64,000 nt of DNA from assembly GCA_020740775.1 (NCBI GenBank), contig JAHEWK010000030.1, positions 1-64,000 of the forward strand, in the 5' to 3' direction. The DNA comes from Ilyonectria destructans (taxonomy: Eukaryota > Ascomycota > Sordariomycetes > Hypocreales > Nectriaceae). The position numbers were made by a program, and so were the translations under genes. Below the pieces are notes generated by a model, which was not told the DNA's origin, did not search any database, and saw only the letters and a list, made by a program, of their open reading frames with translations. This document shows, in pieces, positions 1 to 64,000 of this stretch; positions within the stretch are counted from its first letter, which is position 1, and each line of letters begins with the position of its first letter.

Positions 1-3000
1 CATTCAATATGCAATGGCCCGTCAATCTTGACATCAAGTTCCTTGAGGATTCTGCTTGTAAAGATGGCTTCCTTGGCTGTCTGGGACAAAGCGAGCAATT
101 CAGCTTCAGTGCTCGATGTAGTGACAGTGGATTGTTTCGTTGCTTTCCAGGCGATTGGTCCTCCAAACAACATCATCACATAGCCTTGCGAGCTCTTCCT
201 GTCTATTGTATTGTCTGCATAGGAAGCATCACTTGCACATAGGAAGCTCTTGAGGAATCTTGTTCCTCCCAGCCTGATTCCCAGTGAACGTGTTCCATAC
301 AAATACTGCAAGACTCGGTCGGCGGCCTTGTGATGTGTCTGGCCTGGATTCTGATTGAACCTAGCTAGCCTTGCGGCTGCGAATGCAACATCAGGTCGTG
401 TTGAGATCGCTGCGAACAATATCGATCCGACTTTCTTCAAATATTTCTCGATCGAACGCCGGTCGGCTTGACAGGTTGCTGGTAACAATTCTTCCTCTGT
501 CATCGGAGTCTCAGGAGCCTTTGTCTCTAGATCAACATCATACTGGTAAGCAATCTTATCAATATATGCATCTTGAGTCAACCAGATAGATCGCTTAGCT
601 CTGTTTCGTATGATGTGAATTCCAAGAAACCACTTCAGTTCTCCCAGCACGGTCATGTTGTATGTCTGCTGTAGGCCTTCCATAGCCTTCTTTGCCCTGT
701 CTGCCTTCTCCTTCCGGTATGCCCAGACAAGATCGTCAACAAAGAAGAAGACAATCACTCCATCTTTAAGCATCACATAGGGTTCGTCGGGAACAGTCTT
801 GAAACCGAGATCTCGGAGGGTTCGTGTCAGATCTTGTTGCCACAAGAACGGAGACCTTCGTAGTCCGTAGAGTGCCTTCCGTAGCTTTAGAACTCTGCCG
901 TACTTTCGGAATCCCGATGGCATTCTCATGAATACCAACTCATCCAGCTCGCAGTGTACGAAAGCGTTCACAGCGTCCATCTGCACAAGCTCCAGATCGT
1001 ATTCTGCCGCTATTGCCATGAGAGCCCTAAAAGACATGCTTGCTAGCGTTGTCGCTCGAGTAGGCAGGTCTCCCCTGGCCTGTTGATTGCCGCACACAAC
1101 AAGACGGGCTTTGCACTTAACAAGATATCCATGCTTGTCTGTTTTGTAAGTAAATACCCACATACAGCTTAGCACTTGTTGTCCCTTTGCCTGACTCCAC
1201 GGCACCTCAATGAACGACTTCATCTGGTGGTGAGATGCCATATGGTCTTCTTGTGCTTTGCGGAATTGTTCCTTGAACGGGTGGCTGTCGAGATCCTTGA
1301 GAGTCTTCGGTTCGTCTGGTAGGTTTCGCTTATGTATCTTCTTCGGCTTGAACTTCATTCCAGCGATAAAACTTCCATGATAAGCAGTCTCAATTGGAAC
1401 TGGGATAAAGTCGTCCAAGCAGCTCTCCATGATTGCGATTGGTGGGTTATCTGCTCTCACCCCCTCAGCTCCGGCGACTGGTAAGAAGACTGAAAGAGCT
1501 GCATCTTGCTCTTGGTCTGGTTCAGTTGGTGGAGGTGTACGGAATGCTTCTTCTAAAGCTCTTGCTAGTTCGTAGTCTTTGTCCCTTTGGTCGTCCTGGT
1601 CTTCTTCCCGATCATCATCCGGAACCATTTCTCCCTCGTCGTCGTCATTCTGATCTTCGCCATAGTTGCCAGATTCAAAGACTGGCTCATCTTCTTCAAG
1701 AATTGTTTGGTTGTTCAGCTGGCTTGGCGGAATAGCAACCTTTTCCACCAGGTCGTCGATGCTATCAATGAGTTCCTTTTCCGTATAGTTGCCGTCAAAG
1801 AACATGTCTTCATCAAAGATAACGTCTCGAGTTGATATGACTTTTCCTTTGTGCGGAACCCAGACGCGAAAGATGTTTGTCGAGTCATAGCCAACAAGAT
1901 AGCCGATATGCGCTCTTGAATCGAGCTTGCGGAGCTTCTTTCGTTTGAGTTGCGCTCGTGATGTCATGGCATAGGCCCTACAGCCATATGCCTTCAGATG
2001 TGATAGATACGGCTGCTTTGAGTAAAACAACTCATAAGGGGTCTTCCACTCATTCGACTCTCTTGGCGTTCTGTTCTTCAGGTACACGGCTGCACTGATT
2101 ATCTCTCTCCAAAGGTCGTGCGGTATGTTGGCCGTGATTCTCATCACCCGACTCTTCTCGACGATCACACCCCCTGAGCGCTCAGCTCCTCCATTTTGGG
2201 CTTGCGTATTTGGCGCTGATGGTTTCCCAACGATGCCTCTCCACATCATCCAGTATTTGATCTTCTTGGTGAAGAGCTCGTTGTCTGAGCGAACCACTCT
2301 AACCAGATAGCCATAGTGGTTCCTCATCCAAAGATAGAAGTGTCTCAGTATCTTACCACTCTCTCGTCTGTCATACGTCTTGGTATAATACGGAAAGACC
2401 ATACCAGACCATGCGTCTGTGATAAACATAGCTCGAATAAAGCCTTTTGCATCTTCATCAATTTCGGTCCAGTCAATCCATATTTCATAACATGGCTTGT
2501 CCTTCTCTCGGTCTGGTGGCCGTCGAGATATCTGTCGATGTATCTTCCCTTGGCTGCAGCCTGGACATTGCGTTGTCTTCGGTCCGCGGAGTCTTATCCC
2601 TAGGGAATTCTTTCCCAAGTGATGCAACACTAACGGACTTGGATGTCCCATTCGAAGATGCCATAAGGATCCACTCGCTACCGCTGGTGCCCTTGGGTTT
2701 CGCGATGTTATTCGCCTGTATTGAGTGCTAAAGATAGCATCCTCAGAGTCGCGCGTAATCTCTTGATACTGCAGCACGAATTGATTATGCATCTCGTGAA
2801 CGATACATATGGTCGAGCCGTCCCTTCGGATCAGGAGGTTGTTAATGGTATCCCAGAAGATTCCGTTTTCTCGAAGCAATTGAAAGGATACGAGGTTCGT
2901 GTTGAAATCGACACAGTAGGTTGCGTTCCGTAGGCGTAACATTCCCACTTCTCCTCCTGGAAGTATGACCTCCAAGTCAACTCTTCCAAAACCTAGGATT

Positions 3001-3206
3001 GGAACTTCTGATGCTCCTGCAATAACTGCCTCTCCGTCTGTTGCCTTGCGGAAGGTCTTAAACCTAGTCAAATCGTTAAAAATATGCAAGGTTGTACCAG
3101 AATCCAAGATCGTTGATAAACGTAGCGGATACACAGTAGTTGTAGAGGTAAAGGCTGATCGTAGGTGCGCTGTGTTCGCCTCTCCTATGATCTTTACCCT
3201 GACCAT
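1..3206 (-). CDS. Copia Pol polyprotein, partial (C-terminus outside window)
   Basis: Open without interruption from an ATG at 3206 to the window edge, about 1068 codons. It corresponds to protease, GAG-pre-integrase zinc finger, integrase, reverse transcriptase and most of RNase H of the complete copy at 7882-11463. The start is 15 bases after the gag stop, in the same frame. Known role: processing, reverse transcription and integration of the element's RNA in cytoplasmic particles. One inferred Ile-to-Leu difference from copy B at base 485. No stop or frameshift seen, so this copy is probably coding-competent as far as visible. Confidence 0.92.
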   Translation of the reverse strand, partial: MVRVKIIGEANTAHLRSAFTSTTTVYPLRLSTILDSGTTLHIFNDLTRFKTFRKATDGEAVIAGASEVPILGFGRVDLEVILPGGEVGMLRLRNATYCVDFNTNLVSFQLLRENGIFWDTINNLLIRRDGSTICIVHEMHNQFVLQYQEITRDSEDAIFSTQYRRITSRNPRAPAVASGSLWHLRMGHPSPLVLHHLGKNSLGIRLRGPKTTQCPGCSQGKIHRQISRRPPDREKDKPCYEIWIDWTEIDEDAKGFIRAMFITDAWSGMVFPYYTKTYDRRESGKILRHFYLWMRNHYGYLVRVVRSDNELFTKKIKYWMMWRGIVGKPSAPNTQAQNGGAERSGGVIVEKSRVMRITANIPHDLWREIISAAVYLKNRTPRESNEWKTPYELFYSKQPYLSHLKAYGCRAYAMTSRAQLKRKKLRKLDSRAHIGYLVGYDSTNIFRVWVPHKGKVISTRDVIFDEDMFFDGNYTEKELIDSIDDLVEKVAIPPSQLNNQTILEEDEPVFESGNYGEDQNDDDEGEMVPDDDREEDQDDQRDKDYELARALEEAFRTPPPTEPDQEQDAALSVFLPVAGAEGVRADNPPIAIMESCLDDFIPVPIETAYHGSFIAGMKFKPKKIHKRNLPDEPKTLKDLDSHPFKEQFRKAQEDHMASHHQMKSFIEVPWSQAKGQQVLSCMWVFTYKTDKHGYLVKCKARLVVCGNQQARGDLPTRATTLASMSFRALMAIAAEYDLELVQMDAVNAFVHCELDELVFMRMPSGFRKYGRVLKLRKALYGLRRSPFLWQQDLTRTLRDLGFKTVPDEPYVMLKDGVIVFFFVDDLVWAYRKEKADRAKKAMEGLQQTYNMTVLGELKWFLGIHIIRNRAKRSIWLTQDAYIDKIAYQYDVDLETKAPETPMTEEELLPATCQADRRSIEKYLKKVGSILFAAISTRPDVAFAAARLARFNQNPGQTHHKAADRVLQYLYGTRSLGIRLGGTRFLKSFLCASDASYADNTIDRKSSQGYVMMLFGGPIAWKATKQSTVTTSSTEAELLALSQTAKEAIFTSRILKELDVKIDGPLHIE

Positions 3207-3221
3207 TCTCTTCTGTGATTG

Positions 3222-4445
3222 TCAGTTCCCTTTCTGTTCTCGCAAAGCATCAACCCTTCTCTGCAGCTCGCGGTCGTCCTCCAGCGCCTTCTTAGCCCTT
3301 CGCATACGACGATCGTTGCGAGGCATGCCCTCCGGTCTCTTATCTTCGAACACACACCAACAGTCAGGTAGGTCATGCCCTCTCATACCGCAGGCTGGGC
3401 ACGTAAGTGCTGGCCTCTTTCCAGAGCGTCCTCCGGAGCCAGACTTCGTCCTCTTCCCACCCTTTGGCGTGGATGCCTCCTCACTGTGGTCACTCTCCTC
3501 GTTGCCTCCCTCTGTGTGAAACGTCCCGCCCCTCACGGTGTTACCACTCGTGGGCCTTTTGCGGGATGCCCATTCACGCATTGTTGAGGCAACCTCTTGA
3601 GGTGTCCAAACCTTTGAGCCATTGGGAGCAGGTCGCTGTACGGCCGGTGCAATCAGGTCAATGCCTCCTGGTCTAGATTGGGAATCTGGTTCTAAGGTTT
3701 CACTCTCACTGCTTGCCTGGAGTCGTCGCTGCTCAGCCGCTTCTGCTTGGGCAGTCTGGTGGGCGAGCGCGTCTTGCAGGCGTCTTCTCTGAAGAACTGC
3801 TTCGGCATCTAGAGTCTTGGCCCCCTCCGTAAAAGCTGTTGCATAGCTTTGATGGATTGGTTCAATTAGGTCAGCGAACTCTCGAAGCCATTGACCGGTC
3901 TCTGTCTCTGCCAGGTGATACTTCTTCGCCTTGATCATCATCGATTCCCACGCCTCAAGCCATTGTGGGAAGGCTTTCTGGTTCTTAAAGCCTTTCATCA
4001 CGGCAATATATTCATCTTTCACCTTAGCCATCATGAAGCCTTCGGATGGAGCAGCAGAGCTCTTGAGCAGCTGCATCCACTCTCGTAGTGTGTCTTTTCG
4101 ATCGAGCGGTTGCCTGTACTTGGTCGAAACCGTCTCCAGGATGGTATCGTATACCGTATTGATCTCTGTCTCCTGCTTTCCAAAGTCCCGCTTCCTGACT
4201 TCCCACTGCCTAAACACAGCATCAAACGACCGCTGTTGCGGCTGTGACAGCTGGGTATAGTCTGTGGCAGTAGTGTTGAAATCACTATACTGAGGCTCTC
4301 TTGGTTCTTGCAAGAGTTCTCCAGTAGGGTGATCAGGATGCATATAGGACCATATCTTCCTTGGAATCTTGGCTGACATGGACTGAATCCATGCATCCCA
4401 ATTTTCCTTTCCAGTCAATATCACTCTCTGGTCTTTCGACGTCAT
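3222..4445 (-). CDS. Copia Gag protein, copy A
   Basis: 407-aa protein identical in translation to the Gag of copy B. It has a capsid-like N-terminal half resembling UBN2-type gag (KENWDAWIQSMSAKI near residue 13), a low-complexity Ser/Gly/Lys-rich stretch around residues 280-345, and a degenerate zinc knuckle near residue 350 with CPACGMRGHDLPDCW (CX2CX4HX4C). Its ATG overlaps the stop of the 83-aa upstream ORF as ATGA. The stop (UGA) is in frame with pol. Role by family: forms the particle that packages retrotransposon RNA. Confidence 0.93.
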   Translation of the reverse strand: MTSKDQRVILTGKENWDAWIQSMSAKIPRKIWSYMHPDHPTGELLQEPREPQYSDFNTTATDYTQLSQPQQRSFDAVFRQWEVRKRDFGKQETEINTVYDTILETVSTKYRQPLDRKDTLREWMQLLKSSAAPSEGFMMAKVKDEYIAVMKGFKNQKAFPQWLEAWESMMIKAKKYHLAETETGQWLREFADLIEPIHQSYATAFTEGAKTLDAEAVLQRRRLQDALAHQTAQAEAAEQRRLQASSESETLEPDSQSRPGGIDLIAPAVQRPAPNGSKVWTPQEVASTMREWASRKRPTSGNTVRGGTFHTEGGNEESDHSEEASTPKGGKRTKSGSGGRSGKRPALTCPACGMRGHDLPDCWCVFEDKRPEGMPRNDRRMRRAKKALEDDRELQRRVDALREQKGN

Positions 4446-4693
4446 ATTCGGATCGGCCGGAACGGGCTTAATCGATCGATTTGGACCGCGTCACGACGTA
4501 TTCTATCAAAATAACGATGGATATCGGTCCTTCGAGGGTCTGACTCGATGTGGATTGTCTTGCAATTATCTTTTCGATGGAATTGACGCGAACCGGGCTC
4601 ATAACTGTCACGAGCCCAGATTGTCTGAAGTGTCTGATTGGGTGTGTGTATGTTCTTGATTGCGTCAGGTCCCCGCTCTGAGTCCCTGTACAT
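4442..4693 (-). CDS. Upstream ORF in Copia leader, copy A (83 aa)
   Basis: 83-codon ORF starting MYRDSERG inside the LTR and ending with a TGA that overlaps the gag ATG (ATGA). Identical to the ORF at 6395-6646. No recognised domain. Because both copies keep it open and in the same overlap arrangement, it may be translated and coupled to gag by termination-reinitiation, but identity of two young copies is weak evidence of selection. Confidence 0.45.
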   Translation of the reverse strand: MYRDSERGPDAIKNIHTPNQTLQTIWARDSYEPGSRQFHRKDNCKTIHIESDPRRTDIHRYFDRIRRDAVQIDRLSPFRPIRI

Positions 4694-4769
4694 CCTTTAT
4701 GCTGAAGTAGCTAGAAGGATATTGCTATAACAATTACACGCCCAGTTATCCAAAATACACACCGTGACA
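4606..4769 (-). repeat. Copia 5' LTR, copy A (164 bp)
   Basis: Reverse complement of the 164-bp LTR found twice in copy B: begins TGTCACGGTGTG, ends CTCGTGACA (TG..CA). The half-tRNA-type primer binding site follows on the minus strand at 4595-4605. Confidence 0.93.
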
Positions 4770-5501
4770 CCAAAAGTGTACCCTGGCCTCAACCAAGCTA
4801 GGGTCACACCCAAGATGTGTCCACGCACGACTTCAATAGAAGGATAACCCTAGATAATACATATCTCATCAATGTCATTTTGAACGATAAACAATGACGT
4901 TCGCGGTCTCTATTCTTCAATGTGTATACAATCTCTTTCTTGGACTTGAAGTTGTAGAAACCGGCAAGAAGAATCTTCTCTAGCCCCTTCTTCATCGCCA
5001 AAGAAATCTGGGTTAGTATCAACTCAGTTTATACAGCATACAGAGGTTTGTTGACATGTTGTCCCTTTGTTTATTTACTTCCTCAGCCGCCCTTACCTGG
5101 TTGCTGACATATTCTTTGCCGATCTTAGGTTAGCTTACTGTCGCCACAGCATCAGGATCTTCTTGCCCCACTGCTTCATTTCCTCACAACCTTCGCACTT
5201 GTTGTGTCGATGCCTCAACCAATTACTTCTATGGCGACGATGATCCCGGACTCTACCGATTTGACTCCTGCTGGGCTGAAGACACAGGAAGAGAAGTTGA
5301 TCAATGGCGGCTTCCCCCCAGCCGACTTGCAGCCCTCCCAACGAAGGTACTGGGTGTGAATACCCGGACTTTCACATATGGCGGCCCTCAGCCTACATCA
5401 AATCCCGACCTAACTATCTGGGCCGTTGGGAATGCCTTGAAGACATGTTCAAATAAGGTCTTAGATCTAATAGACCTAAGCAAGGTTGGTTGATTCTTCC
5501 T
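4770..5501. other. Unique DNA between the Copia copies, no firm gene
   Basis: About 730 bp between copy A's LTR and the hypothetical ORF at 5502-6017. Two minus-strand open stretches (4804-5022; 5135-5341, the latter ending WGKKILMLWRQ) could be downstream exons of that hypothetical gene, but I could not join them with convincing splice sites. Confidence 0.4.
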
Positions 5502-6017
5502 TCATTGTGACCCCATGTCGCTTTTCTTTTTTTTAACCTGCATTAGCCTGTTCGACAACTTGAGATCCGCATGAGGCCTAAGGTCTTTGGTCAAGAAAAG
5601 AGGCCATGTACAGTTACATTCAATGGCAGCCAAGGCCTGAATGTGAATGACGATGGATTCTGTCGTAGAGGGCGACTTCTGGCCGGCTTGGCCGTGGTCC
5701 TGTTGTATACTCTCCTCCCGATTGTATTGTGCCTGAAAAATGGCCATCTGGTAGTTCTCAGGTGGTGGACGAGAAGTTGGGACTGTCAAGGCTTGCTGTG
5801 ACGGTTTGACTCGTCGACGGGGGTTGGGGGAATCCGCCGTGAGGTCAATTGGGTTGTTGGAACGAGCATTGTTGATGGGGGCATTAGAGAAAAATTGGTT
5901 ACAATGAGGACAGTAAGGGGCTGTAGGAAACTGGGCTTGAATGTCGGTGTGTGGCGTGCCGCCCCCAGTTGTGATATCTGGGCAGCTTGGGCAGAACGGA
6001 GTGAGAGAGGGAGCCAT
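5502..6017 (-). CDS. Hypothetical protein, possibly first exon of a fragmented gene
   Basis: 171-codon ORF from ATG 6017 (MAPSLTPFCPSCPD); an in-frame ATG at 6077 would add 20 residues. Cys pairs CPSCPD and CPHCNQF (residues ~9 and ~38) look like a small zinc-binding module. The middle is Pro/Ser/Gln rich (PNPRRRVKPSQQ). The C-terminal ~60 residues are less convincing and could include intron: the run at 5522-5545 resembles a 3' splice site followed by A-rich sequence. I do not recognise the family. It is trapped between two oppositely oriented Copia insertions and may be a relic. Confidence 0.4.
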   Translation of the reverse strand: MAPSLTPFCPSCPDITTGGGTPHTDIQAQFPTAPYCPHCNQFFSNAPINNARSNNPIDLTADSPNPRRRVKPSQQALTVPTSRPPPENYQMAIFQAQYNREESIQQDHGQAGQKSPSTTESIVIHIQALAAIECNCTWPLFLTKDLRPHADLKLSNRLMQVKKKKSDMGSQ

Positions 6018-6077
6018 TGGAAGGTTGTGATGAGATTGAAAGAGATTGAAAGGCAGACAAGACACAGTAATGCGCAT

Positions 6078-6313
6078 TAATGCGCTTTTGAGCTACGTTG
6101 CTGGTTGCCCAGTTATCCTCTTCTTAGTGATCGCCTCTCTGACCGGGATCAAGTCGTTGCCACGATAGCAACTCATTGACCCCCGACTTCTTCATAGACC
6201 GTGTCTTTATCTGACTATCTATCTAAGCAGATATGACCCATGTCAGTATTTAGTTAAGTGTAATCTTAAAGTGACGATGGTGTGGACCTAGCAAGCATTG
6301 GGTGGGTAGTTGG
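6078..6313. other. Intergenic DNA upstream of Copia copy B
   Basis: No ORF or repeat recognised. Ends with the 5-bp target site gatca (6314-6318). Confidence 0.5.
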
Positions 6314-6318
6314 GATCA

Positions 6319-6482
6319 TGTCACGGTGTGTATTTTGGATAACTGGGCGTGTAATTGTTATAGCAATATCCTTCTAGCTACTTCAGCATAAAGGATGTAC
6401 AGGGACTCAGAGCGGGGACCTGACGCAATCAAGAACATACACACACCCAATCAGACACTTCAGACAATCTGGGCTCGTGACA
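6319..6482 (+). repeat. Copia 5' LTR, copy B
   Basis: 164 bp, TGTCACGGTG..CTCGTGACA. Matches 11504-11667 base for base on inspection. Contains the start of the 83-aa uORF at 6395. Confidence 0.97.
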
Positions 6483-6646
6483 GTTATGAGCCCGGTTCGC
6501 GTCAATTCCATCGAAAAGATAATTGCAAGACAATCCACATCGAGTCAGACCCTCGAAGGACCGATATCCATCGTTATTTTGATAGAATACGTCGTGACGC
6601 GGTCCAAATCGATCGATTAAGCCCGTTCCGGCCGATCCGAATATGA
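6395..6646 (+). CDS. Upstream ORF in Copia leader, copy B (83 aa)
   Basis: MYRDSERG.. ORF that begins in the LTR and stops with TGA at 6644-6646, overlapping the gag ATG at 6643-6645 (ATGA). No domain recognised; basic, with several Arg-Asp repeats near the C-terminus. It could be a translated leader peptide coupling ribosomes to gag, or chance. Confidence 0.45.
   Translation: MYRDSERGPDAIKNIHTPNQTLQTIWARDSYEPGSRQFHRKDNCKTIHIESDPRRTDIHRYFDRIRRDAVQIDRLSPFRPIRI
6483..6493 (+). promoter_or_regulatory. Primer binding site, half-tRNA(iMet) type
   Basis: Directly after the LTR, GTTATGAGCCC is complementary to GGGCUCAUAAC, the 3' part of the anticodon arm of eukaryotic initiator tRNA-Met as I recall it (CAU anticodon inside). 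This is the Drosophila copia-type priming by the 5' half of cleaved tRNA-iMet and not by the tRNA 3' end. Seen: the 11-nt match; inferred: its use as primer. Confidence 0.75.
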
Positions 6647-7866
6647 CGTCGAAAGACCAGAGAGTGATATTGACTGGAAAGGAAAATTGGGATGCATGGA
6701 TTCAGTCCATGTCAGCCAAGATTCCAAGGAAGATATGGTCCTATATGCATCCTGATCACCCTACTGGAGAACTCTTGCAAGAACCAAGAGAGCCTCAGTA
6801 TAGTGATTTCAACACTACTGCCACAGACTATACCCAGCTGTCACAGCCGCAACAGCGGTCGTTTGATGCTGTGTTTAGGCAGTGGGAAGTCAGGAAGCGG
6901 GACTTTGGAAAGCAGGAGACAGAGATCAATACGGTATACGATACCATCCTGGAGACGGTTTCGACCAAGTACAGGCAACCGCTCGATCGAAAAGACACAC
7001 TACGAGAGTGGATGCAGCTGCTCAAGAGCTCTGCTGCTCCATCCGAAGGCTTCATGATGGCTAAGGTGAAAGATGAATATATTGCCGTGATGAAAGGCTT
7101 TAAGAACCAGAAAGCCTTCCCACAATGGCTTGAGGCGTGGGAATCGATGATGATCAAGGCGAAGAAGTATCACCTGGCAGAGACAGAGACCGGTCAATGG
7201 CTTCGAGAGTTCGCTGACCTAATTGAACCAATCCATCAAAGCTATGCAACAGCTTTTACGGAGGGGGCCAAGACTCTAGATGCCGAAGCAGTTCTTCAGA
7301 GAAGACGCCTGCAAGACGCGCTCGCCCACCAGACTGCCCAAGCAGAAGCGGCTGAGCAGCGACGACTCCAGGCAAGCAGTGAGAGTGAAACCTTAGAACC
7401 AGATTCCCAATCTAGACCAGGAGGCATTGACCTGATTGCACCGGCCGTACAGCGACCTGCTCCCAATGGCTCAAAGGTTTGGACACCTCAAGAGGTTGCC
7501 TCAACAATGCGTGAATGGGCATCCCGCAAAAGGCCCACGAGTGGTAACACCGTGAGGGGCGGGACGTTTCACACAGAGGGAGGCAACGAGGAGAGTGACC
7601 ACAGTGAGGAGGCATCCACGCCAAAGGGTGGGAAGAGGACGAAGTCTGGCTCCGGAGGACGCTCTGGAAAGAGGCCAGCACTTACGTGCCCAGCCTGCGG
7701 TATGAGAGGGCATGACCTACCTGACTGTTGGTGTGTGTTCGAAGATAAGAGACCGGAGGGCATGCCTCGCAACGATCGTCGTATGCGAAGGGCTAAGAAG
7801 GCGCTGGAGGACGACCGCGAGCTGCAGAGAAGGGTTGATGCTTTGCGAGAACAGAAAGGGAACTGA
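6643..7866 (+). CDS. Copia Gag protein
   Basis: 407 aa. Residues ~1-230 are helical capsid-like, 235-345 low complexity (Ser/Glu/Gly/Lys), and CPACGMRGHDLPDCW near residue 350 is a CX2CX4HX4C-type zinc knuckle for RNA binding. The C-terminus is strongly charged. The UGA stop at 7864-7866 is followed by C, the most readthrough-prone fourth base for UGA, and pol continues in the same frame 15 bases later. Role: virus-like particle assembly. Confidence 0.94.
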   Translation: MTSKDQRVILTGKENWDAWIQSMSAKIPRKIWSYMHPDHPTGELLQEPREPQYSDFNTTATDYTQLSQPQQRSFDAVFRQWEVRKRDFGKQETEINTVYDTILETVSTKYRQPLDRKDTLREWMQLLKSSAAPSEGFMMAKVKDEYIAVMKGFKNQKAFPQWLEAWESMMIKAKKYHLAETETGQWLREFADLIEPIHQSYATAFTEGAKTLDAEAVLQRRRLQDALAHQTAQAEAAEQRRLQASSESETLEPDSQSRPGGIDLIAPAVQRPAPNGSKVWTPQEVASTMREWASRKRPTSGNTVRGGTFHTEGGNEESDHSEEASTPKGGKRTKSGSGGRSGKRPALTCPACGMRGHDLPDCWCVFEDKRPEGMPRNDRRMRRAKKALEDDRELQRRVDALREQKGN

Positions 7867-7881
7867 CAATCACAGAAGAGA

Positions 7882-10800
7882 ATGGTCAGGGTAAAGATCA
7901 TAGGAGAGGCGAACACAGCGCACCTACGATCAGCCTTTACCTCTACAACTACTGTGTATCCGCTACGTTTATCAACGATCTTGGATTCTGGTACAACCTT
8001 GCATATTTTTAACGATTTGACTAGGTTTAAGACCTTCCGCAAGGCAACAGACGGAGAGGCAGTTATTGCAGGAGCATCAGAAGTTCCAATCCTAGGTTTT
8101 GGAAGAGTTGACTTGGAGGTCATACTTCCAGGAGGAGAAGTGGGAATGTTACGCCTACGGAACGCAACCTACTGTGTCGATTTCAACACGAACCTCGTAT
8201 CCTTTCAATTGCTTCGAGAAAACGGAATCTTCTGGGATACCATTAACAACCTCCTGATCCGAAGGGACGGCTCGACCATATGTATCGTTCACGAGATGCA
8301 TAATCAATTCGTGCTGCAGTATCAAGAGATTACGCGCGACTCTGAGGATGCTATCTTTAGCACTCAATACAGGCGAATAACATCGCGAAACCCAAGGGCA
8401 CCAGCGGTAGCGAGTGGATCCTTATGGCATCTTCGAATGGGACATCCAAGTCCGTTAGTGTTGCATCACTTGGGAAAGAATTCCCTAGGGATAAGACTCC
8501 GCGGACCGAAGACAACGCAATGTCCAGGCTGCAGCCAAGGGAAGATACATCGACAGATATCTCGACGGCCACCAGACCGAGAGAAGGACAAGCCATGTTA
8601 TGAAATATGGATTGACTGGACCGAAATTGATGAAGATGCAAAAGGCTTTATTCGAGCTATGTTTATCACAGACGCATGGTCTGGTATGGTCTTTCCGTAT
8701 TATACCAAGACGTATGACAGACGAGAGAGTGGTAAGATACTGAGACACTTCTATCTTTGGATGAGGAACCACTATGGCTATCTGGTTAGAGTGGTTCGCT
8801 CAGACAACGAGCTCTTCACCAAGAAGATCAAATACTGGATGATGTGGAGAGGCATCGTTGGGAAACCATCAGCGCCAAATACGCAAGCCCAAAATGGAGG
8901 AGCTGAGCGCTCAGGGGGTGTGATCGTCGAGAAGAGTCGGGTGATGAGAATCACGGCCAACATACCGCACGACCTTTGGAGAGAGATAATCAGTGCAGCC
9001 GTGTACCTGAAGAACAGAACGCCAAGAGAGTCGAATGAGTGGAAGACCCCTTATGAGTTGTTTTACTCAAAGCAGCCGTATCTATCACATCTGAAGGCAT
9101 ATGGCTGTAGGGCCTATGCCATGACATCACGAGCGCAACTCAAACGAAAGAAGCTCCGCAAGCTCGATTCAAGAGCGCATATCGGCTATCTTGTTGGCTA
9201 TGACTCGACAAACATCTTTCGCGTCTGGGTTCCGCACAAAGGAAAAGTCATATCAACTCGAGACGTTATCTTTGATGAAGACATGTTCTTTGACGGCAAC
9301 TATACGGAAAAGGAACTCATTGATAGCATCGACGACCTGGTGGAAAAGGTTGCTATTCCGCCAAGCCAGCTGAACAACCAAACAATTCTTGAAGAAGATG
9401 AGCCAGTCTTTGAATCTGGCAACTATGGCGAAGATCAGAATGACGACGACGAGGGAGAAATGGTTCCGGATGATGATCGGGAAGAAGACCAGGACGACCA
9501 AAGGGACAAAGACTACGAACTAGCAAGAGCTTTAGAAGAAGCATTCCGTACACCTCCACCAACTGAACCAGACCAAGAGCAAGATGCAGCTCTTTCAGTC
9601 TTCTTACCAGTCGCCGGAGCTGAGGGGGTGAGAGCAGATAACCCACCAATCGCAATCATGGAGAGCTGCTTGGACGACTTTATCCCAGTTCCAATTGAGA
9701 CTGCTTATCATGGAAGTTTTATCGCTGGAATGAAGTTCAAGCCGAAGAAGATACATAAGCGAAACCTACCAGACGAACCGAAGACTCTCAAGGATCTCGA
9801 CAGCCACCCGTTCAAGGAACAATTCCGCAAAGCACAAGAAGACCATATGGCATCTCACCACCAGATGAAGTCGTTCATTGAGGTGCCGTGGAGTCAGGCA
9901 AAGGGACAACAAGTGCTAAGCTGTATGTGGGTATTTACTTACAAAACAGACAAGCATGGATATCTTGTTAAGTGCAAAGCCCGTCTTGTTGTGTGCGGCA
10001 ATCAACAGGCCAGGGGAGACCTGCCTACTCGAGCGACAACGCTAGCAAGCATGTCTTTTAGGGCTCTCATGGCAATAGCGGCAGAATACGATCTGGAGCT
10101 TGTGCAGATGGACGCTGTGAACGCTTTCGTACACTGCGAGCTGGATGAGTTGGTATTCATGAGAATGCCATCGGGATTCCGAAAGTACGGCAGAGTTCTA
10201 AAGCTACGGAAGGCACTCTACGGACTACGAAGGTCTCCGTTCTTGTGGCAACAAGATCTGACACGAACCCTCCGAGATCTCGGTTTCAAGACTGTTCCCG
10301 ACGAACCCTATGTGATGCTTAAAGATGGAGTGATTGTCTTCTTCTTTGTTGACGATCTTGTCTGGGCATACCGGAAGGAGAAGGCAGACAGGGCAAAGAA
10401 GGCTATGGAAGGCCTACAGCAGACATACAACATGACCGTGCTGGGAGAACTGAAGTGGTTTCTTGGAATTCACATCATACGAAACAGAGCTAAGCGATCT
10501 ATCTGGTTGACTCAAGATGCATATATTGATAAGATTGCTTACCAGTATGATGTTGATCTAGAGACAAAGGCTCCTGAGACTCCGATGACAGAGGAAGAAT
10601 TGATACCAGCAACCTGTCAAGCCGACCGGCGTTCGATCGAGAAATATTTGAAGAAAGTCGGATCGATATTGTTCGCAGCGATCTCAACACGACCTGATGT
10701 TGCATTCGCAGCCGCAAGGCTAGCTAGGTTCAATCAGAATCCAGGCCAGACACATCACAAGGCCGCCGACCGAGTCTTGCAGTATTTGTATGGAACACGT

Positions 10801-11463
10801 TCACTGGGAATCAGGCTGGGAGGAACAAGATTCCTCAAGAGCTTCCTATGTGCAAGTGATGCTTCCTATGCAGACAATACAATAGACAGGAAGAGCTCGC
10901 AAGGCTATGTGATGATGTTGTTTGGAGGACCAATCGCCTGGAAAGCAACGAAACAATCCACTGTCACTACATCGAGCACTGAAGCTGAATTGCTCGCTTT
11001 GTCCCAGACAGCCAAGGAAGCCATCTTTACAAGCAGAATCCTCAAGGAACTTGATGTCAAGATTGACGGGCCATTGCATATTGAATGCGATAATACCCAG
11101 ACAATCAGGCTCCTGACAGAGGAATCAGCCAAGTTAACTACGAAACTTCGACATGTGGACATTCATCGACACTGGTTACGACAGGAATACAGAGAGAAGA
11201 GAGTTGAGTTCGGCTGGGTTCCAACATCGAAGATGATTGCAGATGGGATGACAAAGGCCTTACCCAAACAACGGCATGCAACATTCATTAAAATGCTTCA
11301 GATGGAAGACATTTCAGACCAGATTGTCCTGGAACAGCGAATGGAGGCTATGAAGGACCAGATTGTGAAAGCACGCAGCCAGAAGGAAGGCAACAGCCCT
11401 GACAAGGAGGCAAGACTCGGGTATCGAGGAGGGCAGCGCAGAGACCCAAAAGACAAGTTATAG
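7882..11463 (+). CDS. Copia Pol polyprotein (protease, integrase, RT, RNase H)
   Basis: 1193 aa, intact. Seen in order: aspartic protease LDSGTTLHIF (Asp ~35); GAG-pre-integrase HHCC module with HLRMGHPS and CPGCSQGK (~190-220); integrase core with DDE residues in IDWTEID (~243), VRSDNELF (~310) and NGGAERSGG (~340); an acidic linker (~505-550); reverse transcriptase with FVHCELDELVFM (~750) and catalytic FFFVDDLVW (~820; FVDD where YVDD is commoner); RNase H with ASDASYADN and TSSTEAELLAL (~990-1040). Protease-integrase-RT order places it in Copia/Pseudoviridae. First ATG after the gag UGA; same frame as gag, so expression may be by readthrough or reinitiation. Confidence 0.95.
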   Translation: MVRVKIIGEANTAHLRSAFTSTTTVYPLRLSTILDSGTTLHIFNDLTRFKTFRKATDGEAVIAGASEVPILGFGRVDLEVILPGGEVGMLRLRNATYCVDFNTNLVSFQLLRENGIFWDTINNLLIRRDGSTICIVHEMHNQFVLQYQEITRDSEDAIFSTQYRRITSRNPRAPAVASGSLWHLRMGHPSPLVLHHLGKNSLGIRLRGPKTTQCPGCSQGKIHRQISRRPPDREKDKPCYEIWIDWTEIDEDAKGFIRAMFITDAWSGMVFPYYTKTYDRRESGKILRHFYLWMRNHYGYLVRVVRSDNELFTKKIKYWMMWRGIVGKPSAPNTQAQNGGAERSGGVIVEKSRVMRITANIPHDLWREIISAAVYLKNRTPRESNEWKTPYELFYSKQPYLSHLKAYGCRAYAMTSRAQLKRKKLRKLDSRAHIGYLVGYDSTNIFRVWVPHKGKVISTRDVIFDEDMFFDGNYTEKELIDSIDDLVEKVAIPPSQLNNQTILEEDEPVFESGNYGEDQNDDDEGEMVPDDDREEDQDDQRDKDYELARALEEAFRTPPPTEPDQEQDAALSVFLPVAGAEGVRADNPPIAIMESCLDDFIPVPIETAYHGSFIAGMKFKPKKIHKRNLPDEPKTLKDLDSHPFKEQFRKAQEDHMASHHQMKSFIEVPWSQAKGQQVLSCMWVFTYKTDKHGYLVKCKARLVVCGNQQARGDLPTRATTLASMSFRALMAIAAEYDLELVQMDAVNAFVHCELDELVFMRMPSGFRKYGRVLKLRKALYGLRRSPFLWQQDLTRTLRDLGFKTVPDEPYVMLKDGVIVFFFVDDLVWAYRKEKADRAKKAMEGLQQTYNMTVLGELKWFLGIHIIRNRAKRSIWLTQDAYIDKIAYQYDVDLETKAPETPMTEEELIPATCQADRRSIEKYLKKVGSILFAAISTRPDVAFAAARLARFNQNPGQTHHKAADRVLQYLYGTRSLGIRLGGTRFLKSFLCASDASYADNTIDRKSSQGYVMMLFGGPIAWKATKQSTVTTSSTEAELLALSQTAKEAIFTSRILKELDVKIDGPLHIECDNTQTIRLLTEESAKLTTKLRHVDIHRHWLRQEYREKRVEFGWVPTSKMIADGMTKALPKQRHATFIKMLQMEDISDQIVLEQRMEAMKDQIVKARSQKEGNSPDKEARLGYRGGQRRDPKDKL

Positions 11464-11490
11464 GGTAGCCAAGTCCTTAGGAATGGCCTC

Positions 11491-11503
11491 GGCTAAGGGG
11501 GTG
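11491..11503 (+). promoter_or_regulatory. Polypurine tract of Copia copy B
   Basis: GGCTAAGGGGGTG immediately precedes the 3' LTR, the position where plus-strand synthesis is primed. Confidence 0.7.
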
Positions 11504-11667
11504 TGTCACGGTGTGTATTTTGGATAACTGGGCGTGTAATTGTTATAGCAATATCCTTCTAGCTACTTCAGCATAAAGGATGTACAGGGACTCAGAGCGG
11601 GGACCTGACGCAATCAAGAACATACACACACCCAATCAGACACTTCAGACAATCTGGGCTCGTGACA
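11504..11667 (+). repeat. Copia 3' LTR, copy B
   Basis: 164 bp, identical on inspection to the 5' LTR, followed by target-site duplication gatca (11668-11672). Confidence 0.97.
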
Positions 11668-11672
11668 GATCA

Positions 11673-11984
11673 GGGTACACTGTTGGCCCAGTCTTCGATA
11701 TGGACTTCCGTAGTGCAGGGGTTGGCGCTGGATTGTTTTGGGCTGGTGAAACAGCCACAAAAGTCTAATAAATGACTCTATCTCGCCTGAGGGGCTGCCC
11801 ATGCCAGACGAGAGAGGATCTGCCACCAAGGTCCTCGGAAATTCTGGAATCGCCCGGCCAGACAATAGAAGGCACTCGTGATGCCACAGATCACATATGC
11901 ACGCTTAGGAGGGTCCAACTCGAACACGCGTAGCGCATACACACACAACGAACCTTCTGAACACTATAGAGCCTCTAAGTAAGA
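11673..11984. other. Intergenic DNA, no gene seen
   Basis: About 310 bp between Copia copy B and the hAT MITE. No ORF with recognisable content. Ends with the MITE target site aagtaaga (11977-11984). Confidence 0.5.
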
Positions 11985-12269
11985 CAGCGCTCCTAATAGT
12001 CCAGACTGCAGATCAGGGCAGGGAATACGGACGCCCGGAGTGGACGCTAAGTACGCTAGTTTGTTGGCATGGTGTTACAAAACCAGGGTACCCATGATTG
12101 TTGCTGTGCCAACCATTTTGTTTTGGATATTTCTGATCAATTTACTGGTGCGATCCAGATCAACACGGGCTCGTTTCAAGGGACGCATCATCCTAGTCGT
12201 CAATCCACAAACGCCCGTCGTGGATTGATTATTGATCTTGGATTGCAGTCTGGACTATTAGGAGCGCTG
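11985..12269. mobile_element. Non-autonomous hAT element (285-bp MITE)
   Basis: Perfect 26-bp terminal inverted repeats (11985-12010 and 12244-12269) beginning CAGCGCTCCTAATAG, flanked by the perfect 8-bp duplication aagtaaga (11977-11984, 12270-12277). The 8-bp TSD and CAGNG ends are hAT hallmarks. There is no transposase; the inside has only a short meaningless ORF. Its ends differ from those of the autonomous hAT at 13116-15450 (TAGTGATG), so it is mobilised by a different hAT. Confidence 0.9.
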
Positions 12270-12277
12270 AAGTAAGA

Positions 12278-13107
12278 GTAGCGAGGGCGATATCCGGAGC
12301 TCTGAAGCAGTAGTATCAGCCGCAGTTGACGTCGAAACACACCTTCTCTCCATCGAGCAACAAATTTGGAAGCACAATAAAAACCCGATGCACCAGCAGG
12401 TCTTTAACGTGCACGTTCTCGGCAAGCATCTCAACAAGCAATCAAACTGCACAATACATATTCTAAATCGCAACCCCACCTTCCTCTTGCTCTTCTACGG
12501 CTTCTTCTCTCCTGTGCGAAAGTTAATATTTAGGAAAAGCCCGTCTTTCTTCTGTGCCTTTCGAGCAGATGCCGTGATACTAGGCTCGTCTGGCAAGAAC
12601 CTTGGGCTGGTCGGAAACCCGGCACCCACGACGTACCTTCATAGAGTAGCACCAGAGCGCCACCAGCCCGCCACAGACAGGCATCAACGCCCGTGAAGAT
12701 TGTCAATTTTTAATGTGGATGGATATTTGTCGGCCGTGATCTCCCGACTGCGCCTAGGGCGCCTTCTTGTGGCTGAGCACACAACGAGTTCTAGACCGTC
12801 GTTAGTGAGTTTTTGATAGACGTAAAGCATAAACTCCTCACTCCGAGTCAGTACATCCATCAACGCTCGAATAATATGATTCGAGTTGGAACTTAACTTG
12901 AAATACAACCCGTATAAAGTCGTTCCGCAAGCCTGCCTATCTTTCACCAAAAAGCCGAACCATTCAACGTCGGTCCCACTTTAGTCTTCTACCGCTTCGG
13001 TTTCGAAACACAGGATACTAGGCGCCTTCGCAATTGTACCGGCGCGCAAGGGGTCCTCAATCCGTCTCCTCGTGCACTGTAATTTACTATCACGGCGCTC
13101 TGACTCC
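12278..13107. other. Intergenic DNA upstream of hAT insertion, weak coding trace
   Basis: A minus-strand open stretch at 12684-12950 contains a plausibly protein-like run (ALMDVLTRSEEFMLYVYQKL), but I do not recognise it and cannot place exons; it may be a gene fragment. The right end (about 12970-13107) was the promoter-side flank of the kinase gene before the hAT insertion. Confidence 0.35.
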
Positions 13108-13115
13108 TCCGCCGC

Positions 13116-15450
13116 TAGTGATGTTGTACTTTTCGTACAACACGGTTGTACATACATACGTACAAAAAGAAAAAGTACGTACACGTACTACGTACGTACA
13201 ATGAGGGTCCATGATATTCCTAATAAGGGAATTTATGGGTCACATCGTACAAATACGGGGCTGTACAAAAACTCTGCTCGCTTAGCAGCTCAACGCACTC
13301 TACCATTCTCTCCCAATTGAAGGTATCGCCAAAAAGATGGCGCCCACCAATGCTAACGCTGCCTTCGTTTGGCGACAGTTTATCGATCTCGGCCGCTCTA
13401 ACTCCAAGAAAAGCAAGCGGTACAGATGCCGTCACTGCCAGAAGGATTTTGCAGCGACCTCTGTTGGGAGGCCGAAAGAGCATCTCGCTGCGTGTGAGAA
13501 ATGGCAAGCCAAGCAGCGACAAGAGCGTCAAGCTCAAGATAACGCTGGCTATCTTCCCTCATATTCTGAAGCTATACAAAAGAAGATAACCGAGGTCGGA
13601 ATTCAGCATATCTCGCAAGACGAGAGTCGCAGTTTCGCCTATGATGCCGCCGCTGCTGTAATCGCCGGCGGCCGCCCCTTCAGCCTCTTCGAGAGCCGCC
13701 GTTGGCGTTATTTCTTCACTCGCATTAAGCCTGGCTGGAAGCCTCCTAGCCGCGCCGTTATCACGAGAATTCTGCCCGATTTCTATCAGGAACTCTATCA
13801 TGAGGTTTTCAAACGCATTACCAGCTCAGAATGGTTCAACATCATATTTGACGCTTCCGATAATGTGTCGGGCCACAGAATCGTTAATATCTCGGTACAA
13901 CTACCAGACGGCCCAGCCTTCTACTGGAAAACGTTTGACACGGGAGAAGAACAGCATATAGCGGAGAATTGGGTGAAGTTGATATGGGGAGAAATACAGC
14001 AACTGTGCGGCGGTGATCTCTCCAGAATCAATTCCATCTGTACAGATACCGAAAACACGATGCGCTCTGTACACGACTTGCTTGGGAAATTCCTAGAACT
14101 CTTATATATTAACTTCTCTCTATGCGATTCTCACGGCCTTCAGGGAGTAACTTGCGCGCTGATCAGAAGGTACCGGTAAATCGCCAACTGTAACTGAGAA
14201 ATCACTATACTAACTCGCTCGTTCCGAATAGTGTAATTACACGCTGGGGTTCTCAGTACAATTCTTTCTTCTCCCTCCTCCGTTCTCGAGACCCTGCCAG
14301 AGACTGGTCTATTCGAAAAGATGTACGAGATGAGCTGCGATCTCAAGATTGCCCCGTTCTCCTACCCGAAGCGGTTCGAATCATCAAAGACAACAGCTTC
14401 TGGCTAAAACTCGAGGCTGCGATCGCTGTGCTAAAGCCCGTGAACCAATTTCAACACGCTTCCGAGGCTGATGGGGCGGGAATCGCACACGTTGTAAATC
14501 GCTGGCTGCAAATCAAAAGCAAATGGGTTGAGATGAGAGAGGCTGATCAGTTTCCTGATATTCCGTGGGACGATATTGTCGCTATATTCAAAGCCCGGCT
14601 TGATAAGCAAACATACGATATACATTGGATCGCCGATGCCCTCCGGCCTGATACAACAGGCCCAAATTCGAAACTGCCGCCTAGCGTCTTTGCGCGCGTA
14701 CAAGAGTATTTGCAGAAACAGCTGAAAAACGACAACGAATATCACCGTGCCCTTTCCGAATTCACACACTTCCGAATGCGTACAGGCGGCCCAGACGGCT
14801 TATTTAATAAGCACAGCGCTGTATACGACGATGGCTTCAAGCCAGCAATGGCGTGGCAGTGCCTCCTCAACCAGGGCTCGATTCTGGCTAGAGTAGCTGT
14901 GAAGGTAATGAACACGCTTGTGAACTCCGTACCCTCAGAACGAAGTTTCTCTGCTATTAGTTTCATACATACGAAGGCTCGGAATCGGCTTACGCCCATG
15001 CACGCTGATATGCAGGCCTTCATTTTTATGAACGACCGCGTATTAGATCGCCTTAAGGATCAGAAGTACGCCCATAAAAAGCGCTGGACGGATCTTGAGG
15101 AGAAGGACTGGCTAGAACTCGAAGATTCATATCTCGAGTTATTTGTGAATGCGCAGGGCAAGAAGGTCTGGATGGATGGCGTGATGGCCTCTACCAATGG
15201 GGATTTTGAGTGGGAGGGTGTATTACAGTCGACGGGTGATATATTGAGGGTTGGCACTGAGGTGGAATCAGAGGTTTGAGGCTAGAATGGCAGAAGAACA
15301 GGACCGTGAGAACCCTACTACCAGTATTGCCTAAAATAGAAGGGGGAAATTTGTATGGTACGTATTTGTATGTACAACCCCATTGTACGTACGTACTATG
15401 GCTAAAATACAGTACGTACGTACATACGTGTACAATAAATTGCATCACTA
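13116..15450 (+). mobile_element. Complete hAT transposon (2335 bp) with 8-bp TSD
   Basis: Short inverted termini TAGTGATG (13116-13123) and CATCACTA (15443-15450), matching the hAT YARNG pattern, bounded by perfect 8-bp duplications tccgccgc at 13108-13115 and 15451-15458. Both subterminal regions (13124-13200 and 15350-15440) are packed with gtacgtac/tacgta motifs in both orientations, typical of transposase-binding repeats. Encodes an intact two-exon transposase. The insertion is 98 bp upstream of the kinase ATG at 15549. Confidence 0.93.
13337..15279 (+). CDS. hAT transposase, two exons, intact (626 aa)
   Basis: Exon 1 13337-14169, intron 14170-14231 (GTACCG..ATAG with branch-like actaac), exon 2 14232-15279; an alternative donor at 14176 also keeps frame and adds two residues. 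BED-type zinc finger at residues ~15-60 (FIDLGRSNSKKSKRYRCRHC, HLAACEK). RNase-H-like catalytic region includes WFNIIFDASDN, ICTDTENTM and CDSHGLQG; the exon join gives ITRWGSQYNSFFSLL. C-terminal hAT dimerisation domain: VNSVPSERSFSAISF then AFIFMNDRVL. The length suits the family and no stop or frameshift was seen. Role: cut-and-paste transposition giving 8-bp duplications. Confidence 0.92.
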
Positions 15451-15548
15451 TCCGCCGCTCGTCGCTCGCTCTGGCCTCAAATTCCAGCATCGCGCTTTGC
15501 TACCGATGACGATAATTATATGTCGCCCTCTGCATTAAGACCATCATC

Positions 15549-17693
15549 ATGGGTAACGGCCAAGGAAAGCCCGTCGACATCAATGGCGAAGGTACGTGCA
15601 TCCCTTGCACCCTTGCCCGCGAGTCCCACCGCCTTGACCCTTCTTGCGACCCCCACGTCTGTCATGTGCAATGCGGCGTCGTCTGTGCGGCAACCTTTCC
15701 GCCCCTCCCGCCTCCCCCTGTTTCCCCCTACTTTGCCTCGCGGGGGTGGGGCAATTGAGATTGTGGCCTTGCGAGACCGCCAGATCAGACCGACCTCGCT
15801 CACGAACCCACGCTGACTCCCACCGCCGCAGTCAACCTCAACGACTTCCGCCTGTTGAGAGTCATCGGCCGAGGCGCTTTTGGAAAGGTGCGCATCGTCG
15901 AGCACAAAGATACTAACCTGTCCTTCGCCCTCAAGTACATCCGCAAGGATAAAGGTATGCCACCGACTCGCTCTTTTCTCCGTCCCACCCGTCCCCTCGA
16001 CTCCGGTCCCACGGTTCCCGTCTCGACGACATTCCATCCCTCTGCCTCAAAGCCCCGTCTCCTTAGATTGCGCAATATATTTGCTCCTACGCTGACCACC
16101 ATGCCTTGACTGCAGTCATACGATCCGAGAGCGTACGAAACATCATCCGCGAGCGGCGGATACTCGAATACGTCAACCACCCCTTTATTTGCAACTTAAG
16201 ATACAGCTTCCATGATATCGAGTACATGTACGACCACACCAATCTCATGCCGAGGACTGCCATGTTTATAGCTTACACGTAGCGACAGGTACCTTGTGGT
16301 CGACTTGATGACTGGCGGTGATTTGCGGTTCCACATCTCTAGAAATACCTTCACCGAGGAGGCGGTCGGGTTCTGGATCGCAGAGCTGGGTTGCGCCCTG
16401 AGGTATATCCACAGCCGGAACATAATCCACAGAGATATCAAGCCCGACAACGTCCTTCTCGACGCCGACGGCCACGTCCAATTGACCGATTTTGTGCGTT
16501 CCTGCCGTCTATACACCTGTTGTGCATTTGCTGACTATGAGCTAGAATGTTGCCTCGGACGTCGTCGCTGGCGGGACCCTGACGAGCAAGTCCGGTACTC
16601 TGGCCTATCTTGCCCCTGAAGTATATGCTGGAAAGGGATACGATGTCCGCGCTGATTGGTGGTCACTGGGTGTCCTGTTCTACGAGTGCATCTATAACAA
16701 GGTACGCCTCAATGGCCGCACGCTTCTCTCTGAGCAGACGATATCGCTCTTGACCCCCTCTGTGTGCTAGATAAACAGGGCTGACTCGATGAAGCGACCC
16801 TTCGTCTGTTGCTCCAAAGGCTCCCTCAGCTTGCAAATCCAGATCGCCAACCCCAAGTACCCGGTCACCCAGCCCCCCGTGTCGCTCGCCTGCCTCCATG
16901 CGATCGGCTCCGCCCTCGATCCTAACCGAGACACTCGCATGGGTTCGACATGGAACAGTTTCGCCAATCACGAATTCTTCAAGGTCTTCGACTTTGAGCT
17001 CCTCGAGCAGAAGCGGATCGAGCCGATCTTTGCTCCCTCCTACAAAACCAACTTCGACGCCACCTACGACGTGGAAGAACTACTCTTGGAGGAAGCGCCG
17101 CTCGAGGCCCGAGCAACACGCCAGAAGCCGAGAAAGCGGTTAAAAGAGGATGCGACCGATAAGGAGATTCGCGAGGATGAGCTATATCGGATGATTGAGA
17201 CCGACTTTCGGCCGTTTGACTACACTGTGGCTGCATACAAGAAGTGAGGTGGCTCATCCTTTAGACCTATAGCCCGTGTGCTAACCCCAACAGGATTACT
17301 GAAGCCGCCCAAGACCTTGATGATGAAGCGCAACCCGACCCAAACAACGCTCTTCAGGCCATCACGACTGATGAGACTACCCCCATGGCGGCCCTTCCCC
17401 CCCAGTACCAGCACGACTTCCCAAACCGCCACCACCCCATTATCACAGGTCAACGAATCATAAGTCCCACTGGGGGCGTTCAGGTGACCCTCGATAGAGG
17501 TGGTAGCTGGTCAGAGTTGGCACGCCAGGATGCGACCCTACCGACGGATGCCAATAATGCCGCTGAGGGCGAGAATGAGGGCTCAGGCGGCATGTTTGGA
17601 TTCCTGAACAGCAAGAAAGGGCGGAACAACAGCCCGAAACCCAAGAAGAGGGGTGTGTTGGGCAAGAAAGGCGCCCGAGCTGTCATCGGCTAG
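15549..17693 (+). CDS. AGC-type Ser/Thr protein kinase, YANK/STK32-like, seven exons
   Basis: 495-aa protein from exons 15549-15591, 15832-15954, 16116-16227, 16289-16493, 16546-16701, 16795-17243, 17294-17693; all junctions are GT..AG and in frame. MGNGQGKP start has a Gly2 suited to N-myristoylation (inference). Glycine loop [11 protein letters not shown]-binding Lys in ALKYIRK, catalytic loop [11 protein letters not shown] in place of DFG (usual in YANK kinases), APEVY, then a C-lobe ending near [13 protein letters not shown] and a conserved acidic tail. A low-complexity Ser/Gly/Lys tail closes it. The segment after RPF ([11 protein letters not shown]) departs from what I expect of the family and could be a local frame change. 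A hAT insertion sits 98 bp upstream of the ATG and may affect its promoter. Confidence 0.9.
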
Positions 17694-18070
17694 AGAGGGC
17701 TCACAATGGGCCATTTGCGCATCGGCGACGATGGATCGATACCCAGTCTGGAGACATAGCGGATGAAGACACAGCGAAACCTAGAAGGAAGAAGGGTGCA
17801 GCCCGTAGTGACTACCGTACATGGCATAACTGTGTTATTTTACCAAATCGAGTCCTCATGAAGCTGGACCTTCTCCGAAGCCCGATCGTAGGGACAATTA
17901 AGCAATGCCGAGATGAACTTTAGCCAGTGGGGTCTGGGCCGATGCAAACAGGGCTCACGATCCTTTTCAAAGAGCAATACGATGCCGAACCGAAGTTGGA
18001 CGAGTAAAGGGATTTGACGCCAAAGTGTGTTGGGATTGTGGGAGGGGGAATGTCTGATAGCCAAACAAGA
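17694..18070. other. 3' flank of kinase gene up to Gypsy insertion
   Basis: No assured gene. A minus-strand reading frame ending at 17840 (with LVQLRFGIVLLFEKD) runs into the Gypsy insertion at 18071 and would continue across it at 23691; it could be the end of a host gene interrupted by the retrotransposon, but two frames are open here and I cannot choose. Target site cctcc at 18071-18075. Confidence 0.35.
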
Positions 18071-18075
18071 CCTCC

Positions 18076-18291
18076 TGTAACGGGTCAGGCCCACTTGGCT
18101 GGCGGCTCTGCCGCCAAGCCCGAATTCTTCTCCACAGCGCCATCGAGTTGATTCTCGAATCTTCTATATTAAAGAAGATATAACGCGTCTTCACGCACCC
18201 AGTTTGTATTTAGATTCTTTCCTTTCTTCATCTTGAAAGTAAACAGCATAGGGACTAGTTAGTTGAATCAACTCACTAGAGGCCTTTCACA
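18076..18291 (+). repeat. Gypsy 5' LTR (216 bp)
   Basis: Starts TGTAACGGGTCAGGCC, ends GGCCTTTCACA. A TATA-like run (tctatattaaag, about 18162-18174) lies ~60 bp before the segment atcttgaaagta (18230-18241) that is complementary to the primer site, consistent with the RNA starting near 18230 (inference). Confidence 0.96.
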
Positions 18292-18303
18292 TACTTTCAA
18301 GAT
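18292..18303 (+). promoter_or_regulatory. Self-priming primer binding site, Tf1-like
   Basis: The 12 bases adjoining the LTR, TACTTTCAAGAT, are the exact complement of ATCTTGAAAGTA inside the LTR at 18230-18241. No tRNA 3' end complement is apparent. This is the arrangement of Tf1/Tf2-type elements, where the 5' end of the element's own mRNA folds back as primer. Confidence 0.75.
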
Positions 18304-18370
18304 CACTTCAGAAATCTGCTGAAGTCCAGAAGTCAACGACTCATCCCGAGTCCAGAAGTCAAAAAGTCAG

Positions 18371-18419
18371 CCGAAGCACCCGAAGCACCCGAAGCACCCG
18401 AAGCACCCGAAGCACCCGG
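18371..18419 (+). repeat. 9-bp tandem repeat in Gypsy leader
   Basis: Five to six copies of CGAAGCACC between the primer site and gag. Just beyond, further gaagc/gaagt motifs decay. Possibly a packaging or leader structure; nothing firmer can be said. Confidence 0.75.
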
Positions 18420-18464
18420 AGTTAAGAAGTTAGAAGCACCAGAAGCCACAAGCGAAGAAGAATA

Positions 18465-19784
18465 ATGGACCACTCAGACGGCATGACTCAGGGGGAAACC
18501 ACTAGCCAGTCGGCTAGCGTACTCGAGCAACTCTTGAGCGAAGTCAGGCTTATGCGGTCCGAGAATATGGCCCTAAGAGAGGCAAATGAGGAAACGAAAT
18601 TGAAGCTGTTAGCACTGGAAACGTCCATCCAGTCTATACAGCCCACACCAGCGCCCATGCTGGCGCCAGAAGACAATAAGACAACCGCTGTTCCTGTCAC
18701 TCCCAACACTACTACCAACCCTTCTATCACCGCCGATCCCGCCAATACGGTTATCACTTACAGTCCTCACCCGACCAAGCGCCCCAAGCTGCGAGATGTC
18801 CCGAAGTACAGTGGTGACAAGTCCCAGTGGCGTAGCTGGAAGTTGGAGACCGAAGGGAAACTACGAGTCGACGGCGAAGCCCTCGGAGACGCAGAGGGCC
18901 ACTTTATGTATGTCTTTATGAGCCTGGAAGGCAAGGCTAAAGACAATGTGACCACCTTTGTGGAGATGCAAATTGAGAAGAGGACGTTTAATGTGGCTGA
19001 ACTGCTCAACCGCCTTGAACTGTTGTACGGAGAGAAGGATCGTAAACAGAGAGCTACTCGCAACCTGCACTCGATTAAGCAAGGAGAAAACGAACCCTTT
19101 ACTTCGTTCTACCCTCGTTTCGAGAAAGAGATCGCCAACGCCAATGCCGAATATTGGCCAGATGACAGCAAGATTTCTTACCTCCAGGAGGCACTAAACG
19201 ACAGAATGAAGGCCGCTCTTATAGGCTCTGATTCCGTCGCGATTAGCACCTACGTTGGGCTGGCAAAGAGGTGCGACTCGCTTAGCAGCCAGATGGAACT
19301 GTTAGGCCAGTGGAAGAAACCTCGCGGCAACACGAGGGGCTTGGACAACCACGGTAGTCAGAGCAGCCAGAGATCTCAGCAACAGCATATCCAGCAGGCT
19401 GAGGTCAGAAGAGAGGACATGATGGAATGGGAGCCAACCCCACAAGCATCCACTCAAGTAAACGCTGGGCGCACCCGCAGCGGCAAGAACACGAATGGCT
19501 ACCAATCCAGGCGACCAGAGGATCAGGCTTTGCTCGGTAAGCGTGCCAAGTGGGTCGATCAGAATGAAATGGATGCACGCTACCGCAAAGGATGTTGTCT
19601 CCGTTGCGGAAGAGATAACTGCAGAATCGAACGCTGTCCATTAGCCGCACCTATTCGGCCCGGGAGCGTAACCAGACGCACTCAAGTCAACGCCACAGCC
19701 CCCTCGCGCCCCTCGGTTACCAACGCCGCGATCGTTGAAGAAGACGAAGATGCCACTCTCCAGAGCGATGGAGATTCAGACTAG
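18465..19784 (+). CDS. Gypsy Gag protein
   Basis: 439 aa. Coiled-coil-like N-terminus (residues ~15-55), Pro/Thr-rich linker, then a retrotransposon-gag capsid region (KYSGDKSQWRSWKLE ~residue 108 to ~280). A zinc-knuckle-like CLRCGRDNCRIERC near residue 385 has Cys at the usual His position (CX2CX4CX4C). Ends with TAG at 19782-19784, in the same frame as pol, with no other stop before 23472. The codon before is GAC and the next base is G. Confidence 0.93.
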   Translation: MDHSDGMTQGETTSQSASVLEQLLSEVRLMRSENMALREANEETKLKLLALETSIQSIQPTPAPMLAPEDNKTTAVPVTPNTTTNPSITADPANTVITYSPHPTKRPKLRDVPKYSGDKSQWRSWKLETEGKLRVDGEALGDAEGHFMYVFMSLEGKAKDNVTTFVEMQIEKRTFNVAELLNRLELLYGEKDRKQRATRNLHSIKQGENEPFTSFYPRFEKEIANANAEYWPDDSKISYLQEALNDRMKAALIGSDSVAISTYVGLAKRCDSLSSQMELLGQWKKPRGNTRGLDNHGSQSSQRSQQQHIQQAEVRREDMMEWEPTPQASTQVNAGRTRSGKNTNGYQSRRPEDQALLGKRAKWVDQNEMDARYRKGCCLRCGRDNCRIERCPLAAPIRPGSVTRRTQVNATAPSRPSVTNAAIVEEDEDATLQSDGDSD

Positions 19785-19799
19785 GAACACGCGGCGGCT

Positions 19800-22700
19800 G
19801 TGAGAGAATGGGAGACAACCGGTAAAAAGAGAATGGATGGAGATCCATTCATAGCAGACGTTAGGGTGAATGGAACGGACTTCGTACCATCCCTCGTCGA
19901 CTACGGTTGCCTCTGCTACGGTGCGGTTAGCAAACGGACCTTCCAATCTCTTCAGCTGCCACATATACCTGTTCAACCTCGCATCCTCGAGAATGCAGCA
20001 GGAGACGGCAAGGAGGTTAAGATCGATAAGATCACTTACTTATCGATCGACCTAGACGGACACCAACAGCGCCGTGTATTTATGTACGTCATTGACGACC
20101 TTAACTGGGATATGATTTTAGGCAAACGATGGATGGAAGATCAAGATGTTCACATTCATGCGAAGGAAAGATACTTGGAGATTGGAACCAGTGGAGCTCA
20201 AGTACAAGACCGACAACGCTATCGGCCCCCTCGACTAGAGGTCTCGAAGGTGATGGCCGCTGCCTTTCTAGGCGACGTGCGCCGCAATAGACGTACAGGC
20301 GGCGTTGGAGTTTATGCCGTCACGATGTCGGACATCGACAAAGCCTTGAGACCGAAACCAAAGATCGACCCAGTGGAGAAGTTGCCACCACACTACCACA
20401 AGTGGTTACAAGCCTTCTCTCGACAACTGGCCAACCAGTTACCTCCCCACAGGCCAGGCGTTGACCTGAAGATCGAAGTCCTACGAGACGAACACGGCCG
20501 CGAGAAACCCCTACCCTGGGGTCCGCTTTATGGCATGTCTCGCGAAGAGCTATTGGTACTACGGAAGACACTTACAGAGCTTCTCGACAAGGAGTTTATC
20601 AGAGTTAGCAGTTCACCCGCGGCGGCACCGGTTCTCATGGTGAAAAAGCCTGGTGGAGGCGTTCGCTTTTGTGTGGATTACCGAGGACTGAACAACATCA
20701 CCAAGAAGGACCGCTATCCGCTGCCCTTACTCAACGAAACGCTACGCACTGTGGCAAAGGCAAAGTGGTTCACGAAGCTAGATGTTATAGCAGCATTCCA
20801 CAAGATCAGGGTCGCCCCCGGAGACGAAGAAAAGACGGCCTTCAGAACACGCTACGGATCTTTTGAATGGCTGGTAGTCCCATTTGGACTGACAGGTGCA
20901 CCCGCAGCCTTTCAACGGTATATCAACAGCGTGCTCCAAGACTACCTAGACGATTTCGTGTCAGCATACATCGACGACGTGTTGATCTTCTCTTCTGGAA
21001 GCATTCAAGACCACCGCGACAAAGTCGGCAGGGTCCTCCAACGCCTAATGGATGCTGGGCTACAGCTAGACATCAGCAAGAGCGAATTCGAAGTCAAGAC
21101 GGTGAAATATCTCGGGTTCATTATCGAGGCGGAGAACGGGATCCGAGTCGATCCTGAGAAGGTCAAGGCTGTCAAGGAATGGACTACGCCAATGAACGTA
21201 AAAGCCGTTAGAGCCTTTATCGGTTTCGCGAACTTCTATAGGATTTTCATGCCTGAGTTCTCAGAGATAGCAGAGCCGCTGATACGGCTAACGAAAAAGG
21301 ACGTACCCTTCCGTTGGGACGACCTATGCGAAGAAGCCTTTGAGAAGCTTAAGGACCTGTTGATCACGGCCCCTATTCTAGCTCATTTCCACCCGGAGAG
21401 AGAGACTATCGTGGAGGCAGATTCTTCAGGATTTGTCACTGGGGGTGTCCTCTCCCAGCGAGACGACGAAGACGGACTATTACGGCCTGTCGCCTATTTC
21501 TCGAAGAAACACTCGCCAGCAGAGGTCAACTACGCTATTCACGACAAGGAACTGCTTGCTATTGTGAGGTGTCTGGAGCAATGGGAACCAGAGCTGCGTG
21601 CTGTGAAGAATTTCAGGATCCTCACGGACCATCAGAATCTGAAATACTTCTATTCGGAGAGAAGATTAACGGAAAGACAAGTACGATGGTCGGAGTTCTT
21701 ATCCAGGTTCCATTTCACACTCGAATGGAGACCCGGAAAGAAGGCTGGACTGCCAGACGCGCTCTCTCGACGAGACCAAGATATTCCAGCCGACTACTCG
21801 GACGAGCGGCTCAAGGCACGCATTATGAGGCTCTTTCAGGACGACCATCTTAGAAGGGTACGCATCTCGACAGTTTCCACCAACACTGAGGGCGCCCTGG
21901 AGTTTGATTTCGAAAAGGATATCAGGCTATTCGAGGACCAGGAATTGCAGCAACTTTGGGACGCCGCACGCCGAGAGGACAAGCTCTACCAGGAACTCAC
22001 GAAGCTAGTAGCGAATGGAGAGAAGAACTTACCGACACAGTTGCAAAAGGAGAAGGTTGTGAGTATCTCAGAATGCTCACTGGATGACAGAGGTCTCCTA
22101 TGCTTCCGGAATCGTGTCTGGATACCCAACTCTGAGCCGCTGCGCACGAAGATTATTCAAGCAACACACGACTCCCACATTACCGGGCACCCGGGGAGAG
22201 ACCTTACGTACTCTATTCTGTCGAGACGCTTCTTTTGGCCGGGCGCAGCTAGCGAAGTACGCCAATTCGTGCCTAACTGTGAGGTCTGCGGAAGGAACAC
22301 CATTTGGAGAGACACGAAGAGAGGGCTCCTGAAGCCATTACCCATTCCGCAACGAATATGGAGCGAGGTTACTATCGACTTCATTACGGACCTCCCACCA
22401 TCGGGACGGGATGGCGCGACGAACTGCATGGTAGTCACAGACCGGCTTACCAAAGGCGTCGAACTCGAAGGCATGAGCGATATCTCCTCGGAAGCGGTTG
22501 CTAAGAGACTCTTCGAACGGCACTACCCGGTCCATGGTATTCCAACAGCCATAACCAGTGACCGTGGGCCCCAGTTTGTCAGCGACATGTGGAAGCACTT
22601 CTGCAAACTGCTGCAGATCGAGCAGCGGCTATCGACGGCGTACCACCCACAGACGGATGGAGCGACGGAACGAATGAACCAAGAGGTTGAGAAGATCCTA

Positions 22701-23474
22701 CGAATATGGACAAACTATCTCCAAGAGAATTGGCTAGACCTGCTACCAATAGCCATGGCAACAATCAACGAGAGGGACGCGGCCTCTACCGGCCTAAGCC
22801 CGTTCTTCTTCATGCACGGCTACCACAACGAGCCAATTCAGCTAGTCGAGGATCGAAGAGCAGAAGATGCGAGGGAGGGCGAGGTTATGGCAGAAGACTT
22901 CATCCAGAGACTTCAGGACGCCACAGAGTTTGCGCAAGCTGCAATAGCTATGGCCCAAGAGATACAGCAAGCCCAAGCCAACAGGCACAGAACTGCCTCG
23001 CCCCGCTACAAGCCTGGAGACTGGGTATACCTTAATCTGAAGAACGTCAAGACGTCACGGCCTTGTAAGAAGCTGGACTGGCTACATGCAAAATACCAAG
23101 TGGTCGAGGAGATTAGCCCACACGCCTACAAGTTAGACGTGCCCGGACGCATACACCCGGTATTCCATGTTGATTTGCTCCGGCCCGTCCCTGACGACCC
23201 GCTACCATCACAGCAGGTCGATCACGAGAGCGCCCCACCAGTGCTGGTGGACGGTCAAGAGATGTACCTCGTTGAACGCATCCTCGATGAAAAGAAGGAA
23301 GGCACGCACAAGAAGGTGCTCGTGAAGTGGGTGGACTATTCGAGACCCACGTGGGAGCATCTCAGTGCTGTACGGCATACGGATGCATGGAAACAATGGA
23401 CAAAGCGGAAGAAGAAGAGAGTCAACTTCGAAAATCATCGTGAGATACACGCCAACTCTGGAGGAGGGGGGTAA
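19800..23474 (+). CDS. Gypsy Pol polyprotein with chromodomain
   Basis: Open in gag's frame from just after the TAG; first ATG at 19833, more natural as a Gag-Pol readthrough product. Domains: aspartic protease with LVDYGCLCYG (~residue 37; DYG where DSG/DTG is expected) and DMILGKRW; reverse transcriptase with FCVDYRGLN and AYIDDVLIFS (~390); RNase H with VEADSSGF and LTDHQNLKYF; integrase HHCC finger (HITGHPGRD..CEVCGRN ~790-830), DDE core DFITDL, TSDRGPQF and TDGATERMN; GPY-like module (YKPGDWVYLN); chromodomain YLVERILDEKKEG..VKWVDYSRPTWEH (~1155-1200), which targets insertion to particular chromatin. The stop abuts the 3' LTR. Confidence 0.95.
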   Translation: MREWETTGKKRMDGDPFIADVRVNGTDFVPSLVDYGCLCYGAVSKRTFQSLQLPHIPVQPRILENAAGDGKEVKIDKITYLSIDLDGHQQRRVFMYVIDDLNWDMILGKRWMEDQDVHIHAKERYLEIGTSGAQVQDRQRYRPPRLEVSKVMAAAFLGDVRRNRRTGGVGVYAVTMSDIDKALRPKPKIDPVEKLPPHYHKWLQAFSRQLANQLPPHRPGVDLKIEVLRDEHGREKPLPWGPLYGMSREELLVLRKTLTELLDKEFIRVSSSPAAAPVLMVKKPGGGVRFCVDYRGLNNITKKDRYPLPLLNETLRTVAKAKWFTKLDVIAAFHKIRVAPGDEEKTAFRTRYGSFEWLVVPFGLTGAPAAFQRYINSVLQDYLDDFVSAYIDDVLIFSSGSIQDHRDKVGRVLQRLMDAGLQLDISKSEFEVKTVKYLGFIIEAENGIRVDPEKVKAVKEWTTPMNVKAVRAFIGFANFYRIFMPEFSEIAEPLIRLTKKDVPFRWDDLCEEAFEKLKDLLITAPILAHFHPERETIVEADSSGFVTGGVLSQRDDEDGLLRPVAYFSKKHSPAEVNYAIHDKELLAIVRCLEQWEPELRAVKNFRILTDHQNLKYFYSERRLTERQVRWSEFLSRFHFTLEWRPGKKAGLPDALSRRDQDIPADYSDERLKARIMRLFQDDHLRRVRISTVSTNTEGALEFDFEKDIRLFEDQELQQLWDAARREDKLYQELTKLVANGEKNLPTQLQKEKVVSISECSLDDRGLLCFRNRVWIPNSEPLRTKIIQATHDSHITGHPGRDLTYSILSRRFFWPGAASEVRQFVPNCEVCGRNTIWRDTKRGLLKPLPIPQRIWSEVTIDFITDLPPSGRDGATNCMVVTDRLTKGVELEGMSDISSEAVAKRLFERHYPVHGIPTAITSDRGPQFVSDMWKHFCKLLQIEQRLSTAYHPQTDGATERMNQEVEKILRIWTNYLQENWLDLLPIAMATINERDAASTGLSPFFFMHGYHNEPIQLVEDRRAEDAREGEVMAEDFIQRLQDATEFAQAAIAMAQEIQQAQANRHRTASPRYKPGDWVYLNLKNVKTSRPCKKLDWLHAKYQVVEEISPHAYKLDVPGRIHPVFHVDLLRPVPDDPLPSQQVDHESAPPVLVDGQEMYLVERILDEKKEGTHKKVLVKWVDYSRPTWEHLSAVRHTDAWKQWTKRKKKRVNFENHREIHANSGGGG
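23461..23474 (+). promoter_or_regulatory. Gypsy polypurine tract
   Basis: GAGGAGGGGGGTAA directly before the 3' LTR, overlapping the pol stop codon. Confidence 0.75.
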
Positions 23475-23690
23475 TGTAACGGGTCAGGCCCACTTGGCTG
23501 GCGGCTCTGCCGCCAAGCCCGAATTCTTCTCCACAGCGCCATCGAGTTGATTCTCGAATCTTCTATATTAAAGAAGATATAACGCGTCTTCACGCACCCA
23601 GTTTGTATTTAGATTCTTTCCTTTCTTCATCTTGAAAGTAAACAGCATAGGGACTAGTTAGTTGAATCAACTCACTAGAGGCCTTTCACA
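23475..23690 (+). repeat. Gypsy 3' LTR (216 bp)
   Basis: Matches the 5' LTR base for base on inspection and is followed by the target duplication cctcc (23691-23695). Confidence 0.96.
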
Positions 23691-23695
23691 CCTCC

Positions 23696-24073
23696 CAACT
23701 CTTTGGAAAGATATGCTAGCGGAATCATATGAGAAAGGAATCCAGACAGTTCATTGCGACCATGTCAACCTTAGACCTCGAAAGGCCGAGCACCATTGTC
23801 AGGTCAGCCAAGACGTCTTAGGACCGTCAATCTTTGTCCTTACTCTAAGAGCATGCCGAGGGAGCAGGGACGGTTCCCACGAAAATCTTGCCTCCATTCT
23901 TCCATAATCCCTGAAAGACTGGGGTCCAAGCCCATTTTACTTTGCATAGTAGTTGCGTTATCTGTCCCTGGAGGTGTTGGTGTAGACTGGATGTTGGGGA
24001 GGTGTGGAGTAGAGAGTGTGCCTCACCATCAGCAGCTCCCACCCTTGACCGGCAGAATGGCCAAAGGAGGTCG
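23696..24073. other. Intergenic DNA right of Gypsy, no gene seen
   Basis: About 380 bp. Short open frames only; no family recognised. Confidence 0.45.
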
Positions 24074-24241
24074 TGTGAGGGAACGATCATGTGACTTTCA
24101 TACTTTATGAATAGTCTCACTTTATGAATATTGTGTAAATAGCTTAAGTCAGAGCTTTCCTTAGGAATCTCTTTCTCTCCTTGTAAACAATCACTTTACC
24201 CAAGTCGCACCCGACCTCGTTCGTGCTCTTGTCCCGTCACA
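24074..24241 (-). repeat. LTR-like sequence abutting GCN5 fragment
   Basis: On the minus strand it begins TGTGACGGGACAAGAG and ends TTCCCTCACA, giving TG..CA ends with an imperfect short inverted terminus (TGTGA-GGGA). About 168 bp. No target-site duplication (flanks cttcc and ggtcg) and no internal retroelement coding seen, so it is a truncated or rearranged LTR if it is one. It cuts the GCN5 copy in its bromodomain. Confidence 0.5.
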
Positions 24242-25103
24242 CTTCCATAGTACTCAAGTCCATTGGTTCCTTAATGACTTCATAATAGTCGTTGACGTCG
24301 TCCTTGCTGACAGGCTGCCAGAATGGCCACGATGATTGATGGCTCTGGAGGTCATTTAGGAGATGTAGAAGCTGCTTGTAGTTCGGACCGTGACGCGATT
24401 GTCTGGTCAGCTCGTCCATAAGAGGTGACCAACCCGACGCCCGGATTGCGTGGATGGATAGGGGGCCAATGGGAACAACGCCGTTCTCCCACTGTTTCGG
24501 AGGTTGATGGACCACGTGGCTCTTACTAAGAGCCCGTATCTTGGCATGGACGCATTCCTTCTGCTTGAGGAGCATGCGGCCTAGCTCTAGGTAGCAAATC
24601 CTTGGGAGCATAGAGCACTGCATAAGAGTTCCGCCTTCATAGTCCTTTATACACCCCTTCCAAATCGAGTCATCCAACGTAATCTCCTTTGTAAAACCCT
24701 GTTTCTTGAAATATCCGATGGCCAAGTTGTCGGCATAGGTTAGCAAATGCATCATGTTCGATGATGCCTTAATGTAGTCCTTCAGATGCGACATGAGGTG
24801 CGCCCCGTACCCCTTGACCTGCTCATCTGACAAGACGGCGCAGAAGACAATCTCGGCAAACTTGCGGTGCTTGAACGGCCGGTACGTGATGCCGCCAACT
24901 ACTGCTAGCGGCTTCTTCACAATGGCGATGGACATGTGAGCTCTATCGTAGACGAGGCGCGCTATGTAGCTCTTGGGCATCTCCGGCAGCTGCTTTTGGA
25001 AGACGCATTTCAACGCGCTCAGGATGATGAGACTCTCCCGCTCACCATCATTGTTAACGACACGAAATTCTATCTCGCCGTTGCGTTTTTCAATAACTGC
25101 GGG
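24242..25103 (-). pseudogene. Truncated GCN5-like histone acetyltransferase copy
   Basis: One open frame of ~285 codons. It reads from [20 protein letters not shown] through the GNAT acetyltransferase core ([18 protein letters not shown] with the catalytic-position Glu, then [16 protein letters not shown] acetyl-CoA loop) to the start of a bromodomain ([18 protein letters not shown]). The 5' edge is an intron acceptor (gactaac..catgtag before 25103), and nothing resembling the GCN5 N-terminus follows upstream. The 3' edge is cut at the LTR-like sequence, losing most of the bromodomain. A functional cell needs a full GCN5 in SAGA, so this is most likely a duplicated or captured fragment. The long intact frame suggests recent origin. 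Confidence 0.88.
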
Positions 25104-25730
25104 CTACATGGCACGTTAGTCACATACACAGGCATGCCGGTATATTTTGCAAGAGCCCACGCTCGGTTTGAACTTAGACCTAAAAGCCACTTATTGTCTT
25201 CTGCAGGGCCAGCCACGTCTCAAAATACTTATCGTTACAAGTTATTGCAATAGGTGCCATACCGTATTTGATGGGCTCGATATTCATCTGGAAGAGAAAT
25301 TAGAACATGATGATACTCCCAGTAATTACATGATCCAATTTAACACGGCCTACAAGCCTCTTGTTTCTACTCAAAGACAAAAGCTAGAGACCGCCTCGGT
25401 TAGGGGGCTATTACCCTCACAGCTGCTAAAGCTCTCATGCCATGGCTCCGACGTGGAGCGGGGGGGACGATGGACCCTGATGGGATGATCTACATTATCT
25501 TCTCTCCGGGCAAAGAAAATGTCGTCGATCTATTGCCGTTTTGGGTTTTGATGGAGACCCTTGTCGAAGACCCCAAAAACGGCTTGTTTGACCGGCTGCA
25601 GCCACAACAGCCCCGTCGTAGCGGTCGAGTCTTACAACCAGAGCAGATATGAGCACACGTCAGACAGGTGCCTGGTTGTAGGCAGCTGATCATGTCGTGG
25701 TGGGGGCACATGGGTATCAGACATTTGGTG
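25104..25730. other. Non-repetitive DNA with unassigned open frames
   Basis: Two overlapping plus-strand open frames (25147-25488, 25437-25652), the second ending in a basic RRSGR motif reminiscent of retroelement linkers. No catalytic motif found; probable transposon debris. Confidence 0.3.
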
Positions 25731-26990
25731 GCGCTTTATCAACAGACAAATGTAGAGGTGAGCGACCTGAAGCCAAGAAGGCGGTTACTTGGCTTGACGG
25801 GTCACTTTTTGGTGCGAGAGGGGTAAGACGCAATTGCCTTGTAACAAGATGCATTAGAAGTCGTGGGGGCGCAGTGAGGGGAGAAATTGACGACTCAGCA
25901 GCAAGTGCGACCGGATGGGGAATCAATGGTGGTATCTTGTCTCAGTTGTGTGGTGACACGCAAGGTTGCAGTTGCCCCGCACACCCTGCCAGCGTCAAGT
26001 CGTATGGGGCAGACCGGCCTGCCCCGCGCAGATCGCTTAGAGCTGACTGGATGATCTGGCGTTATCTATCGCTCTCAGAGGAAAAAACTTGCTGTTGCAT
26101 TGCAGGTGTTGGTTGTAACCGAGCTTCCTGTCTTACCTCGCACGATTGCGACTAGACCGGGCATAATGTCCGTGGCTTATTGTCTCAATTGTGGGGTAGT
26201 GTGGACGGTCGCAGTAACCAATGGGTCATTGAAATTGCGTCCCTTCGCGACCCTAGTCAGACTTGAATCGACTGTCTTGGGTTAGTTAGATGGGCGCGGA
26301 CCGGGCCGATCCCTTAGGGCTGATTGGATGATCCGCGTTATCTCTTTCCGCGCGGAAAGAGATTTTTTTATGGTATGCAATAGCAGAAATGATTGATCAA
26401 ATGATGTAAATTGATAAGGTTGTCATTCATTGATTGAGGGTCATAGGTGCCCTATTTTATACTCAAAGGGATCTAGATCAGGGTGTCAAAGGGAGACGGA
26501 TCCGGCGTTGTTATGATGCCGGATCCGGCTTATTACCTGATCCGGCGTTCCGCATCCGGCGTTCCGGATCAGGCAGTCCGGATCAGGCATGTTATGCCGC
26601 CACACGAGGTCTCAATCCAACAGTTGCTTATATTGCAGGTATTGGTTATAATCGGAGCTTGCTGTCCTGTCTTAGGCCATTGCTGCCTGACATGCAGCCT
26701 GCACCAATACTAAGACGGCAATGCACTTTACCATCCGAGTTATACATGACCTTCGTCAACACCCTATAGATGTCGAGCTGACGTGGCTTCCTCGAAAGTA
26801 GACCCATGAGTTGCTTGTCTACCGGCAGCAGCCAAGGCGGATAAAACCGGCAGGATGCGGTGTTTTCTCGGCCAACGTTGCCGGAAATGCATTGACCCAT
26901 TGCTGCCTGATGCTTAAACCTGCAGCATCACCAAAACAGTCATGCACTTTGCTATCTGAACTGCACATTGCCTCGGTCGAGCTGAGGTGG
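25731..26990. repeat. Degenerate repeat cluster with diverged internal duplications
   Basis: Three diverged direct-repeat pairs: gcaggtgttggttgtaac (about 26103) versus gcaggtattggttataat (about 26636); gatcgcttagagctgactgg (26031) versus gatcccttagggctgattgg (26308); and ccattgctgcctga.. near 26670 versus 26897. Many differences are C/T or G/A. It contains a cluster of ccggatc/ggatccgg motifs (26505-26600) and a perfect 22-bp palindrome at 26341-26362. Probably eroded LTR retrotransposon sequence. Confidence 0.6.
26341..26362. repeat. Perfect 22-bp palindrome
   Basis: tctctttccgc followed directly by its reverse complement gcggaaagaga. Next to the second copy of the gatc(c)cttag(g)gctga repeat and a T-run. 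Confidence 0.85.
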
Positions 26991-29900
26991 CTTACTGGGG
27001 GGTTGCGGGGATGGATCCGGGAGGGGAGACTATGCCGTCGTTATTGCAGCCTGACAGCTCTTGGTGTTGTGGATCATTATTGTGGATCGCTCTCTGGGTA
27101 CACACCAAAGCTGCAGGGCGCTTCACTCCTGGCGGGCCCGTGCTCCCCGGCCCCCTGGCGTAATGATCGGATGAGAGGCGTAAGAACAGTGGGCCGGTGT
27201 CAACATCCGTCTTCACTAGCGTGCTTGTCTCTTCGGGAATCCTCGACAGCCAATGGAGGCTGGGGGGCAACGAGAGCCGGGGAAACAAACCGGGGGTGGG
27301 GGGTCAGGGGTTGACGAATATCACAAACCGCACGCAGGCCATGAAAATCCAAAAAGAATTTCACTAGGCTCTCGCCCCTTCTCACTAGCCCACCCCAAGT
27401 AGTTTCACATGCACTAATTGTGGCACGGGACCGTTCCACAATCCTTCCTGTTTGTCACCGTACATGATCGCGTTTGCTGGCAGGCCATGTTATTATCCCC
27501 GTCACTGGTCTCGTCAGTACTGTGGTTCCAGGTCATTAATAGTCTAACCTCGCTTACTTCAACACTAGAGCCACCCACCGTCGCTGGCCTGGATGCCCGA
27601 GCTACCAGTAACAAGCACAAGAGATGGCAGAATTTCGCAGCGGGAACGGCGGCCGCGGCGTCCCAGGCAATTCTAGACAGCTATATCCGAACTGAGGAAG
27701 CTCTAAAAACGTCCGCGAGCGACGGTCAGTATAGTTTGTCCCCCGATATCTGCACATAGGGCTAGTAGTAATGAAGACATCAGGAGCTGCAACGGTTCTG
27801 CAGCCATAGAACTTCAACAAGGCCAAGCAGTTAATGCCGCATCTAGGCCGGTTTTCTACGGGCGTAGATCAGGCTAATATATCATCCCTGGAATCCACAT
27901 GACGGGAGGGACCGTCAACTTCAATTTCGGGCCGCAGAGCTAATAAGGAGGAAGGGGGGTATACAGGTGAGCTAAGATACTAGGATAACAATCGCTAGCT
28001 CTCGGTTCGGCTCGTCTATGTGGGGAGATGATCTGAAATCTGATGTCATAGATGCCTGCGCTAGCATAGCAAAGAGAACAGTTGTTGCCCTATCATGTTC
28101 AAAGGGCGCTGTATCTACGGTTGTCCATTTCAAAAGTTTTGTCCTAAGCTAGAGGCGCCACATCCCTTCATCCTTGTCAGTTACCTAAGGTACATACTGG
28201 ACAAGCCCGTATCCTGGAGGCATCCGCTACACCCCCTATCGCTTCAGGGGCAGTAAGTACTGGAGACTAAGGGTTAGTGATAGATGGTGTGCTATAATCT
28301 CTGGGCTTTTAGGGCTTATGGGAGGAGAAAAGTACTCTATGTATTTATCCTTGACTTGATTGGTTGCCTTGATATCGTTGCTTTTTCCTTGGACAAAACT
28401 TTTGAAATGGTCCTCCGTAAACGTTTCGAAATCGACAGGTGGAGGATAGAAAAACGGGCAGGTCCCGTTGCACGCGCACGGGCCTGGCGTGGACTGCTGT
28501 TCAATGTCCATTGAAGCATCGAACGGTGAAGCGGGACAGGAGATATCTTGAGGTTGAAAGGCGTTCCCGCGGCACTTGAGTACGTAGTAGTATCTGAACA
28601 CCCTGAACACCCTGAACACCTCACTAACTCGGGCTGCGCCGAAAATAATAGCGCTAAAAATGTTCATATGACAATTCGCACGATGATGTATCTGAATATC
28701 TCTTCCTCGATACAACCCAACAAGAGATAGGACATGTCCACTAACCCAGAAGAGGTGGTGCAAAGTGGTACCGCAGTTGCGCCACCACCGTTTGGTTACC
28801 CCGCAGTGGACTGCAGACCTGCACGTAGGGAACCGGCAATTTGAGGAAAATGTGGATCAGCGGTGCTAGAGCAAAGGCAATTAATTTAGCTAGACACTTG
28901 ACATTCAGCGGCGGCACTAGCCAACCAGTAGCTTGGGTCAACAACCTCTCACGAACCCCCGCCAGTCACCCAGGTACTTCATGTAGTGCTGAGTGTGCTC
29001 AAGTCAAATCCCCTGAATGTGACATCTCCGGCGTGTGCACTCGACGCATTGAGAAGGTAGAGTTGCCTACGTGGTGGTGCGCCTTCGCACTTCGTCTCAG
29101 TCGCCACTCGCGGCACATCAGCCTAGCCAACTTTGGTGGCTCGAATGCTCGAGTTCAGGGGTGGTGACCCTCTTTGCACAGAGTTTACTGGACGAGGTTT
29201 CTATTGAATTGGACAACAGTCACACAGTACACACACATATTCAAGGTCATCAAATGGTCACCTAAGCTATCCAACAGTTTCCAGTTTTTGAGCAATGGTA
29301 GGAGTGGCTATGCGGAAAACCGTTCGGTGGGGCAACTCAGGCCTGGAGGTACGGAGTACATCCAAGATGTAGTTACCGGGGCGCATGTCTCGGGGGTCGC
29401 GGCTTCATACTGGCACATACGAAGTAGGGGGTCGCGCGGAATATGCCGTAAGTAAGAGGAGGGGGGGCGGGAGGCAGAGAGTCCTCGTAGGAAGACTTGT
29501 GGCAAGACAACGTGTCACCGGACCAGGCCTGCTTTAGCATGAGCCAGTCTTGATGCGCTTTTGAACATCCTGAGCACGAGTCAACGCATCTTTGTTTTCT
29601 AGGCGATTGTGATGCTCATTTTCGAGTTCTGGTTTGGTCAGTCAGTTCTCCGGCAGGGTTACGTAGCAACGAGCCCTACATGCCAAGCGACTCGATCGTG
29701 GAGGCGGGAAATCCCCGCATTGGGTCACGGCTATACAACATAGATCTTTAGATCTATGAGAGTATTCTCGCGGTCCCATGCCCCAACCGCCGCAGGTTTT
29801 GAGCCCCCCGTCGATGAATGGCAATTTCCGTTCCGTTCCCCTGCTCCAGCCATCCATGTCGCGCGGCACATCACTCACGCCGATCCGATTCCTTGGTGAT

Positions 29901-30660
29901 AGCACGGACGGTGTCAACCACGATGGGACACTTCTACATAAGTAGGCATTGTCAGTGGACAACTAGTGTCTGCCTGTGGAGAGCCTTAGCCCAGCCATAC
30001 GGATACAATTGCCGACAATGACAAGGGCACATTGCATAGGACTCCTGTCTGATTGGACCTTTCACCCTGAACCCTCCCATGTCGCTGCGACCTGACACGG
30101 AAGTATCCGCAATCAGCGGCTGGGGACGTGCGCGCCACTACCGGATGTCCAAAGTCTCTCGACGTCCCCAACGTCTTGCCAGGGTGCGAACAGCGTTTAG
30201 CGCCAGTCTGAACATCTTCTAATCTGTGGCGTAGCAGGCTGGAAACCAGCTGACGAATCGAGTCTGGATGTTCAATACAGCAGGCGATCGGCATAGCTGA
30301 ATAAAAATAGCATTCATCAAGAATTTCATGATGACTGATGGAAATGTCTTCGAGTTGTCGGATTCGTCGAACGTCAAGTCCTCCACCTCCGGACATCTAG
30401 GCTTTCTCCTCATGTTGACTAGCTCGAGTGGCGACGCCATGGCTGGAAACTATTACAGTTTCCTGGACCAACATCCCCTAGAGGCAATAGCGTGAAGCAT
30501 CCCCTGGGCCATCACCAATCTCTGAATCCAATAGGCTTTTTGTTCTCGTAAACAATGAAGCGTCACTATTAATAGCTGCTGATGAACCGGGGTAAAACGG
30601 TAAGCTGAAGCTGACAGAACGACGAATGAAGTAGAAGACATATGTAGAGGTGGGCAGGAG
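26991..30660. other. Gene-poor 3.7-kb stretch
   Basis: No protein family recognised in either strand. A short microsatellite ccctgaacaccctgaacacc sits at about 28599-28619, and a near-perfect palindrome catagatct-tt-agatctatg near 29739. One weak minus-strand frame is listed separately (28236-28511). Remaining open frames are short and lack protein-like composition. Confidence 0.4.
28236..28511 (-). CDS. Hypothetical short protein, doubtful
   Basis: Open frame from an internal ATG (MDIEQQSTPGPCACNG) through CPFFYPPPVDFETF, about 91 codons. The frame extends upstream through the microsatellite, which argues against the longer version. No signal peptide at this start. No family recognised; listed because the FETFTEDHFKSF stretch looks protein-like. 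Confidence 0.2.
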   Translation of the reverse strand: MDIEQQSTPGPCACNGTCPFFYPPPVDFETFTEDHFKSFVQGKSNDIKATNQVKDKYIEYFSPPISPKSPEIIAHHLSLTLSLQYLLPLKR

Positions 30661-30666
30661 ATGGGC

Positions 30667-30673
30667 TATAAAT
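30667..30673 (+). promoter_or_regulatory. TATA box of secreted-protein gene
   Basis: TATAAAT 120 bp upstream of the ATG at 30793, with a C/A-rich region between, suitable for a 5' UTR of about 90 nt. Confidence 0.55.
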
Positions 30674-30792
30674 GATGGGACATCCATCCAACATGACCTC
30701 CATATGCTTTAACCCAGCGCATCTACAACAGCACCGAATCAGACTACAACGACAGATCACAACATCAAGTTCCGAGACCTCATAGAGACAAG

Positions 30793-31179
30793 ATGCACTT
30801 CTCCGCTATCCTCCCCGTCATCACCCTTATCCTTGGAACAACCAACGCCGTCGCCATCGACGAAAGCTTGGTCGAGCCACGCTCGCGTCAGTGTCCGAAC
30901 GGAGTTGGCATTGACCTGATCAAGCTCGTCGGAGTCGGCAGGCATGGGGGCGGCACCTTCATAGGAGTTGGCATCCCCACCTGTTGTTATGAGTTGCCGA
31001 GCAACGTTAAAACCTTCAATATCGACGAATCCGTTGGCCTGAATGGCTTCGAATGCACCGTCTTTCAGAATAAAAATTGCCAGGGAAGCGAGGTCATACT
31101 TGACAACACCGTCAAGAAGCTCTCCGAAAATAATCAGGACTTCAAAAGCTGGAGCTGCGTTTGCAAGACTTGCAAGTGA
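30793..31179 (+). CDS. Small secreted cysteine-rich protein (effector candidate)
   Basis: 128 aa, single exon. Signal peptide MHFSAILPVITLILGTTNAVA (cleavage near residue 20-22), then a short pro-like segment ending in the dibasic-type EPRSR (residues ~28-32). The mature part has eight cysteines (34, 64, 65, 88, 96, 122, 124, 127) with the pattern ECTVFQNKNCQGSEV..SWSC, which recalls fungal secreted beta/gamma-crystallin-like small proteins. Size, secretion signal, even cysteine number and isolation in repeat-rich DNA fit a candidate effector or antimicrobial-type protein; function is inference. TATA box at 30667. Confidence 0.85.
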   Translation: MHFSAILPVITLILGTTNAVAIDESLVEPRSRQCPNGVGIDLIKLVGVGRHGGGTFIGVGIPTCCYELPSNVKTFNIDESVGLNGFECTVFQNKNCQGSEVILDNTVKKLSENNQDFKSWSCVCKTCK

Positions 31180-32213
31180 AGGCATTGTATTTGGTTTGGG
31201 GTGGGAGTGGACGATGTAGGGGAAAGGGTGGATGAAGAACCACACTCATTAGGAATCTGTAGCTTCCTATCTTATCTTTTCGATGTTTCTAGGGTCACTC
31301 CTTATAATACAAAGCAAGACAAAATTGCTGAGCTTTAACTCGCCAAGAGGGCAGGATATCAGACATCCCATTGATCATTCGTCTCAAATTTTGAGTCTGG
31401 TTCGTGAGGAGCCCTATTTTCTACGAGTAGGCTGGCCCCGAGAGTCTTGACAAATCGTGGTATATCATGCACTGGTTTTTCCAAGAGCTAGATGAAACAG
31501 GCACCTCTTTAAACAAAACGAAAGACCTCTTGTTGAGAAATTTTTGGTTGATAGGTATGTTCATCAGTATCTTCTTTAAGATGCAAGACTTACCTTATCG
31601 ACGTGTACTTTCCCTGCCATAGACGCACCAGAGAAAGAAGGATAAACAGGAATGCCGCAAATCATGCTAACACCAGACTTATGTTTCAATCAGCAAACCA
31701 TGCATAATGCCGACAACAAACCCCTTTGAGCTCCATCTGAGGTGTTTAAGGGCGTTAGTTAAGCATACCGTCTCGAAAATGAACTCACTCAGCTACCTCA
31801 ACCCAAGCTCAGCCTACCTCAGCCTGAGCTCCGGGTTCCTCAGTCACAGCTTAGCACTAACTCAGCTCAAAGCTACCCGAACTAGGCTCTGGAATCGGAC
31901 ACGGACTCTGCTGTGCTTGAGTATCACCTCCAAATACTTTCTTTCGCATTTAGACGGCCTCCGTGCACACCAAGACGCGCACTCCGTGCAGCTTGCCGAC
32001 GCAGCTGAGCCAAGTCCATCTTCCGATGACGGTCCTTCACGGCACGATCCACGTCCGGGTCGAGAGATATTCAGGTACACCACACCAATCCACGACTATA
32101 TGAGTTTCGTGATACCGGAGGACCATTCCACTAGGTTTCATGACCGTTGTGAGGGAATTCGAGGCAGTGCCAGTTGCAACGTAGAGGCTTGCAAAATCGC
32201 GCTCAAAGATGGC
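31180..32213. other. Intergenic DNA, no gene seen
   Basis: Contains a low-complexity ctcagc/cctcag-rich stretch (31783-31870) that keeps a plus-strand frame open by composition. No family recognised. Confidence 0.45.
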
Positions 32214-33067
32214 CAGAGTGCGTAATCAACCAATTCAACTCAACTGGTACCTCCTCGCAGTTGGATTGACATCCGGTCATGTATGTTTCAGTTGGATTGA
32301 AGTTGGAGGAGGCTGCTCTCAGTTGGATTGCAGTTGGTTGTTTCGGACTAACGGATATCTCCGATCTTCACGTCTTAACGCCGATCCCACTCATCACTAC
32401 CTCGAGGGTAGGACAATACCCTCCCTGCTCTATGACCGCATACTCTGCGCCATCCCAATAGTGTGTCGATCAAGACGAGTTCGTAAAGGTGATAACATCT
32501 TTCCCGCGCTACTGAACGACCTCTCAGTCTCTGCTGACATTGTAGGGATGGACAGCAAGTCAGAGGCCATTGAGAGAGGTTCGGATACTCCATTTCGTGC
32601 TCCTTCCACCAAGAAAGAGGGCTGAATTGGTATTTGTCGTCGGCGGGGGTAAAAGCCTGGATATAACGTTCGTACTCATCAAGCGCTGGGCGCCGTTGCG
32701 AAGGATATCCTGCTCTGCCATCTGGATGCGCCCTTTTGTGTTTGCCGAGCGACTGTACCAGGAACGCATCATATCCAGAGAGCGCCCTTCGGCTGCTCAC
32801 TATCGACAGCATCGCTAAGCCAGGAACCACGCGAGTAGCATACTCCTCCTTCCATATCTTCTTGAGTCTTGTCGAGTAGTCTTCTTCCCACTGCGTCGCA
32901 TCCACATGTCCTTCCCAGTGGTATTGAAGCGCCGGCCACCGAAAGCAAGGGTGAAGGACTACAGCACCGATATACGCAACAGGCCAGAGCTTATCGTAAT
33001 ACTCGTTAAGCTTCATCCACGCAAGGTTGATATGGGTAGCAACCATATTAGCGCTGTCCTCTCCCAA
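32214..33067 (-). pseudogene. hAT transposase remnant (C-terminal part)
   Basis: Minus-strand reading shows HINLAWMKLNEYYDK, PVAYIGAVVLHP and DEYERYIQAFTPADDKYQFS, then after a one-base frame change near 32560 the hAT dimerisation core (DLLSIPTMSAETERSFSSAG, LDRHTIGMAQSMRS). The N-terminal half is missing. The left edge holds a hAT-like terminus CAGAGTGCGTAATC at 32214 and three copies of cagttggattg (32258, 32289, 32320), likely subterminal transposase-binding repeats. A matching right terminus was not found. Confidence 0.8.
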
Positions 33068-33080
33068 GCAGTGTGTCTAT

Positions 33081-33160
33081 CAACCAAGTAAAGCAAAATT
33101 AGACTATTTGCTTTGCTTGACTTGGTTTACTTCATGGGAGGTCCTTGCTTTACTTGGTTG
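33081..33160. repeat. Short stem-loop with 16-bp perfect arms
   Basis: caaccaagtaaagcaa at 33081-33096 and its exact reverse complement at 33145-33160. The loop repeats parts of the arm (ctttgcttgacttggtttac). Similar cttggttg/aaccaag words recur at 33874 and beside the Helitron end at 44978. Confidence 0.7.
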
Positions 33161-34503
33161 GTTGACATTGCTCGACTGACTAATGTCTAGTTATATATAT
33201 ATATTTCCCCCCCCTTCCTTTTTTCCCCCAACTTCACCCTGGCAGTAGATCTACGATAACATGCCGCTTCGAAGCAAGTGCTTCTGGCATTCAATCGCTG
33301 TCCGAACTGAGCGTCATGCCTGTAGACTGCTGAAGGCTGGGACTTGGAGTTAATGGCGCGCTTATGGGGCTGGCGATATGGAATGGATGGCACTGGCTTC
33401 CTATCGTAGCTGATATTGTCCCAGTCGATAGGGAAAGGGCATTGAGCGGCCTTCGGCATCTCTCTTTCATGAGAAAGCGTTGAAGGAGAAGGCCCATCAT
33501 TGGACACGTTGGCCGGGGTTTAGGCGGCGCTAGGAGTGCTCCACTGGGCGGCGGAATTGAGTGACTGAGAGGGTGCCCTAGGAGGGGGAGTCTTTCCAAG
33601 CCTTCCATGGGGCTGAAAGAATGGGTGCGAAGACATATTTTGCTCGGTGTTTGTGTGATTAGAATAATGGTTGATTGATTGATTGATGCTTTTCCGCCCC
33701 GTAGGCCCATGTTTGCCGCAAGTTTTTGCGGGCGAAGAACAGAAAGATAGCAGCCAATCAGGGTGTGCTGGCCTTGCCGTTCGCCCAATCAAAAGCAGGC
33801 GTTTTAGGAGACTTGCCTAATACGGCAACCTAGTCGAGTAACCTCAAGTAACTCCGAGTAAGCGAAAGGGCCTTGCTTTGCTTGGTTGAAGACCATCTTT
33901 ACTTTACAGGGGAAGGCGCACGTCCGCCGGGGGACGTTGGAAGTTGGAAGCTGGGCGTGGTGGGCAAGTTGGCGGCTCCCTTGCGCTGAGTAGCCTTTCG
34001 GCACGAAGCTTGCAACAAGAGCCTGTTTACTAGTGGGTTGCTGCACGTGTTGAGAAGAGGGCGCGGTTTTAAGTGGTCGGCTCTGAGTGGGTGGATGAAG
34101 AGACTTGGCCAATAGGGCGCGTGTGTGTGTTACCTTTATTTTGCGTAGCCAATAAGACGTACGCAGCAGGCTTTGAGGAGCAGGCACCATTTTGAATGGC
34201 ACGATTTGAAGAGCTTAATGCGGAACTAAGAGACCTAGCCAATAGGGCGAGGGTGAATAATTGAGACAGGGATCAGGGGGCTGAGACTAGCAGAGATCAA
34301 TCAGTCGCAATACTAAAGAGGGAAAATTGACAATTTGCGTATAAGAAGCTGGCATGCCAAGATGTCCTGGTGTTGAGATCATTGTACTTTATCACTCGCA
34401 CTGGTGTTGAAACCACACTCTTATTTCCCCCACATATCAATCTGTAAGTTTTCTAAACCCAATACAACAGCCCAAAATACCAACTATTATTATATTAGGC
34501 TAC
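33161..34503. other. Intergenic DNA left of the Helitron gene pair
   Basis: Open frames here are proline/serine-rich and short with no family match. Repeated ccaatagggcg/ccaat words occur (about 33757, 34109, 34148, 34238). The 5' boundary of the Helitron may lie here or between 36.0 and 37.3 kb; I could not locate it. Confidence 0.35.
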
Positions 34504-36015
34504 TTAAAGTCTCTTCGTGGGATGCGTCTTGTTCCTGCCACCTGGTTTGGTAGTTGATGACCTCATATTAGGACGAACGGAGGATCGGAGTGTGGCAGAT
34601 ATGTTAGGTGATCGAGAGTCCTCGTTTTCCTTCGGTTCACCTTCTTCATGGTTATCATTTTCATCAGAGTCTACGGACGTTAAAGGGGAGACCGGCGACC
34701 CTGCAATGATTGGAGATGTTGCGGTAGTTACAGTAGACCCCCTGAGTCTCTTGGGGGCGGGGTTCTTCGAACTTGACTGAGACGATGGAGATGCGGAGAT
34801 TGCGGGCCTTTTGTTCTGAGATGGTGTAACGGGTTGTTGGGATGGACCTCCCTGCGGCGATTGTGATGATTGTGACCGTGACTGTTGCGCCTGTGAAGAT
34901 TTCTTTGAGGGAGACTTGAACATAGACCTCGCTGCTGCGAATCCGCCAGCTTGGGATGGGCCAGGTTCGGTTTTAGAGGGGGAGACTGTGTTAGCGGCAG
35001 GTGCAGGTGGCGTGCTCTTGTCCGGAAACGTCCAAGAGTCGGGAACGACAATGAAAACATAGTCCTTCTCATCAACTGTAGGGGCAGCCACCATAAGGCT
35101 ATGGTCAAGCAGGCCAACAATCTTGCCGACGCAGTTGAAGGGAACACCTGGTACAAACTGTGTATCTTTCCTATCTGCCATCTTCTTGCAGAGGAGAGAG
35201 AATGGCAAAGCGCGAATAGGAAAGAGAATAAAAACTTGAAAGGGGTGGAAGCCTTTGAAAGGGCTCTTTGATGGCTGACCAGGAGTGATGTAGGTACAGC
35301 ACTGGATAAATGCACAGCATCTCAGCTGCGCATCATCCAACAGCGGGACAGAGTCCTTGATCAAGTGGGTGTGACCTGTCCCGAGAACCTGCCCCGTCAA
35401 AGAAACAACCGGTTGGATAAGTGGAAAGCCCTCACTATTGCAAAGAGTTCGTGGGTCAATGCTGATAGCTACATTAGTGGCAAGCGCGATATTCGAACTC
35501 GAGCTAAGGGGAAATGGTAAGTCTGCTTACGCTTGGTATCCAAAGTCGCGTATGAGAACAACTGGAACCTTGTACACATCGCCGTCACCATCTTCATCGC
35601 TGAAAACATCAGGCTCCCGTAGCACCCACTCCAGTGCGTAGGGGTGTACTTTGCCAGTGAAATGGAACCACTGATTCTCCCACTCCGATTCAACAATCTG
35701 CTGGTTATAGACAGAGAGGTTGAGACTAAAGTAGATCGGCAGTGGATCAGGGGATCGATACCCTTCAGGACGCAGCACAGAATATTCAGGCAGTGTCATA
35801 TAGGGAGGGGGTGGAAGAAAAACCCTGCCAAGAGCTTCAACATTGAGGCTCTTTATAAGTTGTTCATCTGATGTAGGAAACCGCGTCGGGGTATCCAGCT
35901 GACCAAAAAAGGACATGGTCATATCACTACCAAGGTTTTTCTGAGAGTCATAAGGCATGCGCGGAGGGGGATGACCGCTAAGAGTGGAATTTGAGGTAGA
36001 AGTTGATGAAGACAT
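34504..36015 (-). CDS. Helitron-linked hypothetical protein, two exons (480 aa)
   Basis: Exon 1 36015-35531, intron 35530-35462 (GTAAGC..CTATCAG, branch-like actaat), exon 2 35461-34504. It starts MSSSTSTSNSTLSGHPP. The N-terminal ~290 residues look globular (SEWENQWFHFTGKVHPYALE, VYKVPVVLIRDFGYQA, VVSLTGQVLGTGHTHLI), with beta-rich segments that could be OB-fold-like. The C-terminal ~190 are Ser/Pro/Gln/Lys-rich and disordered. No family recognised. Divergent from the Rep-helicase gene across 1.3 kb of tandem repeats. A single-strand-binding accessory role, as for RPA-like proteins of plant Helitrons, is speculation. Confidence 0.65.
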
Positions 36016-36249
36016 AATATATTGAACAAGCAAAGGTTTCGATAAAAAATGGGAGAGCGGTTAAGATTACGACTCTGCGAGAGAGAGAGAGAGAGCAATA
36101 GTAAGATAAGCCTGCAAGATTGGTATATAAATGTAGGGAACAAAGAAGAAATACATCTGATATTTGTAATCGATTAAATTATATAGTATATACAATGCGA
36201 AGATTGATACCACTTGGTAAAGATACTGTATTTCGTTTCGCAGACAGGA

Positions 36250-36535
36250 TGTAGCATCGCCGATCTCCATCCAACATTTTCAGCCAAGAACTCCTATCCC
36301 TGCCGGTGTGGATACTTGCACAATTGAATTGACCAATTAATGTAGATGGTGAACAGATTTGCTTTTTCCATGAGTACAAAGGATTGGCCAAAACGTCAGC
36401 ACATGTCGCCGATCGCAGTAAAGCACCTTGAGGTAAGAACGTTGATCCCTGCCAAGTGGATACTTGCACAGCGGAATTGATCAATCAACGTAGCTGTTGA
36501 ACAGAATTGCTTCTTCCACGATTACAAAGAATTGA
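36250..36535. repeat. Tandem duplication of about 150 bp, diverged
   Basis: tccctgccggtgtggatact.. at 36296 recurs as tccctgccaagtggatactt.. at 36447, followed in both by cttgcaca..gaattga and an acagaatt/ttgctt.. segment. Lies between the two divergent Helitron-region genes. Confidence 0.7.
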
Positions 36536-36659
36536 GTAAGATATTAATACATGAAAAGAAAGAAAAAAAACAAGTATGAGAGCTGGGCAGTATATGATAG
36601 GTAGATGAAATAACGTGGTGTGTATTATATCAATCACATAAGTGCCCATCGATGTTACC

Positions 36660-36995
36660 ATTACAAGGAAAGAGGGTGAAGGGATATTTTGATCTATTGG
36701 TATATCAATACTGCAGCGGCCATATGAATAAGAGGGTGGAGGAGTATGATGCCGTATTGGTCTACCGGTGTAATGGCATTCCGACTAGATATTGGGATGA
36801 ATAATCAAGCCTGATGTTATTAATGTTATAAGAATAAGAGGGTGGGGGAGTATGACGCTCTACTGGTATACCGGTGTGATGATGCTCCGAGTGGATGATG
36901 GAATGAATAATCAAGCCCGAAGTTAATCATCACAAAAGTAAGAGGGTGGTGGAATATGATGCTCCGAGTAGATGACGGGATGAATAATCAAATCC
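36660..36995. repeat. Degenerate minisatellite, unit about 105 bp
   Basis: aagagggtg words at about 36669, 36729, 36837 and 36942, each followed by gg(a/g)g(t)atatgatgc and gggatgaataatcaag.. in the longer units. About three imperfect copies just upstream of the Rep-helicase gene; Helitron2-type elements often carry such 5' tandem repeats. Confidence 0.7.
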
Positions 36996-37325
36996 GATAT
37001 TGGGATGAAATTGGAAGAGTAAAGAAGACCATGGTGGGATAGAGCTATCATTTATTGGTAGGTGGGTCAAGACGATGACGATAGACGATATTATCATATA
37101 GTTTGATAGGTATAATAGAGATAAAGATGACGTGGGAGTATCGGGATAGAATCGGATCAAGAGCAGAGTAGGACAGGTTGGTGTGGGAGAATCGAACTCT
37201 GCCCCAGAATGTACCGATCACAAAACAGCATTGTGAATGGCATCAACCTTTATTGTTCATATTTATAATGCTATTTGGCTTAATACACGTGATTACGCAC
37301 CCTAAGAATACACGACTATCTTGTA

Positions 37326-40300
37326 ATGGAATCGTCATTATCTGCTCTACTTGAAAGGTTGCGTGGTCGAACGCCTGGCAGCACAATTAGCAGTCTCGGG
37401 CTGAACACGTACAATGATATCTTTAGTGCGGCAAACTCGAATACAAACGCAACACTAAGAGAATCACATTCTATTGTCCAACCAAGCATATGCGATCGTG
37501 TTCCGGATGTCCAGCCTGTGGGCTTGGCATTAATGAAGTCTCACTCTACTGTCCAACCGAGTACACCTGGTGATATTCCAGAAACCGTACCTATAGACCC
37601 GGCACTAGAGGGATCACAATCAACTGGCCAATCAAGAAAACCAGGCAATCACCAAGAATACCGATCAAGTGTAAATCAAATCGACAATGCCAATGCGCAA
37701 ACACAGGCGGCAGGAAACTGGATGACCCGGCCACCCCCAGGGAGCACGACGCCGACACAAGTGCCTCCAAGAAAAAGAGGCAGGCCGCGAGGTTCTCGTG
37801 CACCAAAGCGGAGAGATGTTCGAGAAGGAAATCGGGTGCGGGAACATCAGCCAAGTGCATACCAAGCCGACACCATCAATACTCAAATACAGGGACCTGA
37901 AAGCTGGATGAGTCGACCGTCGCCAAGGAGTACGACACCAATACAGGCGCCTCCAAGATCAAGAGGCAAACCGCGAACTTCTCGTGCATCAAGACGGAAA
38001 GATGCCCGGGAAAGAAACTGGCGGCAAAGGAGACAAACCCAACAGCAAAGACCACTGGTTGCCGTTGGGACCCCCCCAGCCAGTTCCCAGTTGCCATCTA
38101 ATGCTCCACGACGTCAGAAAAGGAGGTCGCAACAAGCACAGCAAATAAAACCTGTACCAGCGCAACCGCTGATAGCACCAAACCCCACACAGGCTGCAGA
38201 AATAACCGACGCCAGCCAATATCACCCGCACAATGCACTGGGCGTGCAGCAATGTATGAGCATTCCAAGCTTTTCAGATGTGGATCAACATGGCCAACAA
38301 GAACTTGGCGCCAAGCGTAAGGCTGATCAACACGGACAAGAACAAAACAAAAGGCAAAATCGAAGACGGGTTGAGAATAGCAACCTTGAAGAGCAAGCCC
38401 AGGCATTCGAGAGAGCAATTAAGCATCTGGAAGATGAATTTACTGAGAACGAGAGAATATCCTACACAAAGGATTGGCGTAAGCCGGTTCCCCGTGAGAG
38501 GAATATATCCACAGTCATGGACTTTTATCAAGCATTTCACAACATCGACACCCTACCCATACACACATGCATGATATGCTATCAGAAGATCAGCACCACG
38601 GAGATAAAAGAGCTTAGCTGGGAAGAGTGGACAAATAGCGCAGCGATGAATAGCTGCCTCACGTATTCATGTCCAGATTGCTTCCCTGTTGGCAAGGCTA
38701 TACCGAGCTGCGAAAACTGTGCCATGAAGATCCGCGAATGCAATATGGCGCGGGGCGGGAACTTGCATCAAGCACTTGGTTGCGAGCACATGTACCCGGA
38801 TGCTCTCAGAGATTTGACTTTGGTTGAGGAGAAGCTGATTGCACTCAACACCCATTTCGGCTTCGTTGCAAGAATCAAAGTGACAAAAAGCACCAAACAG
38901 AGTACGGCATATGCACGGCATGTAAAGGGTCACATAACTGTGTTTCCAAACAGTGTTCAAGACTTGGTTACCACAGTACTACCACATCCGCTTCTACAAT
39001 CTTTGGAGGATATCCATATATCCTGGCATGGGCCGCAGAGACCAGCCCCCAGCGATCTATCTAAGTTGCTCTCAGTCCGGAGAGGAGCTGTGGAACGGGC
39101 GTTGCTTTGGCTAAAAGAATTTAACCCCCACTATCGGCACATCCAAATCGACAAAGCCGAGTTGGATAGTTGGGGAGAGCCGGCGCATGGGGTTCCGAGC
39201 CAGATCTATGACAGGATAGAGAGAGATGAACCATCGGCATGGGAAGAAACGCGAACAGCGCACATCGTGCCCCCGGCAGAACGTGGAATGGATGACGCTG
39301 GGCCCCAGTCACTCGAACAGATTGTGGACGGGCTGGGCAGAGCGTATGATGAGAATGATGTAAGTTACGACGAGGATCAGCAGCTCTATGACGAGCGCAG
39401 TCGGGAGGAGCTCGAGTATGAGGGCATGGGAAGCTTTCTTGATGAGATCCTTGCATCTGGTATGTTTCCACTGGATACAGCACCGCGAGCAACCGATGCC
39501 GATAAACTGCAATTTGCTATTGATACAATCAGAGGTGGACACACAAATGCGCAAACACAGCCGCCCAACCAGCCGACTGGGAGCGCGCAGGATTCCCACC
39601 TTCAGCCATACATTCACATTTCAAGAGGCAATGAGTTTGCAGATAGCAATGATCTCTGGCATCTTGCAAAAGCATTTCCAACACTATTCCCATTCGGTTT
39701 CGGTGGGCCACGGTGCAAGGAAGAGATGGAATCGGACCTGTGGAAGAACAGTGTCCAGCTCACAGGGCATGTCCGTGATAGAGACAGTATTGGAGAGGGT
39801 GGAGAGGGTGGAGAGGATGCGACTTCGCCAACACGTAATCTCGGACTTCACGCATGGATGAAGAAAGTGCTGCAACGACATGGTGGTCGCTTTGCCAATC
39901 ATCCGGCGTTTTCATTCCTAGTGTTCAACATAGAGGTTCGGTCTAGGAATAGAGGAGTAAGTATGGTGAGCGTGCGACGGAACGATTTTCCTGAGGTTGA
40001 GAGGATCATTCAGTCGTTAACACTAGAGAGACTGGCGGAAGTGCAAAAGGAGTTAGAGGCTGGCGGGAGCACCCGAGATGAAGATATCAAAAAGCTCCTG
40101 CGATACATCTCATACTTTGGCCACAAACAGGCCATGTCGCAGGAGTCGCGGCTAGCCATGCGCAGAAAGATTAAAGCGCTCATCATCAGATACGGTCTAC
40201 CGGCGATTTGGTTTACGCTGAACCCTAATGACATTACGAACCCGGTAAAGCTACGTCTGGCGGCATATCGAAAGGAGGACAAGGCTGCCGCGGAAGCAAC

Positions 40301-43300
40301 CCTGCTTCGGGCCCTTCAGGATAGGTATGAGAGAGTGAAGCTGGCGATAACTGACCCCATAAGCTCTGCCATCTTCTTCCACCGCGAAGTAGAGATGTTC
40401 TTTGAGCATTACGTCAAGGTTGGGGAGGAATCTGTGTTTGGTCAGATTGGACAGTATTTTGGCGCTGTCGAGACCAACGAACGCGGTGCTCTTCATGTCC
40501 ATGGTTTGCTATGGCTTGAAGGGAACTTGGAGCTCGGACACTTTGTCGGTGCTCATGGAAACGGGGAGGATGATGAGAGTGCGGCGATGGAAAGGGAAGG
40601 AATCCTGAAATATGTCGATTCTGTCTTCACTGAGGTACGTACATTCATATACTGATATGACCGAAAGCCAATGTGGGGTCGGAAGCTGAACTATTATCCA
40701 GGACCTGGATGAATCTGCTGCCTTTAGCGAGGAGAGCGAGACTAGGCTGGTTTACGACAACATATCCTACCTGATGACCGATGCAGGGCGCTTCTCTGAA
40801 CAGTTTGACGATGAAGCCCACTTTTGCGCGGGCAGGGTCCAGATGCACGTCCATACCGCAACTTGTGTCAAATACTCTCATAACAAGGAGGGGGACAAAA
40901 AGCCCACATGTCGGTTCCATGCGCCTTGGAAGCTCTTTACAAAAAGCGAATTCGGCGCGGATGGTATACTTCGGCTCCAACGCTCACATCCCATGATCAA
41001 CCGATGGAACAAGCCAATGGCGGTCGGGCTGCGGCACAATCACGACATCTCCTTCATCGGGACCCAAAGCAAGACAATGGCGCTGATATACTACTTGACA
41101 AACTACGCCACAAAGATCCAAGATCCGATCTGGAAGAGAGTGGCCATAGCAGCAGAGCTCTTTCCGAGTATCAGCACAACCAGCGCCGTCGGGCTAGGTG
41201 CAACAACTGCAAACTACGAAGCCAAGGCAAATCTAAATCGCCAGTATTTGATGAGAATCGCAAACAGAATATTCACCGAGAGGCCATTATCGCAGGTGGA
41301 GGTGATTGCGCACTTCTTGGATTACCCAAGTGAGTTCTCGAGTACCAAACAATGGTCATATGTGAATATGACAATGATATACTGGGCAATACTCCGACGC
41401 TGGCAGTATCTCCAGCGATGCAGTAGCACTTTAGGCGATGACGATGATCGACCTATCGAGAACATAGGTGGCAACGGCAACGGCAACGACGCGGAAGCCA
41501 GCGCGGAGAGGGTCTTGGTGGGAAGCGATGGCAAGAAGCTACCATACATTGAAGCCTACCACCACCGTGGAGAGGTGCTGCAGACATTATGCTTCTATGA
41601 CTACGTGTCGCTTGTTACATTACAAAAGAGGATAGATTCATCTTCCAAGGAGTTGGTGAAGATAGAATTTGAAAGGAACTGGAAGCCGGGAAGGGACTGG
41701 GTGCAGGTTCTAAGACCCCCGGGGAAGTATGCAGTGCCATGCATCAACGGCTTTCTCGATATGGACTTTGATATTGACACAAACGCAGACAGATACCGCA
41801 GGTAAGCACAAGCCATGCAACAGTACAGATAAACAAAGAGCATGTACTGATATGAGTACCAGAGCTGCAGTACAGCACCTTGCACTCTTCGTACCATGGG
41901 AGAAATTTATTACAGCAGCGTCTGGTGACATCAACGAAATCTGGGAGTACTGGAGACAGCGACTGCCCAAAAGACTCCAGACTATCGCAGGCAACATCCA
42001 GCTCTTGAAGCGATCAGCGGAAGATGCGCGGCGAGACGCAAAGCAGTGGGCGGCTGCGGGGGACGACGCCATTTTGGATGATATCGACGCTATGGGGTAT
42101 GATCTCCAAGATCCTACAGGCCCAGTAAAAGCATATCGCCCAGACCAGCTTGGCCAGCTTGGCCGATTGATTGAGACAGTACGAGGTGCTACAGCCCCCA
42201 ACCAGGCGACCGCTGGTTCGGAGCATCTTTTGCAGATGCTAGATCAGCTCCGCGAAGCCCAAGCAGATATCCCCGACTTTGCGGATGATGTCGAGACTGT
42301 CGCTTCCGCAGAGAACCCAGCGCAGTACCAGCCAACTATGGTAACCAAGAGCGAGCTCCCAACGCAACGTCAGCTTAGAGGAATTAAGAGCAAGCAGGAT
42401 CAAGCTGACAAGGAAATTGTGAAAAGAATCCAAGGCTCTGATGGAGTTCAGATTACGCAGAACACAGCTGCCGGCGCAGAAGCATCACTGAACCATACCT
42501 TCGCGGGCGCGGGAGAAGATATTACAGAAATGTCAGAACCAGACACCCGGAACACTCAGAGACCCAGTGCCAGGGTCGCCTTTGGACCGTCGACAACATT
42601 CCTCCAAGCCGGTCGGGAGATTGCAAAGAGGTTCACCTTGAACGAGCGGCAGGAAATCGCCTTCCTTTTAGTGTGTCGCCATCTTGATACCATCCCGGAC
42701 GAAGATAACAGCGATAATTTTGAGAGCAGTAATGTCGAGAACAATGATAACGCACAACTATGCGTGTTCCTGGGTGGGGAGGGCGGCACCGGGAAGTCCA
42801 GGGTCATCGAGGCGTTGGCGGAATTGTTCGCTAGCAAAGACATATCGCACAGGCTGCTTATGACGGCGACATCGGGGGCCGCAGCAGCGCGGATCAACGG
42901 CGTGACTATTCACTCCGCCTGTGGGATGCAACCCAACGCATCCGGCAGCAATGCCGACGATGGCAGCACGGTAACCTACGTGGACGGTGATGCTCGAAGA
43001 AGATGGAGAGAAAAGTGGCTGCTCATCATTGACGAGGTGAGCATGCTGGGCCTCCAGACGCTCTCCGACATCAACAAGCGACTTTGCGCCTCCCGGGGAT
43101 CGAATCAAGATTTTGGCGGCATCCCAGTGGTGCTACTATCAGGAGATTTCCACCAGTTCCGCCCGGTGCAAAACAAGTCGCTGTTGACGCCATGGTCCGC
43201 CCTCAGGATTGCGGACGAAATGAGGGCGCACGCACTCTGGGCTCGATTTACCACCGTCGTTATGCTCACCGAACAGGTGCGCGCAGCGGGGGACCCGGAG

Positions 43301-44287
43301 CTGCAGCGGCTGCTGACTCGGATCCGGCAGGGGCAGCAAGACGAGTCCGACATGGAGCTTCTTAATAGCCGGTGCTTTCAGGAAGTCCGAGCCATACCAT
43401 GGGGCAAGGGCATCACAGTAGTTACACCCCTCAACAGCACTAGATGGAGCCTGAACATGGATGCGGTCTTGGCCTTCCAGAGGCACCACCAGAAGCCAGT
43501 CCGGATATTTCTACCCCAGCACCGTTGGGGCAAACCCAGTACATTACCGGTAACGGAGGAAGAAGCTACGCTCATGGCCAGCGTCGGAGATGACAGCAAG
43601 ATCTGTGTGCCGGCCACGTTCATGTTCGTGCCTGGCATGCCGGTGGTGGTGACCAAGAATATGAACCCAGGCCTCAAGCTCGTAAACGGGGCCAAGTACA
43701 AAGCACTGGAAGTTATACCAGACGCCAAGAGATTCCCAGGGTATCAACTCGCCCCGAACATTATCCTCCACTTTAGACCACCTGCCGGCATCATCCTGTC
43801 GTCCGAGTCAACCAAGAAGTTCAAGTTTGATGACATGCCACCCGGCACGATCCTGCTTACTCCAACAAGTGCCCAAATACCCATTGAGAAGAAGAAGAGG
43901 GCCAAGAGGAGGCCCTGGCAGAGGCACGAAGTGAGCCGCCGAGGACTTCCCTGCACTGCAGCGTTCGCATGCACCGATTACAAAATCCAAGGCGAAACCC
44001 TCCTCGAGGTTGCGCTGGAGCTGCGAGGAACCGGAACAAAGCTGAATACCACAACTGGACAACTCGAGGCAGGAAAGTGCGATCCGTACAGCCTGTATGT
44101 GCAGCTATCGCGGTGCACATCGCTTGATGGTATTATGTTGCTGTCAAAGGCACGGGTGCAGGACATAGTCGGGAATAAAATACCACAGGAAATGTTTGAT
44201 GGCGAGGCTAGGCTGGAACAGTTGTGCGAGAGGACAGTAAATGAGGCACGATTATCATTGTTGTCATATCCATCTGCACAATACTAG
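37326..44287 (+). CDS. Helitron Rep-helicase (RepHel), three exons, 2277 aa
   Basis: Exons 37326-40634, 40702-41801, 41863-44287 joined by GT..AG introns of 67 and 61 bp, all in frame. N-terminus low complexity with a ~60-aa tandem duplication, each copy holding an AT-hook-like block (PRKRGRPRGSRAPKRRD ~149; PRSRGKPRTSRASRRKD ~211). Then a Cys-rich Helitron N-terminal domain (CMICYQK..CPDCFP..CENCAMKI, ~418-470). HUH endonuclease: LHVHGLLWL (~1056) and paired tyrosines YYLTNYATK (~1229). C-terminal Pif1-type helicase: GGEGGTGKSRVIEA (~1774), LLIIDEVSMLG, and a late QGETLLEVAL-type motif. No stop or frameshift, so likely an autonomous element. Reaction: nicks and unwinds DNA for rolling-circle transposition. 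Confidence 0.93.
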
Positions 44288-44570
44288 CAGTAGCGTAATT
44301 TAGATAATAGGTTTCTTACATATAAATAGAAGTAGAAGGATAGAAAACAAATATATATAATCAGATAACTTACATATTAAAATTTATAGATCCAAATCAA
44401 CTTAACTTAATACATTAGGTTACACCTAACTCAAGCAGAAGAGAAAACCTCATAAAATATAACGACAAGAGCAATAATGCTATCACAAACCGAGTTCCCA
44501 CGTGCATTTCACGTGTCTCTTAACAAGAAACCCTCAAAAGGAGACTCCTTTACACTTAATCTCAGAGATC
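44288..44570. other. AT-rich 3' UTR/spacer of the Helitron
   Basis: AT-rich stretch after the RepHel stop with several polyadenylation-like aataaa/ataaat words. No coding content. Confidence 0.5.
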
Positions 44571-44876
44571 GAATGAGAATTCACATGCGCGCATTGCCAA
44601 ATGAGGAAGAGAAGATTGGCACCTCTGGGGGGCATTCGGATGGGGTTAATCCGGACCAACAGGAGATGCAGTTGCGCTTACTCTCGGAGAGCGAATGAGA
44701 ATTCACATGTGCGCATTGCCAAATGAGGAAGAGAAGATTGGCACCTCTTGGGGGCATTCGGATGGGGTTAATCCGGACCAACAGGAGATGCAGTTGCGTT
44801 TACTCTCGGAGAGCGAATGAGAATTCACATGTGCGCATTGCCAAATGAGGAAGAGAAGATTGGACCAACAGGAGGT
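44571..44876. repeat. 122-bp tandem repeat near Helitron 3' end, about 2.5 copies
   Basis: gaatgagaattcacatg recurs at 44571, 44693 and 44815 with exact 122-bp spacing; units are nearly identical. A single-unit version of the same sequence forms the isolated terminus at 56260. Confidence 0.92.
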
Positions 44877-44958
44877 GCAGTTGCGCTTCCGAATCGGGTA
44901 ATTTTGCCAGGGGGGGGGGCCAAATTTCGGGGGTGAAAAATCCGAGAGCTTAAGAAGA

Positions 44959-44976
44959 CCTTTCGTACCGAAAGGC
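44959..44976 (+). promoter_or_regulatory. Helitron 3' terminal hairpin
   Basis: 7-bp stem CCTTTCG/CGAAAGG with loop TAC, ending the element. Rolling-circle elements use a 3' hairpin as replication stop signal; the same hairpin closes the copy at 56415-56431. Confidence 0.8.
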
Positions 44977-45419
44977 ACTTGGTTGTTACGTAATCAACCA
45001 ATCCCAACCAACCTTACCTTACCTTACCTTGGTTCTTTTTGACAGACCGGGCTTCAGCTGCTGAGGATAGGATGCTGAACACTTGGGGAAATTGGCCTTC
45101 AAGCAGGCCTGTCACGGCATATACACCAGATTGGACCAGTTAGTAAAAGTGAAATTTTGGGGCTTCGGGTGATTATGGAAGAACTGTACGAAACGAAAAT
45201 AGCTTAGCGCAAAGGCCCTCTGGGGTGTGTCCCCCCGGGCGAAATAAAATCCTTACCTTACCTTGGTTGTTGGACACACTGGGTTCCACAAGTCTTGCAA
45301 CAGGCGATCTTGCACCACCACCCTGACCGGAACACACGTAAAAAAGATACTAATTCCATAGGCTACAGACTAGCTATGATAAAAGTAACTGCATTTTTAG
45401 ATTCCTCAGAGGCGTGGCC
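44977..45419. other. Flank right of the Helitron, no gene
   Basis: Contains (acctt)n microsatellites at 45011-45030 and near 45252. No family recognised except possible 3' flank of the Tc1/mariner remnant. Confidence 0.45.
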
Positions 45420-45887
45420 TTAATATTTTGTATACCAACCCCTAGCCTTGCGGCAGGCTTCGACCCTCCGCGGCATTAACTCCATTAGGCCCCGAATAAA
45501 GTCCTGTGGGATAGCATCCCACGTTTCTTCTAAGCATGCTTTAAATTTCGCGATATCGGCTGCGTTTTTCTTCAATTTCGCGACTCAAGGGAACTTCTTA
45601 TAGAGGTCTCTCTTTAGTCTGGCCCAGATGTGCTTAATGGGGTTCAAATCAGGGCTGTAGGGGGGCCAGTCAATAAGAGAGATTCTGTGCTCCAGAAGAA
45701 ATGCCGACGCCTTTAATATATAAATTCTAGTATTATCCTGCTGGAAATGCTGAACTCCTATATAATCAGGAAGAAGCCCAGAAGTCAGAGCTTCAATATA
45801 GCTATTTGATGTATAGCTACCGCACTTGGAGGCTGAATCCCGAGTTATAATAACCAGCCTGCTCCAGCCCTCCTTGTAAATCGCACC
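45420..45887 (-). pseudogene. Tc1/mariner transposase remnant
   Basis: C-terminal half only. Seen: FQQDNTRIYILK (second catalytic Asp region) and WPPYSPDLNPIKHIW, where the catalytic Glu of the DD34E triad (NPIE) is Lys. An in-frame TGA (45585-45587) follows KKFP, after which the frame continues to a natural-looking end RGWYTKY at 45420. Both changes are transitions consistent with RIP-like or ordinary decay. The N-terminal half is absent because an LTR-like sequence begins at 45888. Confidence 0.88.
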
Positions 45888-45911
45888 TGTCACGGTACCA
45901 GCCCCAGTCCT
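45888..45911. repeat. LTR-like sequence, left piece (split by the DUF6589-RecQ element)
   Basis: TGTCACGGTACCAGCC.. begins abruptly inside the Tc1 remnant and continues at 51117 after the 5.2-kb element (joined reading ..cagtcct then aggaactggg). A TG start fits an LTR. Its end is unclear and no target duplication was found. Confidence 0.45.
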
Positions 45912-46056
45912 TTACCTCAGTTCCTCAGGCCCTCTGTACCGGTGGCGGCTATGCGCGCTTACCAAAGCGCGCTAACCCGAACGGGTAACACCTACACAGA
46001 GGGCCTGAGCCCAATTTCCACATTTTTGGTGGCGTTGTCGTTCGCGGCTTTGTAAT
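45912..46056 (+). repeat. Left TIR of DUF6589-RecQ element, with internal hairpins
   Basis: 145 bp. Holds a 14-bp perfect stem ctcaggccctctgt (45924-45937) / acagagggcctgag (45996-46009) enclosing gcgcgctt-acca-aagcgcgc (8-bp stem) and acccg-aa-cgggt (5-bp stem): a branched cruciform. The DUF6589 gene starts 97 bp further in. Confidence 0.95.
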
Positions 46057-46152
46057 CATGCCATTCGTTCTTGCTCAACAGAAAATTTGCATGCGTTTGC
46101 AGTCAATTGTCAATTTGCGCCACCATTAATACATCTACATACCACTCTGGAT

Positions 46153-48661
46153 ATGACATCCGAAGCTTCGTCCACTACGGCCACACCTGAAGGCAGCACG
46201 TCTGGCTCTTCGCTGCTGCCACCCGTCAACAACAACCGCAGACGATCACCCCGCTCAGATGCTGAGAAGCTCGATATTGTATGCAATTTTATGCGAAACG
46301 AGCTCCGTTGGGGTGTTGCCGACCTTGTCACGGCATTAGCTTCCTCTGAAGGTTCTAATAATACTCGTCGAAAGGCTGCATTCGTAGCAGCGGCCTACAA
46401 GGACTCTGAGGTCCTGAGGTCCTACTTTCGCGATGCGGATCAACTGTGGGGTGACGGCAGGCAGTCTATCATCGAGACATTGGATCTGGGCGACAATGAG
46501 CTACGGAGAGAGGTGGAAAAACTAGGAACTATAGCACCATTTAACAAGTTCGATCCAACTTCCAAGAATGGAGACTTCGACGCGCTCGACATGGACCAAA
46601 CCCTAAATACGATACACAATGAGGCACCTCTGTTACTACAGCTTATCAGAGGCATCATGGCTCCTGAATCCCGGCGGAAGTATCAGCGCCAAAAAGAACC
46701 AGCTGCTCGAATTGTCGCCATCATATCAATCCTCTGCTTCTCGCAGCGCCAAAACACCTGTACCGGCTTTCAGACGACCCTAGGCCTCTACCTCCATTCT
46801 CAAGGTGTGAAGCGCCAACAGCTGGAGCTCCTTGGTCAACTCGGACTTGTCGTCAGTTACAACACCGTCATCCGAGCCATCAAAGAACAATCAACTCGGG
46901 CTGCGGCACGAGTAGAAAGAATGGGGCAGAGTGACGAGTCCGTGACGTCGTACGATAATTTCGAGGTAATGGAAGGCGTCAAGGAGCAGCGGGTTGATCA
47001 TCAAGGTACCTTCCATTCGGTGACGACGGGCCAGGTCATTCAAGGCATTGAAATACCGTCTGGTGGACTGCGACAAGATATGCTTGATTCTCGGGCGGAA
47101 ATATGCGCCAGTGACGTCTTCCTGGCCCCCGGGAATCGGGATGACGATATTAATCGTCAGGTATGTATTGATCCTTCATGCCCATGGCTTGGTGTTGAAC
47201 CGTCTTCAGTAGATATCACGATACTTTTCCTACGAAGCTATCAACACGATCTTCTCGAACGCCATCCCGGACGCTGCAAGGAAGCAACGTCCAGCAATGC
47301 CCGTTGTCGATGTTCTCGAACCTGTCAAGACTGTCCATTGCTCCCTTGGTCCTATTCCTCATGACGAGAGCAGTAATGCTGGTAATATCCTGATTCTTGA
47401 GAATATCTTTCAACATCAATATCACCTACCCGATTCCGCCTTTGAGCAGCGTTTATTCCTCATCTACGGTGACCAGAAGACCACGCAGCGGATTCGTTCG
47501 ATTAAGCAACGCAGGGAAGAAGCTCAGCGGCCTTGCGACAGGCTACAATGGGCGCTACCAGTACCGGCGCTCTTCCACCTCCGTATGAACTACCTCTACA
47601 TGATATCCAGACTCCACTTTGGCGGTCCTGGCAGCGATCAATCCACGTTATATGACGCCATGAACTTCTGGACAAGGAAAAGGATCAGCAAATCCAGCGC
47701 TGATTTCTACGCCCTAGAGCAGCTGATCATCCATAGCTTCCAGGCTAGAGTGTGCGCTTTGCTCTGGAATATGCTTGCTCAGTCTGGGCAGGGGATAGGC
47801 CTCGAGTTCGAAGACATCGCTCGAATGCTGGCTATTCACGATGCTGGAACCTTCTCACAACTCTTGGATAGGATCGTCGATTCTTACGGCAAATATGCCC
47901 GCTCGACTGATGACGAGGAGCTTCGGAACCACATTCTGTTCTTGCAGCACACTCAGACCTACCTGCTCCTGAAGTACTCAATCAAGCATGCGGATCTCGG
48001 CCTCTTGCGCCGAGCCATTGACCGCTGCTGCGTGTATTTCCATGGCTCAGGGCAATCGAGATATGCGTTTGAGATGCTGTACCTTCAGCGTCTCACGTCA
48101 ACGCGTGCTGCCACCCCGGAATTACAACGCGCGATACTTGCAAACGGACTTGTAAATCGTCAGGGCAAGGCGGATAGCTGGTATGAGACAGACAGGCTCG
48201 TGAAATTCCACAATGGCACTCTCAGGAAGCTACTCAACGCCAAACGTGGATCTTCTCTTACGCTGGATTATCTCTTCGAGCACTGTGCTCTAAATACCGA
48301 CTTCTTTGCCACTCTTGCCAAGCAGACAGAATCCTTTTACGGCATTCATCGGAGTAGCAAACATCCAGAGAAATCAGCGGAACGTGATATTAGGGTGATG
48401 GCTCAACGCTTATCGCACAGCAGGTCAATCGCTCTGCACAGTGGACGGACGGTTAAGCATAAAGCTACCGATGTGTTGGCAGCAGGGGCAATGTGCATTG
48501 CCGGCAAAGCGATAGCCAAGTTCAACAGAATGGCATGCAGCGTCGACTATGATTACTTGGAAGGAGATGAAGATGAACTAGACGATGGACAGGAAGACGA
48601 AGATGAAATCGACGAGGAACTTGGCCATTTTTTTGCAGTTGATCATGCCGACGAGGAGTAG
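46153..48661 (+). CDS. DUF6589-like protein, putative transposase (818 aa, two exons)
   Basis: Exon 1 46153-47160, intron 47161-47212 (GTATGT..TTCAGTAG), exon 2 47213-48661. Start is the first ATG in frame, MTSEASSTTA. The centre matches my memory of DUF6589: SYDNFEVMEGVKEQRVDHQG with HSVTTGQVIQG (~265-295), and LIYGDQKTTQRIRSIKQRR..WALPVPALFHLRMNYLY (~417-460). The Asp in YDNFE and in YGDQ resemble the first two acidic residues of an RNase-H-fold nuclease. Acidic C-terminus (DEDELDDGQEDEDE, ~780-800). Lies between long TIRs, tail to tail with a helicase, so a transposase role is inferred. No stop or frameshift seen. Confidence 0.8.
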
Positions 48662-48682
48662 AAGGGACTGATGTCTCCTGAT

Positions 48683-50643
48683 TTATCTATCGAGTTTGAG
48701 CTTTCGGAGCGTTGCTTGAAGGCATGCGTCCTGTATCACCTCGAGGACCTCCTTGCCGTACGAAGCCAGATCACCCCATTCCCCGTTGACTGCGTGTGCT
48801 AATGAACTAATAGAAGTAACCGTTGCACCCGTTCTTGATATCATGTTTACAGCTTTATCTGGAAGGATAAGCTCAGCTGGTGCAGCTGTGATAAAAGTCG
48901 GAAACAAGGTGCATGCTGCCTTTGCATCTCGCCACTCGACCAAAGCCAACTTCACCGCTTCGGTGATGTGCTTTTGAGATTGAACAATCCTGACAGGCCG
49001 CCCAGCCTTGCTGGAAGGTATCTTGACGTCGTCCCCTGCGCATTTGCTACAGCAGGAAACTGCCTCTGTCGGACGAGTGCATAATGCGCGGTTTTCGCCG
49101 AAGAACCTGAGTATGCCTCGCCGGATGCAAGTTGAACTATTGATTAATTCCCATATGCCTCGTGGTAAGGCGGATCGCTTCTCGCGCTCCGTCATCCCCT
49201 TTTTGAAGGATCGAAGCGGCAAGTGTTCCATACTCTCCCCAAAACACCAGGCAGGAACTAACCAGACGAACTTACCGCAGATTGCCTTACCCCGTGCAGC
49301 TCGGCCGGCCCGCTGCAATAAAGCCCCCATGCTGGGTGGGACCCCCCACTGAACGACGAGTCGGATATCTGGATTATCAATACCCATTCCCATGGCATCT
49401 GTGGCGACGATGATGCGATGCATTGAGCTATCCAAGACGCTCTCTGTGTCAGGCTTTTCGAACTCTGTGGATATACGCCTCTTATCAGGTTCTGCAAGCT
49501 GTGAATGATATGCCTGGACGGTATTGATGGCTGCCGTCTTTGAACAACCTGCCCGAATGAGTAGCGTTCTCAGTGCCCCGACCGCCTTCATGATCCGCGT
49601 TATCGAGTCAAGATAGACTATGGTCTTCGGAATTGTCTTGCAACAGGCACGACTGTCAGATCCTGCTCCCATCCGTTGATGTCGAGTTCTTGTGAAGAGT
49701 GCTTGAGCAGCAGCTGTACCGCCGCTTTTGAATGCCTCTCTTGCCATACTCTCCCTTCTCTCCTTAACAGCCTTCTCGATTGCCGCCTGCACCGGTTTAA
49801 CAAGGAACTCTAGATCGCGGAAACCGTCCATCCGATACTGAATTGCCTGAATTTCGAATGTTATGTTGGGTCTGTCAATGGAGGTTCGTTGAATGCGAAC
49901 GGAAGGGTCGAATCCGCTGAGATCTCGAACCTCAGCCAGCGTAACTGGATCAAGCGTTGCAGAACATCCCAGCCAAGGCACAGACCTGCTAATCAGATCT
50001 CGCAGCAAAGCCAATCCGCTGTATGAACTCCTCCAACGCAGACCCCACTCGCTGACCACGTGTAATTCGTCGATGGCCACCAATACGAGATGATCTTGAA
50101 AGGCCTGGTCGTATAGGACCTCCGTCTTGAACCTCTCTGACAATGCAATTTCTGGACTCAAAAGCACTGGGCCCCTCTGTTCAGCCGTGATGTTCGGTTG
50201 GCAACTGTCAACATGGAATTCCTACCGTGCGTGTATTTGCCGATTCGGATCTCATTAAGCAACGCGGCTTTATTTGACTGGCCGTTTAATACGCAAGGCC
50301 TGCAGTTGGGTATTCGAGCAATGGACTTGGCCTGCGGTGAAGATCAGTTATTTCATTGTTTTCCCATAATTGTCTGTGTGTCTCGCCACCGACTGACCTG
50401 GCCCTCTTCAAGCAGATTCAAGGGCATAATCATGAGACAAATGCCGCCTCGTAATGCCGGAATCGCTTGGAATACGGCACTCTTGCCCCATCCGGTAGGT
50501 GCAATCAGGATTAGGTCCTGCTGGTCGACAGCGAGTCTTCGTATTGCTTCTACCTGGCCGTCCCGGGGAGGGAAGTTGAGGAGGGTTGCCAATGTCGAGG
50601 GCAATGACTCAGGATCAGGGCAACACAATGGGGTATGTAGCAT
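48683..50643 (-). CDS. RecQ-family DNA helicase of the element (about 610 aa, 2-3 exons)
   Basis: ATG 50643; exon 1 to 50398 (FPPRDGQVEAIRRL, Walker A APTGWGKSAVFQ), intron 50397-50332 (GTCAGT..CCGCAG), exon 2 50331-50226 (AKSIARIPNCRPCVLNG..GKYTH), then the main exon ending at 48683. The latter shows PVLLSPEIALSERF, DEAD-box-type IDELHVVSEWG, GCSATLDP, MHRIIVATDAMGMGIDNPDI, and the arginine-finger motif LLQRAGRAARGK. A RecQ-type zinc cluster closes the core (CIRRGILRFFGENRALC..CCSKCAGDD). The junction between 50226 and ~50176 does not keep frame with the only GT donor I see, so either a splice site is missed or there is a one-base frameshift. Role inferred: 3'-5' unwinding during transposition or repair. 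Confidence 0.85.
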
Positions 50644-50971
50644 CACGATCAGTAGCGGAGGCTTCTATGTATCCCCAACTGTAATTTTCAAGAATAATTG
50701 AGGGCATCTTTTGCTGTTGTCATGTAACGGGCTGGGCCGTTGATATGTATTCGGCTAATGTCGATACCCTCGACGCCACTAAATGAAGGCAAAGCTCTTC
50801 GCAACCCCTGAGCTCGAGTATGTAGCTAGGTGCCAGCTCCACGCGAGCAACTTGTTGGTTTCCAAGCACGCTTCCGGCTGAATAAGCCCCGTGCCCCTTA
50901 CATGTCAGGCGTACGAGTAATCAGTCGATGAAACAGATATTGAAGATGGTGAATGGTAGTGCGTTTCGCAA

Positions 50972-51116
50972 ATTACAAAGCCGCGAACGACAACGCCACC
51001 AAAAATGTGGAAATTGGGCTCAGGCCCTCTGTGTAGGTGTTACCCGTTCGGGTTAGCGCGCTTTGGTAAGCGCGCATAGCCGCCACCGGTACAGAGGGCC
51101 TGAGGAACTGAGGTAA
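50972..51116 (-). repeat. Right TIR of DUF6589-RecQ element
   Basis: Exact reverse complement of 45912-46056 on inspection, with the same internal hairpins, followed by the 9-bp duplication (51117-51125). Between it and the RecQ ATG (50643) is 328 bp without a gene. Confidence 0.95.
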
Positions 51117-51826
51117 CCCAGTCCTAGGAACTGGGATATCACGTGACCACGTGATGTGGGTCACCCACTGTACATAGTAGCTTCGCGTCACCCATAGCTT
51201 CTTGCCTCTTCACGGCACAACAACGGTTCTAAGTCGACCCCAAGTTCCGTCCCGTGATAGGCGCAGAACGTGATGTAGCACATTGTAGACGGGATCATTG
51301 TGGGTACCTCTTTCATGGGCAATGGGAAGTACCACTTGTGTGCGGACTTTTGATTGGTGGAGATCCCCGTACAGTACATAGGTGAAGTGTTTTGATAGTC
51401 GATGGGATAAGTACGGACCGTAATGGCATTACGTGTATCGACAACGAGCCTCCTCTCCCGAGTGGTGTGCGGGGTTCGCTGGGACTTACGCCACAGTTCT
51501 CAGCGGAGCCTATGAGCTATTGGCGATGATATCGACGAATCTTAGCCTCGAAGAGGTCGTCACGGAGAACCGTCGCATGGATGTTACCCAGAAGGGTGGA
51601 TTCACATGCTCGACTCTACCGTACTGACATTGACATTCTGTTGGGTTATATACTGGATAATTCCAAGCTCTGATAATAAGCGGGGTACTCTGAACTTTTG
51701 CCCAAAATGGCGAGTTGTCCCACTTTCCAATGAAGCGCAAATGACGTAATTCTATTTGATCACGCTGTGCGGCCTTTAATAGTTCATTTATTAGTAACCT
51801 CACGCAGTCAAGAGGGACGGAGTGTA
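51117..51826. repeat. LTR-like continuation and degenerate flank
   Basis: Continues the sequence interrupted at 45911; starts with palindromic atcacgtgaccacgtgat (51139-51156). A plus-strand frame around 51433-51627 and the line ctgacattgacattctgttg at 51626 look like the decayed 3' part of a retroelement. No LTR end or duplication could be defined. Confidence 0.35.
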
Positions 51827-53563
51827 GAGGGGGGGCCCACAACTTCGTGACCCCACAACTTCGTGATCTCAACTTTCCCCGCTGTCACAAATGCCCTCAT
51901 CAGTAACTCGGCCACAACTTCGCCAATTTTAATGCTTTGAGACCCAAATTCTCATGATGTCTCGCCAGGTCGACTGGGATCATGAAAATGTCATTGAAGA
52001 AGCCTTTGCGGCGGCAGAACGTACCACAGTTTCGGCTGCTGCACGCACCTACGGACTACGCAGGTCCACACTGCAGAGTCGCATTGACGGCGCCGTCAAC
52101 ATCCACATAGCCAAAGAAGAAACACAGCGGCTATCATATGGTGAAGAGAGGCACCTAGTTGACTGGATTCTGAATGAAGAAGAGGCCTCCCGAACACATG
52201 CTACGACTAAGGAAGCTCTCGAGGCACACATCGACTGCGTAGACCGCCTCATTAAGGCCGTAATGTTGGTCAGAGCCGCATCTTCAACGCCGACGAAACC
52301 GGGGCCCGGGAAGGTGAGACTGCAGCTGGAAGGGTCGTTGGGAGCGTCATGACGAGCTATTCCACCCTTAGCGATAGTCATCCCAAGCCCTGGGTCTCTA
52401 TTCTTGAGTGTGGAAGTGCTGCTGGACAGCAGGTTCGACCGTATGTCATTTTTACCGGAATTAACCCAGAAGGACAGTGGTTTCCGGACGATATCCCTGA
52501 CTGGACGTACGACAGCACCCCTTCTGGCTGGTCGAATACGAATTGCTTCAGGAAGTGGTTCAACGGCGTGTTCCTTCCAGATACAGAGCCTCAAGACCGG
52601 TCTCTCTGGCGGATCCTCTTCCTCGATGGCCACAAGACGTATGTGACTATAGATATCATGTTTACGGCTTGGTTCAATAAGGTGCAGCTTATCTACCTGC
52701 CGTCGCACTCATCACATATCTCTCAGCCTCTTGATGTTGGTGTTTTTTCGCCTCTGAAGACGTACTTCCATCAGCAGACCCGTGGCTTTGCGAATTTCAG
52801 CACCACCGCCCCAATGCAGAAGCAACGCTTCATCCAGGCATATCAGAAGGCATCAGAGAAGGCATTTAGCAAAAGGAATCTACGGTCCGGCTTCCGGAAA
52901 GCCGGTATCTGGCCTACGAACGTGACGAGGCTCCTAGATCAAGTCGTCGAGCCCGAGAACCCCCCCCCCCCCCCCCCGGCCAAGAAGAGGTCAAGATCAC
53001 TACAAAAGACGGGCCTAGCACACCTAAAAGAAGGAAGACTAGAAGTGAGCAGTTCTTCTTTACCCCCAAAAGCTCGAGGGAGGTCAGATCACAAGTCCGT
53101 CTCTTACGACAAGACTTAGACAATATCAACACGAATCTTCAAGCATTTGAGAACAAAGTTGTAAAGGACTACGACCAAAAAAACGGCATGATAACAGTGC
53201 TTCAGCTACAGAATGAGTATCTTAAGAAAAAAACTCGAGACTTCTAAACCTCAGGGCCAAAAAGCAGTTAAAAATGACCCAAATCGTGTCTTTGCACGCA
53301 TCCCGGAGATTGCACAAGCTCATTATGAGGCATCACAAGCAGCGTCACGCTACCAGCAGCGTCACGGCCCTAACTTGGCCCAAGAGGCTATGGAAATCGC
53401 ACAGGCTGAGAAGGACAGTATGTACATTGAATTCCAGTTATAAATAGTCAAATTGGCCCATTTTTTGTTGAGAAATGAAGCAGTTACATCAGGGGCGTAA
53501 ATTGAATGTGAGGCATTTCGCGATCACGAAGTTGTGGGGTCACGAAGTTGTGGGTCCCCCCTC
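51827..53563 (+). mobile_element. pogo/Fot-type Tc1-mariner element (1737 bp), decayed
   Basis: 42-bp TIRs (51827-51868, 53522-53563) identical but for one base, starting GAGGGGGG and containing the direct repeat cacaacttcgtga twice. Flanked by TA on both sides (51825-51826, 53564-53565). The transposase gene inside is broken. The right end lies 50 bp from the stop codon of the Zn2Cys6 regulator. Confidence 0.92.
51957..53443 (+). pseudogene. pogo/Fot transposase, disrupted
   Basis: Reads SRQVDWDHENVIEEAFAAAE and the psq-type helix-turn-helix (TVSAAARTYGLRRSTLQSRI), then a frame change near 52260 with apparent loss of most of the CENP-B-type region. DDE domain: IFNADETGAREG, ILFLDGHKTYVT, ISQPLDVGVFSPLKTYF, so all three catalytic acids are present. 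A frameshift at the C-run 52961-52976 leads to GQEEVKITTKDGPSTPKRRK and a coiled coil (RQDLDNINTNLQAFENK), and another at the A-run near 53223-53231 to KKLETSKPQGQKAV and a stop at 53443. Two breaks sit in homopolymers, so assembly error is possible; the internal loss still makes it defective. Confidence 0.88.
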
Positions 53564-53613
53564 TATGGGTAAGCCGGCCCGTAAGCATTTACTATTCTGT
53601 CTGCTTGTTGACT

Positions 53614-55538
53614 TCAAGTTGGCAACCTCTCTGGCATCTCATAGGACTCCAGGATTTTGACGTATTCTCCTAAGATCGAGTGTGAATTGATCTACCTCAT
53701 ACCGGATAGGGAGAGAGATGGAACAATGACCGGAAGCACTTACTTGGCGATTTCCATTTTGTCCCTAGCATTTTGAGCAGATCCATTATCCCCATCACCC
53801 TGGGCACGAACTCGCTACTGCCCGTCTCTTGCATACGCCACAGATAGGTGGCGACGGCTTGATATAGACAGTCGCATACCAAGGGGCTCGTTTTTAGCAT
53901 TCCTCCTAAGTCTGCAGCCGCGCGGATGCCCTCTGAAAACTTGTGCACAGAATTTGATGCTTCCTTTACGCCTGCGATGGCTATTTTGTGCATCTCTCGG
54001 AAGTTTAGGCTTCTCAATTGGTTAACGTCTGCGTTTTCAATGCAGGAATACTTGTCGTAGAGGCTGAGCAGGGCGCTGAGGCAGAGAGCCATTGCGGTGT
54101 AGAGCGATGTGTGACCCGTGAGATCGGACATTCGCGTAATCAACCCTTCGGACTCATGCAAGATCGTGGAATATAACGCCTGTACTGTGAGATGTAACTG
54201 GATGGCTTCCTCATGTCGAAACTCATTGTCGGTATCGGTATCGCCTTTATGACGTAGGACCCGGGATAGCAGATGCGCAGCCTGGCATGTTCTGGCGAAA
54301 GGAGACGCCTGCGCTGTAGTACTAGTGGAAATTGCGAGTGGTTCGACCATGGTGAGTTCCTGCGCGAGTTAGATTTGCATTAGACAGCTTGGCAGAGAAC
54401 ATACGCCCGTGTCCCAATACTTGTCGTCTATGGGGAGGTAGTCATCGAGGCGCGCATCCACGGCAGCAAAGGGACAACCTGTTATGCCGATATTGACGTA
54501 TCTGACGAGCGGAAGAGAATTGCAGGTGAGCGACCGAGTCCGTGGGGTTTGGGTGGTCCATACCTGTCCAGGACAATCGTTGCCCACCATGCTCGACGTC
54601 TTTCTTCCGACTCGGTGGATGTTTCTATCTCTTAGCCAGGACCCAGGCCGTTGGCACGAGCGGGAGCAAACGTACTTGGTGAACAGAGCATCTGTGGCGC
54701 CCTTTTCCTGTCGTGGATGCCCATAGCATGACCCAATCTTGCACAATGTCCCACGCTGAGGTACGCTGCTGGAAATATTGCGTTCGACATCTCGTACAAG
54801 GCGATCAATAGCGCGGCTTGCATGAGTCTGATAGAGAAGATGTTGCTGGCCTCGACATAAGAAAAAGACGCCTTTGCCGCTCTGTAGAGCTCCCGATGTG
54901 CCGGCTCTGTGTCGTCGACCGACTGGGTGTGCAATCGCATTGCAATCAACAGCAGTGTTGTGTCTGCATTATGACCGTTCTGCGAGTTGGAAAGCTCCTG
55001 GTACAAACGCAATTTCGAGACTGTTTGGGGGATCACCGTCAATGTGCGCATTGTCAAAGGATTCTGTTGGGGAGGATTATTTACCGATTGGCAGAAAAAT
55101 ATGCACAGAATTGAAATAGACGTCAACGTCATACCGGTTTTGCGGGTGGCCTTCGAGGCAGCTCCCGAGCTCCTGCGGGAGGCCAAGGCATACTTTGTCT
55201 ACAGCATGTCTTTTCAGTTGAAAATATTCAAAATCAAGAAAGAATAATGCTGGAAAGTCCGTGTGGACTGGCTCCGATGCGGTCAAACTAGTCCTACCGG
55301 GAGGACGCACAGAGACAGTGAACGTTGATGGAGATGATCCATGACTGCTCCGACCGGTCGAAGCTTCCCGGACGTGTCGTTCAGAGGTCTTTACCGGAAG
55401 AGTGCTGACGCCATAGTTGCAGGGCCTCCCACTTCTTTTGCACAGGGCACATTCGGGTAACTCTTTCGTACACTTCCGTTTCTGCGTGCGACATGTTGAA
55501 CAAGCCTGGATTGCTAGGACTGGTCCCTCGTCGGACAT
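53614..55538 (-). CDS. Zn2Cys6 transcription factor with Fungal_trans domain, six exons
   Basis: 542 aa from exons 55538-55085, 55020-54676, 54624-54564, 54501-54405, 54359-53744, 53669-53614; introns 45-74 bp, all GT..AG and in frame. MSDEGPVLAIQACSTCRTQK starts it: binuclear zinc cluster CX2CX6CX6CX2CX6C at residues ~12-40 for DNA binding. The middle homology region includes LLLIAMRLHTQS, IRLMQAALLIALYEM, AAYLSVGHCARLGHAMGI, EERRRAWWATIVLDR and AVDARLDDYLPIDD. The end REYVKILESYEMPERLPT is natural. A TAA at 54632-54634 falls inside intron 2 (GTACGT..ATAG). Targets unknown; no biosynthetic cluster is adjacent. A pogo element sits 50 bp past the stop. Confidence 0.9.
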
Positions 55539-56259
55539 TGCGGCGCAGATTTTGACGTAAGTGCCGTCTTGATGAGGTTCGGTAATTCGAGGACACGCAC
55601 GCCGTCGATGCGGAAAAGGTTCTATGCGGCCTGCGGACGGGCGGGCCAAGCGGGGAGCGGCCGCTGTTTTATCAGCGGCCGCAGACTCCGTCCGCACCTT
55701 TCACCCCGCATCGTTGGCTGCCGCAGCTGCCCGATAGGTCGGCGGGGCGGGTGGGTTAGTTTGATGAGACTAGAGAGGGGTCGACACGCCACAACATGAC
55801 TAGTGTCTATGGACGTAAAGCGCGTGACCCAAAAATAAAACAGAAGCCAAAGCAGTTACTTACAGGTCATTATCAGCTTTTTTTTGATGAAAAAAAAAAA
55901 ACCCCCCGAGGTCATTGCCGGCTTAGAAATTAATAGGGAAGTTTTTCTGCCCCCCCCCCCCCCTCCCCCCGGTTTAGTTGTTACAAGCCAGGCCTAGGAG
56001 GGGTCGATTGTTTGGACGACGGTTTGGCAGCAAACGTTATAATGCAAATGACTCGCTCAATAAGCGAGAAGCCCGCCTCTCCGCAAGGATGAATTACTGT
56101 TGGTGTGGATCCGACCGTATGCGCCGGGTTTATCCGCCGTCCCGATTTACACCTAATTTGTAAGGCAACAGCCGACATCGCAGACCGTAATGCCGACAGC
56201 GGCATCTCCCCTTCTCTAGCTAGTCAGATCAACACAATTCATATGCTTCCGGCCTGGGC
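55539..56259. other. Upstream region of the regulator, no gene
   Basis: GC-rich first part (5' leader), then homopolymer runs (A-run followed by C-run near 55890-55906; C-run near 55951-55965). No ORF with content. Confidence 0.5.
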
Positions 56260-56432
56260 ATGTGCGCATTGGCAAATGAGGAAGAGAAGATTGGCACCTC
56301 TGGGGGCATTCGGATGGGGTTAATCCGGACCAACAGGAGGTGCGCTTCCGAATCGGGTAATTTTACCAAGGGGGGCCAAATTTCGGGGGTGAAAAATCCC
56401 AGAGCTTAAGATGACCTTTCGTACCGAAAGGC
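56260..56432 (+). mobile_element. Isolated Helitron 3' terminus
   Basis: Begins catgtgcgcattgg and follows the Helitron 3' end at 44.7-44.98 kb: one unit of the 122-bp repeat core, ggtgcgcttccgaatcgggt, ccaaatttcgggggtgaaaa, and the terminal hairpin CCTTTCG-TAC-CGAAAGG (56415-56431). Small differences (for example atttt-accaag versus atttt-gccagg) show a separate copy. No coding part is attached; a 5' end was not found. Confidence 0.85.
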
Positions 56433-59400
56433 AAAACGCCCTTCGGGCTGAATAAAGTACCGAATACGAGGAATTGAGGGCTCGGGGGCCGTGCGCGCCG
56501 AGCAAGGCCACAAGGTTCGGCGGACTCGGTGCCCTCGATGCTCTCGGCGCCCTCCCGGTCCCAAAGGTCATGGACTGGTGTTGCGAAGTGGTACGAATCT
56601 CACGCACGATATCCTGGCTGCCGACGGCGCAGCCGAAAGAGCCACCTTGGATCTACCACATGAACTGCGCACGTCAGGGGTGAAGAGGAGCCGTGGGCAT
56701 CTCCGGACCTCGCCCTCCAGTACCGACCTTTCTTGGCATCGACATGTCGGATGCATCGCAGATGAGGCACTTGTCCACCGCAAAGTTGATGATATTTCCA
56801 CGACCGTCCTCGAAGTCATCTGGGTTCAGAGCGTGAGAAAGTAGCGCTGAGGTTTCCCATAAGTTTATGCTACCATCCGACCCCACTATCAGCATGGACA
56901 GGCAGTCGATTCTAAACTGGTTCTCCTACCAAAAGCACCATGGCGTCGAACCCACTATGCCAACCACCTCCACGCCAACGTCCGGCCGCCCGCTCAAATC
57001 GCAGAGTAAACGAGTGCCAGTGTTCCATCTGTTGCCGCTACGGCATGTAGGGAGATCTGGTTGTGGCATTTTCGGTAACGTAAAGACCCAGAAATACTTG
57101 CCCCTGTTTCAGGTGATGCTTTCCACGAGGCGTTTTTTCCACGCGGCGTTATGGCCGAATCACTGTTCAAGATGGAAAAGGCCACTAGGCTAATTGGCTC
57201 GGGTTTCGCGAGACTCAAGAGAATACCGAGGCAAGGGGCAATGTTCCAGCAAACAATCGTTGAAGTTAGCATCTAGTTTAGTCGCCCCGAACCACAATCT
57301 AAGGTCGATCTTCCCGTATTGACTTGGGTCCATGGTTTAGGCGAAGCTCCCGCTTTCGACGGCAGTATCCGACAAAAGCCAAATATAGAGTCAAGTAGCT
57401 GGCTCCCCTTGTTTAATGCCGCTTTTCCCATCCACAGACGCAAAACCGTCGTTTCGACTGAACTTTAGATTATTCTAGAACGGATTGTGGATGTTTCACG
57501 CCCTAGCTACTCCTGGGCGACTGATACACTGGCACCGGTGCCAGAATAAAACTGGCGTCCGGGCGCCTCCTTTAGGATCGCAGGTACCAGTACATAAAAA
57601 ACAACACCAAGGTCAAACAAATTGCTGGCAGCGTAAGCTACGTAATACTGCTGCTTGACCATGGTCAAATTGATTTTAAACTACTTGAAATACTGGAATT
57701 CTACGTTTAGCAAGATTTATAATGTGCATGGAGTAGTAGCCTGCAAACTATTGGACTTATTGGAGCTAACCAAATGGTAGACCACCAAGGAAAAGCTCAA
57801 TTATAGATGAATCTTTTTTTCCTCCAGCCTAAATTTTCTAATAAATCTTTCTAAGTCGTTCCTACCATTTATTATCCAAGGTTCTTTCAGCAGAAGTGGC
57901 ACCAAACACAGGTGCTAATACTTTTGTTGCAGCGATTTCTAAAATTAGTGTCGTTGTACCCGCTCTCGAGACTGTGGTGCTTAATCATGGGGTGGAGAGA
58001 TAGAGGGCCAATGAACTCAGCTAAAGTTTTGAGCGCCCGGGCGGGCGCCAGTATCTTAGCCGCCCCATCCCTGCCTGGCTGGCAGCCAAATCAACCTGGC
58101 TGAATGCGACTTCAATCTACAAAGCATGCCATAGTCATCGTTAATTGCGAGTACCTAAACTATTAGAGAGCTTGCCTCAATGATCTAGATACACTATGAA
58201 TGTGGGCTCATGCTATTTCAATGATGCCCATGTATCCCATTTGCGAGAAGCATGGGTCGCAGAGACCACAAGCAGATCGCAGAGGCATTTAGCTATCCTG
58301 GGTCAAGGCCTGGCCAGGGCGGCCTCTATCCCCCAAAAGATCTTAGCCCACTCTGAAAGAGAGAAAAACTACGAATGACGAAAATGCCAGAATCGCCACG
58401 GGTAAAACGGCTTAAACGACCCTGGGAAAATTCAGCCACAACAGACGCGCGTCGTTGGCATCAAGAGCACACGGGCCCATTTGCATATCTACAAGAGTCA
58501 GATGTAGAGGCGTAATGTAATGTTGGTATTTACTGAGCCGAGGAGTTAACGTTACGCTGAGTAGGCTGAGAGGCCTCATGTAAGGTACCAAACTGCGGGT
58601 CTCACGAAGGTTTTCGGATCCAACTGACGATCGTGGGGGAGAGGGTTTGAGGAAACGGTAGGATAGTGAAAATTCAGAGACGTGCTCAGCCTTCGCCGTA
58701 GCAAAGGCAGGAGAGGAGGAGGAGGCAAAGTATGGCAAGAGCTTTACGACTCTACATCTCTTCCTTGAAAGGTCAAATGCCATAAAGAGAGTAGTTCAAC
58801 ACTTTGAGTGCGTGAAGTTCGTGAAATGTTGTCGCTAGAAGTAAGATATTGATTTGCATTTGTTCTTCGGCCGCGAGAAGCAACTTCAGAACACAAACCA
58901 AGACATATGGATCCAGGCGTCAAGATGATTCTATGATACACGCGCTCAAGCTAGCATCGTGAGACTAAACCAGCCTCTTGTGCTTGCGATGCCGGCTGCT
59001 ATTGTCTTGTTAGGCCAGAAATGTCTTATGGCCACGGTTACGATCAAGGGTCACAGCCCTAGCCCCATCATTTTGACCGTTGGTTCCAAAACATCAGCCC
59101 ATGACAAACAAAAGTCCCCCAAGGTCGTATTTGACAAATTGGTAGCAAGTGCTCACTCCCTAGATCCACCATGTATACTAACCCAATCAGGGCGGAGGCT
59201 TCATTGAGAGCTTGGGTGCGGCGTACGTTCATGTTGGCTAGACTTTCAGGGGGCAGAACTCTCTCAGCCTCCCTGAGTCTGGTCTGTTACCATTCCTTAA
59301 GTCCCTTCTCCTTTTCTCTCGACAGTTGTCGAGTTGCATTGCAGACGCGCTTCGACTACGTTCATTTTCTTCTTTGATCCCGACTTAGCCTCCTGAGTTA

Positions 59401-59561
59401 GGCTGTACGATTCTTCGAAATCGTCTTCGGGACAACATCATTGCCCATTGTGTCTTCCAATCAATACAGTCTCTACTCGACTCCATTTCCATTACAATTT
59501 CACGCTCGATTTCGGACTCCCAACCCTCGGCTCGATTCAGCCCAGCTCGACCTTTACAAGG
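56433..59561. other. Gene-poor 3.1-kb stretch
   Basis: No recognised family in either strand. Short open frames around 56674-56895 (minus) and 56994-57272 (minus) have no supporting motif. 57650-57900 is AT-rich. The last ~250 bp (C/T-rich, 59290-59560) is probably the promoter and 5' UTR of the glycosyltransferase gene. Confidence 0.45.
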
Positions 59562-60536
59562 ATGCGGCAATTCAGGATGAAGAATCCCTTTCGAAGAAGC
59601 TTGCTGAAGCTCGTTGCGCTATTGGGGATGTCTCTGTTTGCAATCGCCATTATTCATCAGCTCAGTTACACGAACGATCTTGCCTTAGCCAGCCCCTTAT
59701 CAGAGTCGATCGAAGTGATCAAGGCCTGTCCTTCGCCTGGCGTCGGACAGCCAAGCGATTCTTCAACGCGAGTTGCCTCGAACATTCCCAACCTCATTCA
59801 TCAGATTTGGAAAACGGCGGACGTTCATACATACTCTATAGAGGCTTCACATGAGTCATGGGAGACTTCGTTTGAACCTCTGAACTATACGGTGAAGCTT
59901 TGGACTGAAGAAGACATCCTCAGGCTGATCAAAGCCAACTATTCTTGGTTGCTATCTACCTACGAGGGTTACCCCCACAATATTCAGCGAGCGGATGTGG
60001 CCAGGATCGTGGTAGTCCACGCGGAAGGGGGGATGTACGCAGATTTGGATGTTCATCCGACGTCAGTCGAGAGGATCATATGTTTACAGCATCTCGACCG
60101 ACAAGGTATCTTCGCTCCTACAGCAGGAACCATTGGGCTGAGCAATCATTTTTTCATGGCGGAGCGAGGATCATCCTTCCTTCGATGGACCCTCGAGGAG
60201 GCTAAACGACGTGGTGGTCCAACGTCGAAACGAATTCTTCTACCGTATCTTCGAGTCTTCTGGTCTACAGGACCGATGATGGTCACGTCCGCCTTTCGGA
60301 AATACGTATGGATGTACAACACAGCAGACCATGAGTTGGGGGTATTGCACGAGCAGTATGGAAAATCGGTTATTCGACACAGAGCGGGGCGGTCATGGCA
60401 TGGGCTGGATGGGTATCTCTTGAACTGGGTTGCAGACCATGTAGAGATAGAAACAATATGGCTGCCCGTTTCGTTGTTGACAGCAGTTATGGGACTTGCG
60501 TGCGTGATGGCCCGACGGCGTGGTAGTAGGAAATAG
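59562..60536 (+). CDS. GT32-type glycosyltransferase, membrane-anchored (OCH1/SUR1-like)
   Basis: 324 aa from the first ATG, single exon. N-terminal basic patch then a signal anchor (LVALLGMSLFAIAIIH, residues ~15-32), giving a type II Golgi protein. Catalytic region: IPNLIHQIWKT (~75), then RADVARIVVVHAEGGMYADL with DVHP, the DXD metal/nucleotide-sugar site (~150-165). A hydrophobic C-terminal segment (WLPVSLLTAVMGLACVMA, ~297-316) could be a second membrane span. The Gly_transf_sug family includes OCH1 mannosyltransferase and the SUR1/CSH1 subunits that mannosylate inositol-phosphoceramide; the second hydrophobic segment favours the SUR1 side, but specificity cannot be told here. Confidence 0.88.
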   Translation: MRQFRMKNPFRRSLLKLVALLGMSLFAIAIIHQLSYTNDLALASPLSESIEVIKACPSPGVGQPSDSSTRVASNIPNLIHQIWKTADVHTYSIEASHESWETSFEPLNYTVKLWTEEDILRLIKANYSWLLSTYEGYPHNIQRADVARIVVVHAEGGMYADLDVHPTSVERIICLQHLDRQGIFAPTAGTIGLSNHFFMAERGSSFLRWTLEEAKRRGGPTSKRILLPYLRVFWSTGPMMVTSAFRKYVWMYNTADHELGVLHEQYGKSVIRHRAGRSWHGLDGYLLNWVADHVEIETIWLPVSLLTAVMGLACVMARRRGSRK

Positions 60537-60777
60537 TTGTCGACGAGTCAGGTTGCACACTTCTAGTCGAATCTCAAAACCAGGAGATTCAAGTCATGAT
60601 CAGACTGTGACTAGTGATTCAAATCCTGCTGGTCTACACGCGGATCACGACTCAGTCTCTTCCATTTATCCCTCCTTGTCGGCTCGCATTACGAAGGACT
60701 GAAATCCAGACGGCACGAGCCGGTCGTCTCCTTTGCGGCGAGCCAAGCAGCCTTGACTCTTTTGTAGCCCTGCCTCT
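60537..60777. other. 3' flank of glycosyltransferase gene
   Basis: No feature recognised before the foldback element. Confidence 0.45.
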
Positions 60778-61634
60778 CTTACTTAAGAATATACACTAGA
60801 AACGCGCCCCGTTTCCACTTCTAGACTAATTATATCCTTTAAATTTATCCCTTTATTTTGTTCTTAAAAATAGAGCGTATTTTTAAAATTATATATTTAG
60901 TAAAATATAAAATATAAGTTATAGTTATAAAATTACTTTTAATTAATATTAGAAATATAAATAATTATAAATCTAGTAGATTACTAAAAAATCCCTTATA
61001 TCTTATATCTTTATTAATTAAGATTAAATAAAGAAAATACTTATTAGCTAAGAGCTTATTGTGACGGTCGGGTCTAACCTAGTGGTCTAGGGTAGGTCCA
61101 AGGCGTGTAGTTTATGATCGAGTGGATCAGGACGTCGTAGTGAGCAATGTAGGTCACGGTCTGGTAATGGTAGAATAGTAGATTCAATGTAACCAAGTGT
61201 GTTGATAGCTGGTGAGGCTATCCGTCTACGAAAGTGGTAAGTGAATGTGTATATATATGGTGATGATCACTGAGGGTATGCAAGTGATCATGGTGATCGT
61301 GGAGGTGATCAGAGTGATCGTGGTTGCGATCACGGTGATCACAACGGTTGTAAGTGATCATGTCTGTGATAGGACGGGAAAAGTGGGTACGTCATGGTTT
61401 TGCCGGTTGTGACCGCCTGGTCCCAACCTGGGCCGTGACACTTATATTTATCTTACTCTACTAATATAGTATAGACTATTACAATAGAAACAGAATATAT
61501 TTTGTATTTTACTAAATATATAATTTTAAAAACAGACCCCATTTCTAAGAGCAAAACAAAGAGATAAATTTAAAGAGTATAATTGGTCTAGAAGTGGAAA
61601 CGGGGCGCGTTTCTAGTGTACATTCTTGAGTAAG
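60778..61634. mobile_element. AT-rich foldback element with ~133-bp inverted arms
   Basis: Left arm 60778-60910 and right arm 61501-61634 are imperfect inverted copies (shared ctagaaacgcgccccgtttc; tttttaaaattatatattta). The differences between arms are nearly all C/T or G/A. The centre is very AT-rich and is interrupted by a solo LTR. Without it the element would be about 470 bp. No transposase; no target duplication recognised. Superfamily unknown. Confidence 0.8.
61060..61440 (+). repeat. Solo LTR (381 bp) inside the foldback element
   Basis: TGTGACGGTCGGG..GGGCCGTGACA with 5-bp duplications cttat (61055-61059, 61441-61445). Both ends show the inverted word TGTGACGG/CCGTGACA-like terminus. 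The middle (61255-61375) has about eight GATC-centred tgatca/gtgatcg repeats. Left by LTR-LTR recombination of a retrotransposon distinct from the Copia and Gypsy elements here. Confidence 0.88.
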
Positions 61635-63684
61635 GGGTAGAAACGAAGTGGAGGAGAAGTGATTCAGGGAACGTGTCACAACTAGAGACAGTATGTAAGC
61701 TGTCAAGGCGGCCCCACAGTCTGATACGAATATAGAACGCATAGAAAGGATGCAACGGTGCCCAACAAGGCACCAAGTAGAATGAGGCTAGCAGTCACGG
61801 GTGCGTTTCAGCGACTGCAGGATGATGATCCTTCAAAGCCCTTCCAAGCAGATTGCATCTGTCTCCGCGTAAATAGACTAATCGCTAGTGTTCTGGCTGA
61901 GTTACGGCGACTCAATTGCGACCTATCAGATGGGGTTCCACACGCCATCGAGAGAATAGGCCAATCGTTGTCGCTGACATGTTTTCTTCTTCCGGTCCTT
62001 CCGGTCCCTTAACTTACGCCGGAGTAGGCTTGATAATCAGGCTGTGCATCTGGACATGGATTGCAGCCAACCATCTTGTGTACGCAGTAAATTAACCGCT
62101 CAGCAACGACGGTGTGCATCATCTTCGCCGAGTAAAGTACCGATAGTGAGGCAGAATAGATGCTTTTTGAGGCCCCTCCTCGCGCAGTTCCAGCAGTGTC
62201 CCCTCACACCCATCTCATGTCTCACTGGGGATACCTAATTTGGCGCAACAGGACAAGGACGTTGTATCGAGTATCGAGACGAAGCCCGGAGAAGAGCAAG
62301 TGGGCGGCAATGTCAAAGTGCAACTGTTTCATCCCGTCTAAGCTCCACCATTGCTCCTATTCGCTCGTGGGTGGTACGTGGATCTAAGCCTCAATGTCTA
62401 AGCCTCAACCGCAAATGAGAGCTAAAACATCTCACCATCCACTGGCTGCGAGACGCACACTAGCCGTTTTTTTCTAGCAATGTCAAAATGCACCTCGTAT
62501 TCACGCTGAGGAGCATTTTAAAACCAGTGGGCGAGCGTTTCAGGGTCGCCTACAGTGGGTAGTCTATCTAAGCTTCAAATGTTCAAGGACAATTAGGCTC
62601 CTGCGCCCGCCCATTGGCGAAAGAAAGGGTTCTAGATACCCTGGGAGAGTCATGTTCAGCCACGATCATGGTGTGATGAGGGGTTGTCCATATTTTACCT
62701 TCATAGAAATACAAAGTTTCCCACCAGCACGGGCGCTACAGTCTCTTACACTGATACGGACAGATGAGAGAGCCTTATGTCAAAGATCAGCCCTGCTTAA
62801 CGTGCCACCATCTCCTCCGTGAAGGTCAGCATCTGTGCTCATATCCTAGTTCGACCTCTCGGCTACTAGGGAATACGTGTGTACCTACCCGCCGGATCGA
62901 GCCGGCATAAGAGGCTCTTTTATGTCAAGGGCCCAAGAAATGCCAGCCAATTGACTGAGCGATATCATAAAAGCTTCCATTTCATGGGATTTTGCAAACA
63001 TTGTCGCAGTGCTCTGGACGAGGTCTATCTCATGTTAAGCATGTCTACTAACAAATACATGGGCGTATTCACGTCGTAGTAACGGTAGTATGAAGAGACC
63101 CATACGAAAGAACCTATCGCTAGGAGTGTGACCCCAATCTTATTTCTTCTTCATCACACTAGTTTGCTGAACACATCGATAGTGCCGTCAAACAACGAGC
63201 CACCGAACAGGGTGATGGTCATCCTCCCTATGAGACTGCTGACTTGAGCACATGATCCCTGGCAAGATCAGCCCAGAGTGACCCAGGCCCCCGCAAATCA
63301 GTGTCAATTAAGAAGGAGAGCGAACAATCTCGGGATACAGTGTAACATGGAATGAGTGTAACATAGGCCTATACCAGACGAGATTATCGCCAAACGTATT
63401 CATAACGCACAGACTGGCAAACCGTGAATTACCCTGCTATATTAGGAAAGAGAGCCCGCATTCTCGTGTTTGGACGGAGCTAAAATCCCGACTGTGTACC
63501 CTTGTCCTACTAAGATCAGTGTCTGGCTTTGCTTATCAATCCTCCCTCCATCGGTCTTCTGCAATACGGGGGGTAGCGAGATTTGGCCCGATACGAGCCG
63601 CCTTTGCACAGCCCCCAGAAGCCCCTGACACAATCTCTCGCTCATCTGTGCCTGGTGAAATCTTGATGGTTTCTCTTCAGAACG
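61635..63684. other. Intergenic 2-kb stretch, no gene seen
   Basis: No protein family recognised. A diverged local duplication is visible (agcaatgtcaaagtgcaact near 62307 versus agcaatgtcaaaatgcacct near 62476; ggatctaagcctcaatgtc versus tatctaagcttcaaatgttc). Confidence 0.45.
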
Positions 63685-63690
63685 TATAAA
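63685..63690 (+). promoter_or_regulatory. TATA box of GH76 gene
   Basis: TATAAA 60 bp upstream of the ATG at 63750. Confidence 0.5.
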
Positions 63691-63749
63691 GCAGGCTTTT
63701 GCTCGGAGTGTCTGCATCTCGTTGTGCTAGACAAGCAGTCGACAATAAG

Positions 63750-64000
63750 ATGAAATCGACAATCCAGAAGTTGACTGTTGGCTTGAGCTTGGCGACCGTT
63801 GCCAATGCGATCGAGGTGACGTGGGATGACGATAGTAAGTTCTTAGTAGCTTGCCAAGTTGTCTTGGCCTCGGCTGCCAAGAATAGGGCTAACCTTGGCC
63901 AGAGTCGATCAAGAGCGCCGCAAGCACAGTCGCCTACGGCCTGGCAAAATACTACACTGGGAATTACACCGGGGATACACCCGGAAATTTACCAGATCCC
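63750..64000 (+). CDS. GH76 endo-mannanase-like protein (DFG5/DCW1 type), 5' part
   Basis: Exon 1 63750-63834, intron 63835-63902 (GTAAGT, branch gctaacc, ccag), exon 2 from 63903 to the window end. Signal peptide [20 protein letters not shown], then IEVTWDDD and, after the splice, [20 protein letters not shown] with [10 protein letters not shown], the conserved N-terminus of GH76 alpha-1,6-mannanase-like proteins. Family role: processing of GPI-anchored mannoproteins for attachment to the cell wall. The catalytic Asp pair would lie beyond the window. Intact as far as seen. Confidence 0.9.

Follow-up and report, generated by a model that had tools for sequence, protein, structure and literature searches.

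The founding paper of the AcademH lineage of the Academ superfamily is reportedly Kojima 2020 (Mob DNA 11:15). AcademH elements are described as fungal, helicase-bearing transposons with target duplications (TSDs) of 9–10 bp (PMC10045372, PMC10799480), and these features also appear in PMC3627910. KolobokH elements, likewise fungal, encode both a DDD/E transposase and a RecQ helicase, the gene for the latter lying downstream of the transposase gene, and Kolobok elements duplicate TTAA; in one Kolobok from a red alga, RecQ is on the complementary strand (PMC9587614). Among MULEs, maize Mu has 9-bp TSDs and terminal inverted repeats (TIRs) of ~215 bp (PMC2774946), and the profile of the MULE transposase is PF10551 (PMC8290104). 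Sequence-specific integration has been called almost exclusive to non-LTR retrotransposons; in the cited text, Dada elements are DNA transposons with defined insertion sites, which lie inside RNA genes and overlap the elements' own TSDs, and the retrotransposons Tf1 and TRE5-A insert near, not in, their targets via host DNA-binding proteins, without specific positions (PMC3706591).

The window analysed here, a 64,000-nucleotide stretch of an Ilyonectria destructans contig, contains a unit whose two TIRs are complementary at 145 of 145 positions and which is bordered on both sides by CCCAGTCCT, a 9-bp TSD without mismatch (Table 1). Exactly two genes lie between the TIRs, encoding an intact DUF6589 protein (818 aa after splicing) and an intact RecQ-type helicase. 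The long perfect TIRs, the perfect duplication and the two-gene content had all been described in the sequence-only reading, and each was reproduced. Each TIR also contains an inverted pair, which may represent either two recognition sites or a hairpin. The left-TIR pair was conserved in related ends, and the inner inverted sites co-varied between families (47 of 75 ends, compared with 1 in the control).

Table 1. Positions of the element, its genes and its target features within the window
Feature	Position	Strand	Remarks
Whole transposon, 5205 bp	45912..51116	+	Perfect TIRs, TSD, further genomic copies
Left TIR, 145 bp	45912..46056	+	
Right TIR, 145 bp	50972..51116	-	
Left TSD, CCCAGTCCT	45903..45911	.	
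Right TSD, CCCAGTCCT	51117..51125	.	
Inverted pair within left TIR	45924..46009	.	Arms 45924-45944 and 45989-46009
Matching inverted pair within right TIR	51019..51104	.	Arms 51019-51039 and 51084-51104
DUF6589 exon 1, with proposed catalytic D268	46153..47160	+	Splice by eye, frame open through junction
DUF6589 exon 2, with proposed D423 and E623	47213..48661	+	PF20231, E 6.7e-70
RecQ-type helicase gene, 611 aa	50643-50398, 50331-50226, 50166-48683 (exons)	-	Introns by eye
Target repeat, left part	45888..45911	.	Match to C29; resumes at 51117
Target repeat, right part (to query end)	51117..51206	.	Match to C29
Target motif, TCACGTGA	51139..51146	.	13 bp past right TSD, 22 bp from element

When the genome was searched with the TIR, it recurred in three full-length copies besides the window copy (contig C24), located on C9, C16, and C32; the full-length copies differed at 0 or 4 positions in 5205 bp. 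One additional copy, on C31, was split. The expectation that other copies would show different 9-bp TSDs held for C32, whose perfect TSD differs from that of the window copy, but failed for C16, which has an 8-bp TSD and is inserted in the same repeat as the C32 copy, and for C9, at whose borders no matching TSD was found. A reading of the C9 and C31 copies as ordinary insertions was rejected. The target repeat also occurs without the element: at C29:350109-350213, 105 bases match at 100% across the junction (query positions 65-169, uninterrupted), and a second element-free site on C22 matches at 98%, both being other copies of the repeat and not alleles. The TIRs, the TSD, the further copies, and the repeat seen without the element bear out the earlier claim that the unit is mobile, and the window element is a fungal DNA transposon that has been active recently.

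In terms of its first protein, the predicted DUF6589 identity was confirmed by a Pfam profile search, in which the spliced product matched PF20231 (E 6.7e-70). The blocks YDNF, GDQ, and YAFE are shared with relatives, the YDNF block of exon 1 being common to three of them; the same holds for a candidate triad of D268, D423, and E623, in which D423 and E623 are invariant among the three. With the Pfam cutoff relaxed to E values of up to 10, no DDE family was linked to the protein, and an AlphaFold model of exon 2 alone, made without an alignment, did not establish an RNase H fold, its mean pLDDT being 38.7. No relatives were found in a single scan of each of two collections, one of viral and one of genome contigs, and no paper in the literature collection searched mentioned DUF6589. 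A 3363-bp relative is informative about the division of labor between the two genes: it carries a DUF6589 gene, no helicase gene was found in it, and its three copies are identical over 3363 bp, have different flanks, and are bordered by TSDs of 8 bp in one case and 9 bp in the other two, one of these with a mismatch. That such a unit has moved agrees with the sequence-only reading, which had proposed the DUF6589 protein as the transposase and RecQ as an accessory factor, and we infer that the DUF6589 protein is the catalytic one. Because this helicase-free sister family moved and obeys the target rule described below, the RecQ helicase, probably a helper, is not needed in cis.

The resemblance to two of the known groups does not extend far. 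Like KolobokH, the element is fungal and carries RecQ, and its TSD length and long TIRs recall maize Mu, yet we consider it extremely unlikely to belong to either group. The TSDs here are 8–9 bp and none is TTAA-specific, for which reason KolobokH was rejected; moreover, RecQ is encoded on the strand opposite to the transposase candidate, and DUF6589 is the only significant Pfam domain in that candidate. Neither exon, nor the protein after splicing, gave a hit to the MULE domain PF10551 in the Pfam scans, so the MULE comparison made earlier fails and this assignment was also rejected.

AcademH offers a closer match. The 611-aa RecQ-like product is a superfamily II helicase, as in AcademH; the window copy and the C32 copy have TSDs of 9 bp, the host is fungal, and the copy number is low. 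Since fungal helicase-bearing transposons with 9–10 bp TSDs are already known as AcademH, the class is probably not new, judged by helicase, TSD, and host and not by transposase sequence, and the proposal of an undescribed class was not sustained (PMC10045372, PMC10799480, PMC3627910, by description). The DUF6589 protein would accordingly be a putative member of Academ. There are also differences: the wider TTACCTCAG group, with TSDs of 9 bp in seven of 15 insertions and 8 bp in the other eight, extends below the described AcademH range, it includes the helicase-free sister family, and it has a motif-set insertion point, which the cited passages on AcademH do not mention. The 8-bp TSDs, the missing Pfam link to DDE families, and a likeness to AcademH that is one of description might instead indicate that DUF6589 elements are a separate superfamily resembling AcademH only in helicase and TSD length. 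Given the helicase, the 9-bp TSD of the window family, and the fungal host, all of which fit AcademH in those papers, we regard this as unlikely.

The most unusual feature of the locus, absent from the sequence-only reading, is the TCACGTGA motif beyond the right TSD, its sole occurrence within the window.

All target data come from this one genome. Among 22 candidate end pairs, 15 had an 8–9 bp TSD, and all 15 of these insertions had TCACGTGA (≤1 mismatch) 18–22 bp outside one end, with a motif-to-TSD gap of 13, 12, or 10 bp that was largely set family by family; two single ends, L079 and L085, departed from their family spacing, and no end pair of locus L072 showed a TSD. Genome-wide, CACGTG was found 5–35 bp from TTACCTCAG 38 times on the outer side and once on the inner side. 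TCACGTGA was the top 8-mer 17–22 bp outside the ends (27 of 65 flanks, compared with ≤3 in 13 other bins), and of 45 cluster representatives, 16 had it, where 2000 shuffles gave a mean of 0.09 and a maximum of 2. The motif was not at 17–22 bp in 46 of 76 flanks; because it lies on one side, about half of the flanks are expected to be without it. Several targets are repeats, some flanks cluster, and a single repeat is common to the window, L025, and L029 insertions, which could mean that the association is a by-product of insertion into a small number of repeat families with TCACGTGA in their sequence. This is very unlikely and was rejected: at least one member of 17 of the 45 flank clusters has the motif, no flank base apart from it is conserved, the spacing tracks the element family, and insertions occur on both sides of the palindrome. 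A literature search for CACGTG in the insertion preference of fungal transposable elements found nothing, and in broader searches neither TCACGTGA nor CACGTG was among the matches listed. Target choice at a fixed short distance from TCACGTGA looks new, with no description found.

Building on what was observed directly (ends, TSDs, copies, element-free target repeat, open genes, motif, and spacing), we consider it highly probable that this is an AcademH-type cut-and-paste transposon with a DUF6589 transposase, a helper RecQ, and insertion at a fixed distance from TCACGTGA. The DUF6589 protein would bind the paired inverted sites of each end and work as a DDD/E transposase, and RecQ, dispensable in cis, may help, possibly in the unwinding of the ends or of intermediates of repair. 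The integration complex would be set at a fixed distance from the TCACGTGA palindrome, on either side, and 8–9 bp would be duplicated at that position. With gaps of 10–13 bp, the centers of motif and TSD lie ~1.7–2 helical turns apart. Cbf1 binds TCACGTGA, and the motif reader may be the transposase or a host E-box protein. It is likely that the palindrome sets the insertion point of this transposon group, directly or via a host E-box protein acting as a landing beacon (Cbf1-like bHLH), with each transposase lineage measuring its own distance between motif and TSD (13, 12, or 10 bp). The group resembles Dada in being DNA transposons with defined sites, but its motif lies 10–13 bp outside the TSD; as with Tf1 and TRE5-A, insertion is near the target, whereas here the distance is almost fixed per family and spans only a few bases overall (PMC3706591).

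Among eukaryotic DNA transposons, strict target choice is rare, and a short palindrome that fixes insertion 10–13 bp away, with family-linked spacing, makes target selection directly testable. Motif-set insertion could also be of use for targeted integration. What the RecQ gene does can be tested too, the sister family providing a natural helicase-free counterpart, and DUF6589, a Pfam domain without known function, is now tied to a recently active transposon.

The 145-bp terminal inverted repeats (TIRs), which are 100% complementary, bound a 5205-bp unit flanked on the left and right by a perfect 9-bp target site duplication (TSD), CCCAGTCCT; together with the two gene models (table), they bear out the sequence-only reading of a mobile unit with two genes. 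As had been predicted, the first protein matched PF20231 (DUF6589; E 6.7e-70, profile positions 18–410 of 410). The second carries APTGWGKS, DELH, GCSAT, MGID, and QRAGRAAR, which we take, from their usual roles, to be helicase motifs, followed by a Cys-rich stretch. RecQ chains were matched in PDB (best E 3.7e-28), and both Pfam DEAD and Helicase_C exceeded their curated cut-offs; the RecQ family model gave E 6.2e-43, with a score (147.3 bits) under its curated cut-off of 219.8 bits. A piece of a DDE_3 transposase adjoins the left side of the element; the target repeat starts at 45888.

Coordinates of the transposon, its genes, and other features discussed
Feature	Location	Strand	Remarks
Transposon	window 45912–51116		
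DUF6589 gene	window exons 46153–47160, 47213–48661	+	818 aa; introns placed by eye
Helicase gene	window, three exons, 50643 to 48683	-	611 aa; introns of 66 and 59 bp, placed by eye
Target repeat	window, starts at 45888		
DDE_3 piece	window 45585–45911	-	Tc1/mariner-like; Pfam E 2.1e-8
Split copy, part L022	C31:113382–114117		
Split copy, part L023	C31:144332–148807		
Tandem elements, L075	C24:254819–255719		two short elements, head to tail

AcademH elements are described as encoding a helicase and producing TSDs of 9 or 10 bp (PMC10045372) and as low-copy elements of Basidiomycota, Ascomycota, and Mucoromycota (PMC10799480), and Academ elements are described with a RecQ helicase (PMC3627910). 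The window element agrees in each feature compared by description (9-bp TSD, helicase, and ascomycete host). It is probably an AcademH-like element, and the suggestion of an undescribed or little-described class was not supported. KolobokH was ruled out by its TTAA duplication (PMC9587614). The likeness to MULEs seen earlier was not sustained, and a MULE was ruled out, by domain content in the Pfam scans.

Perfect TIRs of this element occurred 10 times in the genome (G000; 71.67 Mb, 74 contigs). The window copy (contig C24) and the copy on contig C9 had no differences over 5205 bp, and those on C32 and C16 differed from them at the same four positions. The window and C32 copies have perfect 9-bp TSDs that are unlike each other, and a search with the joined window flanks found uninterrupted target repeats on C29 (105 bases, 100%) and C22 (98%), which are other copies of the repeat and not alleles of the window site. 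Of the proposed checks of mobility, further copies with different TSDs were found, as were empty sites in this sense. The C16 copy has an 8-bp TSD in the same repeat as C32, at nearly the same base, and its left flank aligns with that of C32 for 203 bp (98%), its right flank for 658 bp (97%). For this reason it was not counted as independent; it would be either a duplicated locus or a second insertion into that repeat. The flanks of the C9 copy are unlike each other. A fifth copy, on C31, lies in two parts of opposite orientation, approximately 30 kb apart, which overlap by 7 bp of element sequence (730–736). The left flank of one part ends in GGATGATAG, and the right flank of the C9 copy opens with the same 9 bp, so this pair of ends looks like a single insertion split by recombination between identical copies, or by misassembly; the remaining two flanks have only GGGGG in common.

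DUF6589 matched 10 times in the genome: in five copies of the window element, in three copies of a second family on C14 (L024–L026), at C14:539769, and in a C10 remnant. The C14 family is 3363 bp long and bounded by perfect 192-bp TIRs. Its three copies show no differences over that length, sit in different flanks, and carry TSDs of 8 bp, 9 bp (with one mismatch), and 9 bp; their protein is 83% identical to the window DUF6589 protein. A whole-genome search with the helicase DNA gave nine matches, none on C14, and the two open frames of at least 120 aa within the C14-family unit both belong to the transposase gene, neither being a helicase frame. As three identical copies of this family lie in different flanks and these searches revealed no helicase in them, the helicase is dispensable in cis, which supports the earlier proposal of the DUF6589 protein as transposase candidate and RecQ as accessory. 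The protein at C14:539769 is 35% identical to the window protein; YDNF, GDQ, and YAFE, common to all three proteins, contain D268, D423, and E623 (window numbering), proposed here as a candidate catalytic triad. At L027, near a diverged DUF6589 element on C14, a 506-aa minus-strand frame with a CCHC knuckle appeared retrotransposon Gag-like by eye.

An inner inverted copy of the end's own outer block was present at 47 of 75 ends (up to two mismatches in 12), compared with one in the control, and the outer and inner blocks vary together across families (CCCTCT with AGAGGG, CCATTT with AAATGG). The presence and co-variation of these copies suggest that each end holds two recognition sites or forms a hairpin.

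Pattern scans for TTACCTCAG-type ends found 21, 47, and 34 in overlapping sets. The loci used for the target analysis gave 76 distinct ends, each having 90 bp of flank or more; six near-duplicates and five ends adjoining another element were left out of the enrichment set (65 ends). With no motif presupposed, the top 8-mer (up to one mismatch) at 17–22 bp outside the ends, a range chosen after the flanks had been looked at, was the palindrome TCACGTGA, in 27 of 65. When 14 bins of 6 bp were compared, 26 flanks carried it in bin 18–23 and at most three in every other bin. It accompanied 30 of the whole set of 76 ends and, after the flanks were clustered by similarity, at least one member of 17 of 45 clusters; with one representative per cluster, it occurred in 16 of 45, whereas 2000 shuffles gave 0.09 on average and never more than 2. 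Of the 30 flanks with the motif, all have the core C, A, C, and T; each of the Gs is present in 28, and the outer T and outer A are present in 22 and 24, respectively, a conservation partly by construction (rows were picked at up to one mismatch); no other flank position was conserved in these 30. Among 22 candidate end pairs in 16 loci, 15 had an 8–9-bp TSD (13 exact, two with one mismatch), and all 15 had their best TCACGTGA match 18–22 bp outside (seven exact, eight with one mismatch), with C16 dependent on C32 and the window element and L025 in one target repeat. The other seven were cross-pairs at nested-element loci, both pairs at locus L072, or the C9 copy.

Without pre-selected loci, CACGTG followed by TTACCTCAG at 5–35 bp occurred 38 times in the whole genome (three for the backwards pattern), four ends being counted twice through a second CACGTG in range and the C38 and C47 matches being identical sequences; the spacing was 18–23 in 29 of the 38. 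The opposite order, at the same 5–35 bp, occurred once (five for the backwards pattern), and TCACGTGA totals 702 in the genome. In the accessible parts of the literature searched, this target rule was not found in print and appears new; the founding AcademH paper may speak of targets.

The distance from motif to TSD was 13 bp in the window family (3/3, including C16), 13, 13, and 12 bp in the C14 family, 12 bp for CCCAC-type ends (3/3) and one CCCGAGC-type element, and 10 bp for CCATT/CCAGT-type ends (5/5). Two single ends were exceptions, with 21 bp (L079) and 17 bp (L085) from motif to element. Both sides of the palindrome serve as insertion points: at L021 on C9, window-type and CCCAC-type elements face one TCACGTGA from opposite sides, at 22 and 21 bp, and L029 and L081 are on the far side of the motif, L029 in a copy of the target repeat of the window element and L081 in one of the target repeat of L024. 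Different elements have inserted at an identical base of a shared repeat: the window element and L025, oppositely oriented, are one such pair, and L024 with L078 is another. At six loci (L062, L065, L066, L067, L068, and L071), several ends, of at least two types, have one flank in common (aaccgag[tc]tcc), which points to one repeat repeatedly used at the same base. At L075, a single 8-bp CACACGCA lies between the two elements, as if the second had re-used the target of the first.

Insertion would most likely start from a transposase assembly bound at both inverted sites in each end, which would capture target DNA at a fixed distance from TCACGTGA, cut it with an 8–9-bp stagger, and carry out joining. 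Because the helicase-free C14 family obeys the same rule, the helicase is unlikely to read the motif, barring supply in trans. The gene at C14:539769 adjoins an end of the 10-bp type. The difference in spacing between families with different transposases (35% identity) speaks for a geometry that the transposase determines, either by itself or when docked onto a bHLH protein of the host, for instance Cbf1.
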